Below are positions 1-64,000 of a DNA stretch of 64,000 bases, piece by piece. The notes below the pieces were generated by a model. It searched no databases, was not told where the DNA came from, and saw only the letters and a list, made by a program, of their open reading frames with translations. This DNA is from Methanopyrus sp. SNP6 (lineage in GTDB: Archaea > JAADCQ01 > Methanopyri > Methanopyrales > Methanopyraceae): NCBI RefSeq assembly GCF_002201895.1, contig NZ_CP019436.1, positions 1,091,867-1,155,866 of the forward strand. Direction: 5' to 3'. Both the position numbers and the translations under genes were made by a program. Numbering within the stretch: position 1 is the stretch's first letter; the number at the start of each line of letters is the position of its first letter.

Positions 1-717
1 CTCAAGGAGCCCGAATTGTTCGAGAAGGTCGGTGTCGAACCTCCGAAGGGAGTCTTATTGTACGGTCCACCGGGCACCGGTAAGACTCTGCTTGCCAAAG
101 CCGTAGCGAACCACGCCGATGCCACCTTCATCCGGCTCGCCGCACCGGAACTGGTCCAAAAATTCATCGGCGAAGGTGCTAGGCTGGTGCGGGAGCTGTT
201 CGAACTCGCACGCGAGAAGGCCCCGAGTATTATCTTCATCGACGAGATCGACGCGATCGGTGCCAGGCGAATGCGGGACGCGACGAGCGGAGACCGCGAG
301 GTCCAGCGCACGCTCACCCAGCTGCTCGCGGAAATGGACGGCTTCGACCCGCTCGACGACATCAAGGTCATCGCAGCTACGAACCGGAAGGACATCCTAG
401 ACCCAGCCCTGCTGCGACCGGGTCGGTTCGACAGACACATCAAGATCTCACTACCAGACGAGGAGGGTCGGTATGAGATCTTCAAGATCCACACGCGCGA
501 CATGAACTTGGCCGAGGATGTCGACCTCCAGAAGCTGGCGAAGATCACCGAGGGTGCCTCAGGTGCGGACATCAAGGCCATATGTACTGAGGCAGGTATG
601 ATGGCTATACGCGAGGACCGTGACGTTGTCACCATGGATGACTTCCTGAAGGCTGTGGACAGGGTCATGGGTAAGAAGGAAGAAGAGAGCGGAGAGTTCA
701 AGCGCGCGTACCACTGA
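1..717 (+). CDS. pan: Proteasome-activating nucleotidase (PAN), C-terminal part
   Basis: AAA+ ATPase that unfolds substrates and feeds them into the archaeal 20S proteasome. The reading frame is open from base 1, so the 5' end (coiled coil and OB domain) lies outside the window; the TTG at 16 is not the start. Visible in order: Walker A GPPGTGKT, Walker B IIFIDEID, sensor AATNR, the second region of homology ending RPGRFDR, and the small helical AAA lid. The protein ends in A-Y-H, an HbYX-like tail, the element PAN uses to dock into and open the proteasome gate. PAN is favoured over FtsH because no protease domain follows; a CDC48-type ATPase would have a second AAA module. Confidence 0.92.
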
Positions 718-804
718 TGCGGAAGCTCCTCGATTCTCCGATAACAATCCCTCTTCCTAGGATGACGAGGCGGTTGCTGGCGGATCAGACAGGGATGATG
801 AATA

Positions 805-1515
805 GTGGGCGAGCGGACTGTCGCGTGCTACGGACCTTACGTCGTTAAGGAGATCAGAACGAACCAGGATAACCTAGACGCGATCCGTTCGTTACTGAAG
901 TCCGCTGAGCGCCGTGGTCCTGGAAACGTTGGAGAAGTGGTTCCTCTCGACGTCTTCGACACGGATCGTGGACTAGCCTCCGATCGCACCAGGCTGCTGG
1001 TGGCTTTTCGGGAGGAGGAGATCGTCGCTTGTGTCGCCGCAGATCCTCGGGAACACATAGGTTCCGGTCCCAACCCCCACAATGTCTTCGGCCTCGTAGT
1101 GTCTCCTGAGGTACGTACTAGGTACCAGTTGGGACACGTCATGCTGGCCGCCGCCCTGAAAACGCTCCGGGAAGAGGGTCTGAAGGTTGCACGAACAACT
1201 CCAACAAGACGCGCCTTACCGTTCTTCACAGGTATCCGTGCCGATCCCACTCATGTGTACCGGGAACTCGAGGTGAGGCTTAGGTGGTACCGTAAGACCG
1301 GGAGCGAGGAATACTTAGAGCTGACTAGGGTACCGAGGGAGGTCCGTGAAGAGCTGGAGCTACTTCGAATTCGTACGGTGAACGTGCGGAGGGATCCCAC
1401 ACCGTTTCACCGGTTGGATCCGGAAAAACCCGTGCACGTTTTCAGGTCGGGTGTCCGTTCGTTCACCCTCATAGTATCGCTGGGGGAACGGAATTCATGG
1501 TCGACATCAGCGTGA
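805..1515 (+). CDS. GNAT-like N-acetyltransferase-family protein
   Basis: A 236-residue protein whose middle (about residues 60-125) resembles the GNAT fold: a strand ending FGLVVSP followed by a helix beginning near RTRYQLGH, where GNAT enzymes place their acetyl-CoA-binding R/Q-x-x-G-x-G/A loop. The loop is degenerate (one glycine), so activity is uncertain. The rest is basic, with no membrane segments. The GTG start lies just after an ATGATGA stretch. Its end overlaps the downstream glycosyltransferase start by 19 bases, suggesting co-transcription. Substrate cannot be inferred; it could be a diverged family member without catalytic activity. Confidence 0.5.
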   Translation: MGERTVACYGPYVVKEIRTNQDNLDAIRSLLKSAERRGPGNVGEVVPLDVFDTDRGLASDRTRLLVAFREEEIVACVAADPREHIGSGPNPHNVFGLVVSPEVRTRYQLGHVMLAAALKTLREEGLKVARTTPTRRALPFFTGIRADPTHVYRELEVRLRWYRKTGSEEYLELTRVPREVREELELLRIRTVNVRRDPTPFHRLDPEKPVHVFRSGVRSFTLIVSLGERNSWSTSA

Positions 1516-2219
1516 TATTGCCCACGTACAACGAGCGCGAGAATCTTCCAAAGGTGATTCTCAAGATCGAAGAGGTAGTGGAGAAAGAAGGCTGGACCGC
1601 TGAGATTCTGGTAGTTGACGACAACTCACCCGACGGAACGGCGGAAGTGGCCCGAGAACTATCCAGACAGTACGGCAACATTAAGGTGATCGTGCGCGAG
1701 GAGAAGCCTGGATTAGGTCTAGCGTACAGGAGAGGGTTCCGCGAGGCCAGGGGCGATGTGATAGTATGTATGGACGCCGACGGTCAACATCCACCCGAGT
1801 GTCTTCCTAACATCGTGAATCCGGTACTAGATGGGGAGTGCGACTTCGGATTAGGGTCCAGGTACGTTGAAGGATCCGTCGTTGAGAACTTTCCGTGGTA
1901 CCGTAAGTTGAATTCTTGGGGTGCACGCATTGTTGCACGCTTGCTCCTCAAACTTCCATACCGCGATCCGACGAGTGGGTTCCGTGCTATTTCCCGGAAG
2001 ATATTGACCGAGAGCCGACCGTTCGTGTCCGAAGGTTTCGAGATACAGGTCGAAACGCTCGCTAAGGCCCATCACATGGGCTACACCGTGCAAGAGTACC
2101 CGTTCTTGTTCCGACCCCGAGAGCGGGGTTCCTCTAACGTAAATGTCCGTCAGATACTGAGGTATCTCAACGGAGTGTGGAGGATCAGGAAGGACTTGAA
2201 GCAGCGTGGGCTCCTGTAA
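1497..2219 (+). CDS. Family 2 glycosyltransferase, dolichyl-phosphate mannose synthase-like
   Basis: A 240-residue GT-A glycosyltransferase. It shows the N-terminal nucleotide-binding strand ISVILPTYNE, then VVDDNSPDGT, then the DXD-type metal site MDADGQHPP near residue 90, and the family C-terminal segment with QILRYLNGVWRIRKD. These are hallmarks of DPM1/polyprenyl-phosphate sugar transferases, which load a nucleotide-activated sugar onto a lipid phosphate at the cytoplasmic membrane face. There is no C-terminal membrane domain, so it resembles the short soluble DPM1 type. ATG at 1497 is preceded by a GGGGG-containing purine stretch. Sugar and lipid substrates are inferred only from the family. 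Confidence 0.8.
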   Translation: MVDISVILPTYNERENLPKVILKIEEVVEKEGWTAEILVVDDNSPDGTAEVARELSRQYGNIKVIVREEKPGLGLAYRRGFREARGDVIVCMDADGQHPPECLPNIVNPVLDGECDFGLGSRYVEGSVVENFPWYRKLNSWGARIVARLLLKLPYRDPTSGFRAISRKILTESRPFVSEGFEIQVETLAKAHHMGYTVQEYPFLFRPRERGSSNVNVRQILRYLNGVWRIRKDLKQRGLL

Positions 2220-2261
2220 ACGTTTTCACATACCTGCTCCGGATGGCCCAAGGGCAGTGGA

Positions 2262-3602
2262 TTGCGCGTTGTGGTGGTAGGAGGAGGAGCCGCCGGCGTC
2301 GTAGCCGCTCGGACTGCTAGGGAACACGGCGCCGACGTGGTTCTAATCTCGGCGGATGAGCATATCGCGTACTCCCCTTGCGCCATCCCATTCGTAGTCT
2401 CTGGGGAGATAGAACGGCCGGAAGATATCCTGATGCGCGATCCTGCTCACTACGAGCGCCTCGGGATCGACGTCAGGCTGGACGTGAGGGTTGAGGAAGT
2501 CGATCCCGAAGAGAAGGTCGTGACTACCGAGGACGGTGACACCGTCGAATACGACTCGCTGGTTCTAGCTACCGGTGGAGAGCCTCTAGTTCCCCCGATT
2601 AAGGGTTCCGACCTGGGTGGTGTCTTCACCGTCAGGCGGTTTTCGGATATCGAACCCCTACTCCGAGCCGTTCGGGAATCGGAGCGAGCTGTGATAGTGG
2701 GAGCAGGACCCATCGGTGTAGAAATGGCGTACGCACTTCACGAACGCGGGTTAGAGGTTACGCTGGTTGAAATGCTTGATAGAGTTCTCCCACAGTTCCT
2801 CGACGATGATATCGCTGCGATACTGCAAGAGCGGATGGAAAAGGAAGGCATCAGAGTACTTCTCGGCTCGCCTGTGGAGGCTATCGAAGGCGATGATAGA
2901 GTAGAGGCCGTAGTGGTGAACAGTGAAGAAATAGAGACCGACCTCGTCGTGATGGCGGCTGGAGTGAGACCGGCAACTGACCTCTTTGAAGGCATAGGGG
3001 CCTCAGTCCTACCCTTCGGAGTTGAAGTTGACCCAGCCCTTCGAGTCAAGCGCGAGGACGGTGGTGTCTTCGACGATATATACGCGGCCGGGGATTGTGT
3101 GGCCGATTGGTGTCCCATCACGGGTGAGCGAGTTCCGAGCCAGCTTGGTACGGTCGCCGTTCGGCAGGGCAAGATCGCCGGGAGAAACGCCGCTGGAGGT
3201 CCCAGAGCGACTTGGATGGGCACCCTCAACACCACGGTGATACGTGCGTTCGATTTAGAGGCAGCGGGTGCGGGGTTGACACAGACCCGAGCCGAAGAGT
3301 TAGGACTGGAAGTAGTTTCGGCTACCGTCGAGACGACCACCAGGGCCAGGTACTATCCGGGTGGCGAGCCTATTGCGGTCAAGTTAATAGCTGACGCGGA
3401 CACGCACCGTGTCGTCGGAGTCCAATCCGTCGGAGGGGAACGTGTGAGAGAACGCGTCGACGGTGTCGCTTTGGCAATCCGTCTGGCGGCTAAAGTGGAG
3501 GACCTCCTGAGCTGGGATTACTCCTACTCGCCTCCGGTTGCTCGGGTTATAGAACCCATATACGAGGCCGCCGAGCTCCTTAGGGAGGAGCTTCACTCAT
3601 GA
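2262..3602 (+). CDS. FAD-dependent pyridine nucleotide-disulfide oxidoreductase (NADH oxidase / CoA-disulfide reductase family)
   Basis: A 446-residue flavoprotein with the standard three-part layout: an N-terminal FAD site (GGGAAG at residues 6-11), an NAD(P)H site GAGPIGVEMA near residue 148, a second FAD contact YAAGDC near residue 275, and a C-terminal dimerisation domain. A single active-site cysteine, C39 in SPCAIP, matches the NADH oxidase/CoA-disulfide reductase group rather than the CxxxxC disulfide reductases. Likely roles are reduction of CoA disulfide or polysulfide, or H2O-forming NAD(P)H oxidation in oxygen defence. The TTG start gives the canonical N-terminus. The next gene starts in an ATGA overlap with its stop. 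Confidence 0.85.
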   Translation: MRVVVVGGGAAGVVAARTAREHGADVVLISADEHIAYSPCAIPFVVSGEIERPEDILMRDPAHYERLGIDVRLDVRVEEVDPEEKVVTTEDGDTVEYDSLVLATGGEPLVPPIKGSDLGGVFTVRRFSDIEPLLRAVRESERAVIVGAGPIGVEMAYALHERGLEVTLVEMLDRVLPQFLDDDIAAILQERMEKEGIRVLLGSPVEAIEGDDRVEAVVVNSEEIETDLVVMAAGVRPATDLFEGIGASVLPFGVEVDPALRVKREDGGVFDDIYAAGDCVADWCPITGERVPSQLGTVAVRQGKIAGRNAAGGPRATWMGTLNTTVIRAFDLEAAGAGLTQTRAEELGLEVVSATVETTTRARYYPGGEPIAVKLIADADTHRVVGVQSVGGERVRERVDGVALAIRLAAKVEDLLSWDYSYSPPVARVIEPIYEAAELLREELHS

Positions 3603-4114
3603 AGCGCTTCCTCAGAGACCTTTCCGCCGCCACAGCATCACTGACGGTCTTGGTCCTCATGGAATCGTTCACGGGGATTACACTCGAATCCCTGAAGCAT
3701 CGGTGGATGCATCATCCTGAATTCTTGGCGATGCTTCCGGCTCTCATGGACTTTCGGGGTAACGTGGCTCTTGCTCACTCCGCCCGTACCGCTACGGCAA
3801 CCCACCTGGGTGACGAGGAGAAGGCACTGCAGAGCTCACTGGCGGTTCTTCTAGTCGGTCTCATGGTGCCTCCGGTCATCGGCTTGGTCGTCTACTACGC
3901 CTACGGAGGTGATTTGAGTACCCTCGTAGGGGCCGCGTTCCTTACCGTACTGTCGGTTACCGCAGTCGTAACGCCAGTAACAGTCGGTATCGTTCGCGTG
4001 GCGGCGATGTTGGGTTTCGATCCGGATCATGTCGCTCCGCCACTGACAACGGCTCTCTCGGACGTACTGACTGTGGTCCTCCTGTTCACGATTGCGGAGG
4101 TGATGGTCGGTTGA
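3599..4114 (+). CDS. MgtE/SLC41-like membrane half-protein 1
   Basis: A 171-residue polytopic membrane protein that resembles the integral membrane part of MgtE/SLC41 divalent-cation transporters without the cytosolic N and CBS domains. Diagnostic stretches are LPALMDFRGNVALAHSART (the family 'LP..M..GGN.G.Q' segment) and FDPDHVAPPLTTALSD near the C-terminus, where MgtE has D-P-D-x-x-x-x-P followed by T-x-x-D. It is read in the same direction as a second half-size homologue, joined by TTGA, so the pair probably forms one transporter. Mg2+ is the expected substrate from the family. A regulator gene with a TrkA-C domain follows. Confidence 0.75.
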   Translation: MKRFLRDLSAATASLTVLVLMESFTGITLESLKHRWMHHPEFLAMLPALMDFRGNVALAHSARTATATHLGDEEKALQSSLAVLLVGLMVPPVIGLVVYYAYGGDLSTLVGAAFLTVLSVTAVVTPVTVGIVRVAAMLGFDPDHVAPPLTTALSDVLTVVLLFTIAEVMVG

Positions 4115-4632
4115 GCGGTGTATGGGGAGGAGTTCTCAGGATCCTCCGATCGATGTTGATGATTTCCATAATTCTCGCCGTCTGGAGCTCTTTCACGGGC
4201 TCGCTGCTGGCTAAATGGGAAGCCAAGCTCGAGCATAACCCCGGTCTAGCCGCGCTCCTTCCGGTCCTAATGGCGGCTGCCGGTGCCGCAGCTGCGTCGT
4301 TCGGTAGCCGCCTTTCCACCCATTTGCACTTAGGAACATTTACGGTATGGGCGGTATTGAGAGACGCATTGGTACAAGGTTCGGCCTTGATGTTGGTAAT
4401 CGCGGGCTACGCCGGTCTCGTGACCGTCGCGTTCTCCGGTCGACCGTCTCTGATCCTGTTGGCCGTTGAGTCGACGGGGTTAACGTTCTTGACCTCTACC
4501 CTCGTGGCTCTCGGCTCGGCGTTCACGAGCGTAAGACTAGGGATGGATCCCGACGACGTCGTTGGTCCTATCGTAACGACGGCCGCGGATTCCGTCGGAA
4601 TTATACTCGCCCTAACCCTGGCTCCGGGGTAA
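4111..4632 (+). CDS. MgtE/SLC41-like membrane half-protein 2
   Basis: A 173-residue homologue of the preceding gene with the same organisation: an N-terminal hydrophobic helix, LLPVLMAAAGAAAASFGSR where the family has its 'LP.LM...GN' segment, hydrophobic hairpins, and MDPDDVVGPIVTTAADSVG at the C-terminus. The glycine-asparagine of the first motif is replaced by alanines, while the C-terminal D-P-D and T-x-x-D elements persist, suggesting the two halves specialised within a heterodimer. TTG start, TTGA overlap upstream, TAATG junction downstream: three tightly coupled cistrons. Confidence 0.72.
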   Translation: MSGVWGGVLRILRSMLMISIILAVWSSFTGSLLAKWEAKLEHNPGLAALLPVLMAAAGAAAASFGSRLSTHLHLGTFTVWAVLRDALVQGSALMLVIAGYAGLVTVAFSGRPSLILLAVESTGLTFLTSTLVALGSAFTSVRLGMDPDDVVGPIVTTAADSVGIILALTLAPG

Positions 4633-5234
4633 TGACGTTGGAAATGGAGAAAATCGAAAAAGAGATTAAGAGGCGGACGGTCGTGGAACTCCTCACGGAA
4701 ATGAAGAATCTCGCGCAGCTATCAGTTGACCTGGCCTACTCGGTTTTACTGTTCGGAAGCCGCGAGCTGGCCGAGGAGGTGCGACGTATCGAGAGACGTG
4801 TGGATGAGTTGTCTATCGTACTGAAGGCGAAGCTCGCTCTGGCTATTCGAGATCTTGAGGACGTTCGCCATTTACTGCCCATAATGGAGTTGACGCAATC
4901 GATGGAGGTTATCACCGACGCCGCGGACGACGTCGCCGAAACCGTGGCCATGGGTGCGGAACCTCACCCTATCGTTCAGAGGGCCATTGCCGAGTCCGAA
5001 GAAAAGATACGGCTTGTTCGGGTGGAGGAGGGGTCAGAATTAGACGGCAAAACGCTGGGAGAACTTAGGTTGGCCAGTGAAACTGGGATGCATGTAATCG
5101 CGATAAGGCGGGGATCGACTTGGATAATAGGACCGGATAAAGACGCCAAGATACTGGGAGGGGACGTCTTGATAGTCCGTGGTCGGGACGAGGGATACAA
5201 GAAACTAAAGAAGATAGCCAGTGGGCGAAGATGA
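4632..5234 (+). CDS. PhoU-domain / TrkA-C (RCK_C) regulatory protein
   Basis: A 200-residue soluble protein. Residues about 10-110 are helical, with the repeated E/D-rich heptads of PhoU domains. Residues about 118-200 match a TrkA-C/RCK_C ligand-binding domain: VRVEEGSELDGKTLGEL, a beta-rich middle, GDVLIVRG at the end. Proteins of this architecture accompany archaeal ion transporters, with RCK_C as the ligand sensor. It is translationally coupled (TAATG) to the two MgtE-like half-proteins and so is likely their cytosolic regulatory subunit. Regulation of phosphate uptake, the role of bacterial PhoU, is less likely because no Pst genes are present. Confidence 0.8.
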   Translation: MTLEMEKIEKEIKRRTVVELLTEMKNLAQLSVDLAYSVLLFGSRELAEEVRRIERRVDELSIVLKAKLALAIRDLEDVRHLLPIMELTQSMEVITDAADDVAETVAMGAEPHPIVQRAIAESEEKIRLVRVEEGSELDGKTLGELRLASETGMHVIAIRRGSTWIIGPDKDAKILGGDVLIVRGRDEGYKKLKKIASGRR

Positions 5235-5235
5235 C

Positions 5236-5532
5236 ATGCGTTGGAAGACTAGGCGCGAAAAGATAGTGTCACTACTCACGGAAAGCCGTGAGCCCCTGAC
5301 CATTGACGAAATAGCTTATATGGTCAGAGAGGGTGATAAGTCGAAGATTATTGAGGATTTGGAACATATAGCTAAAACGCTACGTCGTGAGGGTAAGACG
5401 CTGCTCATGGAGCCGGCTAGGTGTAACAAGTGCGGATACGTGTTCAAGAGCCTCAGGATTAAGCCACCGTCCAGGTGCCCAAAATGCAAATCCGAGTGGA
5501 TCCAATCGCCGAGATTCACTATCAGGGAATGA
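5236..5532 (+). CDS. Predicted HTH/zinc-ribbon transcriptional regulator
   Basis: A 98-residue protein: an N-terminal winged-helix-like segment (residues about 1-55, with LTIDEIAYMV as a plausible recognition region) followed by a zinc ribbon with CNKCGY and CPKCKS as paired CxxC knuckles. This HTH plus zinc-ribbon layout is that of a small archaeal family of predicted regulators. I chose ATG 5236; a GTG at 5221 would add five residues and overlap the PhoU-TrkA gene by 14 bases. It lies last in the transporter operon and could regulate it, which is inference. Its stop overlaps the convergent gene on the other strand by 11 bases. Confidence 0.72.
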   Translation: MRWKTRREKIVSLLTESREPLTIDEIAYMVREGDKSKIIEDLEHIAKTLRREGKTLLMEPARCNKCGYVFKSLRIKPPSRCPKCKSEWIQSPRFTIRE

Positions 5533-6178
5533 CTCTCCGCGGGACGTCCAAGGACAGATCGTTTAACGTTATCCTCAGAAACTCACCCACCGCCACGACG
5601 TCCCCCAGATACCGTTGACCGTTTTCACGTATCTCGACTACTTCAAGTCTCTCGGTAACCCCAACTATCGCGTCCGGTCTATGGAAGCCCAACGGACGAC
5701 ACCTTACACCTTCCACCTTTAAGAAGCCCGAGGAGAGGTCTATCGACACATCACCCGCGGAGAGTTCACTCCCGCGACGCTGCGTCACGATGGTGAGACT
5801 CTCGTAGGTCCTGACGTGTAGGTTCTTGCCATACAGCGTCACTACGTAGTCTTTGCCCACTTTACGGACGTCTACGAAGAGTTCCCCGAGGCGACGGTAC
5901 GGGATGATCGGTGGGACAACGACACCTTCTCCGATCTTTCGGATCCGGAGCGGCTCGGTAATAACGCGCTCTTCTGTGACCCGGTATGGGACTACATAGT
6001 AAGACCCTGAATCCGCACGCACCGACACCAGGCACAAGGATAGGAACTTCTCAAGTCCTGCTACTTGACCGAGTCGCACGTACCCGTCGTGAGATCGGCG
6101 CATCACCCTAACTTCCTCGCCTATGTCGAACTCCTCACAAACTACCGGAGGCTCCGGAACGTTCTTCGGGAGTTTCAT
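5522..6178 (-). CDS. Uncharacterised 218-residue protein
   Basis: I do not recognise this protein. It is soluble, rich in beta-strand-like alternations (valine, tyrosine, threonine) and has no membrane segments or cysteine metal sites. Its ATG overlaps the stop of the upstream gene as ATGA, making it the last cistron of a minus-strand operon that includes truA and an AIR-synthase-like gene. Codon use resembles the neighbours. Its 3' end overlaps the convergent HTH regulator by 11 bases. The operon position is the only functional hint. Confidence 0.65.
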   Translation of the reverse strand: MKLPKNVPEPPVVCEEFDIGEEVRVMRRSHDGYVRLGQVAGLEKFLSLCLVSVRADSGSYYVVPYRVTEERVITEPLRIRKIGEGVVVPPIIPYRRLGELFVDVRKVGKDYVVTLYGKNLHVRTYESLTIVTQRRGSELSAGDVSIDLSSGFLKVEGVRCRPLGFHRPDAIVGVTERLEVVEIRENGQRYLGDVVAVGEFLRITLNDLSLDVPRRVIP

Positions 6179-6939
6179 CTGAACACTGACCCCTCCATTT
6201 CGAGTGCCGCGTTGAGTACGCCATCCACCAGCTCTGATCGTCTACCCAAAACCGCGGCAGGACTCCAGCTGAACATCCTGTAGCCGACGTTCCTGGACGT
6301 CAGGACACCCGCGGCTTCCAATGCGTCCAATATCTTAGTCCCGAGTTTGAATTCACGGAAATTACTACAAATCCTGCCCAGTATCTCCGTGGCGGATAAG
6401 TACCTCGTGCGGACTGTTCGCACATCCCTTCGGGCGATTTCTCTTAGGATCGTCGACCCTGTCTCCTCGACGAGCTCGCTCACGTGCTCTTCCATCTCCT
6501 CGAGAGTACCACCACGTTTCAACGCTTCCGGGCACGGCCCGTACGGCGGCCATGTAAAAACGTCCTCCGCGGAACCTTCCACCTTGATCAGCTCAACCGA
6601 CACTTCACGCACGATGCTGTCTGGTACGAAGTCCAGGAACACTTGTGAATAGACCACGATGTGAACTTCTTTGAACCTGTTGAGCAGCGCCGATAGGACG
6701 TTGTACACTTTGGATCTGATACTCCTGAGTGCGTAACGGTCACGGCGCTCCAACCACTCGAGTACCGTCGGTGCGTCCATATGGGCTATTACCACACGGT
6801 CAGTTCCATTTTCACACAGTGGGGTGATGTTGGATAGCCTTCGGGCGTCCGATACATCTACGACTTCGCCGTCATGCGCCAACTTACAGCATACCTCTCT
6901 AAACCCATAGCACGGCGGGCAGACGGTGACTTTCAGCAA
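6175..6939 (-). CDS. Uncharacterised 254-residue protein
   Basis: Not recognised. The N-terminus has closely spaced cysteines (CPPCYGFREVCC), which could bind metal or form disulfides. The middle has alternating strands and helices (RVVIAHMDAPTVLEWL, EVHIVVYSQVFLDFVP), suggesting a Rossmann-like or nuclease-like fold, but no catalytic signature is clear. The C-terminal third looks helical and may be a winged helix. Start is TTG 6939, inside the last codons of truA (7-base overlap); the next gene begins at its stop in an ATGA overlap. So it is translationally coupled to truA upstream and an orphan downstream. Confidence 0.65.
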   Translation of the reverse strand: MLKVTVCPPCYGFREVCCKLAHDGEVVDVSDARRLSNITPLCENGTDRVVIAHMDAPTVLEWLERRDRYALRSIRSKVYNVLSALLNRFKEVHIVVYSQVFLDFVPDSIVREVSVELIKVEGSAEDVFTWPPYGPCPEALKRGGTLEEMEEHVSELVEETGSTILREIARRDVRTVRTRYLSATEILGRICSNFREFKLGTKILDALEAAGVLTSRNVGYRMFSWSPAAVLGRRSELVDGVLNAALEMEGSVFR

Positions 6940-7703
6940 TTTTCTGCCCCCTCTGGTAGGCGTAGTAGCAACCTCCCCCCCAACTGTATTACTTTATGAT
7001 CTTCAAACCAGGCTTCAGTACGCTCAAAATGTACCTTATCGTACTCAATGTACCACAAGATCAGCCCCTCTGCCGGGAGGCATCTGGGTTTCTCCGACGG
7101 CTTGAACTCACCAGAAAGTAGCGCTTCGGCGTCCTCCTCCTCCCTGAGCCCGTGGCCCACCTCCCACACGAACCCTGCTATCCTGCGGACCATCTCCCAT
7201 AGGAATCGCGGTGCCACGACCCGTAACACGTACGCGTTAGGGATTATTTCTAAGAGTTCACACCTCTCGATGGTTACTATTGGATTCCGGCCATCCTCCC
7301 TTCGGAATGCAGAAAAATCGTGTTTTCCTTCGAGCTTACGGGCAGCCCGTTCCGCAGCTTCGGGATCGTTCAACGGTCCCAAGAAGTACCGATACTCCTT
7401 TCGCAGTGCATCGCGCCGTGGATCAAACTCGTCATTGACTTCCGTTTTAGCTATCACTCGGATGTCCTTGGGTAACCTCGCGTTGATGGGGTCCGGTTGA
7501 GCTAGCTCCGGGTCGCCTTCCACCACTACTACCTGGTAGCGTGCATGGGCCCCCGCGTCGGTCCTGGATGCGTACCCCACCAGTTCCAATCTCAGCTCCG
7601 AGAGAGCCTTTCGTAGCGCTCCTTCGATCGTTGGGACGTCGGGCTGATATTGGAAACCGTGGTATCGCGAACCGTCATAGGCGACCTGGAGGGCTACCCT
7701 CAT
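6933..7703 (-). CDS. truA: tRNA pseudouridine synthase A
   Basis: TruA isomerises uridines in the anticodon arm (positions 38-40 region) of tRNAs. The 256-residue protein has the N-terminal signature AYDGSRYHGFQ and the catalytic motif SRTDAGAHA, with nucleophile D49, then the conserved FDPRRDALRKEYRYFL and the C-terminal RFLWEMVRRIAG block. Length is normal for the family. ATG 7703 overlaps the upstream stop (ATGA). It sits third in an overlapping minus-strand operon. Confidence 0.95.
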   Translation of the reverse strand: MRVALQVAYDGSRYHGFQYQPDVPTIEGALRKALSELRLELVGYASRTDAGAHARYQVVVVEGDPELAQPDPINARLPKDIRVIAKTEVNDEFDPRRDALRKEYRYFLGPLNDPEAAERAARKLEGKHDFSAFRREDGRNPIVTIERCELLEIIPNAYVLRVVAPRFLWEMVRRIAGFVWEVGHGLREEEDAEALLSGEFKPSEKPRCLPAEGLILWYIEYDKVHFERTEAWFEDHKVIQLGGRLLLRLPEGAENC

Positions 7704-8605
7704 CGTCCTGCCCCAGGGGGCTTGTAAGGAAGCCTCCGGTAGACTTCTATCATTTCCTCTTCGGAAACTAGTTCCCGGTTTCCGAAACGGATCACCGGCT
7801 CATCCACAACCTCTCCTGCGACCGTGAACGGACATCCCTCTTCGAACGCTATCTCGGCAGCACGTCCGACGTCGTTCGGGTCCATACATACCATGAAGAT
7901 CCCCAAGTACCCTGTCCACGTGGGATACGGCATTGATCGGAGCTTGACACCTTTCTTGGCTTTACCCATCATCTCCAGTAGGTTCCCGAGTACTCCACCG
8001 CGACTGGCGTCCTTGGCGGTACTCACGTCGATACCTTCCCGTAGGAACCTAAGGAACGCGTTGAATTTCACCTTGGCCTTGTAAACACGGTCACCAACAT
8101 CCCCACGCACAGGCTCGCCCAAGAACACCAGCGTATCGCCTTCTCTGGCCGTACCATCCGGGATCGGTTCGTCGGCTATTAATCGACCGATTACGGCCAC
8201 GGAGACACAGGGCACTAGATCGGGATGGGATTGTGTGTTACCGCCGAGGATCTTGATTCCCAATCCTTCCGCCTGTTTCCTCAAATCCTCGAGGATTTCC
8301 TTCGCCTGCTCCTCGCTTTCGGCTTGTACGGCGTCGAACGCCACTATCGGTTCACCGCCGGTGACCACGACGTCGGCCGCAGAGTGTATGATCGCAGTCT
8401 TTCTACCGATCTTGGCCGGATAGGGACCTTCCATGTTGATCACTAACCGCTCACCGTTTACCTCGATCACTGTGGCGTCGTCGCCCTGTAGTGGGCCTAT
8501 GATCGTCTTCCACTCCTCCGGGACTTCCCTGAGCAACCTGCGGCAGAAGTTGGTCTCTTCTATATGCTTGAGGAGACGCTCCATATCGACTTTTTCCAAG
8601 CTCAC
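7700..8605 (-). CDS. AIR synthase-related protein (PurM/HypE/SelD superfamily)
   Basis: A 301-residue member of the PurM-like ATP-binding superfamily. Seen: LQGDDATVIEVNG, the ATP/Mg aspartate pair; HSAADVVVTGGEP, the second conserved loop; ILGGNTQSHPD; and the C-terminal domain with DASRGGVLGNLLEM, equivalent to the family D-x-T-x-G-G block. The family includes AIR synthase, HypE, ThiL and methanogenesis-marker proteins; the exact reaction is unknown. SelD is unlikely because its N-terminal Cys/Sec-Lys motif is missing. GTG 8605 is chosen because it forms a GTGA overlap with the upstream stop; ATG 8584 is an alternative. The longer open frame to 8848 is just antisense-free space inside the upstream gene. 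Confidence 0.75.
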   Translation of the reverse strand: MSLEKVDMERLLKHIEETNFCRRLLREVPEEWKTIIGPLQGDDATVIEVNGERLVINMEGPYPAKIGRKTAIIHSAADVVVTGGEPIVAFDAVQAESEEQAKEILEDLRKQAEGLGIKILGGNTQSHPDLVPCVSVAVIGRLIADEPIPDGTAREGDTLVFLGEPVRGDVGDRVYKAKVKFNAFLRFLREGIDVSTAKDASRGGVLGNLLEMMGKAKKGVKLRSMPYPTWTGYLGIFMVCMDPNDVGRAAEIAFEEGCPFTVAGEVVDEPVIRFGNRELVSEEEMIEVYRRLPYKPPGAGR

Positions 8606-9771
8606 CCGACCCCCAGCAACTTCAGAACCGTCGGCAAGGCCAGCGCTGACGTGCAGAGCGATGGATCGACACCGGAGCGGAGCGCGTAAATCCCTATTCC
8701 CGCACATACGATCGCCGTACCGAGCGAGCCCAACCCATGAGATGTCATCAACGCGAGCAGTCCGATTACTACGGTACCGGTCAGTACCCGCGCCCGTGCC
8801 CCGGAGAGCATCTCTCCCAACACCCTGGTCGAAAAGATGAGCAGCCATACTCCCAACACCGACACGAGTAGGTACACACCCACCGACGCCAACACTTCTG
8901 GGTACGTGATGTCTCCAACGGACCGCTGGATGAACACCGAGGCCCCACTTCTAGGGTTTCCAAGCGCGTGCAGAGCCACGATCGAGGACACCGCGTCGGC
9001 GGCGTCGATACCGGAGGTTACCAGTAGGTACCGCTCGGTCGTATCGACACCCAACCTCGTCAGGACGGAAACCACGTTGGCAGGACCCAATCCCGGCAGG
9101 AAACCGAGAGTACAACCCGCGAATGCCGCCAAGATTCCGCACTTCGGGAGCTCCTTCCCAAGTATTGCAGGCTTTCCGGGCCGCTGCTTCGGGATCGAAG
9201 TACGGTTTATCAAACAGGAAATTCCTGGACCGATCGCGTAGAATCCGGAGAACATAGCTTCCAGTGGGGAAGCTACGTCGAGCGGTCCTGAAAGAACCAC
9301 GTAGCCTAACACGGAGCTCGCCGAGAAGATCGCCAACCCGCGGAGTCCGTTATCGTACGTTTGAAGGACCAGGATCGCCAGTACCAGCCACGGTATTATC
9401 GGCTTGGAGATGACGTACATGGGCCCTACGATCTTCACGATGCACGGGAGCGTGACCGCAGCGAAAAAGCCCGTGGATAACGTCCCCAAGGCGACGAGGC
9501 GAGCGGCTTCTTCCGCCCTTCCCTCAATTGTATAGCGCTGCAACGGAATCAACACGGCGACCGACGTTTGATCATCGGGTACTCCCAAGAACATGCTTTC
9601 AACCTTGGATAACGGGACGTTGACGGCTGAGCATGCTGAAGCGAACGTCAGCACGTCTTCACGGTCGAGGTACGTGGGATTAAACTCCGAAAAAAATGTA
9701 TTCGGATGGAGTCCGGGGATGTACCCCGATAGCATCCCGGAAAAGATTCCGAGAAACACTCCACCGAGCAA
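8602..9771 (-). CDS. TctA/DUF112-like polytopic membrane protein
   Basis: A roughly 389-residue membrane protein with about ten hydrophobic helices. It resembles the large permease of tripartite tricarboxylate transporters and the archaeal DUF112 group, including two related glycine/proline loops: GYIPGLHPN near the N-terminus and LGFLPGLGPANVV in the middle, the family's duplicated 'G..PG.g' element. No TctB or TctC partner is adjacent, so this is a standalone archaeal form of unknown substrate. TTG 9771 avoids overlap with the divergent gene at 9801; the open frame continues to 9870 but would overlap it. It heads the operon ending at 5522. Confidence 0.68.
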   Translation of the reverse strand: MLGGVFLGIFSGMLSGYIPGLHPNTFFSEFNPTYLDREDVLTFASACSAVNVPLSKVESMFLGVPDDQTSVAVLIPLQRYTIEGRAEEAARLVALGTLSTGFFAAVTLPCIVKIVGPMYVISKPIIPWLVLAILVLQTYDNGLRGLAIFSASSVLGYVVLSGPLDVASPLEAMFSGFYAIGPGISCLINRTSIPKQRPGKPAILGKELPKCGILAAFAGCTLGFLPGLGPANVVSVLTRLGVDTTERYLLVTSGIDAADAVSSIVALHALGNPRSGASVFIQRSVGDITYPEVLASVGVYLLVSVLGVWLLIFSTRVLGEMLSGARARVLTGTVVIGLLALMTSHGLGSLGTAIVCAGIGIYALRSGVDPSLCTSALALPTVLKLLGVG

Positions 9772-9800
9772 GTCCGACCCACCGGACCGGGGACCTCGAG

Positions 9801-10349
9801 ATGCTAAAGGAGCTATGGCGATCGTTTGTGATGGCGCTAGGAGCCGCATGGGCACTCGGACTCCTAGCACTTACGGTTCACATCTTGGGGCTCGCTTGGA
9901 CCATAATCCTCTTCTTAGGGATCATGGTCTTGTTGGGAATTGGTGCTTCGGGGAGAGTCTCACCTTTCATTGCAGTAGCGAGAGGTTTAGGGTTGCTGTC
10001 GCTTTTGATTGTAAACGCGGCCAGACTGGAGTACCTGGCGCCATGGCTCGCCATACCTGTACTCGGAGCACTTTACGTTCTCGACAGGCCCGCCTTTTAC
10101 TTGGTGATAGCAGCGGCGGGAGCTATCCTACTGCTTCGAGCGATAATAGAAATCCATAAAACCGCCGTCGGGGTGGACTTCAGGTACAGGTCGAAGGTTC
10201 AGGAGATGGCGTTAGCAATTCGTGAGATCTCGTCGGGAATCATGGAAGCCCTAGAGAGACTCTCCATGATCTCTGCGGAGAAGAAAGAGGAGCTGAGTGG
10301 AACGTTCACCGTTGCTGGAAAGAAGTTGTTGAGGTGGATGCTCAGCTGA
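9801..10349 (+). CDS. Small membrane protein, unknown function
   Basis: A 182-residue protein with four or five hydrophobic segments covering residues about 10-115 (for example LGLAWTIILFLGIMVLLGIG and FYLVIAAAGAILLL), then a charged cytosolic tail of about 65 residues with helical heptads. No family recognised. ATG 9801 follows a GGACCTCGAG leader and lies 29 bases from the divergent TctA-like start, so the two genes must share or interleave promoters. The upstream part of the open frame (from 9696) is antisense to the TctA-like gene and excluded. Confidence 0.6.
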   Translation: MLKELWRSFVMALGAAWALGLLALTVHILGLAWTIILFLGIMVLLGIGASGRVSPFIAVARGLGLLSLLIVNAARLEYLAPWLAIPVLGALYVLDRPAFYLVIAAAGAILLLRAIIEIHKTAVGVDFRYRSKVQEMALAIREISSGIMEALERLSMISAEKKEELSGTFTVAGKKLLRWMLS

Positions 10350-10400
10350 GGACGCGTCTGCGGTTCAATCGTCATCATTCTTCAGTAGCGCGGGACGTCG

Positions 10401-11678
10401 TCATCCGCGCCCCTTCCAATCGACTAGGATCTGGTCACCTTGAACTAACATCTTGCCCTCTGGGACGTTTTTACGAACGATGGTGGAAGGCGCGGTGGCC
10501 GAGTACGGGCCTAATTTCCGTCCCGGCAGTATAGAGGTGTTGATTCCTGTTTTGACTCCGTCCCCCAGTACGGCTCCGAACTTCCTCCTACCTGTATCCT
10601 CGAGCTCGCCTTTGACTATCACCTTCACGCTGCGCCCGTCGTGTCTGAGGTTGGCGATGATGGTACCGGCTCCCAGGTTGCACTTGGCCCCGATAACGCT
10701 GTCCCCCACGTAGGAGAGGTGGCTGACGTTCGTTCCCTCCATGATTATGGAGTTTTTGATTTCGACGGCTTGACCGATGCGAACGTCCCGGACCAGCGTC
10801 GTCGCCGGTCGGAGGTAGCAGTTAGGTCCGATCTCGCACCCCGGGCCTATGTATGCTGGCCCTTCGACTACGACTCCCGACCTGAGGATCGCGCCTTCGG
10901 CTACCCACACTGGCCCTCTCAGCTCCACGTTCTCCTCGATGATCCCTTCGACCTCGGGACGCCACATCGCGTTCCGAAGTGCCCAAGCGTTGGCATCGAG
11001 TAGGTCCCACGGTCGACCCACGTCGGACCAGAATCCGTCGTACGAAACCCCTCGAACACCTTCTTCGGTGGCGGCATCGAGCAGCGCATCGGTGATTTCG
11101 AACTCGCCCCGTGGTGAGGGCGTGACCCGCTCCAAGAACCTCTCGAACTCCGGTTCCGCCACGTACACTCCCGCGTTCGCCAGGTTGGAAGGGGCCTCTT
11201 CGGGCTTTGGCTTTTCCACGAGCTCCACCACGTAACCGTCTTGCAGTCTCGCAACCCCGAACTCCGACGGGTCCTCGACCTCCACCAGCACCATCGAGGC
11301 GACGCCTTCGTGCTCGCGTACGGCGCGCTCGAGCAACTCCGGATCGAACACCAAGTCTCCGTTCGTGATCACCACGGTCTCGTCGGGTTCAATCTCCCGC
11401 CACGCGACGTACACAGCGTGGGCTGTTCCCATTGGCTTACCCTGACGGACGAACTCCAGATCGAAGGAATCTCCCCAACGATTCTTGACGTATCGTTTCA
11501 CCTTATCGGCCAGGTATTCCACGACTACTACTAGATGCTCCACTCCGATGCGCTCCATGGCTTCGATGGAGAAGTCGATAAGACGGCGATCGGCCACCGG
11601 CAGGAGGACCTTCGGCCGTGTCTTCGTCAGCGGTCGCATCCGAGTACCTTCACCTGCCGCGAGTACGATGCCGATCAT
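10401..11678 (-). CDS. glmU: Bifunctional sugar-1-phosphate nucleotidyltransferase/acetyltransferase, GlmU-like
   Basis: A 425-residue two-domain enzyme. The N-terminal nucleotidyltransferase has the signature VLAAGEGTRMRPLTKTRPK and the metal-site GDL segment. The C-terminal half is a left-handed beta helix of hexapeptide repeats (for example IGPGCEIGPNCYL) followed by HDGRSVKV and a typical archaeal GlmU-like tail. It would make UDP-GlcNAc from GlcN-1-P, acetyl-CoA and UTP, for pseudomurein and glycolipids. ATG 11678 overlaps the stop of the phosphoglucosamine mutase gene (ATGA), so substrate flows between co-translated enzymes. The exact sugar (GlcNAc versus glucose/dTTP) cannot be proven by motif. 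Confidence 0.85.
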   Translation of the reverse strand: MIGIVLAAGEGTRMRPLTKTRPKVLLPVADRRLIDFSIEAMERIGVEHLVVVVEYLADKVKRYVKNRWGDSFDLEFVRQGKPMGTAHAVYVAWREIEPDETVVITNGDLVFDPELLERAVREHEGVASMVLVEVEDPSEFGVARLQDGYVVELVEKPKPEEAPSNLANAGVYVAEPEFERFLERVTPSPRGEFEITDALLDAATEEGVRGVSYDGFWSDVGRPWDLLDANAWALRNAMWRPEVEGIIEENVELRGPVWVAEGAILRSGVVVEGPAYIGPGCEIGPNCYLRPATTLVRDVRIGQAVEIKNSIIMEGTNVSHLSYVGDSVIGAKCNLGAGTIIANLRHDGRSVKVIVKGELEDTGRRKFGAVLGDGVKTGINTSILPGRKLGPYSATAPSTIVRKNVPEGKMLVQGDQILVDWKGRG

Positions 11679-13033
11679 TCCCTCACCTCCTCGACACACC
11701 TGCGGACGAGATCGACGAACTCATCCCCGAGCTCTCGGGCGCGCTCTTTGGACTCCGCCTCCACCGTTATCCGTACGAGCGGTTCGGTGCCGGATGGTCT
11801 AATGAGCACCCAACCATCGTCCAGTTCGACCCGAACACCGTCTACGGTGTCGATGTCGTCGTAAGCCTCCCGGAGGCGCGTCTCCACAAGCCTCATCACT
11901 TTGGGCTTGAGCTCGTCTGGACATTCGACGGTTTCGCGCACGACCGGGTAGCTCGGGATCTCGGCCAACAGTTCCGAGAGAGGTCGCTCCTCCTCGATCA
12001 GCAGACTCACCATCCACGCCGCGGAGAGCGGACCGTCGGGACACATGTGTACGTTAGGGTGTATCCAAGTCCCGTTCGGTTCCCCTCCGAAGATACATCC
12101 TTCCTCCCGTATCGCGGCGGCTACGTGAACGTCTCCTACCTTGGTTCTCACCACCTCACCGCCCATCTCTCGGACTACCTCGTCGATGACCATCGAAGCA
12201 TCGACGTTCACCGCGACCTTTCCTGGACCCTTCTCCTCGAGGATTCGCCGGCACGCCAACGCCAGCACTTCGTCGTACCCGGCGAACTTACCTTTCTCGG
12301 TAACGAAAACCACACGGTCGGCATCCCCATCGTGGGCGATCCCCAGATCAGCATCTGTCGCTCGCACGGTTCGCATGAGGTCCTTCAGGTTCTCGGGCTT
12401 CGGCTCCGGTTCCCGGCCCGGGAAGTGTCCATCAGGATGCGCGTTTAGGGAGATAACCTCACACCCCATCTCACGGAGTACCACTGGAGTGACGAACGCG
12501 GAGGGACCGTTGGCACAGTCTACCACGATGCGCAACCCGTCTCCGTCGACGGAGACCTCATCCAGTATCCTCTCCACGTGTACGTTCAACGCCGTCTCGT
12601 CGTCGACCACCTCACCGTACTCGTCCCAATTCGGGTATTCTAAATCGCCGTCCATGATCTGCTCTATTTCACGCTCTTGTTCGGGCGAGAATGCCATTCC
12701 GTCGGAGTTCCAGAACTTTATTCCGTTGTACTCGGGAGGATTGTGGGAAGCTGTGATCATCACACCAGCGTCGAGACCTTCAGTCGCAACGTAACAGCCC
12801 AGAGTCGGCGTGCACACTAACCCGATGTCCACAACATTGCATCCTTGGGCGGTCAGTCCTGAGATCACGGCTGCACGAAGTGTATCGCAGTGCACTCGGG
12901 TGTCACGACCTACGGCGACAGTGCCGTCACCCAAGTACTCGCCGAGAGCGCGCCCAGCTCGAAGTGCGAGCTCCGGAGTTAGGAATTCTCCTATTCTACT
13001 TCGGATGCCGGACGTACCGAAGTACTTACCCAC
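11675..13033 (-). CDS. glmM: Phosphoglucosamine mutase
   Basis: A 452-residue alpha-D-phosphohexomutase converting GlcN-6-P to GlcN-1-P. The phosphoserine loop TASHNPP places the catalytic serine at S96; the metal loop is HDGDADR; the sugar-specificity loop is GGEPNGTWI; and the C-terminal phosphate loop is RPSGTEP. GTG 13033 gives the standard GKYFGTSGIRS N-terminus. Coupling with the GlmU-like gene supports the glucosamine assignment over phosphomannomutase. Its start is only 13 bases from the divergent methyltransferase gene, and those 13 bases form a GGGGGG-A-CCCCCC palindrome. Confidence 0.88.
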   Translation of the reverse strand: MGKYFGTSGIRSRIGEFLTPELALRAGRALGEYLGDGTVAVGRDTRVHCDTLRAAVISGLTAQGCNVVDIGLVCTPTLGCYVATEGLDAGVMITASHNPPEYNGIKFWNSDGMAFSPEQEREIEQIMDGDLEYPNWDEYGEVVDDETALNVHVERILDEVSVDGDGLRIVVDCANGPSAFVTPVVLREMGCEVISLNAHPDGHFPGREPEPKPENLKDLMRTVRATDADLGIAHDGDADRVVFVTEKGKFAGYDEVLALACRRILEEKGPGKVAVNVDASMVIDEVVREMGGEVVRTKVGDVHVAAAIREEGCIFGGEPNGTWIHPNVHMCPDGPLSAAWMVSLLIEEERPLSELLAEIPSYPVVRETVECPDELKPKVMRLVETRLREAYDDIDTVDGVRVELDDGWVLIRPSGTEPLVRITVEAESKERARELGDEFVDLVRRCVEEVRE

Positions 13034-13046
13034 GGGGGGACCCCCC

Positions 13047-13850
13047 TTGTTCGCGTTCCTACTCGCCGGGGATAACGTCGATTTAGCGCTATCGGAACTG
13101 AAAGGGGCGCTCAATGCGGAAGTTGGATCCTACAGGATCGAACGTGAGGGTAGAGTGGCTCTAGTTGAGGGAATTTCGAGGAGAGATGCCGAGCGCGTGG
13201 TACGTCGTCTCGCCAGAACCCACGCGGTTTACGAAATTGGCCACGGCCCTTCGAAACTGAAGATAGGGGGAGAGGAAGTCCCTGCCGATATGATAGCACG
13301 TCGTGAGAAGCTTTCCCACCGTAAGCCACATAAAAGGCCTGAATTTATGCCCGACTCTACCGAACCGTTCTTAGCCCGTACCTTGGTGAACTTGGCTGAA
13401 GGACGCCGTGGTGAGCGCTTTTTGGACCCCATGTGCAATGTAGGAGGGATCCTAATAGAAGCTGGACTTATCGGGTGCATACCGGTGGGTGTGGATGTCA
13501 GAGTTGACCTGGTGGAGAGAGCGGAACGGAACTTGGAGCATTATGGCATCACCGAGTATGAGCTCCACGTTGGACGGGCCGAAAACGTAGACGATATCCT
13601 CAATGAGGGTGTGCAGGCGGCTGCCGTAGATCCTCCCTACGGTCGGGGATCGTACGTAGAAGGTGGGCCTGTAGACAGGTTAGTACTTGAGACGCTGGAG
13701 GCGCTCTTCGAGGTCGTGGAAGGTAAGGTGGCTTTATCAGTTCCGAAAGAGGTTTGGAGAGAAATTTCCGGAAGCCTTCACGTCGAGACGGTAGTCAAAG
13801 ATCGGGTCCATCGTAGCTTGACTCGAGTAATCGCCGCAGTTACCGGATGA
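13047..13850 (+). CDS. tRNA (guanine-N2) methyltransferase, Trm-G10/Trm11-like (THUMP + Rossmann MTase)
   Basis: A 267-residue protein. The N-terminal half (about 1-110) is THUMP-like, and the C-terminal half is a class I SAM methyltransferase with FLDPMCNVGGILIEA (SAM loop), VGVDVR and the catalytic DPPYG of N2-guanine methyltransferases. Archaeal homologues dimethylate G10 of tRNA; both tRNAs in this window have G10. I use TTG 13047, whose product starts FAFLLAGDN as in homologues, with the GGGGGG tract as a ribosome binding site; an ATG at 13005 would overlap glmM. The stop codon region doubles as the C box of a guide RNA. Confidence 0.78.
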   Translation: MFAFLLAGDNVDLALSELKGALNAEVGSYRIEREGRVALVEGISRRDAERVVRRLARTHAVYEIGHGPSKLKIGGEEVPADMIARREKLSHRKPHKRPEFMPDSTEPFLARTLVNLAEGRRGERFLDPMCNVGGILIEAGLIGCIPVGVDVRVDLVERAERNLEHYGITEYELHVGRAENVDDILNEGVQAAAVDPPYGRGSYVEGGPVDRLVLETLEALFEVVEGKVALSVPKEVWREISGSLHVETVVKDRVHRSLTRVIAAVTG

Positions 13851-13898
13851 TGACCGCGGACCGTTCTGAGTAAATGATGAGTTTTCGGGGAGCTGAAT
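13845..13898 (+). ncRNA. C/D box guide sRNA (strong candidate)
   Basis: All four boxes are perfect and ideally spaced. C box ATGATGA at 13847-13853, 12-base guide 13854-13865, D' box CTGA 13866-13869, 4-base spacer, C' box ATGATGA 13874-13880, 12-base guide 13881-13892, D box CTGA 13893-13896. The 12-base box-to-box distances are the classic archaeal geometry. It would direct two 2'-O-methylations, opposite the fifth guide base upstream of D' and D. The C box includes the TGA stop of the methyltransferase gene, so it is probably processed from, or overlaps, that mRNA. Ends are approximate; the flanking stem is weak. Confidence 0.85.
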
Positions 13899-14130
13899 GT
13901 GGTAGTTCGGCGATCGGTTCGATTCTAACACGTCAGTGTGCACCGTCGGTTTAGTTTCTAGGATACGCCTAAACTCGTCGTGCAGCTTTCCTCGATCAAA
14001 CCTATCGATCACGCGATAATGAAGGTGCCTCGACACAACACTGGACTATTTTTAACTCAAGCTCGCACGCCCGAATTCGGTCTAATATCGCGAATTCATT
14101 ATAGTAAACGGCTGGTAAGCGGTACATGTC
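13899..14130. other. Intergenic region between convergent genes
   Basis: About 230 bases between the C/D sRNA and the 3' end of the minus-strand radical SAM gene. I see no further gene. It is moderately AT-rich around 14041-14110 and contains no clear terminator hairpin. Confidence 0.5.
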
Positions 14131-15528
14131 TCAGCTTCGCCTCTGGGCGAGTTGGCATCCGGGATCCGAGTCATTTACGCTACCCTCGTACGCGTAGACT
14201 CTGGCCCTACATCCCCCGCAGACGTACCGGTACTCACATTCCCCACAAGGACCGTGGAGATCGTCGCGGTTTCGACATTTCCACAATATGTCGTCATTCC
14301 AGAGTTCTTCCCTGTCATCCCTTAGTATGTTGCCGATTTTGACGGGTAAGAACACACACGGTTGGACGTCTCCATTCGGTCGAATAGCTAATAGACATCG
14401 GCCCGCTCCGCATCCACCCAAGAACTCCACCAGGGAGGAGAATCCACCACTCCCGCCGTAAAAATGCGTTCCGTACACAACCTCGGATGTACCTTCCTCG
14501 GACATTTGCAGACTGACCCGGGCCATCTGAGGTGCTGTGGAGTAAATCATGATGTCCCTCTCCGTGGCCTCTTGGATTAGGGTCTTGAGGACACGTTCCC
14601 TGTCCTCCGGGCTGAGATCAAGATCCGGGCGGAATCTACCATGGCCTGTGGGGATGAAGTTGAACACCGCGACACCGTCGGCACCCAACTCTTCGGCTAG
14701 GTCCAGCATTTCAGGCAGCTCGTCCACGTTGTTGCGATGCACTGTGAACGCTATGACTGTGATTACGTCGGTTTCAGCGCAATTTTTGACACCTTCCAGG
14801 GCCCTTTCCCATGCTCCTTTGACACCACGGAAACGGTCATGTGTACCCGGATTGGCGCCGTCGACGCTGATTTCTACGTACTCAACACCTGCAGCCTCCA
14901 GCCGCTCCGCTACCTCTCGATCGATGAGCGTCCCGTTCGTGGCCAGCGCGGTGAACATCCCCTCGTCAGCCGAGGCTTCGGCGAGCTCGAAGAAGTCGCC
15001 ACGCATCAGCGGTTCTCCACCGGAGAAAGCCAATGCTGGAACATTCCACTCAGAGAGCCTCTCTATGACCTCCAGCGCGCGTTCGGTGTCGAGTTCTCCT
15101 GGTGCCGGTTCGCCAGCGCTCGAGTAGCAGTGTTTACACTTGAGGTTACATAGTCCAGTTACATCCCACACTACTAGGTATGGGGCGGCTGGAACGAACG
15201 GCTTTCGAACGCCGTATTCGTGAATTCCAAGCAGAGTAACGGCGATACCTCGCCGGTACGGATCCTGCGCGAGACACTCGCGTAACGTCTCCCGATTCAC
15301 GCCTAAGGCTTTAGCACATCCTTCGACCGCTGTTTTCACCAATTTGGCTAGCATACGGCACTTTCGGCAAGCGTCCTCGCGTCCTCCGTAGGCGACATCC
15401 AGCGCTACCTTGACACGTAAGTTCTCGCACGAGTCACACCACTTGGTACCAAGTTTCAGTAGTTTCTTCCCTGGTGCGGTCTTTAGGAACCCGTTCAAGA
15501 ACTCGACGAACGCCTCGATTCGCGCCAT
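14131..15528 (-). CDS. Radical SAM / SPASM-domain protein
   Basis: A 465-residue radical SAM enzyme. An N-terminal segment carries CDSC and CRKC cysteine pairs; the SAM cluster motif is CNLKCKHC near residue 133; then FSGGEP and NGTLI; and a C-terminal SPASM-type cluster region with CGAGRCLLAIRPNGDVQPC, then CGECEYRYVCGGCRAR and a final cysteine. Such enzymes modify peptides or cofactors (relatives include heme- and tungstopterin-related maturases); the substrate cannot be assigned. It is read in the same direction as cofH and cofG, 58 bases after cofH, making three radical SAM genes in a row, but the extra Cys-rich N-terminus is not a Cof feature. Confidence 0.8.
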   Translation of the reverse strand: MARIEAFVEFLNGFLKTAPGKKLLKLGTKWCDSCENLRVKVALDVAYGGREDACRKCRMLAKLVKTAVEGCAKALGVNRETLRECLAQDPYRRGIAVTLLGIHEYGVRKPFVPAAPYLVVWDVTGLCNLKCKHCYSSAGEPAPGELDTERALEVIERLSEWNVPALAFSGGEPLMRGDFFELAEASADEGMFTALATNGTLIDREVAERLEAAGVEYVEISVDGANPGTHDRFRGVKGAWERALEGVKNCAETDVITVIAFTVHRNNVDELPEMLDLAEELGADGVAVFNFIPTGHGRFRPDLDLSPEDRERVLKTLIQEATERDIMIYSTAPQMARVSLQMSEEGTSEVVYGTHFYGGSGGFSSLVEFLGGCGAGRCLLAIRPNGDVQPCVFLPVKIGNILRDDREELWNDDILWKCRNRDDLHGPCGECEYRYVCGGCRARVYAYEGSVNDSDPGCQLAQRRS

Positions 15529-15586
15529 TGTCCGTGACCCACCGTTTGTGACAGTGAGAGTGAGATGTGGAGAGGGAAGCGATACT

Positions 15587-16699
15587 TCAATACACCTTCA
15601 CGGGCTCGTAAAGGGTTGTGCGCTGTACTGGAGTGAAGCCGGCCTCCCGAATTATTTCCACGATCTCCTCTGGCTCTAAGCTCTCCGTTTCCTTAGCCCC
15701 CGCCTCACGGGAGATGTTCTCTTCCATGAGAGTACCACCTAGATCGTTCGCCCCGGCGTGTAGCGTCATCTGAGCCAACTTTACCCCGAGCTTTACCCAA
15801 GAAGCCTGTATGTTCGGGATCAACGGTCCGAAGTACAATCGGGCCACTGCGTGCACGAGTACGTCCGTCATGCCAGATACTCCGGGTCGCGCCCCTCCCC
15901 GTCGGTAAATCGGTGCGTTCGAATGTACGAAAGAGAGCGGCACGAACTCCGTGAAACCCCCAGTGTCCTCTTGGATTCTTCGGAGCCGCTTCATGTGGTC
16001 GATCCAGTCCCTAGGTGAATCGATGTGACCGTACATCATGGTACAGGTAGTGGGAATACCAAGCTCGTGTGCGGTCCTGATGATGTGTTCCCACTCGTCG
16101 GCTTCCAACTTATCAGGACATAGCCGCTTCCTTACCTCCGAAGAGAATATCTCCGCGGCCGTTCCGGGCATCGAATCGAGACCGGCTCGCTTAAGCTCCC
16201 GCAGTACGTCTTCGATGTCCTCTCCAGCCAGCTTGGCGCAGTACTTCACTTCCATCGGTGAGTAACCGTGCACGTGGATATCCTGGGCTTGCGATTTGAT
16301 CTCGTCCAACATTTCCAAATAGTACTCAAACGTCGCCTCGGGATGCAGCCCGCCCTGAAGACACACTTCCGTAGCTCCAGCGTCACGGGCTTCCGCTGCC
16401 CGCTCACCCACCTCTTCCGGAGTCATACGGTAAGCATCTGGGTCGTCCGGATCCCTCCGGAACGCACAGAATCGGCACCTGTTAATGCATACGTTGGTGA
16501 AGTTGATGTTCCTGTTCACCACGAACGTGACATGCTCACCGGCGATCTTAAGTCGGGCCTCGTGTGCAGCCCGCATCACCTTGTATGAGTCCAGCTTGCC
16601 CTGCAAGATGTCCAACGCAGTTCCCTCGTCGATGCCACCGGCTACGGCAGTGTTCACTAGCTCGTCGACGCTGACTTCATCGGGCGAACCCCTCATCAT
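15587..16699 (-). CDS. cofH: FO synthase subunit 2 (CofH)
   Basis: Radical SAM enzyme that with CofG builds FO, the deazaflavin chromophore of coenzyme F420. The cluster motif is CINRCRFCAFRR; downstream are CLQGGLHPE, HGYSPMEV, PGTAAEIF and HAGANDLGGT, all typical of CofH. About 370 residues. The start is uncertain: ATG 16699 or 16696 gives a 20-23 base overlap with cofG, while the open frame runs to 16735. It acts on tyrosine and the ribityl-aminouracil intermediate. It is coupled to cofG immediately upstream. Confidence 0.93.
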   Translation of the reverse strand: MMRGSPDEVSVDELVNTAVAGGIDEGTALDILQGKLDSYKVMRAAHEARLKIAGEHVTFVVNRNINFTNVCINRCRFCAFRRDPDDPDAYRMTPEEVGERAAEARDAGATEVCLQGGLHPEATFEYYLEMLDEIKSQAQDIHVHGYSPMEVKYCAKLAGEDIEDVLRELKRAGLDSMPGTAAEIFSSEVRKRLCPDKLEADEWEHIIRTAHELGIPTTCTMMYGHIDSPRDWIDHMKRLRRIQEDTGGFTEFVPLSFVHSNAPIYRRGGARPGVSGMTDVLVHAVARLYFGPLIPNIQASWVKLGVKLAQMTLHAGANDLGGTLMEENISREAGAKETESLEPEEIVEIIREAGFTPVQRTTLYEPVKVY

Positions 16700-17777
16700 C
16701 CGAGAGACGCTCGATGACTTCTGAGATGTTGGCATGGTACCAGCCCCGACGAACGTACTCCGGGTATATCGGGAGCCGCTCCCTTAACCTGAGATCGACA
16801 CCTTCAGTCAGTCTTTTCAGCTCCTCGATCTCGGGCCATGGGGCTTCAGGGTTCACGTAATCCTTTGTCACTGGGGAAACTCCTCCCCAGTCGTTCGCGC
16901 CCGCCAACAGCGCGAGCTGACCAGTCTCAGGGTTCAGATTCGGGGGTACCTGGACCGGGACGTCTGGCAGCGTCAGTCGCGCCGTTGCGACAGTCCGTAG
17001 TAAGTCAGCGGGTGTAGGTTCTGGGTGATCCTCCATCTGGATTCCAGGTTTCGTCCTGAAGTTCTGAACTATTACCTCCTGAACGTGACCGTACCGCTTG
17101 TGCATCTTCTGGATCTCCTCCAAAGTCTTCACGCGTTCCTCCCACGTCTCGCCGATGCCGATCAGTATCCCGGTGGTGAAAGGTACTTTCAACTCTCCGG
17201 CGTATTTAAGCACCTTCAGACGCTCCTCGGGGTGCTTTCCGGGGGAGTGCTCGTGAGGACCGCCTTCTTCACACAACCGGTCCGATAGTATCTCCATCAT
17301 GAGGCCCATACTAGCGTTCCAACGACGCAGCTTCCGCATCTCCCTCTTCGTGATCACGCCGGGATTGCTGTGCGGCAGCATATTGTACTCCTCTACGCAT
17401 CTACGGCAGAGATCGACGAGGTACTCGACTGTGCTTGAATACCCGTGCTCCTCCAACCATTCTAGGGCCTCGTCGTACCTCTCTTCAGGGCGCTCTCCGA
17501 AGGTGAAAAGCACCTCCTTACAACCGGCTTCCTTACCCTTCTCCACGATTTCGAAGACCTCTTTCGGGGATAGATACGGCGATTTCACGTCCTCCGGTTC
17601 CCGACGGAAGGTGCAGTAAGAGCACCGATTCCGACATAACCGGGTGAGCGGCACGAACACGTTCTTCGAGTAGGAGACCACCGTGCCGAACCTCTCCCTG
17701 GTCAACCGGTTCGCCCGGTCCATGAGCTTGAGGAGATCGTAGCCCTTCAAACGTCCGCCCCGGTCGGTCCTGGTCAC
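16677..17777 (-). CDS. cofG: FO synthase subunit 1 (CofG)
   Basis: Radical SAM partner of CofH in deazaflavin (FO) synthesis. The cluster motif is CRNRCSYCTFRR; then FTFGERPEERY, MLPHSNPGV, TGILIGIGET, PPNLNP and LLAGANDWGGVSP mark CofG. 366 residues from GTG 17777; TTG 17750, preceded by GGGGCGG, would shorten it by nine residues. F420 is the cofactor reduced by the FruAGB hydrogenase encoded at 55-58 kb. The gene diverges from ileS across an 88-base gap containing an AGTTTAATC promoter-like element. Confidence 0.93.
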   Translation of the reverse strand: MTRTDRGGRLKGYDLLKLMDRANRLTRERFGTVVSYSKNVFVPLTRLCRNRCSYCTFRREPEDVKSPYLSPKEVFEIVEKGKEAGCKEVLFTFGERPEERYDEALEWLEEHGYSSTVEYLVDLCRRCVEEYNMLPHSNPGVITKREMRKLRRWNASMGLMMEILSDRLCEEGGPHEHSPGKHPEERLKVLKYAGELKVPFTTGILIGIGETWEERVKTLEEIQKMHKRYGHVQEVIVQNFRTKPGIQMEDHPEPTPADLLRTVATARLTLPDVPVQVPPNLNPETGQLALLAGANDWGGVSPVTKDYVNPEAPWPEIEELKRLTEGVDLRLRERLPIYPEYVRRGWYHANISEVIERLSDDEGFAR

Positions 17778-17865
17778 CCCGCGGAGTTTAATCCTGAGCG
17801 CATCGGGACAGACGTAATCAAGGGGTACGCGGCGGGATCCTCGGAGGTCGCGGGGGCTGAGGGAG

Positions 17866-20800
17866 ATGGTCGAAGCTCTCAGTGAGGAACTGGAGCGCGA
17901 AATTCAGCGGAGATGGGAAGAGATGGACCTACTCTCGAAGGTCATGGAGAAGAACCGCGACGGACCTCTCTTTTACTTCCTAGACGGTCCACCTTACGCT
18001 AGCGGCTCGATCCACCTCGGTACAGCTTGGAACAAGATCATCAAGGATGCCGTGAACAGGTATAAGCTGATGTGCGGATACCGGGTCCGACTGCAGCCCG
18101 GTTGGGATTGTCACGGTCTCCCGATCGAGGTGAAGGTCGAGCAGGAAGTCCTTTCGGACGAAGTCGAGTGCAAGAAAGACATCGAGGAGAAAGTCGGTGT
18201 CGACAAGTTTGTGGAAAAGTGCAAGGAATTCGCCCTGAAGCACGTTGAGATCATGACGGAACAGTTCAAGCGTCTGGGAGTCCTGATGGACTGGGACAAC
18301 CCATACATGACCCTGGACAACGAGTACATCGAAGGTGCATGGTACACGCTCAAGCGCGCCCACGAGCGCGGTCTCCTCACCCGGGACGTGAGGATCGTCA
18401 ACTGGTGCCCGCGGTGTGAGACCGCCCTGGCGGATCACGAGGTAGAGTACAAAGAGGTCGAAGATACTTCAATCTTCGTGATCTTCCCAATCGAGGACGA
18501 CTCCGACGCCGAGGTCGACCTACCCGAGAAAGCCGCCCTACTGATCTGGACGACGACTCCGTGGACTTTACCTGCGAACCTAGCCGTCGCCGTACATCCG
18601 CAGGAAGAGTACGTCCTCGCGCGCGCCGAGGTGGACGGCGAGGAGTGGCACCTGATCGTCGCTGACAAGCTCAAGGTCGTGCTGTCCGTCGTGACGGACT
18701 CGTACGAGATCGTGGACTCGTTCCCGGGAGAGGCGCTTGAGGGTCTCCGGTACCGCCCGCCGCTGTGGGAGGAGGTACCCAAGCTGCGAGAGCTGCACGA
18801 GGAGGACGACCGTGTCCACCGCGTGTACACAGCCGAGTGGGTCACGATGGATGAGGGTACGGGATGTGTCCACGTAGCGCCCGGTCACGGTGAGGAGGAC
18901 TTCGAGCTTGGCCGCGAGGTCGGCTTGTCTCCGCACTGTCCGGTTGCCGAGGACGGGACGTTCACTGAGGACGGCGGTGAGTACGAGGGACTCTACGTGC
19001 GCGACGCCAACGAGAAGATCGTCGAGAATCTACGTGAGAAGGGGCTCCTCGCGCATGAGGACACCGTAGAACATCGATACGGTCACTGTTGGCGGTGTAA
19101 GACTCCAATCATCTACCGAGCCACCGAGCAGTGGTTCCTCAAAGTCACTGAGGTGAAGGACGAGATGCTTGAGTGGATAGATCAGGTGGAATGGATCCCG
19201 GAGTGGGCTGGTCAATCTAGGTTTAAGAGATGGGTCGAGAACGCCCGGGACTGGTGTATCTCACGTCAGCGGTACTGGGGTATCCCGCTTCCGGTCTGGG
19301 AGTGCGGAGAGTGTGGTCATCTTGAAGTGATCGGCTCGCTGAGCGAGCTCGAGGCGAAGGCAGTCACTCTCCCACCCGGTGAACCTGACCTGCACAGACC
19401 CTGGGTCGACGAGGTGGTCCTGAAGTGTCCGGAGTGCGGCTCCTACATGAGGCGCGTGCCGGACGTGCTCGACGTTTGGGTGGACTCGGGAGTCGCCGCG
19501 TGGGCCTCGCTCGGGTACCCACGTCGCGAGGACGAGTTCGAGAGGTGGTTCCTCAAGGAGGGACGCTGTGACCCCGACGACCCGGAGGCGAGCGCGGACT
19601 TCATCACCGAAGGTCACGACCAGACCCGCGGGTGGTTCTACTCGCAGCTCGGTTGTGGCATCATCACTTTCGATACGTGTCCGTACAGGACCGTGCTCAT
19701 GCACGGATTCACACTCGACGAGGAGGGGCGGAAGATGAGTAAGTCCCTAGGTAACGTCGTCGACCCGATGGATATCGTCGAGAAGTACTGCGCCGATACC
19801 CTACGCTGGTATGTCTTGCGCTCCAACGCACCCTGGCGGGATATGCACTTCAGCTGGCAGGACGTGCGTGACACCCACCGGGCGCTCAACGTCTTGTGGA
19901 ACGCGTACCGGTTCGCGAAGATGTACTCGGAACTGGACGAATTCGACCCCGAGGAGCACCCACTGGAGGGTATGGAGGAACACCTCAAGCCCGAGGATCG
20001 GTGGCTGCTCTCCCGGATCAACTCGCTGGTGGAGGAAGTCACCGACGCGTTCGAGCGGTACCACGTCCACGAGGCGGCCCGTGCGCTGTACCGCTTCGTC
20101 ACGGAAGACCTCAGCAGGTGGTACATCCGGCTGGTCAGGGAGCGCGTGTGGCTAGAGGGCGATGATCCCGAGAAACTCTCGGTCTACGCGGTGCTTCACT
20201 ACACGTTCGATCGGTTGGTTAGGCTGCTGGCGCCTATCGTGCCACACGTCGCCGAGCAGATATATTTGGACTACGTCCGTACGGACGACGATCCCGAGAG
20301 CGTTCACCTCACGGACTGGCCCGGAGTAGATGACCGATGGGTCGATGAGAAGCTGGAAAAGGCCATGGAGCTCGTCCGGAGGGCTGCGGAGGCAGCCCTT
20401 TCGGTCCGGCAGCGTGCTGGGGTCAAGACGCGCTGGCCACTACGTCGCCTGTTTGTAGAAGTCGAGGACCCGAAGCGGCTAGAGGATCTCAAGGACGTGC
20501 TAGCTCGCGTAGCGAACGTCAAGGAGATCGAACTCGTGGAGGAGTTCCCGGAGAAGGTACCCGTGGCCGAGCCGAAGCCCGATAAGATCGGTCCCGAGTT
20601 CAGATCGCTGGCGGGCAGCGTGATCAAGCACGTTAAGGACCGTGCGGTGGAGGTAGCACAGTCGATCCTGAAAGAGGGAGAGTACAGGGTGGAACTAGAC
20701 GGTGAAGAGGTCGTCCTGACGGAAGAGCACGTTAAGGTGACCGAGGACCTGCCCGAGGGCTGGGAGGCCGAGGAGTTCGAGGGCGGCCGGGTGTACGTCT

Positions 20801-21093
20801 TCGTCGAACTAGATGAGGAGTTGAAGTCCGAGGCCTGGGCCAGAGAGGTCGTTCGTCGCATCCAGGAGATGAGGAAGGAGTTGGACTTAGACCTGGAGGA
20901 GAGGATCAAGATATGGATAGAAACGGACGAGGAGATCGCAGAGGCCGTGGAAGAGCACTCGGAGTACGTGCGCGGTGAGACGCGAGCGGACAAGCTCCAC
21001 GTGAACGAGGACTGGCCCGAAGAAGTCGATCTGGAGCGCGAGTGGGAAGTAGAGGGCAGGACGATCCGCATCGCCGTGGTCGTTTCGGGGTGA
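17866..21093 (+). CDS. ileS: Isoleucyl-tRNA synthetase
   Basis: Class I aminoacyl-tRNA synthetase of 1075 residues. It has the HIGH-type motif as GSIHLGT near residue 46, a long CP1 editing insertion (with TTTPWTLP), zinc-site cysteines such as CGECGH and CPECGS, KMSKSLGN near residue 625, and the WDxxH-type anticodon-binding region. These features and length fit archaeal IleRS, not ValRS or LeuRS. ATG 17866 follows GAGGGAG. alaS begins six bases after its stop (or in a GTGA overlap), so the two synthetases form an operon. Confidence 0.95.
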   Translation: MVEALSEELEREIQRRWEEMDLLSKVMEKNRDGPLFYFLDGPPYASGSIHLGTAWNKIIKDAVNRYKLMCGYRVRLQPGWDCHGLPIEVKVEQEVLSDEVECKKDIEEKVGVDKFVEKCKEFALKHVEIMTEQFKRLGVLMDWDNPYMTLDNEYIEGAWYTLKRAHERGLLTRDVRIVNWCPRCETALADHEVEYKEVEDTSIFVIFPIEDDSDAEVDLPEKAALLIWTTTPWTLPANLAVAVHPQEEYVLARAEVDGEEWHLIVADKLKVVLSVVTDSYEIVDSFPGEALEGLRYRPPLWEEVPKLRELHEEDDRVHRVYTAEWVTMDEGTGCVHVAPGHGEEDFELGREVGLSPHCPVAEDGTFTEDGGEYEGLYVRDANEKIVENLREKGLLAHEDTVEHRYGHCWRCKTPIIYRATEQWFLKVTEVKDEMLEWIDQVEWIPEWAGQSRFKRWVENARDWCISRQRYWGIPLPVWECGECGHLEVIGSLSELEAKAVTLPPGEPDLHRPWVDEVVLKCPECGSYMRRVPDVLDVWVDSGVAAWASLGYPRREDEFERWFLKEGRCDPDDPEASADFITEGHDQTRGWFYSQLGCGIITFDTCPYRTVLMHGFTLDEEGRKMSKSLGNVVDPMDIVEKYCADTLRWYVLRSNAPWRDMHFSWQDVRDTHRALNVLWNAYRFAKMYSELDEFDPEEHPLEGMEEHLKPEDRWLLSRINSLVEEVTDAFERYHVHEAARALYRFVTEDLSRWYIRLVRERVWLEGDDPEKLSVYAVLHYTFDRLVRLLAPIVPHVAEQIYLDYVRTDDDPESVHLTDWPGVDDRWVDEKLEKAMELVRRAAEAALSVRQRAGVKTRWPLRRLFVEVEDPKRLEDLKDVLARVANVKEIELVEEFPEKVPVAEPKPDKIGPEFRSLAGSVIKHVKDRAVEVAQSILKEGEYRVELDGEEVVLTEEHVKVTEDLPEGWEAEEFEGGRVYVFVELDEELKSEAWAREVVRRIQEMRKELDLDLEERIKIWIETDEEIAEAVEEHSEYVRGETRADKLHVNEDWPEEVDLEREWEVEGRTIRIAVVVSG

Positions 21094-21098
21094 AGAGG

Positions 21099-23846
21099 AT
21101 GAAGGTTGATCCCTCGGAGTTCGAGCTGGAGTTCTTCGAGGAGATCGGGTTCGAGCGCAAGCGTTGTCCCGAGTGCGGCGAGTACTTCTGGGGACCGCCG
21201 GAGGCCGAGGTGTGTAACGAGACTCCGTGCGTCGAGTATTCATTCATCGGTGACCCACCGGCGTCCGTGAAACTGGACGTGTGGGAAGCCGGAGAGGAGT
21301 TCCTCCGGTTTTTCGAACGGCACGACCACGAAGTCCTCGACCGCTACCCCGTCGCCGCCAGATGGCGGGATGACATCCACCTTACGATCGCCTCGATAGC
21401 CTGCTTCCAACCCTGGGTGACCTCGGGGGAAGTCCCTCCGCCCGCCAACCCCCTAGTGATCAACCAGCCCTGTATCCGGCTCAATGACATCGACAACGTG
21501 GGCAGGACTGGGCGGCACTTCACGCTCTTCCACATGGGAGGACATCACGCCTTCAACAACCACCCTCACGACCGGAAGGACGTCTACTGGAAGGAGGAAA
21601 CCGTGCGCCTGTGCTACGAGTTTACCGTGGAGAAGCTCGGAATCCCAGATGAGAAGATCGCGTTCAAGGAGTCGTGGTGGGAGGGCGGCGGTAACGCGGG
21701 CCCGTGCTTCGAGGTGGTAGTCGACGGACTCGAACTCGCGACGCTTGTGTTCATGCAGTACGAACAGGTGGGAGGGAAGTACAGGGAACTACCTCAGAAG
21801 ATTGTCGACACCGGGTACGGTATCGAGCGGTACGCGTGGATAACTACCGGAGAACCAACGGCGTACGACGCTGTCTTCGGAGACCTCGTGAACGCCACTG
21901 CTCACGACCTCGGTGTGGAGATCGACGGGGAGGCCCGTGAGATCCTCGGTGAGCTGGCCAGGGTCGCGGGTCTGATGGACGTCGAGACTGAGTCCGACCT
22001 GCGGGTCTTGCGGGAGCGCGTGGCACGGAGACTGGACCTGGACGTAAACGAGTTGGTACGGGTCGCCGAGCCGGTCGAGTTCTTGTACGGGATCCTGGAC
22101 CACGCCAGATGTCTCACGTTCATGCTAGGTGACGGTGTCGTCCCGTCCAACGCCGGCGAGGGCTATCTGGCTCGGCTCGTGATCCGTAGGGTACTTCGCC
22201 TGCTGGACGGTCTGAACGCCGAGCGTGAGTACTTGCTGGAGGTCGTCGAGAGGGTCCTCGAGGACCTACGCGGTACGTACCCGGAGCTCGCGGAACGTGA
22301 GGAATACATCAGAGATGCCTTGGAATGTGAGATCGACCGCTACATCCGGGCGTTAAAACGCGGGAGGAGGGAGGTCAGGAAGCGCCTTGAGGAGAAGGGC
22401 AAACTGTCCTTCGAAGACTTAGTCGAGCTTTACGACTCCCACGGTATCCCACCTGAAGTGGCGCGCGAGATAGCCGAGGACGAGGGCGTCGAGATCGAAG
22501 TGCCGGACGACTTCTACTCACGTATAGCCGAGCGACACGAAGGTCCCGAAGAAGTCGAGGAAGGCCTCGAAGAGCTGGAGAGGATCGCAGTGGAGGAGGA
22601 ACTACCGGAGACGGAGCTCGCCTTCTACGACGACGAGAAGCGATTCGAGTTCAAGGCAGAGGTGATCGGCACCTTCGAAGTGAACGGCGACACTTGGGTC
22701 GTCTTGGACCGCACGTACTTCTATCCGGAGGGAGGTGGTCAGGAGACAGACTTCGGTATGATGCGCTGGAAGGATGGAGAAGCCGAAGTTAGGGAGGTCC
22801 AGAAGGTACGTGGAGTGGTCTTCCACCGTATCGACGGGGACGTACCGCCCGAAGGTGCCGAAGTCGAGTGCGAGGTGGATAGCGAGCGCAGGATGCGCCT
22901 AACCAGGAACCACACGGCGACCCACGTGATCCTCGAGGCCGCCCGACGCGTCCTCGGCGACCACGTCTGGCAAGCCGGTGCCCACAAATCCACTGACGAG
23001 GCACGTCTCGACATAACCCACCACAGGCGGATTTCCGACGAGGAGCTTCGGGAGATCGAGCGTCTCGCCAACGAGATCGTGATGAAGAACCTACCCGTCA
23101 ACAAGCGGTTCATGGACCGGAACGAGGCGGAGCGGCGGTACGGGTTCGAGCTGTACCAGGGTGGTGTGGTTCCGGGACGCGAGATCCGGGTTGTGGAAAT
23201 CGAAGGCTGGAACGTACAGGCATGTGCGGGTACGCACTGCGACAACACCGGTGAGATCGGTCCGATAAAGATCGTGGGTCGAGAACGTATCCAAGACGGC
23301 GTGGAGAGGATCAAGTTCGCCGCCGGCGAGGCGGCCCTGGAACGCACTTGGGAGACCGAAGACCTGTTGCGCGAGACGTGCGAGGTACTCCGGGTGAATC
23401 CGGAGAACCTTCCCAAGACCGTGAAGAGGTTTTTCGAGGAGTGGAAGGAGCAGAGGAAGCGGATTGGGCGCTTGGAGAGGGAGTTGGTGGAAGCGAAATT
23501 ACGTGCAGCGCCGGCGGAGGGTCGTCGTGTCGGCGATCTTAAGGTCACTCTCGTGAAGCTGGAGGGCGTTGAGGTCGGTTCCGTGGCCGGTACAGTCGAA
23601 GATCTCGTCGAGGAGCATGAGGATCTGGTCTTGGTGGCTAAAATAGTATCCAACGGATCCTGTCAGGTCGTCGTGGGTTCGGGCGAATCAGCGCCGCCGG
23701 CTGGTGAGATAATCCGTGAAATAGGGAAATTAGTCGAAGGCGGCGGCGGTGGGGACGAGCGACTGGCTCAGGGCGGTGGGCGGAACCCCGACGGGTTAAC
23801 CGAAGATCGGCTGGTGGAGATCGTTGAAGATCTCGCCGGGGGATGA
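21099..23846 (+). CDS. alaS: Alanyl-tRNA synthetase
   Basis: Class II synthetase of 915 residues. The N-terminus has the archaeal zinc-type addition CPECGEYFW; class II motif 2 and 3 regions follow (for example VGRTGRHFTLFHMGG, and DTGYGIERYAW). The editing domain carries NHTATHV and CAGTHCDNTGEIG, the H-x-x-x-H and C-x-x-x-H metal sites that hydrolyse Ser/Gly-tRNA. The C-terminal domain ends in a glycine-rich GGGGG segment. ATG 21099 is used; GTG 21090, overlapping the ileS stop as GTGA, is an equally reasonable start. Its stop codon region overlaps a weak sRNA candidate. Confidence 0.95.
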   Translation: MKVDPSEFELEFFEEIGFERKRCPECGEYFWGPPEAEVCNETPCVEYSFIGDPPASVKLDVWEAGEEFLRFFERHDHEVLDRYPVAARWRDDIHLTIASIACFQPWVTSGEVPPPANPLVINQPCIRLNDIDNVGRTGRHFTLFHMGGHHAFNNHPHDRKDVYWKEETVRLCYEFTVEKLGIPDEKIAFKESWWEGGGNAGPCFEVVVDGLELATLVFMQYEQVGGKYRELPQKIVDTGYGIERYAWITTGEPTAYDAVFGDLVNATAHDLGVEIDGEAREILGELARVAGLMDVETESDLRVLRERVARRLDLDVNELVRVAEPVEFLYGILDHARCLTFMLGDGVVPSNAGEGYLARLVIRRVLRLLDGLNAEREYLLEVVERVLEDLRGTYPELAEREEYIRDALECEIDRYIRALKRGRREVRKRLEEKGKLSFEDLVELYDSHGIPPEVAREIAEDEGVEIEVPDDFYSRIAERHEGPEEVEEGLEELERIAVEEELPETELAFYDDEKRFEFKAEVIGTFEVNGDTWVVLDRTYFYPEGGGQETDFGMMRWKDGEAEVREVQKVRGVVFHRIDGDVPPEGAEVECEVDSERRMRLTRNHTATHVILEAARRVLGDHVWQAGAHKSTDEARLDITHHRRISDEELREIERLANEIVMKNLPVNKRFMDRNEAERRYGFELYQGGVVPGREIRVVEIEGWNVQACAGTHCDNTGEIGPIKIVGRERIQDGVERIKFAAGEAALERTWETEDLLRETCEVLRVNPENLPKTVKRFFEEWKEQRKRIGRLERELVEAKLRAAPAEGRRVGDLKVTLVKLEGVEVGSVAGTVEDLVEEHEDLVLVAKIVSNGSCQVVVGSGESAPPAGEIIREIGKLVEGGGGGDERLAQGGGRNPDGLTEDRLVEIVEDLAGG

Positions 23847-24165
23847 AGAACACCCCCGGCACCGAGGACGGCCGGTGAGGAGGGTGGTCCTTACGCCCTG
23901 ACCCCCCACCGTTCCGCTCTCGGTCTGCTCCTCGCCCCGCTCCCTATTTATGCGAGTTGGTTCGACCGGCGGCCGGCGCGGAGACTGTATAGGACGACTA
24001 TTTACTATCTCTTAAATTGCGGCCCTCGCTCACATGCGGCTTCCGGGTGGGAAGCGTTTCTTCCCAATATAGATAGTACGAGATTCGCCGGGTCCGATCC
24101 TCTGGAAGGCTTCAAGAGCTACGAAATTTTCAGTCGCACAAATGTCGGTGTGAGAGGGAGGCCAG
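23847..24165. other. Intergenic region between alaS and nrdD
   Basis: About 320 bases between convergent genes. The first 55 bases hold a weak C/D box RNA candidate (boxes at 23840-23846, 23862-23865, 23875-23881 and 23898-23901). From about 23990 to 24020 the sequence is AT-rich (TATTTACTATCTCTTAAATT), which looks promoter-like, but no reading frame follows. A further AT-rich patch lies near 24068-24080. No protein gene is visible. Confidence 0.4.
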
Positions 24166-26079
24166 TCAGAGCTCGTGACGCAGGCGCTCCTTATGCTCCT
24201 GCTTTTTGCCGTCCACGAACGAGTCTACTGGCGCCAGGTATCCGGTAACCCTTGACCATATCGTGCACTTACGGCCGCACTCTGGACACTGTTCGACCAC
24301 TCCCTCGTAGGTACGCTGGCACCGGTCGCACACGCTGTAATCCCTGGTGATCGCGAGGAATCCTATCGTGTTCCGACGGAGCACGCGCACGGTCAGCTTC
24401 ATGAGGCTCTTCGGGTCCGTCCGCTCCCCGAGCCAGAAGTGGGTGATGTGGCCTCCTAAGGTCATGGGATGGAACCTCGCCTCGATCTCGGCCCGCTCGA
24501 CGACGTTTACATCCTCGTCGTACGGCACATGACACGAATTCGTGAGGTAGGGACGGCGCTCTGTACCACGTACCCTCGCGTCCGGGTACTTCTCCAGATA
24601 CTTCCTGGCAAGGCGTTCGGCGGCCGATTCGGCAGGTGACTGTACGACAGACCACCTGCGTCCATCCCGCTCGTGAAACTCCTCTCGCACGTCGTTCAGC
24701 TCCTCCAGCACCCGCTCGGCCAGACGCATCGCAGAGTGATCTTCCCAGAAGCCGTACCCCGTGAGGACCTCGATCGCTTCGGCCAGCCCGACGAACCCGA
24801 GGCTCCACGTCGTGTGCTCGTACCGGAAGTAGTACTCCCCATCCGGCTTCCAACGCTGGCATCCGTCGTACAGTCCTGCCTCCAGGCACTTCTTGACGCA
24901 TCTCCACCGCGCCAGGAGGGCCTCTCTAGCTATCTCGCAGTAGTCGCTGATTTTCTCCAGGAACTCGTCCTCATCGCGTGATTCATGGGCTAAGAGTGGT
25001 AAGTTCAGAGTGATGTACTCGAAGTTACCGGTGCGGATGGTGTCGATCTTCCAGTCTCCGGTCCAGTTGGTGGCGAGACACGTCCTGCATCCCATGTAGT
25101 TCACGTTCTCACCCACGAGCTTTCGCCAGTCCCTATTGAGCATGTTGGCGAAGTACACGGCCCCATTCTCGGCCGCGACCTCGAAGGCGAGCTCTAGTGT
25201 CTCCCTATCATAGCCTGGTCGGACCTTCACGATTATCTGCGGGAACTTAAGCGGAGCTCCCGCAGCGTCGCCCTCCAGCTGCACGTCCAGGAGGGCTCTA
25301 GCGAACATAATGGCTTCTTCCTCGAAATCGCCGTAAGTACCCACGATCTTCCCACCAGGACCGACGGCGGGCTCGTCCTCTAAGAAGTCCGGACACGAGA
25401 GTTCCAGGTTCACGTTCGTGAAGGCGGGTTGTCCTCCTCGGGCCACTAAGTCCTGGGTGGCTTCGAACATCATGATCTGGGCGAGTTGTCGTACTTCTTC
25501 GTAGGATAGTCCCTCTTCAGCGATGTAAGGGGCTACTAGGAAGTTAACGAAATCCTGTCCCTGACCGCCTGCAAAGAAGTTCTGAGAAGTCATCAGCCAT
25601 TTCAGGATGTGGAGCACTGCAACCTCCGAGTGCTTAGCGGGCTTACTCACGCAAGTCAGCCTGCCGATCGGGTTCTGGGCGTATAAACCGTACTTCAATA
25701 CCCATCGGCAGTCGTGCTGACAGCAGTTCGATCTGGTTAGCGCGTAGTCAAGGTCGTGGATGTGGATGTACCCTTCCAAGTGCGCCTGAGCCGTCTTACT
25801 ATCAAGTACGTGCTTAAGGAAGTGGCGTTTTTGCCACTTATCCTGGAAGATCTTCGAGACGACTTCCGGAGTCGGTAGTATGTTGGCGTTACGAGTGACT
25901 CTGAGTGGTTCCTCAAGGACTTCCTCTGGAATCCCAGTCAACCCCTCCCCCCGTAACGGCCTTGGGAACCTCCTGTAAGCCCCCTTCGCCCACGACCGGA
26001 CGTAGGCGCGACGTAGATAGGTGGTGTTGAACGTACGGGCGGATTGAACTTCACAAGCTTTTCCGTTAAGAAAAAACAC
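24166..26079 (-). CDS. nrdD: Anaerobic (class III) ribonucleoside-triphosphate reductase
   Basis: Makes deoxynucleotides from NTPs using a glycyl radical. The C-terminal zinc site is CDRCQ plus CPECGRKC; the glycyl radical loop RVTGYL puts the radical at G613, 25 residues from the end. Other family blocks: IHIHDLDYAL near residue 104, GGQGQDFVNF, TNVNLELSCP. At 637 residues it lacks the usual N-terminal ATP cone. GTG 26079 is poorly supported by a ribosome site; TTG at codon 47 is an alternative. No activase (nrdG) is adjacent in the window. The upstream orphan ends nine bases before it. Confidence 0.93.
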   Translation of the reverse strand: MFFLNGKACEVQSARTFNTTYLRRAYVRSWAKGAYRRFPRPLRGEGLTGIPEEVLEEPLRVTRNANILPTPEVVSKIFQDKWQKRHFLKHVLDSKTAQAHLEGYIHIHDLDYALTRSNCCQHDCRWVLKYGLYAQNPIGRLTCVSKPAKHSEVAVLHILKWLMTSQNFFAGGQGQDFVNFLVAPYIAEEGLSYEEVRQLAQIMMFEATQDLVARGGQPAFTNVNLELSCPDFLEDEPAVGPGGKIVGTYGDFEEEAIMFARALLDVQLEGDAAGAPLKFPQIIVKVRPGYDRETLELAFEVAAENGAVYFANMLNRDWRKLVGENVNYMGCRTCLATNWTGDWKIDTIRTGNFEYITLNLPLLAHESRDEDEFLEKISDYCEIAREALLARWRCVKKCLEAGLYDGCQRWKPDGEYYFRYEHTTWSLGFVGLAEAIEVLTGYGFWEDHSAMRLAERVLEELNDVREEFHERDGRRWSVVQSPAESAAERLARKYLEKYPDARVRGTERRPYLTNSCHVPYDEDVNVVERAEIEARFHPMTLGGHITHFWLGERTDPKSLMKLTVRVLRRNTIGFLAITRDYSVCDRCQRTYEGVVEQCPECGRKCTIWSRVTGYLAPVDSFVDGKKQEHKERLRHEL

Positions 26080-26088
26080 GGGTCATGG

Positions 26089-27708
26089 TTACGGTCCTCC
26101 CAAGACGTGCCGGAACCAATCCAATACCTCGAAACTCATCTCAGGATCGGAAGCGGCGAACCTCAGTAAGGAAGAAGCGAAATCGGGACTCCGTCCTTCA
26201 ACCAATTCGCGGAATACTTTGAACGCCTGGCGCTCCGAGGCCAGCGACGTGCGTACGTACTCCCGGACGAACTCGGGGTCCCGGATGAGTTCCGGTCGTT
26301 CCACCAGCTTCTCCGCGACATCTTCGCCGATCTTGGAAAGGGAAGTCACCCACCACGGTAGGTGAACGGCGTCCTCCCAGCTCAGTGTCAAGACGATGTC
26401 GTCCGACCTCACCTCGACACCACGAACGGGTCTCGCACCGACGGAAATCCCGGTCTCGAGCCTCCTAAGTGCCTCACGGATCGGTCGTGCTCCGGTGATC
26501 TCCTCTAGATCCTCCACGGCGTGAAGCACAGACGTCGGGTCCGATGACTCAACTGGTACGTTCAGGTTCATGATCAAACCCGTAGCGATGGCGACCGAAC
26601 AACCTGCTTCGAAAGCCTCCGGCAAGTCCCCTTCGATCCACACCTCCCACGGTGTCGGGGCTTCGACATCGACTTCGAACTCCTCGGTCAGAGTTTCGGG
26701 GACCATTCCTAGATCGAGCCTCCGCGTGAACCACACGAGTCGCGCCATCGACATCGGAACATTACGAAGAGGTCGGAAGCGGCGTCCCCTCCACCATCCC
26801 TCCCACCGGTAAACACCCGCCCAGACGTCCGACTCGAGCCTCTCCGGTTCACCACTCTCTTCACCCAGTCTGACCATCTCGTGTCGATCGAGCATCGGAT
26901 CCGGGTTTTCAGCAGGGTTAATAGGACCGCGGACGGAGACGTAGACGCTCCAATCCTTGGGAGTTTCCATCAATTCCTCCGGATCAATCGGGAGAACACC
27001 TTCCGGAGTCTCTACGAGCAGACCCAGAAAACACGAGTCCGATCGGTAGAGCGACAGTTCGACGCAGTCCGTGAACTCCGCGGCCACCGGCTCTACCTCA
27101 CCGATCGCCTCGACCAGGTAGAGGTCTACACTCGGTGCCCTAGTTCGTGCGAACCTCTCCCCGAGCGACGCGCGATCCGCGAACTCCACGATATTCCTAT
27201 CACGATGGCTCAATTCTCGAGAATCCGGGGCGTTTAGCACCGGAGCTAACTCATCGACGCAATCCCATTCGTCCCCCTGGTATCCCGTACACTGAAGGAG
27301 TGGGGCGCAGGCGAACGTCGCGGCGGCGTGAACGGCGTCTTCGGAACCTCGTCGAGCCTCTATCACCGCCCGGACGAGCGCTAACAAGACTCTGCCCCTC
27401 GTGGCGAATCCAACGTCGCAGTGTTCCGGTTCCGCGAACGGGCGACCACCTCGGACTACGTAAGGTCTGGCCGGGACTACCAAGTCCAACGAGGACATCT
27501 GTAGACGGTCGAAAAGGTTACCCGGTGTGTCGTAGTGTTCCGTCAATAACTCGCTAACGTCGCCAACGGGATCCTCACAACGGGCCCTGTACTCAAGGTA
27601 CACTGGGTTCCGCCGGAAAGTTACCCTAAAAGCGTGACGTCCCGGCCTGAGACCTCGCTTTCTCGGACTTCCCATGAAAACGTCTTTTAGTTCGAATCCA
27701 GGCTCCAT
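26089..27708 (-). CDS. Uncharacterised 539-residue protein
   Basis: Not recognised. It is soluble, strongly acidic, with many short strands and many prolines in a ...PTPWEVWIEGDLPEAF-like context. There are scattered cysteines but no CxxC cluster, no P-loop and no membrane helices. It lies nine bases upstream of nrdD on the same strand, so it may be co-transcribed; a link with nucleotide reduction is conceivable but unsupported. Codon usage and GC match the neighbours, arguing for an authentic resident gene. An ATG start at 27708 is the simplest choice. Confidence 0.6.
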   Translation of the reverse strand: MEPGFELKDVFMGSPRKRGLRPGRHAFRVTFRRNPVYLEYRARCEDPVGDVSELLTEHYDTPGNLFDRLQMSSLDLVVPARPYVVRGGRPFAEPEHCDVGFATRGRVLLALVRAVIEARRGSEDAVHAAATFACAPLLQCTGYQGDEWDCVDELAPVLNAPDSRELSHRDRNIVEFADRASLGERFARTRAPSVDLYLVEAIGEVEPVAAEFTDCVELSLYRSDSCFLGLLVETPEGVLPIDPEELMETPKDWSVYVSVRGPINPAENPDPMLDRHEMVRLGEESGEPERLESDVWAGVYRWEGWWRGRRFRPLRNVPMSMARLVWFTRRLDLGMVPETLTEEFEVDVEAPTPWEVWIEGDLPEAFEAGCSVAIATGLIMNLNVPVESSDPTSVLHAVEDLEEITGARPIREALRRLETGISVGARPVRGVEVRSDDIVLTLSWEDAVHLPWWVTSLSKIGEDVAEKLVERPELIRDPEFVREYVRTSLASERQAFKVFRELVEGRSPDFASSLLRFAASDPEMSFEVLDWFRHVLGGP

Positions 27709-27802
27709 CCACGATCCTCCCCGATGACGACAGCACTACAGGCTGAGACTTCGATGAAGAGGGGCCGCTTGGCCGAGTGAAGACCTTAGCGGGTGATCAA
27801 CG

Positions 27803-28231
27803 TTGGCCAAAAGAACGAGAAAGAAGATCGTAAGGATCAAGGCCACGGGTGACGTGGTCCAAGCTCTATCCGGGGTGGTTGAAGAAGGACTGAAGCTCAG
27901 TATACTCAACGCGTCCGTGTCGCCGGATACCGTGGCCGCCGAGATCGCGGTCCAAGCCGCCGACGACGAGCATATACGGAACTTCTTGCGTACCCTACGT
28001 GAGTTCGGTATCGAGGTCGAGGAGATCGAAAAGACGTTGGTACACGACGGAGACGAGTGTCTACACTGCACGGCATGCCACTCAGTATGCCCCACCGGGG
28101 CGATCGAGCTCAAAGGGATCGAGATCGAACTCGACGATGAGGAGTGTATTGTGTGCGGGTCATGTACGGAGATGTGTCCCTCAGGCGCTCTCCGTGTCGT
28201 CCAAAAAGGAGGTGAGCGAGGACGGCGATAG
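27803..28231 (+). CDS. NIL-domain polyferredoxin (homocysteine biosynthesis partner)
   Basis: A 142-residue protein. Residues about 8-80 form a NIL-type ferredoxin-like domain; residues 85-135 hold two [4Fe-4S] motifs, CLHCTACHSVCPTGAIE and CIVCGSCTEMCPSGALR. This is the architecture of MA1822/MJ0099, which with a DUF39 protein (MA1821/MJ0100 type) is needed in methanogens to make homocysteine from aspartate semialdehyde and sulfide. The DUF39-CBS partner is the next protein gene, but convergent rather than in an operon. TTG start. That it acts as electron carrier to the DUF39 protein is inference. Confidence 0.85.
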   Translation: MAKRTRKKIVRIKATGDVVQALSGVVEEGLKLSILNASVSPDTVAAEIAVQAADDEHIRNFLRTLREFGIEVEEIEKTLVHDGDECLHCTACHSVCPTGAIELKGIEIELDDEECIVCGSCTEMCPSGALRVVQKGGERGRR

Positions 28232-28701
28232 ACTCCCTCAACAGGTCTTTCAACCGGTAGACACCACCTTCCAGAGTCGACGTACCTCTAAAGTGCACGA
28301 GGGTACGATGAAGTGCTCGGTACCGGGCTGACTCTCACTACTCGGTAGTAGATGGGGATAGCGCACTCTCGCGGCGCGCCTTCACCAGTAAACGCGTACG
28401 AGGTGGAGCATTGTTAGGATCCGTATCCGACTGGGAGACTTGCCGCGTCGACGGTGTGATGATTTTGGACCGCTCGAACCGCTCTTCGCAGTATCCACGC
28501 ACTTTCGTCGGTAATGTCGACGTGGGTACTGGCCTATCGAGTCACTGTAAGCCACTCCGGGGACTCGGAACTTCTACCCACGATTGAGTGGACGCCCCTA
28601 AGACTCCGAAACTCCTAGGAAGGGTTTCGAGCGTTAACGCGTGGATTCTGCGCCGAACCCGATTATGGTGAGCATTTCCACCGTCTTGAGACTGCCTGTC
28701 G
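28232..28701. other. 470-base gap between convergent genes
   Basis: No convincing protein gene. There is an isolated perfect C box (GTGATGA, 28456-28462) with no D box at the right distance, and a GATGA...CTGA pair (28307-28331) without the other two boxes. GC content resembles coding DNA. It may hold the 3' ends of both transcripts. Confidence 0.4.
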
Positions 28702-30357
28702 CTAGACGTTTCCTGAATCATGTCGCTTTTTCGAGGGTTTGCCCGGTAATCGAAGGCCCTCATCGTGTGACGTTCCGATGGTGGAGGACGTTGTCCGCGA
28801 GGAGCCGTTCGACGGTGTCTGCCCCCGTCTCCTTAGGACCTCTGTGATGTCGGTCCTGGTTACTATCCCCACAACTCTGTCCCCCTTGTCCACAACGGGC
28901 AAGCACGAAATATTGTGCTCGTCCATGCGCTTTAATGCCTCGTCTACGGATTCGTGGAGCTCGATCGTGATTACATCCTCGGTCATGATGTCCTTGAGCC
29001 TCTTCTTCCCCTCCGCTACGGCCGCCGCGATGTCCCAGGACGTCACGATACCTACGATCCTCCCATCCTCGTCGACCACCGGGATATGGTTGATCTCCTT
29101 CTCTATCAACTTCCGAGCGACGTCTTCGATACTCTCGTCCGGTGACGCCGTCACAACGTCCTCCGTCATGATGTTCTCGACGCGGGGGAGGGAAGGAGGT
29201 CGGTACGGCATTGGTTTGAAATCGCTCTCTCTAGGCAGTGGCTCCGCGGGCCGAGTCAGCGTGAACTCTCCCTCTTCGATCTCTTCCTTTAGACGTTCCG
29301 CGATCTCGAGGGCTGTTTTGTAACTGGACAGTGCCCCCGTTCTCACAGTCTTCCCTTCGATCTCCACTCTCCCGGATCTAAGTTCCTCGTAGGTTACCCT
29401 CTTCACCACTGGCCGATCCCGGGACGGTACCCCGTAATCGACGATCGGTACCTCGATATCGGCGTCACTCACGCCCGTTGAGGCCGCTACCCGTTCATCG
29501 AGTACTGGGATGGGGACCCCGATGCCGACCGCTAGGCTCACACCGTACTTCTCCAACACAACAGGACGTAGATACTTGGGATCAGCTTCCTTCAGATCAC
29601 CTTTCACCATCAGCGTCGCCATACCGCTGGACGGATCGTGTTGCGTGCCTTCCCCTATGATGTACCCGTGAGACCCGGCGAGCCATATTCGCGTACCTAT
29701 TCCGATAGTTCGAAACTCGGGATCGTTCGCGAGCGGATTCAACTGACCCGCGCCGCAGTATGTGACGTTCCCGTACTCGGGGAGCAACTTGCCCATGTAA
29801 GTGTACAGAGTCTCCTCTGAGGAGTTCGTCGCCGCGACGTACCTCTGATAGGAATTCCTCGGATTGACTATCACTGCCTGGTTGATGTCATCGATCGTGA
29901 TCAGCGTTTCGACGGATTCCCTCGGGTAACAGTCGGTAACGAACCCCTCCGCCCGCAACACGACTTCTTCACCGGACGCCAGCTCGTGGATAACGTGTGC
30001 CCCTCCGTACTTGATACCACGATCCTCGCTAGGCTGGGTAGCGCCCAGATAAGCGTCCACCGCGGCGATGCCTGTGTAGGCTTCCACTCCGTTCAACCAG
30101 ACCCGCCTCATCTTGATAGGGGGGTCCGAGTGCCCGAAGTTCAGGAACACGCCCGAGCTGCACATGGGTCCGAAGGTGGCGCACGTGACCACATCTACCT
30201 CTTTAGCGGCACGTTCGGGCCCGATATCTTCGACGATCTCCACCATCTCCTCCGCGGTCACCACACAAACCTCTCCACGCTCGATCCGGTGGTTAATCTC
30301 ATCGATACTCTTCCGACCCGGCAACGCCGGAACCCCGCAGGCCGCGGTGGAGCACAC
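28702..30357 (-). CDS. DUF39 + tandem CBS protein (homocysteine biosynthesis)
   Basis: A 551-residue protein. Residues about 15-375 match the DUF39 (COG1900) family, including CATFGPMCSSGVFLNFGHSDPP and CGAGQLNPL. Then come two CBS domains, each starting IMTEDV and ending with HIPVVDEDGRIVGIVT or CLPVVDKGDRVVGIVT. DUF39 proteins of this type (MJ0100, MA1821) convert aspartate semialdehyde plus sulfide to homocysteine together with the NIL-ferredoxin. CBS domains suggest adenine-nucleotide or SAM sensing. The start is unclear: GTG 30357 or TTG 30324; both overlap thiI. About 40 basic, serine-rich residues trail the second CBS. Confidence 0.88.
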   Translation of the reverse strand: MCSTAACGVPALPGRKSIDEINHRIERGEVCVVTAEEMVEIVEDIGPERAAKEVDVVTCATFGPMCSSGVFLNFGHSDPPIKMRRVWLNGVEAYTGIAAVDAYLGATQPSEDRGIKYGGAHVIHELASGEEVVLRAEGFVTDCYPRESVETLITIDDINQAVIVNPRNSYQRYVAATNSSEETLYTYMGKLLPEYGNVTYCGAGQLNPLANDPEFRTIGIGTRIWLAGSHGYIIGEGTQHDPSSGMATLMVKGDLKEADPKYLRPVVLEKYGVSLAVGIGVPIPVLDERVAASTGVSDADIEVPIVDYGVPSRDRPVVKRVTYEELRSGRVEIEGKTVRTGALSSYKTALEIAERLKEEIEEGEFTLTRPAEPLPRESDFKPMPYRPPSLPRVENIMTEDVVTASPDESIEDVARKLIEKEINHIPVVDEDGRIVGIVTSWDIAAAVAEGKKRLKDIMTEDVITIELHESVDEALKRMDEHNISCLPVVDKGDRVVGIVTRTDITEVLRRRGQTPSNGSSRTTSSTIGTSHDEGLRLPGKPSKKRHDSGNV

Positions 30358-31423
30358 CCAGTCCCTCCTCTAACTTAAGCACCTTCCCCGGATCCGCTGA
30401 TTTCACGGGGTTACGCGGTGCCAGCGGACACGGGCGATGCTCTTTAGATACCTCGAAAAACCCCAACCGTTCCGAGAGGCGTTGCACCTCGTTCTTATCG
30501 AAACCCAACAGCGGGCGGAAGACCGGGAACCGTGCCACGCGGTCGATTACCGACAGGTTATCCGGAATTTGGCTCGCCACCTGCCCGACGACATCTCCCA
30601 TAACCACGGCCACGGCTCCGACGTTTTCGCACACGTCACACGCTCTGCGTATCATCTCTCGCTTGCACAGTACGCATCGGTATCGGGCCGATTCACCTTC
30701 GAGTCCTTCCAACTTCTCCATGAAATCTTCGAAGTCCTCGATCAAAAGCTCCACGTCGGACGGTAACCACTCGGAGAACATCTCAGCGAGCCGTTCTACT
30801 GCATCCACCTCTGACCCGTACTTACCCCGGTCTAGATGCAGCCAAATCACCTCACATCCACGACGAGCTGCGTACCAAGCGGCTACAGGGCTATCGATAC
30901 CACCGGATACAAGGCATACAACGCGGGACTGAGAGCCGTAGGGAAGACCACCCGGGCCGTCCTTCACCCACGAATCCAGGTACACGAATGTCCCTTCGGG
31001 CCGCAGTTCCACATGAATTTCAACATCGGGCTCGTCCAGGTCCACGGTCCAACCGGTGTGCCGCCTGATCAGGTCACCGAGCTCAACGTTCATCTCCCGT
31101 GAGGAAAGTGCGTCACTTGTGGCCCTTCGGGTCCGTACGGCGAACGATCTGGCCTTTAGATCGTCCAGTGCGTCCTTCACCTCCGTGAACACGTCCTCGG
31201 GGTCGTGAGAGTCGACGTGGAGCGTGCGCGTCCACCGTTCCACACCGAAGGTCTTACCAATCGCTCCGGGTACCTTCGGGTCTGTGACCAGCAGGCGACC
31301 TTCTAACCGTTTCACCTGTCCACCCGACTGTTCCTTTAAATTCCGTGCCAACAATAGCTCCATGTGCCGTCGGACCGATGGTGATTTAACGGCTATTTCA
31401 CCGTACATTACCAGGTATTCCAC
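30299..31423 (-). CDS. thiI: tRNA 4-thiouridine synthetase ThiI
   Basis: Makes 4-thiouridine at U8 of tRNA. 374 residues: N-terminal ferredoxin-like and THUMP domains (about 1-165), then a PP-loop ATP pyrophosphatase with VSGGIDSPVA near residue 175. It lacks a rhodanese domain, as usual in archaea. A CVLC pair near residue 258 and a later cysteine in RPCPLAP match the three cysteines that bind a [3Fe-4S] cluster in archaeal ThiI. In this organism tRNA position 8 is encoded as C, so ThiI would depend on prior C-to-U editing. Its 3' end overlaps the DUF39 gene start. Confidence 0.93.
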   Translation of the reverse strand: MEYLVMYGEIAVKSPSVRRHMELLLARNLKEQSGGQVKRLEGRLLVTDPKVPGAIGKTFGVERWTRTLHVDSHDPEDVFTEVKDALDDLKARSFAVRTRRATSDALSSREMNVELGDLIRRHTGWTVDLDEPDVEIHVELRPEGTFVYLDSWVKDGPGGLPYGSQSRVVCLVSGGIDSPVAAWYAARRGCEVIWLHLDRGKYGSEVDAVERLAEMFSEWLPSDVELLIEDFEDFMEKLEGLEGESARYRCVLCKREMIRRACDVCENVGAVAVVMGDVVGQVASQIPDNLSVIDRVARFPVFRPLLGFDKNEVQRLSERLGFFEVSKEHRPCPLAPRNPVKSADPGKVLKLEEGLGVLHRGLRGSGVAGSEEYR

Positions 31424-31486
31424 GAGGATTACCCCGACAGGGTTCGGCTAGGATCGGCTCTTTTGAAGTTGTGTGACGCTGATGCA

Positions 31487-32368
31487 ATGAGGGGGTGCCC
31501 GACGCTGGGACTGTTGGATTCGTTGCTCGGGGGAGAAGGTGAAGAGTCCGGTGAGGCTGAAGTGCGAGAAGTGCGGGATGAGGTCATTGAAGTGGAACTC
31601 ATCCGAGGTCCGGTGTACTTCAAGAACGACAGTATCATCGCGGCCCAGGGCAACCTGGATTTCTCTGCGACTAAACCGATCCGATCTTCTGGAGGGATCA
31701 TGGGCCTCTTAGAAAAGGTGCTTAAGGCGAAAATGCTCGGTATGAAACGGTACTTTGTGAGAGTCGATGGGTCGGGCGTGTTGTATGCAGGTGACGGTGG
31801 TAAGGTCCGTGTACTGGAGGTGCCGGAGGGTGAACACCTCACCGTTAACCAGGACCGGCTGCTCTTCACGACCGCTCCGGCAGACGTGGCGGCTCAACTC
31901 GATGCGAGCGTGCTCAGCACAGGGCTCATCGATATTGGGTTCGAAGGCCCCTGCAAGATCGTGGTAACCTCGGAATGCGATCCCGTGACCGTCAAGGTGG
32001 ATGGAGATCCTGTATATGTCGATCCCGAGTGTTTGATAGCTTGGAGCGGTGATTTGACGTTCTCCGCGACTTGGAAGGGAAGTACGTTAGATTTCTTACT
32101 CGGACGGGAGCATGGGGAGGAGTTCCTACTCGAAGCGCATGGCTATGGGGAAGTTCTAGTGGCACCGTACGATGAGAGGATCAGACGGTTGGAACGGATG
32201 ATCCGCTGCGCCGGTGTCAGAAGTAATCAAGGTGTCGGTGGAAGCGAGGATTACGGGGAAGAAGGATACGAGGAGTACGAGGAACCGTCGGAGGAGGGTG
32301 GACTACTCGACGATATTTTCGATCTCGACACCGACGACTTGTTTGACTTCGACATCGACTTCGACTGA
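31487..32368 (+). CDS. AIM24-family protein with aspartate-rich tail
   Basis: A 293-residue protein resembling the AIM24 family, a beta-rich fold of unknown biochemical role found in all domains. Typical blocks: YFKNDSIIAAQGNLDFS, GVLYAGDGGKVRVLEV, and later LIAWSGDLTFSATWKG, with the glycine-rich turns of the family. The last about 60 residues are low-complexity and acidic (GYEEYEEPSEE, ending in alternating D/F/I/L residues), likely disordered. ATG 31487 is chosen; a TTG at 31463 would add eight residues. It reads toward the convergent tRNA-His gene. Confidence 0.75.
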   Translation: MRGCPTLGLLDSLLGGEGEESGEAEVREVRDEVIEVELIRGPVYFKNDSIIAAQGNLDFSATKPIRSSGGIMGLLEKVLKAKMLGMKRYFVRVDGSGVLYAGDGGKVRVLEVPEGEHLTVNQDRLLFTTAPADVAAQLDASVLSTGLIDIGFEGPCKIVVTSECDPVTVKVDGDPVYVDPECLIAWSGDLTFSATWKGSTLDFLLGREHGEEFLLEAHGYGEVLVAPYDERIRRLERMIRCAGVRSNQGVGGSEDYGEEGYEEYEEPSEEGGLLDDIFDLDTDDLFDFDIDFD

Positions 32369-32411
32369 CTCCCCACAACCTTATCGTTATTAATTCCATA
32401 ACGATTCGAAC

Positions 32412-32489
32412 TGGGGCCGCGGCCGGGATTTGAACCCGGGGCCACCGGCTCCACAGGCCGGCGCTCTAACCAGGCTGAGCTGCCGCGGC
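32412..32489 (-). tRNA. tRNA-His (GTG anticodon) with C8
   Basis: A 78-base minus-strand cloverleaf with encoded CCA. Acceptor 5' strand GCCGCGG pairs perfectly with CCGCGGC; anticodon stem CCGGC/GCCGG encloses loop CTGTGGA with anticodon GTG; T stem CCGGG/CCCGG encloses TTCAAAT; discriminator is C73, the histidine identity base. Position 8 is C rather than T, as expected in Methanopyrus, where C8 is edited to U. The base before G1 is C, so the obligatory G-1 of tRNA-His is not encoded and would have to be added after transcription. A TATA-like element lies upstream at 32518-32525. Confidence 0.95.
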
Positions 32490-32517
32490 GCTCCCGAACC
32501 TGCACCCTTTATGCTTG

Positions 32518-32525
32518 ATTATAAA
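32518..32525 (-). promoter_or_regulatory. TATA box of tRNA-His
   Basis: TTTATAAT read on the minus strand, centred about 32 bases upstream of the mature 5' end and preceded by a purine-rich AAACC (BRE-like). It overlaps the stop codon of the membrane protein gene just upstream. Confidence 0.6.
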
Positions 32526-34582
32526 GGTTTCCGACCGACTACCCAGGCCACTGAAACCAACACTACTAGCATGCAGCTCGCTAAGTACGCTCGACTTTGA
32601 TACCGTTCCCAACCCACGTAGTGGACGATCGCAGGCTTTCCGTCCGTCTTCACCAGCATGTAGGGACCTACAGGACATACTAGTCCTTCACGTCCGTTCA
32701 CCGCCCAAAACGGGGCCCATCCCCATGGTATAAGCACGAACTCGGCCCTTTCAGGAGTTCGGACTTCGATCTCGTCCGAGTCGATCCTCAGCGCACTATC
32801 GCACAGCCCCTTAACGACGTCTATGTACTTCACAAGCCTCGCGCTCACCTCGTCAACATCGGAACCCCGAGGCCACGGGAGAGTGTCGCCTGAAACCTTA
32901 ATTACGACCTTCGCCCGCTTGACCAGCCCCAGTCTCACCGCCTCTCTCCACCCTATTTTATCGACCACGAGTACGTCCCCTGTCCAAGGTAATTCGCTGG
33001 GATCGAGCTCCTGTCCCAACCTTACGGCCCAGGGATACACTACCGGCACTATCGGCGGCCGTCCCAAGGCACTCGCTAATTTCATCCACAAGATACCGTA
33101 CAGGCTGAATGATCCCACGTAAAGCACCTTGAACCGCTCCACCGGTACTGCGTCGTTCAGCGTCAACTCGGGTCTCCCGCGCCAGTTAATGTGATCAATT
33201 CCCATCGATTTCCGGACGACGGTACCTCTAATATCTACGTATCCGATCGGAAGGGTCCGCAGGTACGTGTCGAGCCTCCTCCTGGTAACTTCCATAGCCT
33301 TCGAGAACTCCCAGCGGTTTACGTACGGGTATGAACACGCGGACGGATTGTTCGCCAGCACCAGGGCCGGAATTAGCGATTGCAACTGCGGTTCCGATGC
33401 CCCCTGATAGAACGCTCCGGCTATCGAGTAAACGGGTTTTCCGGAGAACTCCGGTGACAGGGCCTCGAACCCGTTATCGCCGGTTACTAATACCCTCCAA
33501 TTCGCCGTTCCGGCTGATTCCCAGTGTACCTGTATGGGCTGGAACGATACCGTCAGGGCTAGAACAGGGAATCCTACCGCAGAGAGACCCGAGCCGAGGT
33601 AGGCGATCCGTCGAAGTCGCTCGTAACGCTCGACGACGACCATCGACGAGAGTATTGCAGTCAACAGCACCCTCCACGGGTCCAGCTGAGATAACGGCCA
33701 TACCGGCCCGATGATCGCCTCCGTGTACCACAAGATCGGCCACGGTAGCACCGGGAGTACCGATCCACCGCCCCGACTCGCCGCGAAAACAACACACAAC
33801 ATCCCCAGCCCGGGAGCCACCCAATGTTCCCACGGGGACGCCCGCGTCCACGCGGGTGGTATCCACGTGAAGGCCGACGTCAGGAAGTACGTGGATAGCG
33901 CCGCTATCGGCATCATCGGTAAGAGCGCCAATAGAAACCTTCTCTCCCACATAAATATAGACTCCAGTAGAAGGGCCGGGAGGACGTACAGTGGGTTCCC
34001 CAGAAGCGATAACACCCACAACCACAGTGCCGGTAGACCGCGGAGAACGTTCCTCCCACACCTCCATAGGATCAGTGCCGCACCAGCTGTCCCCAGCGAA
34101 AACGTCGTGGCCACTCGTGTAGAGAAGATCTCTACAACCTGGAAGGGCACGCTGGCAGCGTACACCATCATGGCCGCATCAGCCTTGGGTGTAGTCATTT
34201 CCCCGACTTTGAGTATCGACCATATCCAGCACGGTAGTGAGCGATAGATGCCGTCAACCAGCGTGCACGCGAGATAGGGATCCCCGAACCACCGGTAGAA
34301 GAGCACCGCGGGTAGGAAAGGGAGTATCGGGTAGTCGATCATCGGAGGCCTACCGGTGTACGAATAGGGGTCCCAGTCTCCCCTGGCTAGTCCTCTCGTC
34401 CCGAGCAAGTACACTTTATGTGCTTGCACGGCTAGGTCCATAACGACAGCGTGTTTTCCCCAAAGTTCAGGGATGGCGGGTGAAAGACTGGCTATCGTGA
34501 CAAGGAGCGAAATGACTACTGCCTCGAATTTAGACGGCCTGATGCTGTTCCCCCGGTCTAATCGTACCGCAGCGCTTCGCAC
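32519..34582 (-). CDS. Large polytopic membrane protein, WDPY...GRP family (possible GT-C type)
   Basis: About 687 residues with some ten or more hydrophobic helices, then a soluble C-terminal part and a last helix. An N-terminal loop carries [13 protein letters not shown] and the C-terminal part [14 protein letters not shown] and [15 protein letters not shown] close homologue is encoded at 39657-41876 and a shorter relative at 38272-39756. An acidic motif in the first extracytoplasmic loop recalls GT-C glycosyltransferases (lipid-linked sugar donors), but that is inference. GTG 34582 overlaps the carB1 end by 25 bases; the frame is open to 34639. GC content is normal for the genome, unlike its 39-41 kb paralogue. 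Confidence 0.7.
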
Positions 34583-36252
34583 TCCTCCTCGTACGTCGAG
34601 TAGAAGTACGGCGAGACCGCGGCGAACTCCGCGGCGCACGTATCCACCAGTTTATACGTGGCCTCCACACCGATGCCCAGCCGAGCCTCCCGAACCTCGT
34701 CCTCGTCCACCTCGAGCAGCTCTGCTATCTGCTCGTCCGAGAAACCCGTCCGCTTGATCTCCCGAATGAACTCCACGGTCTCCTCATCCGCCTCTCCGGT
34801 CCGGATGAGTTCGAGCAACTCCTCCCTCCTTCGTACTATCTCGCGCTCCATCTCGACGATCCGCTTCACCTTCTCCACGAACCACGGGTCGATTCCGGAG
34901 AGCTCCGAGATCTCTTCCACGCTCATCAGACCGCGCTTAAGCGCGGCGTAGACGTAGAAGATACGGCGGTCGTTCGGCGTCTCGATCTTACGGCGGATCT
35001 CATCCGGATTCGCCTTCAGCTCCTCCGGTGAAGGTCCCAGGCCGGGCTCTCCGATCTCCAACGATCGGATCGCCTTCTGAAGCGCCTCCTCGAACGTTCG
35101 CCCTATGGCCATCACCTCGCCCACGGACTTCATCTCCGTTCCAAGCGTCCGGTTCGCCTCCGGGAACTTATCGAACGGCCACCGTGGGATCTTCACAACC
35201 ACGTAGTCTAGAGCCGGCTCGAACGCCGCGTACGTCTCCCCGGTAACCTGGTTCTCGATCTCGTCCAGTCTCAGCCCGATCGCTATCTTCGCCGCGATCC
35301 GCGCTATCGGGTACCCAGTGGCCTTGGACGCTAGCGCCGACGATCGGCTCACCCTCGGATTCACCTCGATCACCCGATACTCGCCCGTCTCCCGGTTCAG
35401 TGCGAACTGGATGTTACAACCGCCCTCAACACCTAGCGCGTCGATGATGTGTAACGCCGCGCTGCGGAGCGTCTGATGCTCCTCTTCTGTTAGCGTTTGA
35501 GCGGGCGCGACTACGATCGACTCGCCGGTATGCACCCCCATCGGATCCACGTTCTCCATACTGCACACCGTTATGCAGTTACCCGATCCGTCCCTCATTA
35601 CCTCGTACTCTATCTCGGCCCAGCCACCTACGTACTCCTCTATCAGTACCTGGTTCACCCGGCTGTACTCGAGGCCCCGCTCCACTACCATCTTCAGCTC
35701 TTCCTCATCCTCCGCGATCCCGCCGCCCGTACCGCCCAGAGTGTAGGCGGGCCGCACCACCACCGGGTAACCGATTTCCTCCGCTACTTCCTTAGCCTCT
35801 TCCACCGAGGAAACAGCCTCGCTCGTACAGACGGGCTCTCCGATCTTCTCCATGAACGCGCGGAACTCGTCCCGATCTTCGGCCCGTACGATCGTCTCCA
35901 CTGGCGTCCCTAGTACCTCTACGTCGTACTCTTCTAAAACGCCCATCTCGTCGAGCTCGACCGCGATATTGAGACCAGTCTGGCCCCCGAGCGTGGGAAG
36001 GATTCCATCGGGCCTCTCCTCCTCTATGATCTTCGCCACGACCTGGGCGTCCAACGGTTCCAGGTACACTCGGTCCGCCATGTTCGGGTCCGTCATGATC
36101 GTCGCCGGATTGCTGTTCACGAGAACTACTTCAACTCCTTCCTCCCTGAGAGCCTTACACGCCTGAGAACCCGAGTAGTCGAACTCCGCCGCCTGACCCA
36201 CGACGATCGGTCCGGATCCGATGATCAAAACCTTATCCGGAGTCTCGGGCAC
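34558..36252 (-). CDS. carB1: Carbamoyl-phosphate synthase large subunit, N-terminal half (split CarB)
   Basis: 564 residues corresponding to only the first half of bacterial CarB: the carboxyphosphate ATP-grasp domain with [37 protein letters not shown] and [19 protein letters not shown], followed by the helical oligomerisation domain ([11 protein letters not shown]). The carbamoyl-phosphate-forming half is missing, and the frame closes with TAG, so CarB is split into two genes as in Methanocaldococcus. The second half is not in this window. GTG 36252 is 30-38 bases downstream of a good TATA box. It feeds pyrimidine and arginine synthesis. Confidence 0.93.
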
Positions 36253-36281
36253 GTGAACCCGCTCCTGACCGCTCAGACCGG

Positions 36282-36290
36282 CTTAATAAA
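36282..36290 (-). promoter_or_regulatory. TATA box of carB1
   Basis: TTTATTAAG on the minus strand in an otherwise GC-rich region, preceded by CGG and lying 30-38 bases upstream of the GTG start at 36252, so the leader would be only a few bases. Confidence 0.6.
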
Positions 36291-36632
36291 ACCGACGGAT
36301 GAGTTCGGCGTTGCCTGCGTGCGGGGTCTCTGACGCAACTTTTCGACCCTTAGTCATCTAACTGGGGCGAACGTGCGGAATGAGTCGATCCTCCGGGCAC
36401 GGGTTGTGTGCGTGGATAGTGTGAGGGAAGACACGATATTAGACTGTTCACCGTGAGTGGGGATTGGTAACCCCAATTCAAGCTCATGAGCTTTTCATCG
36501 GGGGAATGTTTTATTGCCCACGGCGAAGGGAAAGGCAGCAGCGTTCACGTTTCGGACGCTTCGGAAAGTTGATATAATGAGACCATGGGTGCCCGGTGCG
36601 AGTGGCGTTTCGTCTCTTCATGGGGCTGAGGA
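36291..36632. other. Gene-free stretch upstream of a decayed gene
   Basis: About 340 bases without a plausible gene. An AATGTTTTATTG element near 36506-36517 looks like a TATA box facing right, toward the remnant starting at 36633; a nearly identical AATGTTTTATG precedes the intact paralogue (37441-37451). Confidence 0.45.
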
Positions 36633-36925
36633 TTGTCGTCAGACCCACAACGTCCAACCAAGGTGCCCTGGGTGAAGGAGATGGCTATCGGACTAATCGC
36701 AGTAATGAGCGTGAAAGCATTGTTTCACGGGTGGGTAGTTGCCACACTCAATCCCACGAACAAGGACTATTTAGTAGTGTCGAATGCGCATCATGCCGCA
36801 CCTGGGACGATTTACGTCCGGGGAATGTCGGAGTATATGTTAAGGATGTACCAAGTACGCTACACTCGAGTACGGACCTCAAAATCACACGTAATATAGT
36901 ACGGTGGGTTTCCCGCCGGTTTTGA
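36633..36925 (+). pseudogene. Frameshifted remnant, paralogue of the membrane-anchored protein at 37592
   Basis: The first frame (from 36633) reads a membrane anchor and then VKALFHGWVVATLNPTNKDY, matching MKVTFHDWVCATLCPRCGDF of the intact gene at 37592. Near 36775-36790 homology switches to another frame, where CRTWDDLRPGNVGVYV matches CQTGADLQPGHVKVYA. The rest of the protein (about 170 residues) is missing. So this is the decayed 5' part of a duplicated gene, with one frameshift and a 3' deletion. A sequencing error cannot explain the missing 3' part. Confidence 0.7.
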
Positions 36926-37002
36926 CGAGACATCTGGCATAAGGAATCAGAGTGGATGACGTCGACGATCGAACACTCTAAGACTAGTCTCTCTCGGACC
37001 AC
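36885..37002 (-). pseudogene. Remnant of the C-terminus of a WDPY-family membrane protein
   Basis: On the minus strand, one frame gives LVKTGGKPTVLYYV and then a stop at 36887-36885. This matches [14 protein letters not shown] and LVKTDGKLTTLHYV near the C-termini of the large membrane proteins at 32519 and 39657. Further upstream another frame (ERLVLECSIVDVIHSDSL) weakly resembles the preceding region of the 39657 protein. The conserved block with WAPFWAV is absent. It overlaps the 3' end of the plus-strand remnant. Confidence 0.55.
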
Positions 37003-37591
37003 TTCGACTACTTCCGGACGCTTCTAAGGCACTACTGGGCGCGCATTACTTCAGGCATGATAGGAACCGTGATAGGAACTCCGGAAGTACCGTCGCAGTT
37101 CAGGATGCGCAGAGTAATCAGCCGAGTTGAGCGTGGGCGTTTACTGGTTCACCGCTCCTTCGAACGTAACGCGACGAGCCTCACCACCACAATAATATAA
37201 TACTATGCCTGTGACTACAGCGGTTGATACGAGCTCTCAGGACCGGTGGCTGCGGGTCACGAGACGGGGGTTAAAAAGTTGGCATCTGAAGGAGATTGGG
37301 TGATTGACGTATCAAAGCAAGATGCAGTAACACGGATAGAGGGGGCGCGGGAGCTCCCCCTGTATCAGCATCCGTAAATAACGTCCATATTACCCATATT
37401 GTTAAAAACCAGTACTACGAGCCCGTCTCGCCCGCCAGGAATGTTTTATGCGCCTGCACTGCCAAACCCACCGCCACAGGATGGACACAGGAACTCAAAG
37501 CCTCTTGGATATTACAACAAGGACTACTATCAGCGACATTACCAGTATGATCACTACTTCCTGTAACATCTCCCTTGCCGGGGGCGTACTA
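37003..37591. other. Gene-free stretch before the AT-rich island
   Basis: Nearly 600 bases with no gene I can support. It contains AT-rich promoter-like patches (ACAATAATATAATAC at 37190-37204; AATGTTTTATG at 37441-37451) and an 11-base inverted repeat at 37335-37366. The frame open from 37448 begins inside the TATA-like patch and is not used as the start of the next gene. Confidence 0.45.
37321..37372. repeat. Nested inverted repeat / hairpin
   Basis: GATAGAGGGGG (37335-37345) pairs with CCCCCTGTATC (37356-37366) with one mismatch around a 10-base loop; outside it, GATGC (37321-37325) pairs with GCATC (37368-37372). It could be a transcription terminator or a recombination scar in the gene-poor junction. 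Confidence 0.55.
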
Positions 37592-38353
37592 ATGCCGCGG
37601 ACGGTGCGATGGATCGGAATAACTAAGATGTTGATAGTGACAGCATTAATTGCTCTCGTAGGCATGAAGGTAACATTTCATGATTGGGTTTGTGCCACAC
37701 TATGTCCCAGGTGTGGTGATTTTATCGTTATGAAAGTAAAACGTGTTCCATGTCAAACAGGTGCCGACTTGCAACCCGGTCACGTTAAAGTTTATGCATA
37801 TTCTTATGGAAATGTTAAATATTTTGAATTTAAGTTTGGGAGGAAAGACTACAGAAAAATCTTAGTTCCACTGATACCTCCTAGAATCACTTCACCCTAC
37901 GTAACTGTGACAGGTAATCTAATTCAGATAAGCAAAATGAGTATCAAAGCACCTTTTAAAGTAATTGTACTTAATGCAAATCCTCGTATTTATGTTGACC
38001 AATACGAGATCAAAGTAAATACCCCATGCAAAATTCTACTAGAACCAAATGCTTTCAAATTCTTTCCACCAGTATTCATTGTAGATGGTAAAGCCACCAG
38101 ATATCCGAACAACGTCTCTTGTCAGAATGTAGCTATAATAATGCCATATAGCATGTCAGTAACACCTGGTAAGATATCATCTACAACTGCGGTCTCTGTA
38201 GTTTCCGTATCCGCAAAGGAACTAAAAGTTAACACCATATCAATATACGCTCCTAAGGGGATAACGATCAAATGGGAGCCACTCAACGTGCTAACCTGGA
38301 CGTCTTACGCGGACATAATGTGGAGATGGCCGTACTGGCCTTACTCACTATAA
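37592..38353 (+). CDS. Membrane-anchored extracytoplasmic protein, unknown function
   Basis: 253 residues. One N-terminal hydrophobic helix (ITKMLIVTALIALVGM), then a beta-rich extracytoplasmic domain starting HDWVCATLCPRCGDF, with two cysteine pairs. No family recognised. The gene is strikingly AT-rich (15 of 60 G+C in 37801-37860). A decayed paralogue of its first third lies at 36633. ATG 37592 is chosen because the longer frame (37448) adds a non-conserved segment that would overlap the promoter-like AT patch. It overlaps the following membrane gene, suggesting an operon. Confidence 0.6.
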   Translation: MPRTVRWIGITKMLIVTALIALVGMKVTFHDWVCATLCPRCGDFIVMKVKRVPCQTGADLQPGHVKVYAYSYGNVKYFEFKFGRKDYRKILVPLIPPRITSPYVTVTGNLIQISKMSIKAPFKVIVLNANPRIYVDQYEIKVNTPCKILLEPNAFKFFPPVFIVDGKATRYPNNVSCQNVAIIMPYSMSVTPGKISSTTAVSVVSVSAKELKVNTISIYAPKGITIKWEPLNVLTWTSYADIMWRWPYWPYSL

Positions 38354-39756
38354 TAACCGCTATCGTGGTCCCGAAAGATTTTCCTACAGTGCCTTATCTT
38401 TCCGTTATTTCCATCTCATCCCTTAAAGCTTCTTCCAACAGCATGCGCTTCGGAGAATTACCCGAATGGGATCCTTATCTTGGTGGTGGCAGGCCCTTAG
38501 CACCGACGCCTTATTACATGTTCTACGCTTTCGGGAGAGTAAGCCTCCTACTGTTAATACTAGGATTGTCAATGTTAATCCTAGTATCTAAAGGTGTTAG
38601 TAAACTTCTACGTACCCTTGTAGCGCTCGGATCTACAACCGTTGGGTTGGTAATTCCTAGCCCACTTCTACCACTTGTTGCTGTATATATTTTGGGAGTA
38701 ATTAGTAACTGTCCACTACGTAGAGCTATTGGATCTGTCGGAATTCCCGATATAGCATTCTGCATAGAAGTAAGTAGAAAAAATCCATCCCTAGCTGTAT
38801 TGATGGTGTCTAGTGCATGTCTAGCGGACATTATATTAGCACTGTTAGGGACCGAATCGAGAGCAGCTCCGTCACTGATTACGGCTTTATTGATCACTAA
38901 AGCGACATTGCTATCAACCTTAATAACATTTGGTGTGTCGTTAGTAATTAAAAATATCGGTTCCACATATAATTGGAAGCGCGTAGGCATAAGTTCGATT
39001 GTTCTGTCCATAGTGCAAATATGCTTATACGCAATACCTACAGCTTCAATTACTCCACTAGTAATAATTTCTACTTTGGGTATAAAATATATTGACCGAT
39101 GGTTATTATTCAAATTTGAGAATGTTAGAAGTCTCAGATTAATAGTATCGGTAATTATGGCAATATTATTCATATTCACCCTCAGTGAAGTTTCACATCC
39201 GAAATTTACCGTATCAAAAGAAATTTCGATAGGATCAGGTATGAAGTACATAATATCGCCTGACCCCTGGTTCACTGAATGCGTTAAGACGATATCGGCA
39301 GGTGAGCCCGTCTGGAACGCGCCGATACCGTTCGAACATCATCTAGCTCCGGCATCCCTGTTGGGGTGCCGGTTGGGAGATCCTAGGGCACTGTCTCCCC
39401 CGTTCCCGACATCGCCGATCCTCATTCAGCCGAGTGTAAAGCTGGTGCTGGTATCGTCTCCGCCAAGATGGGCCGAACTCTCTGCGGAGTCTCTCGAGCT
39501 CGTTAAGACCCTGCGTCCGCACAGCAGCGTGGGGGAACCTCATCTCACGACTCCTCGTAGCATACGTGGCCATGGCCCAGTGGGCCAAATATATGACAGG
39601 TGGTGGTTTAGGGCTACCAGCAAGCGAGGACTGCTGGTGGTTGATGGTAAGGCCACTTACAACCGACCTTCCGCTCCTATTTCTACGATCTTGGCCTTTC
39701 TGAGTATTGTGATGGCCGTTATCGAGGTGAGTAGGAGGAGAAGTGAGAGTGCGTAA
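38272..39756 (+). CDS. Polytopic membrane protein, short relative of the WDPY...GRP family
   Basis: 494 residues with about nine hydrophobic helices. Near the N-terminus, LPEWDPYLGGGRP aligns with [13 protein letters not shown] of the large paralogues, and the C-terminus has YDRWWFRATSKRGLLVVDGKATY, the equivalent of WAPFWAVDGREG...VKTDGK. Start is uncertain: ATG 38272 overlaps the upstream gene by 82 bases, ATG 38326 by 28. Base composition is mosaic: very AT-rich to about 39240, then GC-rich to the end. Its last 100 bases overlap the 3' end of the convergent paralogue. Confidence 0.62.
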   Translation: MGATQRANLDVLRGHNVEMAVLALLTIITAIVVPKDFPTVPYLSVISISSLKASSNSMRFGELPEWDPYLGGGRPLAPTPYYMFYAFGRVSLLLLILGLSMLILVSKGVSKLLRTLVALGSTTVGLVIPSPLLPLVAVYILGVISNCPLRRAIGSVGIPDIAFCIEVSRKNPSLAVLMVSSACLADIILALLGTESRAAPSLITALLITKATLLSTLITFGVSLVIKNIGSTYNWKRVGISSIVLSIVQICLYAIPTASITPLVIISTLGIKYIDRWLLFKFENVRSLRLIVSVIMAILFIFTLSEVSHPKFTVSKEISIGSGMKYIISPDPWFTECVKTISAGEPVWNAPIPFEHHLAPASLLGCRLGDPRALSPPFPTSPILIQPSVKLVLVSSPPRWAELSAESLELVKTLRPHSSVGEPHLTTPRSIRGHGPVGQIYDRWWFRATSKRGLLVVDGKATYNRPSAPISTILAFLSIVMAVIEVSRRRSESA

Positions 39757-41876
39757 GCCTTGCTTTGGTGTCGTTCCCATGCTACGTAGTGTAGTGTAGT
39801 GAGTTTTCCGTCGGTTTTGACGAGCATGTATGGGCCGACGGGACAAGTTTGACCCTCCCGACCGTCTACCGCCCAGAACGGAGCCCAAGCCCAAGGAACA
39901 ACCACGAATCGATGACCTCGCGAATCCAACACGTACTTATCGTTTGACACCCGGTGTAAAGCGTCATGAATTGGGCTGAGCTTCACGCACGACTCTCTGG
40001 CCAGTCTCTTGACTATCGGAGAGTGTAGTGAGTGGTGTACGGGGCCTAGAACGTGAATGTGGTGTGTTATCCTTTTCAGTCGCCGTACTACCTTCGACGG
40101 TGGTCCAGCGTCGAAAGCCCTACTGGAATAGACTACTATCACTTCTTTCGCCTCTTTTGCCAGCTTCTCAGTTTCAGGATAGCCCAGTGCCTCCGAGTCT
40201 ACTACGAGTATATCTCCCGACCACGGTATTTGCTCAGCGGGTAATGATTGCCCACGTTCTACATTATACGGTCGTATCATCGGTATCATCGGAAAGTACC
40301 CGGTGGGAGCACTTCTAACTAAGTTGAGCCACAAAAAGCTATAATTAGTGTATGATCCCACATATATCACTTTGACACTTGTTATTGGAATTACATCCCA
40401 CAATGACAGTGTTGGTTTTTGACTGAAAGTGAATCCAACGATATCGGAGTAGCTTCTAATAGTCTTGATATCGGCTCCATAATCTACACTTGTTAGCGGT
40501 AAGAGAGTCAAAACTTTGCGTGCGATATCCTCATCAAAAAGTTGACACTGACCTGGATGTGCTAGTTGTTCACAACATTCTCTGCCGCCGCTATTGAGAA
40601 ATAAAATAGAAGATAATATTCGTGAGTTCACTTCGGAGCATCCTTGGTAAAATGCGCCTCCCAAAATGTATGTTGGATGTTTGGATAATGTGCTTAATGG
40701 GCATGCTAATGAGAATAATCCTAAATTGGTATTGGATGTTCTGTAATCATGCGAAACGATTGTAGGTGAGGAGAACTCGTATTCAACAATAATTGGGATC
40801 ATTGGTGTGGAACTTACAACTTTTAATATGATACCTACGCTAATAAGGGAAAATATTGCAGAATATGTTGTGGTAGACAATTTTATCTTAGAGAATATTT
40901 TAGGGAGGACTATAATTACGAGCGTACACGTTATTAGTGGCATTCTGTACATATCAAGTTGTGTTAATGTCTTTGATATACCTAATATGGTATAATGAAC
41001 TTTAGGTGATAGAAATACTACTAATCCAAATAACGGAATTAATCCTATTGTTCCAATTACAAACTTCTTCTTGCGTGAAATATTAAGCAGGGATAGTGAT
41101 AGAAATGTTATTGAAGTTACGACTATAGTCGCTAGTACGATATCATACACGTCAAATATTGAAAAACCCATCGTTGTAGATTCAGGCAAATTATCGAATT
41201 CTAACTTACCTACACTACTAGCGAATAATAATACTGGAAAAGTCACTATTATAGGTAGGAAGAAAATGGGGCTGTCTAGAATTCCAGCCACTATCAGGGG
41301 AGGAATAGAATAAATAAAATTTGAATATAATGAAGTTGTCCACAGTACGAAACTAAACATTCTCTTGATTGAATCTTTTAATTTTGAGTTCCATATGATG
41401 ACAGCTATCGCTGCTAGTGAATAAGACATCGTAGTGGCTATTCTTATGTATTTGACTTCGTAAAGAATTGCGATAGGGTATAGCGCTAAATATGCTAGTA
41501 ATGCGACAGTTGCTTCGGCGGAGTTGAGATTAAGTATTTGCAGTATGATCCACACGATTATCGGAGCTAATCGTAAAAGTTCTTCTCCAATGCAAGTTGC
41601 TAGAAAGATATCCTTTACCAAAAATTTATGGATTGCTACTGGCACCATGAATGGTAATATGGGGTAGTTAGCTAATGGTGGTCGTCCTAAATATGAATAC
41701 GGATCCCAATCAGAGCCACTTAATCCATATTTTTCTATCAGATATGCTTTAAGTGATTGTATTGCTAAATCTAAGTAGATAATATGCTTGCCTAAATCCG
41801 GCGCTTCATATTCTACTATAAAATTAAGAATGATTATCGTTACAATAGCCAAAATGGTCGTAATTCTGATTTCCAT
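39657..41876 (-). CDS. Large polytopic membrane protein, WDPY...GRP family, AT-rich copy
   Basis: 739 residues, paralogue of the protein at 32519-34582: GSDWDPYSYLGRPPLANYPILPF near residue 55, around ten helices, a soluble region with VIYVGSYTNYSFLWL, and the C-terminal WAWAPFWAVDGREG and [14 protein letters not shown] followed by a terminal helix. Role unknown; a GT-C-like membrane transferase is possible. The 5' two-thirds are AT-rich (21 of 60 G+C in 41161-41220) while the C-terminal third is near normal (33 of 60 in 39961-40020). It starts inside the end of the upstream minus-strand gene. Confidence 0.68.
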   Translation of the reverse strand: MEIRITTILAIVTIIILNFIVEYEAPDLGKHIIYLDLAIQSLKAYLIEKYGLSGSDWDPYSYLGRPPLANYPILPFMVPVAIHKFLVKDIFLATCIGEELLRLAPIIVWIILQILNLNSAEATVALLAYLALYPIAILYEVKYIRIATTMSYSLAAIAVIIWNSKLKDSIKRMFSFVLWTTSLYSNFIYSIPPLIVAGILDSPIFFLPIIVTFPVLLFASSVGKLEFDNLPESTTMGFSIFDVYDIVLATIVVTSITFLSLSLLNISRKKKFVIGTIGLIPLFGLVVFLSPKVHYTILGISKTLTQLDMYRMPLITCTLVIIVLPKIFSKIKLSTTTYSAIFSLISVGIILKVVSSTPMIPIIVEYEFSSPTIVSHDYRTSNTNLGLFSLACPLSTLSKHPTYILGGAFYQGCSEVNSRILSSILFLNSGGRECCEQLAHPGQCQLFDEDIARKVLTLLPLTSVDYGADIKTIRSYSDIVGFTFSQKPTLSLWDVIPITSVKVIYVGSYTNYSFLWLNLVRSAPTGYFPMIPMIRPYNVERGQSLPAEQIPWSGDILVVDSEALGYPETEKLAKEAKEVIVVYSSRAFDAGPPSKVVRRLKRITHHIHVLGPVHHSLHSPIVKRLARESCVKLSPIHDALHRVSNDKYVLDSRGHRFVVVPWAWAPFWAVDGREGQTCPVGPYMLVKTDGKLTTLHYVAWERHQSKAYALSLLLLLTSITAITILRKAKIVEIGAEGRL

Positions 41877-42436
41877 GTAAATACACCCGAGTACGCGTTC
41901 TCGGGCAGCATACAGATTATGTTCCAGTTTCCTTGTACGAGTACTACTCCGATACCTTTAATTACTTCACCTCTCCCTTTTGCCACTACAAGGCTATTAC
42001 GTGTCGGAATTAGAAGTAAATCTTTTTCAATTTTAACGGCATCTATGCAAGGAAATGATAAACAAATGGGATTTGATGAAATACCATAGTAGGTAACAAT
42101 TGGGTTATCAGAGGATCTCGTTAAGTTGTCATAATTTAGTGTAGGCAACATTGTAACAGGCGCACCGATACTGATCACTCCTACGCGTTTCAGGCCATAT
42201 AGCATTATTTGTCTGCAGTTCACTACAGTTCGTGTTGGAAGATAGGTATCAACTGCAGGTCCTAAAACACTGGGGTACTTGAGTGTTCTAAGGAGATCAT
42301 GTCTATCAAAATATGGATAAATAACTTTCCCTTCTGCTATTTGGTATCTCGGGATAGAGGCTGCGTAAGAGTTCACCAGTGCGAGTGTTGCGATCACTCC
42401 TGCGGCGATGGCTTTAATTTGTTTAGTACCCACCAT
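41840..42436 (-). CDS. Membrane-anchored or secreted protein, unknown function
   Basis: 198 residues. The N-terminal IKAIAAGVIATLALVNSYA is a signal peptide or anchor; the rest is beta-rich with four cysteines and no known domain. By position and layout it parallels the anchored protein at 37592, but I find no convincing motif match. ATG 42436 is preceded by GGTGGAGGTGACAGC, a strong ribosome site; the frame open to 42667 lies antisense-like within the next gene and is excluded. It overlaps the large membrane protein downstream by 37 bases. Confidence 0.6.
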   Translation of the reverse strand: MVGTKQIKAIAAGVIATLALVNSYAASIPRYQIAEGKVIYPYFDRHDLLRTLKYPSVLGPAVDTYLPTRTVVNCRQIMLYGLKRVGVISIGAPVTMLPTLNYDNLTRSSDNPIVTYYGISSNPICLSFPCIDAVKIEKDLLLIPTRNSLVVAKGRGEVIKGIGVVLVQGNWNIICMLPENAYSGVFTWKSELRPFWLL

Positions 42437-42963
42437 GCTGTCACCTCCAACATCACCACCGAAGCTACTGCGACTGAGAATTGTAACGCCACGCTCGGTA
42501 GTGGTACGATAGGCCAGGCTTGGTACTTGTACCAGGCGACTAGGGCGTTGATTGTTGTGGTGATGAGAACCCCTGAGAGAACGGCTAGACGCGATGGCAT
42601 CGGGTCTATTAACGTCCGTAGGAGCCAAGCGACCGTGGTCGACGCTGAGTAAGCGATGTCGGCCCACTGGTCGATCCCGACGAAGATCACTGCGAGGGCG
42701 GAGCCGAGAGCGTACAGGACTATCAGTGCGTCCGTGACTCCGTATGCGAGGAAGATCGGGGCGCCGGTGAAGTACGCGTACAAGTTCCCTGGGACGGGTA
42801 TCGCCAACCCGTACACTAGGACCGCTACGGGAGCAAGGTACCCGAACGAGTACAGCTGAATGAGGGTTCTTGCCGGTCGCTTGACGACCACGTAAATGGT
42901 TGCTAGAAACGGTAAGCTGGTAATCACCGTGTTAACCGTCACTACGGTTTCTGGACTCAGCAT
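42394..42963 (-). CDS. Polytopic membrane protein, unknown function
   Basis: 189 residues, hydrophobic almost throughout, with five or six helices (for example VVTVNTVITSLPFLATIYVV and ALIVLYALGSALAVIFVGI). No charged motif that would identify a transporter or enzyme. It overlaps the neighbours on both sides (43 bases downstream, 32 upstream), so it belongs to a minus-strand operon of membrane genes. GC is near the genome norm here, marking the edge of the AT-rich block. Confidence 0.6.
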   Translation of the reverse strand: MLSPETVVTVNTVITSLPFLATIYVVVKRPARTLIQLYSFGYLAPVAVLVYGLAIPVPGNLYAYFTGAPIFLAYGVTDALIVLYALGSALAVIFVGIDQWADIAYSASTTVAWLLRTLIDPMPSRLAVLSGVLITTTINALVAWYKYQAWPIVPLPSVALQFSVAVASVVMLEVTAWWVLNKLKPSPQE

Positions 42964-43360
42964 ATATCGGTCCTCCGACGATTTTCTCTGTGATTTCCTG
43001 GACGTAAATCCGTAGGGCTCGACTCGTGTCGTCCTCCCGTAGTGCCTCTTCCAGTTCGTCCTCTCGGTCGAGCTTTAAGGACTTCTTTCTGTGCTTCGCG
43101 AGGTTCTCTGCTATTTCCTTTAGTATCTTCTCTCCGGTGATCCTGTAGAGGGCGAGTAGTGCGGCTTCGGCCGCGAGGCTGAATTCTGGTGGCGTCCAAG
43201 GTATCTTTGCGAACACCAGGACGAACGCGAGGACCATCGTAAATAATACGATGAGTGGGGCGAGTGTCATCACGATGGCTGCGATCAGCACGGGAAGGAC
43301 GAAGAACAGGAAGAATAGATAGGCAAGGATTCTAACCGCCTCGCCCGCTTCGATCTTCAT
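42932..43360 (-). CDS. Small membrane protein with charged tail
   Basis: 142 residues: two long hydrophobic segments (residues about 10-55), an amphipathic part, then a highly charged helix (AKHRKKSLKLDREDELEEAL) that looks like a coiled coil on the cytosolic side. Family not recognised. ATG 43360 lies two bases after the stop of the nucleotidyltransferase gene, with GGTGA inside that gene as ribosome site, so it is probably co-transcribed with it. Confidence 0.6.
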   Translation of the reverse strand: MKIEAGEAVRILAYLFFLFFVLPVLIAAIVMTLAPLIVLFTMVLAFVLVFAKIPWTPPEFSLAAEAALLALYRITGEKILKEIAENLAKHRKKSLKLDREDELEEALREDDTSRALRIYVQEITEKIVGGPIYAESRNRSDG

Positions 43361-43362
43361 GT

Positions 43363-44433
43363 TCAGATCACCCACTCACCCTCGAGGTCCCGCTCGGCTT
43401 CCTTACCGGGAGCCACCCGGACGCTCTTGAGGTCGCAGCCACGCGCCTCGGCATCATGACCTAGCACACACCCGTCGAGACGTGCGTTCTCGATCTTGCA
43501 CCCTTCGGCAACGATGGTGTTTCGTACCTCGGAGTCGATGATCTCGACGTCGTCTAGGATGACTGAGTTCTCGATCACGGACCCGTTGATCTCCGTCCTC
43601 TCGCCCACGTACACGTACGGTCCGACTTCGGAGGAGCGTAGCTCAGCCATAGGTGCGGCGACTACTGGCGGTTCGAACTCAGTGTCGGTGATCCGCGCTC
43701 CTACTACGGACTTGCTGGAACACTCGTGCTCCATCAAAACGCGGTGTGCTTCTAGGTAAGTTTCTGGTAGACCCACATCCACCCAGTACCCGTCGAACCT
43801 GAACCCGTACAGTAAGCCCTCCTCGGCTAGCTTTGGAAAGATCTCACGTTCGATTGAGACGGGTCGTCCTTCTGGTATATAGTCCAGTACCTCTCGGTCG
43901 AGCACATAAGCACCCGCGTTGATGAGGTTCGACGGGGCTTCGTCCGGCTCGGGTTTCTCGACGAAGTCTAGGATACGGTTGTCGTCGTCCAATTCCACTA
44001 CACCGAAGCGTGAAACCTCTTCCTCGGGAACGGGGTACAGGGCTATCGTGGCGATACCGTCGTGCTCGCGGTGGAATTCCAACATCTGACGTACGTCGAG
44101 CGAGGAGACGATGTCACCGTTGAACGCAACGAGGGTGTCAGTCGTGGAGTCTCGGCACGCGAACTTGATCGCACCGGCAGTGTCGAGTGGCTTGGGTTCT
44201 ACCTTCAGGTGAAGCTTCCTGGGGAGGGGGTTGGACTCCACGTACCGCTCGAGCTTATCGGAGCTGAAGCCGGCGGCGATGTGAACGTGAACGACGTCAC
44301 GGGGTAAGGAGCGGATTACCCACTCGATAAGCGGCTTACCTAGGATGGGAACCAGGGGTTTAGGTGTGTCCCATGTCAGGGGGCGCAGTCTTGTGCCGAA
44401 CCCTCCTGCGAGTACTACCGCGTCCACGTTCAA
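43363..44433 (-). CDS. Sugar-phosphate nucleotidyltransferase with hexapeptide-repeat domain
   Basis: 356 residues. The N-terminal nucleotidyltransferase has VLAAGG-like VLAGGFGTRLRPLT, TPKPLVPILGKP and FNGDIV (metal site), and a short left-handed beta helix follows (VGERTEINGSVIENSVIL). This architecture occurs in mannose-1-phosphate guanylyltransferases and related archaeal NDP-sugar synthases; base and sugar specificity are uncertain. It starts with TTG 44433 (GTG 44427 possible). Neighbours are a SIS sugar isomerase-like gene, GtrA and a divergent phosphohexomutase, so the locus likely makes an activated sugar. Confidence 0.8.
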   Translation of the reverse strand: MNVDAVVLAGGFGTRLRPLTWDTPKPLVPILGKPLIEWVIRSLPRDVVHVHIAAGFSSDKLERYVESNPLPRKLHLKVEPKPLDTAGAIKFACRDSTTDTLVAFNGDIVSSLDVRQMLEFHREHDGIATIALYPVPEEEVSRFGVVELDDDNRILDFVEKPEPDEAPSNLINAGAYVLDREVLDYIPEGRPVSIEREIFPKLAEEGLLYGFRFDGYWVDVGLPETYLEAHRVLMEHECSSKSVVGARITDTEFEPPVVAAPMAELRSSEVGPYVYVGERTEINGSVIENSVILDDVEIIDSEVRNTIVAEGCKIENARLDGCVLGHDAEARGCDLKSVRVAPGKEAERDLEGEWVI

Positions 44434-44454
44434 CGTTCGATCTCCCCTAACGTG

Positions 44455-45360
44455 CTACACGTGGTTCCACCAGCTTCGTGCTTCCGTGGTGTCCACGGGA
44501 CCGTAGGCCTCGTCGACAAGGAGATACAGTGTGGGGAGGGTTTCGACGGGCGCGTTCGGGTCGTCAGGGTCAACATCGAGCCCGAGGTCGTCGGGTCGCA
44601 CGACTGTGGTCTCGCCACCCGATCGCTCCTCGATTAAATCCGCACCCTTCTCGTTCAGGCACAAGTAAAGCCTTTCGGAGTGATCACCGAAGAACCTGCC
44701 ATGGAAGAGCTCGTCGGATGTTGTCGCGAAGGCGTTGGCATCTCCTACCTCGATCGACTTCAATGCGGCCTGCTCCGCGGCGACGTACAGGTACTTGTCA
44801 CCGATGAAGAAAACCTTCTCGCGGTTTCGCATCTCGAGGATTATGTCCTCCGGAACGCCGCGCTTCAGGTGGCGTTCCACCCTATCGGGGACGTCGGGAT
44901 CCACGAGGTCTTCGTTCGAGAGTTCCGAGGCGTAGGCGCATAATGCGAACATAGCCGACACGATGGTGCGGGTGTTGAGGAAACCTTCCTCGCGCTCTGT
45001 CGGGAGGAGTAACAGATAGTCGGCGAGATCGGCCAGTGGAGAGTTCTCTTCACAGGTAACAGCCAGGATTTCGCAACCCAAAGCGCGGGCGATCGAGTGA
45101 GAATCTTTACCCCCGGACATCGAAACTACGACCGCGAGGTCGGCTCCATCAGCCCAAGCCGCTAGTCGCCCAGGATGCGATACCGTCGCGATATTCAGCT
45201 CGTGAGTGAACAGTAGCGAGGCGTAGTGAGCTACGTGGTGACTACTACCTGAACCTGTGGTAAGTATGAATCGATAAGATGATAATTTCGGTAGATCCTC
45301 AAATCTTAAAGCGAGCACCGCCCTCAGATCATCCGGGGTTCTTTCCACGTCGTCTCTCAT
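44455..45360 (-). CDS. SIS-domain phosphosugar-binding protein (GlmS isomerase-like)
   Basis: 301 residues with two SIS modules: TTGSGSSHHVAHYASLL, VSMSGGKDSHSIARAL and CEENSPLADLADYLL in the first, and FFIGDKYLYVAAEQAALKSIE and the sugar-interacting ATTSDELFHGRF in the second. It resembles the isomerase half of GlmS without the glutaminase domain. It may isomerise or deglycate a sugar phosphate feeding the adjacent nucleotidyltransferase. ATG 45360 overlaps the GtrA gene by 32 bases. Confidence 0.78.
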   Translation of the reverse strand: MRDDVERTPDDLRAVLALRFEDLPKLSSYRFILTTGSGSSHHVAHYASLLFTHELNIATVSHPGRLAAWADGADLAVVVSMSGGKDSHSIARALGCEILAVTCEENSPLADLADYLLLLPTEREEGFLNTRTIVSAMFALCAYASELSNEDLVDPDVPDRVERHLKRGVPEDIILEMRNREKVFFIGDKYLYVAAEQAALKSIEVGDANAFATTSDELFHGRFFGDHSERLYLCLNEKGADLIEERSGGETTVVRPDDLGLDVDPDDPNAPVETLPTLYLLVDEAYGPVDTTEARSWWNHV

Positions 45361-45805
45361 GTGCTCGCTCAATCAGTACACCCCAGGTCATCCTATTGTT
45401 CATCCAGTAATTCCAGAGTGTAGCGGCGGCGATACCGAAAAGGGCCGAAGTGATATAATAAATATGGAGAATTTCGGTAAGCGTCCATAGGACTGTCGTG
45501 TTGATCACCAGACCGCCGGCACAGATGATGTTGAAGGCCGCGAGACGCTTCAAGAAGTTCAACAGACCTGGGTCTCTGCGGTCTCTCCACGTCCATAAAT
45601 CGTTCAGGACGAAGTTCGATATTATTGAAACCTCGACGGCGATTACGTTCGACATGACATAGTGGACTCCGGCGATTTCCGTGAGGAACCACAAGAGACC
45701 GAGATTGACGAACACTCCCGAGAAACCGACGAGCGAGAACTTTAGGAACCTCTCCGGGTCGTCGACGCCCGGCGTTCGCTCAAGTACACGGAACAGGATC
45801 TTCAA
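45329..45805 (-). CDS. GtrA-family membrane protein
   Basis: 158 residues with four transmembrane helices. The family pattern is clear: FLKFSLVGFSGVFVNLGLLW, then VEVSIISNFVLNDLWTWRDR (the N-F-x-x-N-x-x-W-T-W signature), and a second half ending NYWMNNRMTW. GtrA proteins are thought to help move lipid-linked sugars across the membrane. TTG start. It diverges from the phosphohexomutase gene across only 24 bases and overlaps the SIS gene. Confidence 0.88.
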   Translation of the reverse strand: MKILFRVLERTPGVDDPERFLKFSLVGFSGVFVNLGLLWFLTEIAGVHYVMSNVIAVEVSIISNFVLNDLWTWRDRRDPGLLNFLKRLAAFNIICAGGLVINTTVLWTLTEILHIYYITSALFGIAAATLWNYWMNNRMTWGVLIERAHERRRGKNPG

Positions 45806-45829
45806 AGTCCATCACCCGGGGGTCGGTCG

Positions 45830-47200
45830 ATGGGTAAGTTGTTCGGTACCTTCGGAGTTCGTGGTATAGTGGGGGAGGATCTCACTGAGGATGTCGCCCG
45901 AAGGTTGGGACTCGCGTTCGGAACGTACCTCGGAGGTGACGCGGAAGTCCTCGTCGGCGGTGACACCCGGACCAGCACCGACACGCTCAAGGATGCTCTG
46001 ATCTCGGGTCTAACTGCCGCGGGCTGCGACGTTATCGACATAGGGGTCGCACCGACTCCCGCCGTGCAGTACTTGACAGACGCGGAGGGGTTCGACGCCG
46101 GTGCCGTGGTGACGGCGTCGCACAACCCGCCTGAGTTCAACGGTATCAAGCTGTTGGGCTCGGACGGATGCGGACTGTCTAGGGAAGACGAGCAGAAAAT
46201 CGAAGAGATTTACTTCGAGGAGAGCCCGGACAGGGTTCCGTGGGACCGCGTTGGAAACCGGGTCTCGGCGCCGGACCTGCTCCTGAATTTCGAGGAAGCT
46301 GTGCTCGATTACGTGGGTGACTTTAACGGAGAGGGTCTGCGAGTCGTTGTTGACGCTGCGAACGGTGCGGCGTCGTTGGTCACGCCGCGCCTCCTCTCGG
46401 AACTAGATGTCGAGGTGATCAGCGTCAACGCACATCCGGACGGGCGGTTCCCAGGGCGTGAGCCCGAGCCGTCAGAGGAGAACTTGAGGACCACGATGAG
46501 TATGGTTAGAGCTGCCGGAGCGGACTTCGGGTTAGCCCACGACGGGGACGCTGATCGACTAATTCTAATCACAGGCGACGGCGAGTTCGTCCCGGGGGAC
46601 TACTCGCTGGCGATCGTAGCGGCGTGGGCGCTCGATATGGGTAAGGGGAGCCAGGTGATCACACCGGTCAGCTCCTCGATGTGCGTCCAGAAGGTCGTCG
46701 AGGATCGCGGTGGCGAGGTAATCTGGACGAAGGTTGGGGAGCCCGTCGTTGTGGAGGAGCTCAAGCGGGCGGAAGACCCCGCACTGGGTGGTGAGGAGAA
46801 TGGCGGGATAATCTACCCGGACTTCCATCTCTCCCGGAACGGAATCATCACTGCCTTGCTGATCTGTAAGCTCGTCGCCGAGGTGGGATCGCTCGACGAC
46901 TTACTGGCCGAAGTACCAAAGTATCACCTGCATAAGACCGGTGTAGAATGTCCAGACGATCTCAAGCCGAAGGTTATGGAGCGTGTCGAATCACTAGTCG
47001 AGGAAGAGGAGTTAGAGGATATCTTGACGATCGACGGTGTGAAGTTGTTCTACGAGGATGGTTGGGTACTCGTACGGCCCTCGGGTACCGAACCTTTGAT
47101 CAGAGTCTTTGGAGAGGCGCGTGATAGAGAGACCGCCGTCAGGCGAGTAGAGCACTGGAAGGAACGCGTCGAGGATATCATCTTGGAGCTGAAGGGGTAG
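45830..47200 (+). CDS. Phosphohexomutase (phosphoglucosamine/phosphomannomutase family)
   Basis: 456 residues, paralogous to the glmM product at 11675. N-terminus MGKLFGTFGVRG, phosphoserine loop TASHNPP (S97), metal loop HDGDADR, sugar loop GGEENGGII and phosphate loop RPSGTEP. The GGEENGG loop is of the GlmM/ManB-related kind and cannot on its own settle the sugar. Location beside a nucleotidyltransferase and SIS protein suggests it supplies the sugar-1-phosphate. top6B starts four bases after its stop, probably co-transcribed. Confidence 0.85.
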   Translation: MGKLFGTFGVRGIVGEDLTEDVARRLGLAFGTYLGGDAEVLVGGDTRTSTDTLKDALISGLTAAGCDVIDIGVAPTPAVQYLTDAEGFDAGAVVTASHNPPEFNGIKLLGSDGCGLSREDEQKIEEIYFEESPDRVPWDRVGNRVSAPDLLLNFEEAVLDYVGDFNGEGLRVVVDAANGAASLVTPRLLSELDVEVISVNAHPDGRFPGREPEPSEENLRTTMSMVRAAGADFGLAHDGDADRLILITGDGEFVPGDYSLAIVAAWALDMGKGSQVITPVSSSMCVQKVVEDRGGEVIWTKVGEPVVVEELKRAEDPALGGEENGGIIYPDFHLSRNGIITALLICKLVAEVGSLDDLLAEVPKYHLHKTGVECPDDLKPKVMERVESLVEEEELEDILTIDGVKLFYEDGWVLVRPSGTEPLIRVFGEARDRETAVRRVEHWKERVEDIILELKG

Positions 47201-47204
47201 CTGG

Positions 47205-48632
47205 ATGGAACGGTTGGAGTGGCGCGAATCCTCACCAGCGGAGTTCTTCGAGCGGAACCGTGAGATGCTCGGGTTCGACGGACCCGTGAAGAGCATGGTG
47301 ATGACTGTTCACGAGCTCGTCACTAACTCGATGGACGCGTGCCATCTGAACCGCATACGCCCCGACGTACGTGTGGTGATCCGACGCGAAGGGGAAAACG
47401 TGTACCGGGTGCGAGTGGCCGACAACGGACCGGGGATCCCGTCGGAGCGTGTGCCGAAGGTGTTCGGCAAGTTCCTCGCGGGAGACAAGTTCGACCCAAT
47501 CTACGGGATACAGTCGATGGGCCAGCAGGGGATCGGTGCAGCCGGCGTAGCCCTCTACGCCCTGATCACCACGGGCGAGCCCGTGCGCGTGCTCACATCT
47601 ACTGACGGTAAAACCGCGCACTACTTCGAGGTCAAACCAGATCCTTCGACCAACGAGCCGGTGATCGTCCGGCGAGAGAAGCGACCCGCGAGCCGTCGCG
47701 GGACGACGGTGGAAGTGACCATCGGGGATGCCGTCTACGAGTCCGGCCGCCGCGGTCCCCGGGAGTACCTTCGTAGGCTGCATGCGGTGAATCCTCACGC
47801 TCGAATATCCCTCCGAGACCCCGACGGTAACGCACACGTTTGGAAGCCGTTGGTCAGGGAACTTCCCGACCCACCCCGGGTGCTGAAGCCCCATCCTCAT
47901 GCCATCGACGCTCACAAGCTCCTCAGGATCGCCGAGCGGACGTCCCGGAGGACCGTTCGAACAATGCTCGTCGGGGAGCTCTGCAGGTTCTCAGAGGCCA
48001 GGGTCGAAGAGCTTCGGGAGCGACTATCTGGCTGTGTGGATTTGGAGAAGGACCCGAAAGAATTGACTCGTGAGGAGGCCGAGCTCATCGTGAAGGTGCT
48101 GCACGAGATGGACTTCATGCGCCCGCCGTCCTACGTAGTTTCCCCGATCGGGGAGTCGGCGCTGAAGGCTGCGCTGAAATCGGAAGGAGTTCGACTGGTC
48201 TCAGCGGTCTCCCGACGACCGCTCGTACTGCGCGACAACGTAATCCAAGTCGAGGTAGCCGTGGGTTACGGTGGTGAAGGAGACCTATGGAGGTTCGCGA
48301 ACAGGGCCCCGTTGATGTTCAGGGCGAGCGGTTGCTCCATCACCAAGGGCGTAGACGAGGTGGATTTCGGCCGGTACGGCCTCGAGGAGGACCGGTTGCT
48401 GATCCTGGTGAACGTGAATTCCCCGTTCGTTCCGTTCAGTGGGCCCGCCAAGCAGGAAATAGGTAGCGAATACGTCGAGGATGAGGTAAAGCGTGCGGTG
48501 CAGCGGGCGTGTCGAGAGCTTGGACGTGAGGTCCGACGGCGACGTCGGGCTCGCCTCGAGCGCCAGAAAATGAAAAGGATTGAAAGGAACCTCAGGATCG
48601 TGAGGGAGAAAGCCGTCGAAATACTCTCGTGA
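47205..48632 (+). CDS. top6B: DNA topoisomerase VI subunit B
   Basis: 475-residue GHKL ATPase subunit of the type IIB topoisomerase. Bergerat-fold motifs: HELVTNSMDAC (N box), VADNGPGIP (G1 box), MGQQGIGAAGVALYA (G2/ATP lid), and GTTVEVTI; then a helix-two-turn-helix region and the transducer domain (SPIGESALKAAL, RPLVLRDNVIQVEVAVGYGG, LILVNVNSPFVPFSG). No C-terminal Ig-like extension, so it is at the short end for the family. Subunit A is not in the window. Its stop codon coincides with the C box of a candidate sRNA. Confidence 0.94.
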   Translation: MERLEWRESSPAEFFERNREMLGFDGPVKSMVMTVHELVTNSMDACHLNRIRPDVRVVIRREGENVYRVRVADNGPGIPSERVPKVFGKFLAGDKFDPIYGIQSMGQQGIGAAGVALYALITTGEPVRVLTSTDGKTAHYFEVKPDPSTNEPVIVRREKRPASRRGTTVEVTIGDAVYESGRRGPREYLRRLHAVNPHARISLRDPDGNAHVWKPLVRELPDPPRVLKPHPHAIDAHKLLRIAERTSRRTVRTMLVGELCRFSEARVEELRERLSGCVDLEKDPKELTREEAELIVKVLHEMDFMRPPSYVVSPIGESALKAALKSEGVRLVSAVSRRPLVLRDNVIQVEVAVGYGGEGDLWRFANRAPLMFRASGCSITKGVDEVDFGRYGLEEDRLLILVNVNSPFVPFSGPAKQEIGSEYVEDEVKRAVQRACRELGREVRRRRRARLERQKMKRIERNLRIVREKAVEILS

Positions 48633-48686
48633 TGACCTCACGACGGGGAGACCTAGTCGGGATGATCGACCCCTAGCAGGCTGAAA
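48627..48686 (+). ncRNA. Candidate C/D box sRNA at the top6B 3' end
   Basis: Perfect C box GTGATGA (48629-48635) overlapping the top6B stop codon, a one-mismatch C' box GGGATGA (48659-48665), a 15-base guide and a perfect D box CTGA (48681-48684). No clear D' box lies between 48636 and 48658. The overlap of stop codon and C box repeats the pattern of the strong sRNA at 13847. Confidence 0.4.
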
Positions 48687-49596
48687 GACGGCGCGGGTAG
48701 AGGTAGCCGGCGGTGAGCACGGGCTTTAGACCCGAGCCGATGATCCGCCGGATGCCGCGACCGCGCCACACTACCTCCTCGTATTGTTACGAATTTTGAA
48801 ACGTTTACGCGAGGGTCAGGGGCGGGAGTATTCTTCACTCGGTCCGCGGCTTGCATGATCATCATCCCCAGTTCGTTGCGTACCTACCGATAAAACCTCA
48901 TCTCCCGTGGAGTTGAGAAGACACCACCCCGCCCGCGCTGCTGTCGGATTTCGGGCCCTCAAGTACGACCAGGGGGTTCACGGAGCGCTCACTGGCCGAG
49001 ACACTTAGAAGTGAGGTTGTGGAATCCCGCCACCACGATCTACGTGAGGGATCATATCCTTACACTCTGGGACAGCACCCCGGTGAGATGAGCGCAATCA
49101 CGATGCCGAAGCGCGTCTAGGAACCGGAGAGAAGTTGCACGTGTCCGCTTAGTTCTCGCCGAAGGGGGCAGAAGGTCGAGGGAGATAGCAGAGGACTATA
49201 TGTCCGTTGGACAAGTAGAATTCGAGGTCGAGGTCCATTAGTCGTCGGCGTTCGATCCGTGCCGCTTCTCCTCGAGCGCATCGACACCATGGCGCGTTTC
49301 GACGACCGCGAAATGGTACTCATCTAGCATTTCGGCCGTGGTTGAGATGGCGGCCGCTCGATTGCCGGGGCTGCGCGGGCTTCGCTCGTCGAGTGGTCGT
49401 GCGATCGTGGTCACCACGCGGCTTCGGTTCTGTTGCCAAGACCTTGTTCACTCCAAAACGATCTACGAGTGGGCCTGGGAACGCGACTGATCGTCTGAAG
49501 GAAACGACGGCGTGAGAGGAGCCCGTCCGTCGTGGAAAGTTGATGCGTCGGATTATCGGACCGGAATTGTTACAAGTCCAATAACAATTCGTGGTC
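48633..49596. other. 960-base gene-poor region
   Basis: Between top6B and tRNA-Asn no frame looks like a protein gene: the available frames are short, lack ribosome sites and show no recognisable motif. The region carries two C/D box RNA candidates (48629-48684 plus strand; 48816-48865 minus strand). The rest, 48900-49590, is unassigned. Confidence 0.5.
48814..48867 (-). ncRNA. Candidate C/D box sRNA (minus strand)
   Basis: Read on the minus strand: perfect C box ATGATGA (48865-48859), 16-base guide, CCGA as a variant D' box (48842-48839), C' box GTGAAGA (one mismatch, 48838-48832), exactly 12 bases of guide, and a perfect D box CTGA (48819-48816). The second guide is complementary to GGGCGGGAGUAU, close to a highly conserved large-subunit rRNA segment as I remember it. 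D' and C' are directly adjacent, which is unusual. Confidence 0.4.
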
Positions 49597-49699
49597 TGGC
49601 GCCGCGGCCCGGACTTGAACCGGGGACCACGGGATATCTGCGGCCCTCTCCTCATCGGGCCTTAACAGTCCCGCGCTCTACCTACTGAGCTGCCGCGGC
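49597..49699 (-). tRNA. tRNA-Asn (GTT anticodon), 27-base intron, C8
   Basis: Minus strand with encoded CCA and discriminator G73. Acceptor GCCGCGG/CCGCGGC, D arm GCTC/GAGC, anticodon stem CGGGA/TCCCG, anticodon GTT at 49666-49664, T stem CCCGG/CCGGG. The anticodon loop is interrupted after position 37 by a 27-base intron (49662-49636), the canonical archaeal site for splicing endonuclease. Position 8 is C and position 9 is A, again predicting C-to-U editing. The acceptor stem is identical to that of tRNA-His in this window. Confidence 0.94.
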
Positions 49700-49730
49700 C
49701 TCGATCCCCGGGCCAACCAAGAGTCGGCCT

Positions 49731-49743
49731 TACAAAAATATAA
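49731..49743 (-). promoter_or_regulatory. TATA-like element of tRNA-Asn
   Basis: TTATATTTTTGTA on the minus strand, about 38 bases upstream of the tRNA 5' end. The same AT-rich patch lies just upstream of the divergent plus-strand gene at 49762 and may serve both. Confidence 0.5.
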
Positions 49744-49761
49744 TGATTTCGGGGGAGGTCT

Positions 49762-50349
49762 ATGACCAGTTCGAGGGTGAGAGTGAAAGTCGTAGGGGTG
49801 GAAGAGGAAGACGTCAAGGAGCGCCTTAAGTTGCTGCGTCCCGAGCGCGACGTCGACGTTATAGTGGATGGAGTGTCCGGGATGATGCGCGTGACCTCGG
49901 GAACCACCCGCCTACGTATCAACGCCGGCGGCTCTGCGTTCTTCTCGTGTTCGGGTAGGGTCTCGGAGGATGCCGCGGCAGTGGCTTCAATTCTCCTCTC
50001 TGAAATCGGCGCGGACCGGAAGGAGATTCCGAGGTTCCTTTCGGCGGCTGTGGAGTTGGGAAGGACTACACCGGAGGGATGCGAGCTGGTGACGGTTCTA
50101 CGGGGTAAGGACGTGACCGTGAGGTTCCGGAGGAATCCAGAGTCCGGTCGGTACGCGCTGAAATCTAGACGCGGGGTGTTGGTAAGACGGACCAGATCGA
50201 TATGTGAGGTGGAAGTCCTCATCACTGTACCGGATCTCGATCGGATAGTTCGGAAGGCTGGGAGGGTCTGGGGACAGTTGGAGGATTTAGCGGGAGGTGG
50301 AGACCCGGAGCACGTCCTTCTAAACGTCCTCGATGCACTGGGGAGGTGA
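49762..50349 (+). CDS. Uncharacterised 195-residue protein
   Basis: Not recognised. A soluble, basic protein with regular beta/alpha alternation (SRVRVKVVGVEEEDVKERL at the start), no metal sites or P-loop. Start is well supported: ATG after GGGGGAGGTCT. Its stop overlaps the GTG of the following membrane gene as GTGA, so the two are coupled. Confidence 0.65.
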   Translation: MTSSRVRVKVVGVEEEDVKERLKLLRPERDVDVIVDGVSGMMRVTSGTTRLRINAGGSAFFSCSGRVSEDAAAVASILLSEIGADRKEIPRFLSAAVELGRTTPEGCELVTVLRGKDVTVRFRRNPESGRYALKSRRGVLVRRTRSICEVEVLITVPDLDRIVRKAGRVWGQLEDLAGGGDPEHVLLNVLDALGR

Positions 50350-51224
50350 GGCGACTGAATTGGATCCTGGAGATAATCAGGACGCTTCTGTGCATGTACA
50401 TGGGGATTTTGATCGCGTCTTACTTAGGGTCCTCCGAAGCATGCGCCCGGTCGTTACTCCGAGTACTGAAACCCGTGGTTGGGTCCGGCCCCTACGGTCA
50501 CGCCGCGTCGCTATCGGTCTTGAGTTCCTCTATGGCGCTTTACGCGGCTCAGAACAATGTGAACTCCATCAGAGAGGCCATGGGTTTACTGCTCCTCCTA
50601 GCCTTTCCTACCTCCGTAGCGGCGGCCCTTCAATTCTACCTCCCCGTGGTCGTACCCACTGTGGGTCCTGCGGGTCTCTTCATGGTCTGCATATCGGCCG
50701 CGAGCGCCTTGCTTACCTCCATATTAGGGCGTGTTCTACTACTCGAACGTGAGGATAATGGTAGCATGGGTAAGATCACGCTCGTACGGGACCCTTGGCG
50801 TACCGCCCATAGGGTGTTCTTCAGGGTAGGGCCCGCTGTCGCCTTGGCGATGGTGGTGGTTAAGCTGGGCGAAGGGTATGGCGTGACGGAGTGGATCGAG
50901 AGATCCCTTCAACCGTTGGCTAGGTTCGTTGGACTCCCTTCAGACGCGTCTTTGGTGGTGTTCGGGTGTCTGATCAACGTGGCTGTAGGGGCCGCTTTAG
51001 GTGCGGATCTCCGGGCGTCCGGGAAGCTGCGGATGGAGGATCTGGCACTCGCGTTGGCGTTCGGTAGGGCCCTTTCTCTACCGAGGATTCATCTTCAGTT
51101 CTTGTTCCCTCCTGCCGTCACGTTCCTCGGCAGGAGGGGGTTGCTCGGTGCGACTACCCGCACACTCGTCGAGACCTTGGTAAACGTATCGGTAGTGCTG
51201 GCACTAGCGGCGTTGATACACTAG
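50346..51224 (+). CDS. GATE / nucleoside-recognition-like membrane protein
   Basis: 292 residues with about eight hydrophobic segments. The pattern of two halves with LASYLGSSE-like and VFGCLINVAVGAALGADLRASG segments resembles archaeal nucleoside-recognition (GATE) domain proteins, small relatives of the FeoB/CNT membrane core. Substrate unknown. GTG 50346 overlaps the preceding stop. Its last 71 bases overlap the convergent secreted-protein gene. Confidence 0.55.
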   Translation: MRRLNWILEIIRTLLCMYMGILIASYLGSSEACARSLLRVLKPVVGSGPYGHAASLSVLSSSMALYAAQNNVNSIREAMGLLLLLAFPTSVAAALQFYLPVVVPTVGPAGLFMVCISAASALLTSILGRVLLLEREDNGSMGKITLVRDPWRTAHRVFFRVGPAVALAMVVVKLGEGYGVTEWIERSLQPLARFVGLPSDASLVVFGCLINVAVGAALGADLRASGKLRMEDLALALAFGRALSLPRIHLQFLFPPAVTFLGRRGLLGATTRTLVETLVNVSVVLALAALIH

Positions 51225-52095
51225 AGCCCGGTTTTTTCGTCGGAGTTTCCTTCGGCTCGTATCCGGCCGCCCAGATCAGGGCGCGCGCCAGTAGCTTCCA
51301 GGCCCCCGTGCGCTCGGTCAGTTCCGGATGCACGCCCAATAGGACGAATCGACCCCTCGGTTCCCATTCGCCGTCCTTCTTAACGCTATACCATCCGAGT
51401 ACCATAGCCCAACCATTGACGATTTCAACGTACTTCCCGAACCCCTGTACGTCGATTCTAATCTCTTTCCCATCTAACCAGCACACTTTGTACCACCTGT
51501 TGTCGGAGATGAACACCGAGCCGTCTTCCGCGGCCATCCCGGGACCGTTCGCGTAGTAATACTCGTAGATCTTTCCCCAAGTGGATTGTGGGGTGATGGG
51601 GTTCTGCTGGATCAGCACAGAGACGTACCCGTTCCCCCGGTTGCCGTCGATAGCCGTTACACCGTCCACCACGAGATCCTCGCCGATGGCCCCTCGGTGC
51701 GTCACTCCGGCGTGTAAGTACGCGCCCGCGCAGATACCGACGTACCCGATGCCGAGGTCGATCTGCGCGTGACATAGCAGGTCGATCCAGTCGGAGTCCC
51801 AATGCCACTCTGGGTGGTATCCGCCCGGAACGTAGATCACGTCGATGCGGGTGCCCGTATACGGATCTCGTCCCGTCTCTAAGACGGCCTTCCAGTCCGA
51901 CGGTGACGCGTAAGTGATCACGTTAATGTGATAGGCACCGGCGTAGTTCGCGTTCCAGTACTCGATGGCTCTCAGTGAGCTTTCCACGCAGTTGGACGCG
52001 GCCCCGTCTCCTACCCACATGGCGACGTTCACCGTCGTCGATGAGACCGGGGCTAGGAGCGTTACGATAGCCGTCAGTGCGGGAGTCCACCTCAC
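51154..52095 (-). CDS. Secreted glutamine-amidotransferase-like protein (BPL_N type)
   Basis: 313 residues. The N-terminus is a signal peptide (TPALTAIVTLLAPVSS), then a class I amidotransferase-like domain: VIYVPGGYHPEW, the nucleophile elbow GYVGICAGAYLHAG with a cysteine, and GVHPELTE supplying a His-x-Glu pair. This is the BPL_N-like group whose role in archaea is unknown. An export signal on an amidotransferase-like fold is unusual and suggests a peptidase- or amidase-like activity outside the membrane. The C-terminus is threonine/proline-rich. It diverges from the Mur ligase gene, a possible link to the pseudomurein wall. Confidence 0.7.
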   Translation of the reverse strand: MRWTPALTAIVTLLAPVSSTTVNVAMWVGDGAASNCVESSLRAIEYWNANYAGAYHINVITYASPSDWKAVLETGRDPYTGTRIDVIYVPGGYHPEWHWDSDWIDLLCHAQIDLGIGYVGICAGAYLHAGVTHRGAIGEDLVVDGVTAIDGNRGNGYVSVLIQQNPITPQSTWGKIYEYYYANGPGMAAEDGSVFISDNRWYKVCWLDGKEIRIDVQGFGKYVEIVNGWAMVLGWYSVKKDGEWEPRGRFVLLGVHPELTERTGAWKLLARALIWAAGYEPKETPTKKPGSSVSTPLVPALPIRLPRSRRVCG

Positions 52096-52172
52096 GTTAA
52101 CACCCCCTTGCTCCGCAGCCGGGATCGTTAATCAAACTACTGGAAACGCGTTACACAGGTAGGGGACGTGTC

Positions 52173-53603
52173 ATGTCCTTGAGGTCGAAATTGGCGGAGT
52201 TGGCCGGACTGCTCGCGCTCAAGGCAGTCCGGTTCGGGCCCGGTATGGGGCGGAGCTTTCCCGGGTGGACCGTGATCAAGGTTGGCGACTTCGACGCCGT
52301 TCGCGAGCTCGCACGGCGGCCGGAGTACGGAGTGGTGCTGATCACGGGCACCAACGGTAAGACCACGACTACCAGACTCGCCTGTGCGCTCCTAGCCGAA
52401 GATGCGAAGGTTTCGTGCAACTACGATAGCAATACCATCAACGCCGTTACGACGGGCCTACTTAAGGGTAGGAAGGCCGAGCTCGTGGTGACGGAGTACG
52501 GGATTCGCAGCCGTGAGTACGGGATTCCAGATATTGTCTGCGAGCTCGTGAACCCGCTGGCGATCGCGTATACGACTATCTCGAAGGAACACTTCCGGGA
52601 GAACGCGGACAAGGAGGATCCATTCGGGGCGTACTTCGAGGCGAAGCGCCTCCTGGCGAGACCCCTGAAGGACGGTGTGCTGATACTCAACGCGGATGAT
52701 CCTCGTGTTACCTACATCCGCGACGAGAAACGCGGTGACCCCGTGGAGTACGTCTTCTACGGTTTGGATGTCGAAATCGAGGATCTGACGCCACCGACCG
52801 AGAAGCTCGAGTGTCCTGCGTGTGGCGGCGAGTTGAACTACGAGACCCGCTACTTCAACCATAAGGGGTTATACTCGTGCCGAGACTGCGAGTTCTCGCG
52901 ACCCGACCCGAACGTCGCCGTGGTAAGGCTCAAGGGCGGTCCGGACGAGTGGAAGGTTACGCTGTCGTACGATGTGACTAACGCCGTGACCGGAGAACGA
53001 CTGGAGGGGGAGTTCACCTACGAACTCCAGCTGCCCGGTCTCCATAACGTCTATAACAGCGTTTGCGCGATCTCCCTGTACCTCGCGGTTACCCCTCGGC
53101 CCGAGGATCCGGAAGGGACCATTCCACGGGTAATCGAAGGGTTGGACCCACTCGAGTTCATTCCACCGGGCAGGTTCGAGGTGCTGAACGTGGGTGGTAA
53201 GCCCGTCGGCGTCGGTCAGGGGGACAACGGGGATGCCTTCAAGGCTAACGCGAACCTGATGCTCTCGGTAGCGGGGAACGTAGAAGTCTGTGTGTACACT
53301 ACGCCGGATGAGAATGAGCACCCCATCTTCGAAATGCACAGGATTGTCCTGCGAGCCCTCGATCCGGACGAGCTGCACGTGTTTCCGGGCAGGGAGTCCG
53401 TGGAAGCCGCGGAAGGATACTACGAGGAACTGACAGAGGAGTTCGACGCGGAATTCCACTCCATCCCGCACGATCGGATGCGGGAGAAAGTCGAGGAGAT
53501 GCGTAGGGTGTGTGAAGAGGCGGATGGCCCCGTGTTCGCATCCGGGTGCGGGCCGGAGCACGAGATGTGGGAAGCCCTGAAGAGGGAGCTCAGGGGCGGC
53601 TGA
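52173..53603 (+). CDS. Mur ligase family protein with zinc ribbon (MurT-like)
   Basis: 476 residues. ATP-binding P-loop GTNGKTTTT at about residues 59-67, central ligase domain, and an inserted zinc ribbon CPACGGE...SCRDC around residues 212-243, followed by the C-terminal Mur domain. The zinc-ribbon insertion is characteristic of MurT-like ligases. In a pseudomurein-walled methanogen such enzymes are candidates for joining amino acids to the wall precursor; a MurT-style amidation would need a GatD-like glutaminase, and none in cytosolic form is adjacent. ATG 52173. The following gene starts directly after its stop. Confidence 0.82.
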   Translation: MSLRSKLAELAGLLALKAVRFGPGMGRSFPGWTVIKVGDFDAVRELARRPEYGVVLITGTNGKTTTTRLACALLAEDAKVSCNYDSNTINAVTTGLLKGRKAELVVTEYGIRSREYGIPDIVCELVNPLAIAYTTISKEHFRENADKEDPFGAYFEAKRLLARPLKDGVLILNADDPRVTYIRDEKRGDPVEYVFYGLDVEIEDLTPPTEKLECPACGGELNYETRYFNHKGLYSCRDCEFSRPDPNVAVVRLKGGPDEWKVTLSYDVTNAVTGERLEGEFTYELQLPGLHNVYNSVCAISLYLAVTPRPEDPEGTIPRVIEGLDPLEFIPPGRFEVLNVGGKPVGVGQGDNGDAFKANANLMLSVAGNVEVCVYTTPDENEHPIFEMHRIVLRALDPDELHVFPGRESVEAAEGYYEELTEEFDAEFHSIPHDRMREKVEEMRRVCEEADGPVFASGCGPEHEMWEALKRELRGG

Positions 53604-54368
53604 ATGGGACTGAGGCGCCTCTTCGGGCTAGTTGGGGTCGGATTGATCGTTCTGTACTTCTTTCTACTTTCCGTAGAGTATTCAAAATTCCAACGCTTCT
53701 TAGGTGATCCGTGGGGGAGAGCCGTTTACGTCAAATTACACAACCCGGACATCGCTCCGGGCACCCCACATATCCTGGCCCTGGTCAACTTCGCCAAACA
53801 GCACGGGTACTCCAAGATCCTCGTGATTCACAACGCAGGGAAGATCGGATACAGTCACTTCTGGTACCGCGGGATACTCATCATCCAGCTCGGGTGGTAC
53901 GACTACCGCACGGTCTTCGCACAACCTGAGCTGTGGTTGGTGATGGAGGACGTACTCTACGGTCAACGTCCTATGTTGGGCATCTGGATCGCAGATCGGC
54001 GTGAATTCCGTAGTATGCATGAAGCCATAAACCATGTGCGTGACCTGGAGTCGGCTGTTCCCGGACGTACGATGGTGGTGTGGCACGGGTCGTGTCGTAA
54101 CGGTAATCCACTCTGGAACCTCGGATGTGGTGCGGAACCGTACTTCTGGATCCTCTCTGCGTACGGCGGGCGCGTACTCGCACTTACCTTGGCTGCACTG
54201 GGTAACTTCGCCCCTATCGTCTTCTACGGAGACGCGGCGTTAGCGGAACTCAGGAACTACGACAAACTCCAGGCGCTGTACAACAGCGGGACCTTGAATC
54301 GCTACGCCGTAGATCCTTACCTCCGTAAGAAGCCGATGCCGATGGGACCGCGGGGAGTGTACGACTGA
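53604..54368 (+). CDS. Membrane-anchored protein of unknown function
   Basis: 254 residues: a positively charged start, one anchor helix (LFGLVGVGLIVLYFFLLSV), then an extracytoplasmic-type domain rich in W, Y, H and N (IGYSHFWYRGILIIQLGW; VVWHGSCRNGNPLWNLGCG) with two cysteines that might form a disulfide. Family not recognised. ATG 53604 abuts the Mur ligase stop, so it is probably in the same transcription unit, hinting at cell-envelope function. Confidence 0.6.
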   Translation: MGLRRLFGLVGVGLIVLYFFLLSVEYSKFQRFLGDPWGRAVYVKLHNPDIAPGTPHILALVNFAKQHGYSKILVIHNAGKIGYSHFWYRGILIIQLGWYDYRTVFAQPELWLVMEDVLYGQRPMLGIWIADRREFRSMHEAINHVRDLESAVPGRTMVVWHGSCRNGNPLWNLGCGAEPYFWILSAYGGRVLALTLAALGNFAPIVFYGDAALAELRNYDKLQALYNSGTLNRYAVDPYLRKKPMPMGPRGVYD

Positions 54369-54373
54369 GAGGG

Positions 54374-55405
54374 GTGAAGCCTGTGTTGGAGCCACTCACT
54401 GAATATCACTCGATCGATGACGACGAACTTGCGGCTCGGTTCATGGTAGCACGGACCGTTCCAGTCGAAACCACGGAGGGGGAGCTAGAGGACCTGTGGA
54501 AGGAACACGATGAAGCGATGGAAGAGTTCCGCGCAAGGTGGGAAGAGCGTCCCGCACCCGGGGATCTCGAGGAGACCTCGCCGAACCTCCTCGACTTGAA
54601 GCTGGAGATCGCCCGGAAGATCCTCCGCGAATGCACGTTCTGCGAGCGGAGGTGTCGTGTCGATCGGGCCCGTGAAGATGGGTTCTGTCGGGTTCCAATC
54701 AAACCCAGGATTTCCTCGGAGTTCCTGCATATGGGCGAAGAACGTGTGCTTGTACCCTCACACACTGTGTTTTTCTGCGGGTGTACGTTCCGATGCATCT
54801 ATTGTCAGAACTGGGACATAGCTTTCCAGCCGACCAACGGGGTGTACGTTGAGCCGGAGTCACTCGCCCGAGTGATCCGGCACCGGCGATCTCGAGGTGC
54901 TAGGAACGTGAACTGGGTCGGGGGAGACCCAGCACCGAACATTCACTACGTTCTGGAGGTGCTCAGGCGGCTCGACGTGAACGTCCCGCAGGTTTGGAAC
55001 TCCAACATGTACTTGACCGAGGAGGCCATGAGGCTGTTGGACGGCGTTATTGATCTGTATTTGACGGATTTCAAGTACGGCAACGACGAGTGCGCGGAGA
55101 AGTACTCGAACGCCCCGAATTACTGGGAGATAGTGACCCGGAACCATCGTGAGGCGGATCGGCAGTGCGACTTGATCGTGCGTCACCTCGTTTTACCAGG
55201 TAACGTGGAGTGCTGTACGTTTCCGATCCTGGAATGGATCGCCGAAGAGCTGGGTACGGACACGCCGTTGAACGTTATGCCCCAGTACCGCCCGGAGCAC
55301 CGTGCGTACGAGTATCCGGAGATAAACAGGCGACCGTCCGCGAACGAACTGGAAAAAGCGTGGGAGAAGGCGAGAGAACTGGGGCTCCGATACTACCGGC
55401 TTTAA
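54374..55405 (+). CDS. PflA-like radical SAM protein (COG1313 type)
   Basis: 343 residues. An N-terminal cysteine group ([19 protein letters not shown]) precedes the radical SAM motif CTFRCIYC near residue 140, then WVGGDPAPN. This matches archaeal and bacterial homologues of pyruvate formate-lyase activase-like proteins whose target is usually unknown. With nrdD in the window lacking an adjacent activase, activation of NrdD is conceivable, but true NrdG proteins are shorter and lack the N-terminal cysteines. Start GTG 54374 or GTG 54383. Its stop overlaps the convergent fruB stop by four bases. Confidence 0.8.
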
Positions 55406-56319
55406 AGGGATTCGTGCACCTTGCCCGGTTCCGGTAGGCCGAGCTCCTTTCGCTCCTCGATCTCTTTCTGGTTCTTGTCCTTCTTCACTTGTGCGAGCTT
55501 TTGAACGAGGCCGAGACCCGGCTTGACCTCCTCGATACTCTTCACCTCCAGCAGACCCTGATCCACCATGTCGTCGAGTATCCCCTTTGCCTTCTCTGTC
55601 CGCACGATCACGGTGCTCCATCCGTCAGGTGAACCCACCGAGCCGGCAGTTAGATCGGATAGCTCGGCGCAGTAATCCGTGCACACGTGACACGGTTCAC
55701 CCTCGAAGGGATGCGTTTCGTTGATAGGGATCGACTTCACCTCACCGTCCTTCGTGTACACCCAGAACTTGCCCTTACCGATGTCCATCTTGGCGACTTC
55801 GCGCACCCACACGCCGCAGAGTTGTTCGATGATCGTCTTCATACCCTCGTACGGAAAGTTCTCCATGCAGATGATCCCTATCAGTAGCTCGATTTTGTCC
55901 GGGACGTGCCTCATCCCTATCGGGCAGAACTGTGCTTTACGGACGGCCCGGATCTGGCATGGGGTTCCTACCATCGCCACTTTCTCACAGCCGTAGCTCC
56001 TAACTGCCTCCTTGAGAACGCTCACGTTAGGACAGTACGTATACTTGGTCCCAGCCGCCTCCAGGACCTCGTCCGGGTCGGTGATGACCACGGGACGTGG
56101 CTTCCACGGCTCCTCGGTGTCGTCCGGGTCCGCGACGGCGGCGATCACACCGTCGAATAGTCCTTCCTCGAGGCCGTAGATCATGACGGCGGAGACGATC
56201 CCTCCGTCCTGGGTGATCTTTGTTATCTTGCTCTCGGTCGAGCGGGCCGTAAACACGCCGAGGTGGTCTCCCAGCAGCTCTGGATCACCCTTAACCATGA
56301 TTTCGTCCAACTCGCTCAC
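55402..56319 (-). CDS. fruB: Coenzyme F420-reducing hydrogenase beta subunit
   Basis: 305-residue FrhB/FpoF-type subunit that binds FAD and a [4Fe-4S] cluster and passes electrons to F420. Blocks: [43 protein letters not shown], and [31 protein letters not shown], where the clustered cysteines and the glycines of the flavin site sit. GTG 56319, two bases after the fruG stop. Last gene of fruAGB. Confidence 0.92.
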
Positions 56320-56321
56320 GG

Positions 56322-57023
56322 TTACTCATCCCCCATGATCATCTCCTTGATGGCCTCGTCGCCCGGCCAGATCGTCCTCGGGCACTGCGTGAAACACGCA
56401 CCACACTTGATGCACCGGCTCTCGTTTACCACCGGCCTGCCGTCCACGATCTCGATCCCCCGCGTGGGGCAGGCCGCCGCGCAGGTGCCGCACCCCGTAC
56501 ACATGCTCTTGTTCACCACGTGGTACATCAGGTCGCAACCGCAGTACTCCGTCTTACCTTCCGCTAGCTTCGCGAACGGTTCGAGCAGCTCCTCTTTACC
56601 CTCCAGAAGGAGCGTTAGGAACCGCTCGATAGCTTCGGGTGCCGGTGGACATCCCGGGACGGCGTAGTCGACGTCCGCTACCTCCGTGAGTGGTACGAAC
56701 GCCTCGTGCGTGGGTGCCGCCTGCTGGTTCCCCCGAGAGAATCGCATGAAATTCCCCGTACTCGCGCACGCACCTAGTGCCACGATCGTGTCGGCGTGCT
56801 CCTCCAGCTCCTCTACTTCTTCTAGCATGTGCTCGTCGTTCAGGCATACCGCGCCTTCCACGATGACCACATCACACTCCGGAATCTCACGTTCATCCAT
56901 GAGGGTCTGGCAGTAGACCAGCTCGATAGATTCCAGTATGTCCAGAAGTCGTTCGTACGTATCGGCTAGGGACACTAAACATCCACAGCACCCGGCCAGT
57001 TGTACATAGGCCACTCGGACCAA
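56322..57023 (-). CDS. fruG: Coenzyme F420-reducing hydrogenase gamma (small) subunit
   Basis: 233 residues. The small-subunit part has [29 protein letters not shown] and [11 protein letters not shown], which ligate the proximal cluster; the C-terminal ferredoxin part has [17 protein letters not shown] and [14 protein letters not shown]. It relays electrons from the NiFeSe site to FruB. TTG 57023 with GGGGGTG upstream gives the usual VRVAYVQ start; the open frame to 57173 would run through the SECIS region and is rejected. Confidence 0.92.
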
Positions 57024-57133
57024 CTCAACACCCCCAATCCGAAGGGGAAGAAAGGTGGAAAGAACGGGAGAATGTAGGTCAAGGGTGTCAAGGTCTAGGT
57101 GAGGAAACTGGCCCCCCGCGTGGGGGGCGGTCG

Positions 57134-57168
57134 CGCCGCGGGTCCCCGTTTCGGGGTTCCCCGCGGCG
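57134..57168 (-). promoter_or_regulatory. SECIS element in the fruA 3' UTR
   Basis: Minus strand: a 9-base-pair stem CGCCGCGGG/CCCGCGGCG, asymmetric internal loop GAA opposite A, a 5-base-pair stem CCCCG/CGGGG and an AAA apical loop. This is the archaeal SECIS consensus (GAA_A internal loop). It lies 105 bases after the in-frame UGA and 18 bases after the fruA stop. A second perfect hairpin, GCCCCCC/GGGGGGC, follows at 57111-57128. Confidence 0.93.
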
Positions 57169-57185
57169 TTCATCCCAATGGTGTT

Positions 57186-58436
57186 TTAAGCGAGCTTAAC
57201 CACCGACTCCCGGATCTTCTCCCGGGAGTCGGCGTCGCGGACTTCCTTCACCACGTGAGCGGCACACGATGCTCATATGTCGTAACATCGCATGATAACC
57301 TCGGCATACTCTTCGTGCTCTCCCTCTATGGACTTCTCTACCACCGGGAAGTTCCACGTGGAAGCTGCAATGATGCGATAATCCTCGACGATACCCTTCT
57401 CGTTCACCTTAGCGATGTGCACGTTGGTGCCCCGTGGGGCTTCGTGAACTCCGATTCCGACTCCCGACCTCGGCTCCCACTCGGCTATGGTCTTACCGCT
57501 GGTGTTGAGTTCGTCCAGGATCGTCATCGCCCGGTCGATAGCTGCTAGTGTTTCCTGTGACCTTAATACATGGATGTACAGGACTCCGTGTGGATCCACT
57601 CCATCGAAGAGCACGTACCTGGCTCTTGGTCCGACTTCTACCGGAACACCGTCGTAAAGCGGGATCTGGCCCCGATGCTGGTACGCGACTTCCTTGTGCT
57701 CCTCTCCGTAGTACTCGATTGGAAGCAGCTCCACCACGCGGTCCATGTCCAGCCGGTCGGGGTCCCCATAAGTAGTATGTGTAGCCAGGAACGGCTGGTC
57801 GTGTCTGCCGAATTCGTCGATGTCGAGGTCGTTCTTGTCGCCGAACCTCTCGACGATGTTTACCATGAACTCGTGCTGCTCCATCATCAGTTCGCGCGCC
57901 TCACGTAGCTTGCGGTAAAGCTTCCTACGCGCCGCTTCCGAGATGTTCTCGGCCATCCCTCCGATCCTAATGTTGGGTGGATGGATTCCCTCACCTCCGA
58001 CCACGTCCACCACGTACTGTCCGATCCGCCTGATCTGCTGGATCCTCTTGATCGCCTCGACCTTTTCGTCCTCATTCTCGACGAAATCATCCAGTACCAG
58101 CAACTGATGGAGCACGTGAGACTGAATCCTGTTACCTAAGGCGCAGAGTTCTCGCAGGAGTTTCCCGTCCTTGGGAGGTTCGATGTCCATAGCCCGCTCG
58201 AAGGCCTCGGCGGACGCGGTTCCGTGCGTCGCCTGACAGATTCCGCAGATCCTCATAACGGCTACCTGAACGAACTCCGCGGGCCTTCCCTTTGCCAGCG
58301 CTTCGAAACCTCGGACCGCCGAAGTATTCAGGTAGAAAGCGCGCTCCACATAGCCCTCGTCGTCGACGTATAACACTAGCTTAGCATGACCTTCATGTCT
58401 CGTGGTCGGTTGAATCTCCACGGCACCCTCCGCCAA
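57186..58436 (-). CDS. fruA: Coenzyme F420-reducing [NiFeSe] hydrogenase alpha subunit, selenoprotein
   Basis: Large subunit that binds the NiFe(Se) centre. N-terminal metal motif RICGIC; C-terminal motif in which UGA at 57275-57273 replaces the first cysteine: CYDI-U-ASCAAH. Reading through UGA continues to TAA at 57186-57188, giving about 416 residues with a 22-residue tail after the histidine, the tail normally removed by a maturation protease. A SECIS follows in the 3' UTR. Start uncertain: TTG 58436 (GGGGGGTGAGG upstream) or GTG 58421; ATG 58484 lies in a TATA-like TTTTATG. No frhD protease gene in the cluster. Confidence 0.93.
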
Positions 58437-58484
58437 CGCCTCACCCCCCATCGGCCCGTCCCAGTAGTCACGGAAGAAGAACAT

Positions 58485-58493
58485 AAAACTAGG
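58485..58493 (-). promoter_or_regulatory. TATA-like element of fruA
   Basis: AGTTTTATG on the minus strand at the end of the 135-base divergent region; it would place transcription start near 58460, consistent with a fruA start at 58436 or 58421 rather than 58484. Confidence 0.4.
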
Positions 58494-58570
58494 GTGTGTT
58501 CAGTGATCGAGTAGAGGCACATTTAACGGTTGAATACCCTTTCCGTTCTACGACGAGAGGGTTACGCGGA

Positions 58571-60151
58571 TTGAGTCAAAGTGTCTTGGTAGTAGACGCG
58601 CTTGGCGCAGGGAAAGGGTGTAGGACTAGATCCAGAGATGTTATCGGTGCGGGTCCTAGGACAGTCGCATCGTTACTGGAAAACGATTATGAAGTGTCGT
58701 TGATTACTTATGAGGATTTACAAAAATTAGGACTAAATAATGTTATGGATTACGATATCGTAGGTGTCAGTATAATGACCGGTGACGAGCGGGCCGCCCG
58801 AAGGGTCTTCGATCACACACGGCCGCAGACGTTTCGGTTCATCGGTGGTCCCGGAGCCGCCGATCCGAACGCACTCCTCAAAACTGGGGCCGACGCGGCC
58901 GTGATCGGTGAAGCTGAGGAGACCCTACCTGAACTCTTGGAGGAGCGTGGACCCGTCCGCGGCGTGTATTTCCGGCGAGGAACTGAGGTGGACTTTCCGG
59001 GTCCTAGGCCCATTTCCAGGCGATTCACTCGTGTCAATCCGGAATACATCCGAGCCTACTCAAACCGGTGGGCTGCACGCGTTTACGTCGAGATCGTCCG
59101 CGGATGCAGCAACTCCTGCAGGACGACTCTTGAACTACCCGACGGCCGCAAATGTTCTGGATGTGGGAACTGCCGGGAAGGTGAGGGTGGAGAACGGTGG
59201 GAGTGTCCCGAAGGTATTCCACCGGGTTGCGGGTTCTGCTCAGTACCTTCGATCTTCGGGCCGGCTAGGTCGAGACCGTTGAACGAAGTGGTACGAGAAG
59301 TACGGGGACTCGTCCGGGAGGGGGTCCGTCGAGTAGTTCTCAGCGCATCCGATGTACTGGATTACGGTCGAGACGACTTACTGACGGATCCTCGGACTCC
59401 ACCTCCGAACGTCGAGGCTCTAAGGCGCCTCCTGCGACGAACATCAAAGCATGTGGACGTGCTCTTCGTCGAGAACGTGAAAGCGTGCCTACTGAACCGG
59501 GAGGTCGCGGAGCTCCTCGGTGAGTACTGCCGAGATACTTCGGTAAGCGTAGGGGTAGAGACCGGGGATCCGAGGCTGCTCCGCGCGATCGGGAAACCCT
59601 ACACGTTGAAGGAGGCGTTGCGCGCGATCCGCACCCTGCGGAGGGTTGGTTTACGGCCTCATGCGTACTTCGTTTACGGACTACCCGGGCAAACGATGAG
59701 GTCCGCGAAACTCACGGCTAAGGCCATGAAACGGGCCGTCGAGATGGGGGCCGAGAAGATCACCGTGTACAGGTTTCGACCGATTCCCGCCTCGGCCTTC
59801 GGAGATTTCCCTCCAGGTCCCAGTCCACGTAACGACGAGGCGAGTCGGCTCATCGCGGATACGGCGCGTCGTCTGAACGAGGCGCTGAAACGTAGGATGG
59901 TCGGGAAGAGAATCCGCGTCTACGTCGCCGAGCCCGACCTACGCCATCCTAGAGACGCGATAGGTTGGCCGGTGAAGGGTGGTCCGAAGGTCCGGCTTAA
60001 AGGATCTCGAGAGTTAGTCGGAACGGAGTGTGAAGTGGAAATTACGGGGGTGGTGTCGGACAAGGTGGTTTCAGGTAAAGTAGTGAAAATACTAGAAGAG
60101 ATCGACGTGGAAGCGTTAGAAGGACGAGGAATTCCTAGCCGAGTCGGGTAG
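58571..60151 (+). CDS. B12-binding-like / radical SAM / TRAM protein with a cysteine-rich insertion
   Basis: 526 residues: an N-terminal cobalamin-binding-like Rossmann domain (VVDALGAGKG, YDIVGVSIMTGDE, FIGGPGA, AAVIGEAEETLPELL), a radical SAM core and a C-terminal TRAM-like RNA-binding domain (from about residue 455). The cluster motif is split: GCSNSC is followed by about 36 residues bearing four more cysteines (KCSGCGNC and WEC) before CGFC. It resembles the archaeal COG1031 Fe-S oxidoreductases. TRAM suggests an RNA substrate. TTG 58571 follows GAGAGGG; the frame from 58496 is rejected because it covers the promoter. Confidence 0.78.
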   Translation: MSQSVLVVDALGAGKGCRTRSRDVIGAGPRTVASLLENDYEVSLITYEDLQKLGLNNVMDYDIVGVSIMTGDERAARRVFDHTRPQTFRFIGGPGAADPNALLKTGADAAVIGEAEETLPELLEERGPVRGVYFRRGTEVDFPGPRPISRRFTRVNPEYIRAYSNRWAARVYVEIVRGCSNSCRTTLELPDGRKCSGCGNCREGEGGERWECPEGIPPGCGFCSVPSIFGPARSRPLNEVVREVRGLVREGVRRVVLSASDVLDYGRDDLLTDPRTPPPNVEALRRLLRRTSKHVDVLFVENVKACLLNREVAELLGEYCRDTSVSVGVETGDPRLLRAIGKPYTLKEALRAIRTLRRVGLRPHAYFVYGLPGQTMRSAKLTAKAMKRAVEMGAEKITVYRFRPIPASAFGDFPPGPSPRNDEASRLIADTARRLNEALKRRMVGKRIRVYVAEPDLRHPRDAIGWPVKGGPKVRLKGSRELVGTECEVEITGVVSDKVVSGKVVKILEEIDVEALEGRGIPSRVG

Positions 60152-60294
60152 TATGGAGCGTAGGTATACCACCGCGCGGGCCACTACAGATGGTAAAGTT
60201 CACGTCTGGGTCTTCCCGAGCTACCGTGCCATCCGCCCACTCCTCTTCATTATCGTCGTTAGGTTCCACTAATGGATTCGGTTTCAGGAAAACG

Positions 60295-61338
60295 TTAAAC
60301 GTTTCGGTCCTCGCCGCTCTCGGGCCGTGGTGAGAATTCCTTTAGCCGACACTCGGATGACGAGTACTCCCCAGGCCGAGCCTCCGCCGGTTTCCAATCC
60401 TCAACGTCCGAGCGCTCCACAGCGTACTCCGCGACTGCCTTGATGATCTCGGCGTAATCTACAGTACTCGAGCGTGCACAACATCGGGGACACACGAGCC
60501 TGACGGACTCGGAATCCTCTCCGTCGAGCGTAGGTGGATTCCCACACTCGGGACATCTCAGGTGTCGGACGAACCTGAACACCGGGCACCCTCTACCGCG
60601 CTCGCACCTCGTGCACATGTGGTACTCCCGGGCGCAGGGTACCTCCGCGCTAAGAGCGGGCTCGAGGTCGACGGAAAGCCCTAGGTGAGGCTCGATCACA
60701 GCCGCGTCGACGTCCAACTCCCGGATGAACCACGGGTCGTAGGCGATCAAGTGCACTGGTACCACGATCCGCGGCTTCACCTTTCGACACAGCAATTCCA
60801 GACCCGTTCGGTCCAGGTGCCCTGGCACGCCTGAACACTCCGAGATCAGGACGTCCGCCCGCGGTAGATGGGCGTCTAAGAACGTTTCGGTATTCACATC
60901 CCCTGTGAAGAATACTCGGATACCGTCCAGTTCCACCAAGTACGCCATGGCACCCGGACAGTGGCCGGTCTCTACGGTTTCTACCACGACTTCACACCGG
61001 CTTGGATCTTCCGGTCTGTAGCCGAACCTCCGCTCGATCCTCTCGGCCGCATCGGGGTGCGCGAAGGACTCCCCGTACTCGCCTCCGTGTTTGGCGTGGT
61101 CCGTATGATGATGTGTGATCAGTGTATAGTCTGGATCGGGCTCCCCGAACAGTGAGAACAAACCCGGTGCCGACTTCAAATCCTCTGGTAATTCGGCCCA
61201 CGGAGGCACTCTCTTGTCGTATCCGGGACGCCAACCGCCCGGATCGAACAGGACCTCGGTGTCCGTCCGGGAGATACCCACGACGGCGCCAGGAGTAGCC
61301 CCGAACAATCGGACCGGTGACCAAATTTCGAGCTCCAT
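60295..61338 (-). CDS. Metallo-beta-lactamase-fold hydrolase with zinc-ribbon tail
   Basis: 347 residues. The metal motif is THHHTDHAKH near residue 77, followed by ETGHCPGAMAYLVE, FFTGDVN and VVPVHLIAYDPW (further His/Asp ligands). The C-terminal third holds cysteine pairs CTRCERGRGC, CPECG and CPRCC, a zinc-ribbon pair. The fold covers nucleases, glyoxalases and others; the zinc ribbons favour nucleic acid binding but do not prove it. ATG start. It ends the minus-strand group CDAT8-ksgA-MBL, five bases after ksgA. Confidence 0.78.
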   Translation of the reverse strand: MELEIWSPVRLFGATPGAVVGISRTDTEVLFDPGGWRPGYDKRVPPWAELPEDLKSAPGLFSLFGEPDPDYTLITHHHTDHAKHGGEYGESFAHPDAAERIERRFGYRPEDPSRCEVVVETVETGHCPGAMAYLVELDGIRVFFTGDVNTETFLDAHLPRADVLISECSGVPGHLDRTGLELLCRKVKPRIVVPVHLIAYDPWFIRELDVDAAVIEPHLGLSVDLEPALSAEVPCAREYHMCTRCERGRGCPVFRFVRHLRCPECGNPPTLDGEDSESVRLVCPRCCARSSTVDYAEIIKAVAEYAVERSDVEDWKPAEARPGEYSSSECRLKEFSPRPESGEDRNV

Positions 61339-61342
61339 CTAC

Positions 61343-63023
<1,681 letters not shown>

Positions 63024-63040
63024 TCACGGGGAGATTCGAG

Positions 63041-63442
63041 ATGCCGGAGCGCCTGTACGTTAGGGACTACATGGTCACAGGTGTCGTTCAGGTCCGGATG
63101 ACGGACACCGTGCGAGACGCCGTTCGTGAGATGGTCCGAGCCGGCGTACATGGGTTGGCCGTTGTGGGGCCTGACGGTGAGCTAGTAGGAGTGCTGGAAG
63201 AAGAGCACATAATGGATCTCGTGGTGGAGCGGGGGAGGGATTGGGCGGACATCCTGGAGACGACCGTCGAGGAAGTGATGGACCCCGAACCGGCTATCGT
63301 AGAGCCGAACGACACCCTCCTCGACGCACTTGAAGAGATGGAGCGCAAGAAGACCACTCGAGCTTTCGTGTTGAGCTGCGAGGGAACGCCCGTCGGTGTC
63401 GTCAGCGTCACAGATGTTCTGAGTGCGATCGTTCAGAGCTGA
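63041..63442 (+). CDS. Tandem CBS-domain protein
   Basis: 133 residues made almost entirely of two CBS motifs: DYMVTGVVQVRMTDTVRDAV...LAVVGPDGELVGVLEE and EVMDPEPAIVEPNDTLLDAL...AFVLSCEGTPVGVVSVTDVL. Such stand-alone CBS pairs bind adenine nucleotides or SAM and regulate partner proteins. ATG start. Diverges from CDAT8 across 38 bases. Its last ten bases overlap the convergent gene. Confidence 0.85.
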   Translation: MPERLYVRDYMVTGVVQVRMTDTVRDAVREMVRAGVHGLAVVGPDGELVGVLEEEHIMDLVVERGRDWADILETTVEEVMDPEPAIVEPNDTLLDALEEMERKKTTRAFVLSCEGTPVGVVSVTDVLSAIVQS

Positions 63443-64000
63443 TTATCGGTAGTATACGCTCCTCCGCCATCTTCGCCACGGTGAGGTAAGTATCTAGCGA
63501 CACTGGAAGCTCCGGTGCTGAACTTAGCTGGCTGGGTATCCGCGGGCTCTCCGGGATCACAGGGTGCCGGTCGTGTCTCCTCCCCGAGGGTCAAAGCTAT
63601 CTCTTCGACGCGTAATCCCTCCCGTTTAGTATCCCCTTCGAACACCTCCACCACCCTCACGTTTGTGTCCTCCCGTATACACTCTGCTACCCAACCTTTG
63701 CATTCCTCACGCGTGCACAACAATACGATGTCCTCTACGCCTAGCTTCTCGAAGGCCTCCATCTGCGTCCAGAAGACGTAGTGACACTCGCCCTTCTCGT
63801 CCTTCCAGAGCTTCCTCTTGGACAGCTTGGTCCGTCGATGTAGGAACCACATGTACGAGAAATCGAACAGTGGCACGTTCAGGAGCGTCGACAAGAAGTA
63901 CGCGTACAGACTACTCTGAATATCCACGTACCCTACCACGAGGTCCGAACTCCTCCATCCTATCTCGGCCGTGATCCCGTCGATGCCCCAGGCCATGACC
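63433..64000 (-). CDS. Uncharacterised protein, possibly 5'-truncated
   Basis: At least 187 residues from an ATG at 63996; the frame may continue upstream beyond the window. Residues about 65-125 look like a Rossmann-type half with CHYVFWTQMEAFEKLGVEDIVLLCTREECKGW. The last 45 residues are low-complexity (proline, glycine, acidic) and probably disordered. Family not recognised. It might be an archaeal CARF-like or nucleotide-binding protein, but no signature supports a name. Confidence 0.5.
   Translation of the reverse strand, partial: VMAWGIDGITAEIGWRSSDLVVGYVDIQSSLYAYFLSTLLNVPLFDFSYMWFLHRRTKLSKRKLWKDEKGECHYVFWTQMEAFEKLGVEDIVLLCTREECKGWVAECIREDTNVRVVEVFEGDTKREGLRVEEIALTLGEETRPAPCDPGEPADTQPAKFSTGASSVARYLPHRGEDGGGAYTTDNQL

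Follow-up and report, generated by a model that had tools for sequence, protein, structure and literature searches.

Predicted selenocysteine decoding of an in-frame UGA in fruA, a hydrogenase alpha-subunit gene of Methanopyrus sp. SNP6

Introduction

Selenocysteine (Sec)-containing F420-reducing hydrogenases have been described for Methanopyrus kandleri and for members of the Methanococcales. In M. kandleri (AE009439), the read-through protein was matched to "coenzyme F420-reducing hydrogenase subunit alpha" (PMC1242214). The archaeal SECIS element is defined by a GAA/A internal loop together with G-C clamps and is located in the 3' untranslated region (3' UTR), and that of Methanococcus maripaludis fruA has been dissected in vivo, which revealed that two A residues of the GAA are indispensable (PMC11881835). 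An AUGA_GA motif is present in all Methanopyrus frhA SECIS elements, and UGA stop codons overlapping the AUGA motif were reported for Lokiarchaeia (PMC11227280). The FruA selenoprotein, its principle, and its SECIS element are thus already known, for these archaea since the early 2000s.

Here, a stretch of 64,000 nucleotides from Methanopyrus sp. SNP6 (contig NZ_CP019436.1, positions 1,091,867 to 1,155,866; hereafter the window) was analyzed with regard to an earlier note, which had proposed that an in-frame UGA in fruA is read as Sec. The features of the locus are collected in Table 1, in which positions are those of the window.

Table 1. Coordinates of fruA, its 3' UTR elements, and the neighboring genes in the window
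Feature	Position	Strand	Basis
fruA (frhA), alpha subunit of F420-reducing [NiFeSe] hydrogenase	57186..58436	-	TIGR03295 profile, homologues
In-frame UGA, at the start of the metal-ligand motif UxxCxxH	57273..57275	-	frame, conservation
TAA, true terminator of fruA	57186..57188	-	frame past the UGA
Post-Sec C-terminus, ASCAAH-VVKEVRDADSREKIRESVVKLA	57189..57272	-	purifying selection
Archaeal SECIS element, shortly past the fruA TAA	57134..57168	-	fold, comparison in seven genomes, pair table
Further G-C hairpin of 7 bp, past the SECIS element	57111..57128	-	fold; conserved in Methanopyrus
fruG (frhG), gamma subunit	56322..57023	-	TIGR03294, 408.1 bits
fruB (frhB), beta subunit	55402..56319	-	TIGR03289, 421.3 bits

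The fruA gene and its reading frame

The product of fruA matched the NCBIfam profile TIGR03295 (frhA) with 523.5 bits against the curated equivalog cut-off of 392.5, and its closest solved relatives are the alpha subunits of F420-reducing hydrogenases (PDB 9r51, 3zfs). Both metal-ligand motifs of the family are found in the protein, namely RICGIC (RxCGxC) near the N-terminus and DI-U-ASCAAH (DxC/UxxCxxH) near the C-terminus, where U stands for the TGA codon at 57275-57273 (- strand), which is in frame with the FrhA open reading frame (ORF). Beyond this codon the frame reopens as ASCAAHVVKEVRDADSREKIRESVVKLA and, as the earlier note had described, proceeds through ASCAAH to the TAA at 57186. 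The assignment of ASCAAH to the conserved C-terminal ligand motif of hydrogenases also stands, with the UGA aligned with the first Cys of DPCISCATH in PDB 9r51. A standard gene caller would indeed stop at the UGA; the loss would amount to 29 residues (Sec plus 28), rather than the 30 given previously.

The longest ORF begins at ATG 58484 and would place Sec at residue 404. This codon was rejected as a mechanical ORF start, similarity to the homologues being lost upstream of TTG 58436. TTG 58436 is probably the real start codon, since the homologues show no similarity upstream of it and GGTGA lies at 58445-58441 before it; the protein predicted from this start comprises 416 amino acids with Sec at position 388.

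The fruA gene lies directly upstream of fruG (TIGR03294) and fruB (TIGR03289), the arrangement of an operon. The start of fruG is probably TTG 57023, and ATG 57173, a mechanical ORF start that overlaps the fruA 3' UTR, was rejected. The latter codon (- strand), which a gene caller would choose, is the AUG of the AUGA motif of the fruA SECIS element, and automatic annotation therefore likely extends fruG wrongly by 50 residues.

Conservation of the UGA codon and the downstream codons

The comparison covered five Methanopyrus genomes (G000-G004, of which G000 is the present genome), two further methanogen genomes (G025 and G046), and three more distant homologues (L023-L025). A single TGA interrupts fruA in the four other Methanopyrus genomes (81-96% identity), so that TGA occupies this codon in 5/5 Methanopyrus genomes searched, and the agreement of these five genomes makes an assembly error unlikely as its source. 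The same codon is TGA in G025 and G046 (55-56% identity), and Cys (TGT) is encoded at this position, with no stop, in L023-L025 (45-46% identity).

The 16 codons that follow the UGA specify 16 identical amino acids across the five Methanopyrus genomes. Within these codons, the synonymous and nonsynonymous differences numbered 8 and 0 in L018 (p = 1.5e-5), 6 and 0 in L019 (p = 2.4e-4), and 5 and 1 in L020 (p = 4.6e-3), where 75% of the changes would be expected to be nonsynonymous; L017 showed zero nucleotide differences. As judged from these substitutions, the codons downstream of the UGA evolve as coding sequence, and the open frame is not a product of chance.

The SECIS element in the fruA 3' UTR

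Shortly past the terminator, the 3' UTR reads from 57168 to 57134 as CGCCGCGGG-GAA-CCCCG-AAA-CGGGG-A-CCCGCGGCG, which folds into a basal stem of 9 bp, a kink-turn-like GAA / A internal loop, an apical stem of 5 bp, and an AAA loop, and thereby matches the definition tested in vivo in M. maripaludis (PMC11881835). The GAA is situated 116 nt downstream of the UGA. The whole 80-nt stretch containing the element folds with -47.2 kcal/mol (z = -3.96 relative to its own shuffles), and the AUGA motif is seen at 57173-57170, with GA just beyond the basal stem.

A SECIS element occurs 3' of fruA in 7/7 UGA-containing genomes, among which the GAA/A core and the G-C clamps are invariant and the sequences of the stems and the loop vary. 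A two-sided change affects one basal pair, for which four Methanopyrus genomes have G-C and the fifth has C-G; covariation taken alone provides modest evidence, because the element is nearly identical within Methanopyrus. No SECIS-like element was seen by eye in the 220 nt past the stop codon of the three Cys homologues. An Rfam scan of the locus gave no match, and the Rfam library may be without an archaeal SECIS model. The strong G-C hairpin immediately following the SECIS element (Table 1) may be a terminator, an mRNA stabilizer, or a chance structure.

Selenocysteine machinery and decoding of the UGA

The genome, a single contig of 1,421,521 bases, encodes tRNA-Sec (65.4 bits, anticodon UCA), SelB, SepSecS, PSTK, and SelD, each of which scored above the curated cut-off, and the SelD gene is itself interrupted by UGA. 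A search of this genome with an IUPAC pattern of the SECIS core yielded 17 matches, compared with 2 for the reversed control. Among the matches examined, four fold as SECIS elements and are located after selD, vhuU, vhuD, and fruA; all four are also present in a second Methanopyrus genome. The tally covers elements that fit the pattern, from which those of fwuB, fdhA, and hdrA selenoproteins may differ. The matches at 678098 and 720741 were rejected, as neither a SECIS fold nor an upstream UGA-interrupted gene accompanies them.

Paralogous to FruA in this genome are a Cys-encoding gene of the VhuA/VhcA type (L004), VhuA accompanied by a separate VhuU that contains UGA (L005/L008), and hydrogenase-like proteins that are more distant. 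No second frhA-family gene above the cut-off and no Cys-type FrhA copy were found in the genome. The earlier note had regarded another intact FruA C-terminus encoded nearby as an argument against Sec; the motif is present once in the window. By profile search, the genome appears to encode no alpha subunit of an F420-reducing hydrogenase other than FruA, and the enzyme would therefore depend on selenium.

If the UGA were a true stop codon, as a standard gene caller would take it, fruA would be a pseudogene or would encode a truncated protein without Ni ligands; this is very improbable in view of how strongly the frame past the UGA and the SECIS element are conserved across species, the complete Sec machinery, and the status of fruA as the sole frhA-family gene above the cut-off. 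No specific evidence favors near-cognate readthrough of the UGA as another amino acid, such as Trp or Cys, and this reading is likewise very improbable: homologues have a metal-ligand Cys at this position, tRNA-Sec(UCA) and the SECIS element are present, and in M. maripaludis the homologous element of fruA brings about Sec insertion in vivo (PMC11881835).

On the strength of the conserved TGA, the canonical archaeal SECIS element, and the complete Sec machinery, the proposal of the earlier note is upheld, and the fruA UGA is almost certainly decoded as Sec, which is predicted to serve as an active-site nickel ligand. In the proposed mechanism, Sec-tRNA-Sec would be formed via seryl-, phosphoseryl-, and selenocysteyl-tRNA by PSTK, SepSecS, and SelD. 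Archaeal SelB would then deliver Sec-tRNA-Sec to the UGA at 57275-57273 during translation, and the 3'-UTR SECIS hairpin, with its kink-turn-like loop, would direct this delivery. Following incorporation, Sec could coordinate the nickel of the active site. The 22 residues after the His of the motif probably constitute a maturation peptide removed by a hydrogenase endopeptidase, as suggested by the chain 4ci0_A, which ends at the residue aligned with this His.

UGA as selenocysteine codon and as terminator

In selD, vhuU, and vhuD of this genome, UGA occurs in both roles. Relative to the GGGGAA core of the SECIS element, the terminator UGA of selD (near genome position 17959, L045) lies 10 nt upstream and its Sec UGA 967 nt upstream; the corresponding distances are 27 and 93 nt in vhuU (near 478208, L051), and vhuD (near 854604, L059) has its terminator UGA at 27 nt and two Sec UGAs at 381 and 228 nt. 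In fruA, the Sec UGA precedes the core by 113 nt and the UAA by 26 nt. The fruA genes of L018 and L019 end at the UGA belonging to the AUGA motif, whereas the gene in the window terminates at UAA with AUGA out of frame. In L020 the gene ends at a UGA earlier than the motif, and in L070 (G001) the UGA of AUGA is still in frame behind UAA.

The UGA terminators of selD, vhuU, and vhuD, located 10-27 nt before the SECIS core, suggest that UGAs too near the SECIS element are not recoded. In these mRNAs, UGA would signify Sec at a distance of at least 93 nt and termination at 10 or 27 nt before the core; we give even chances to this reading, which would imply that archaeal SECIS action follows a rule of position, the limit lying somewhere from about 27 to 93 nt ahead of the core. 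A shallow literature search found no description of such a spacing series for Methanopyrus.

Comparison with known systems

In relation to the FruA/FrhA selenoproteins of M. kandleri and the Methanococcales, the gene described here is orthologous, with the UGA at the same position and a 3'-UTR SECIS element of the same type. The protein of the nearest relative (G001) is 96% identical to FruA, and the differences are at the strain level only. The finding is correct but already known, as follows from the list of read-through proteins (PMC1242214) and the description of the frhA SECIS elements (PMC11227280). Since gene callers truncate FruA, the annotations of Methanopyrus FruA need to be checked for a missing ligand motif.

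FrhA of Methanothermobacter (PDB 3zfs, 4omf, 4ci0) and that of Methanothermococcus (9r51) belong to the same family and possess the same ligand motif; in contrast to the Sec predicted for FruA, the Methanothermococcus protein has Cys at the first ligand position in the alignment. The bacterial [NiFeSe] hydrogenases (e.g., 5jsh, 1cc1) are likewise hydrogenase large subunits that are named as selenocysteine-containing, and carry Sec at the active-site position. Unlike FruA, however, they are periplasmic, have a SECIS element directly after the UGA, and share remote sequence similarity with the archaeal protein.
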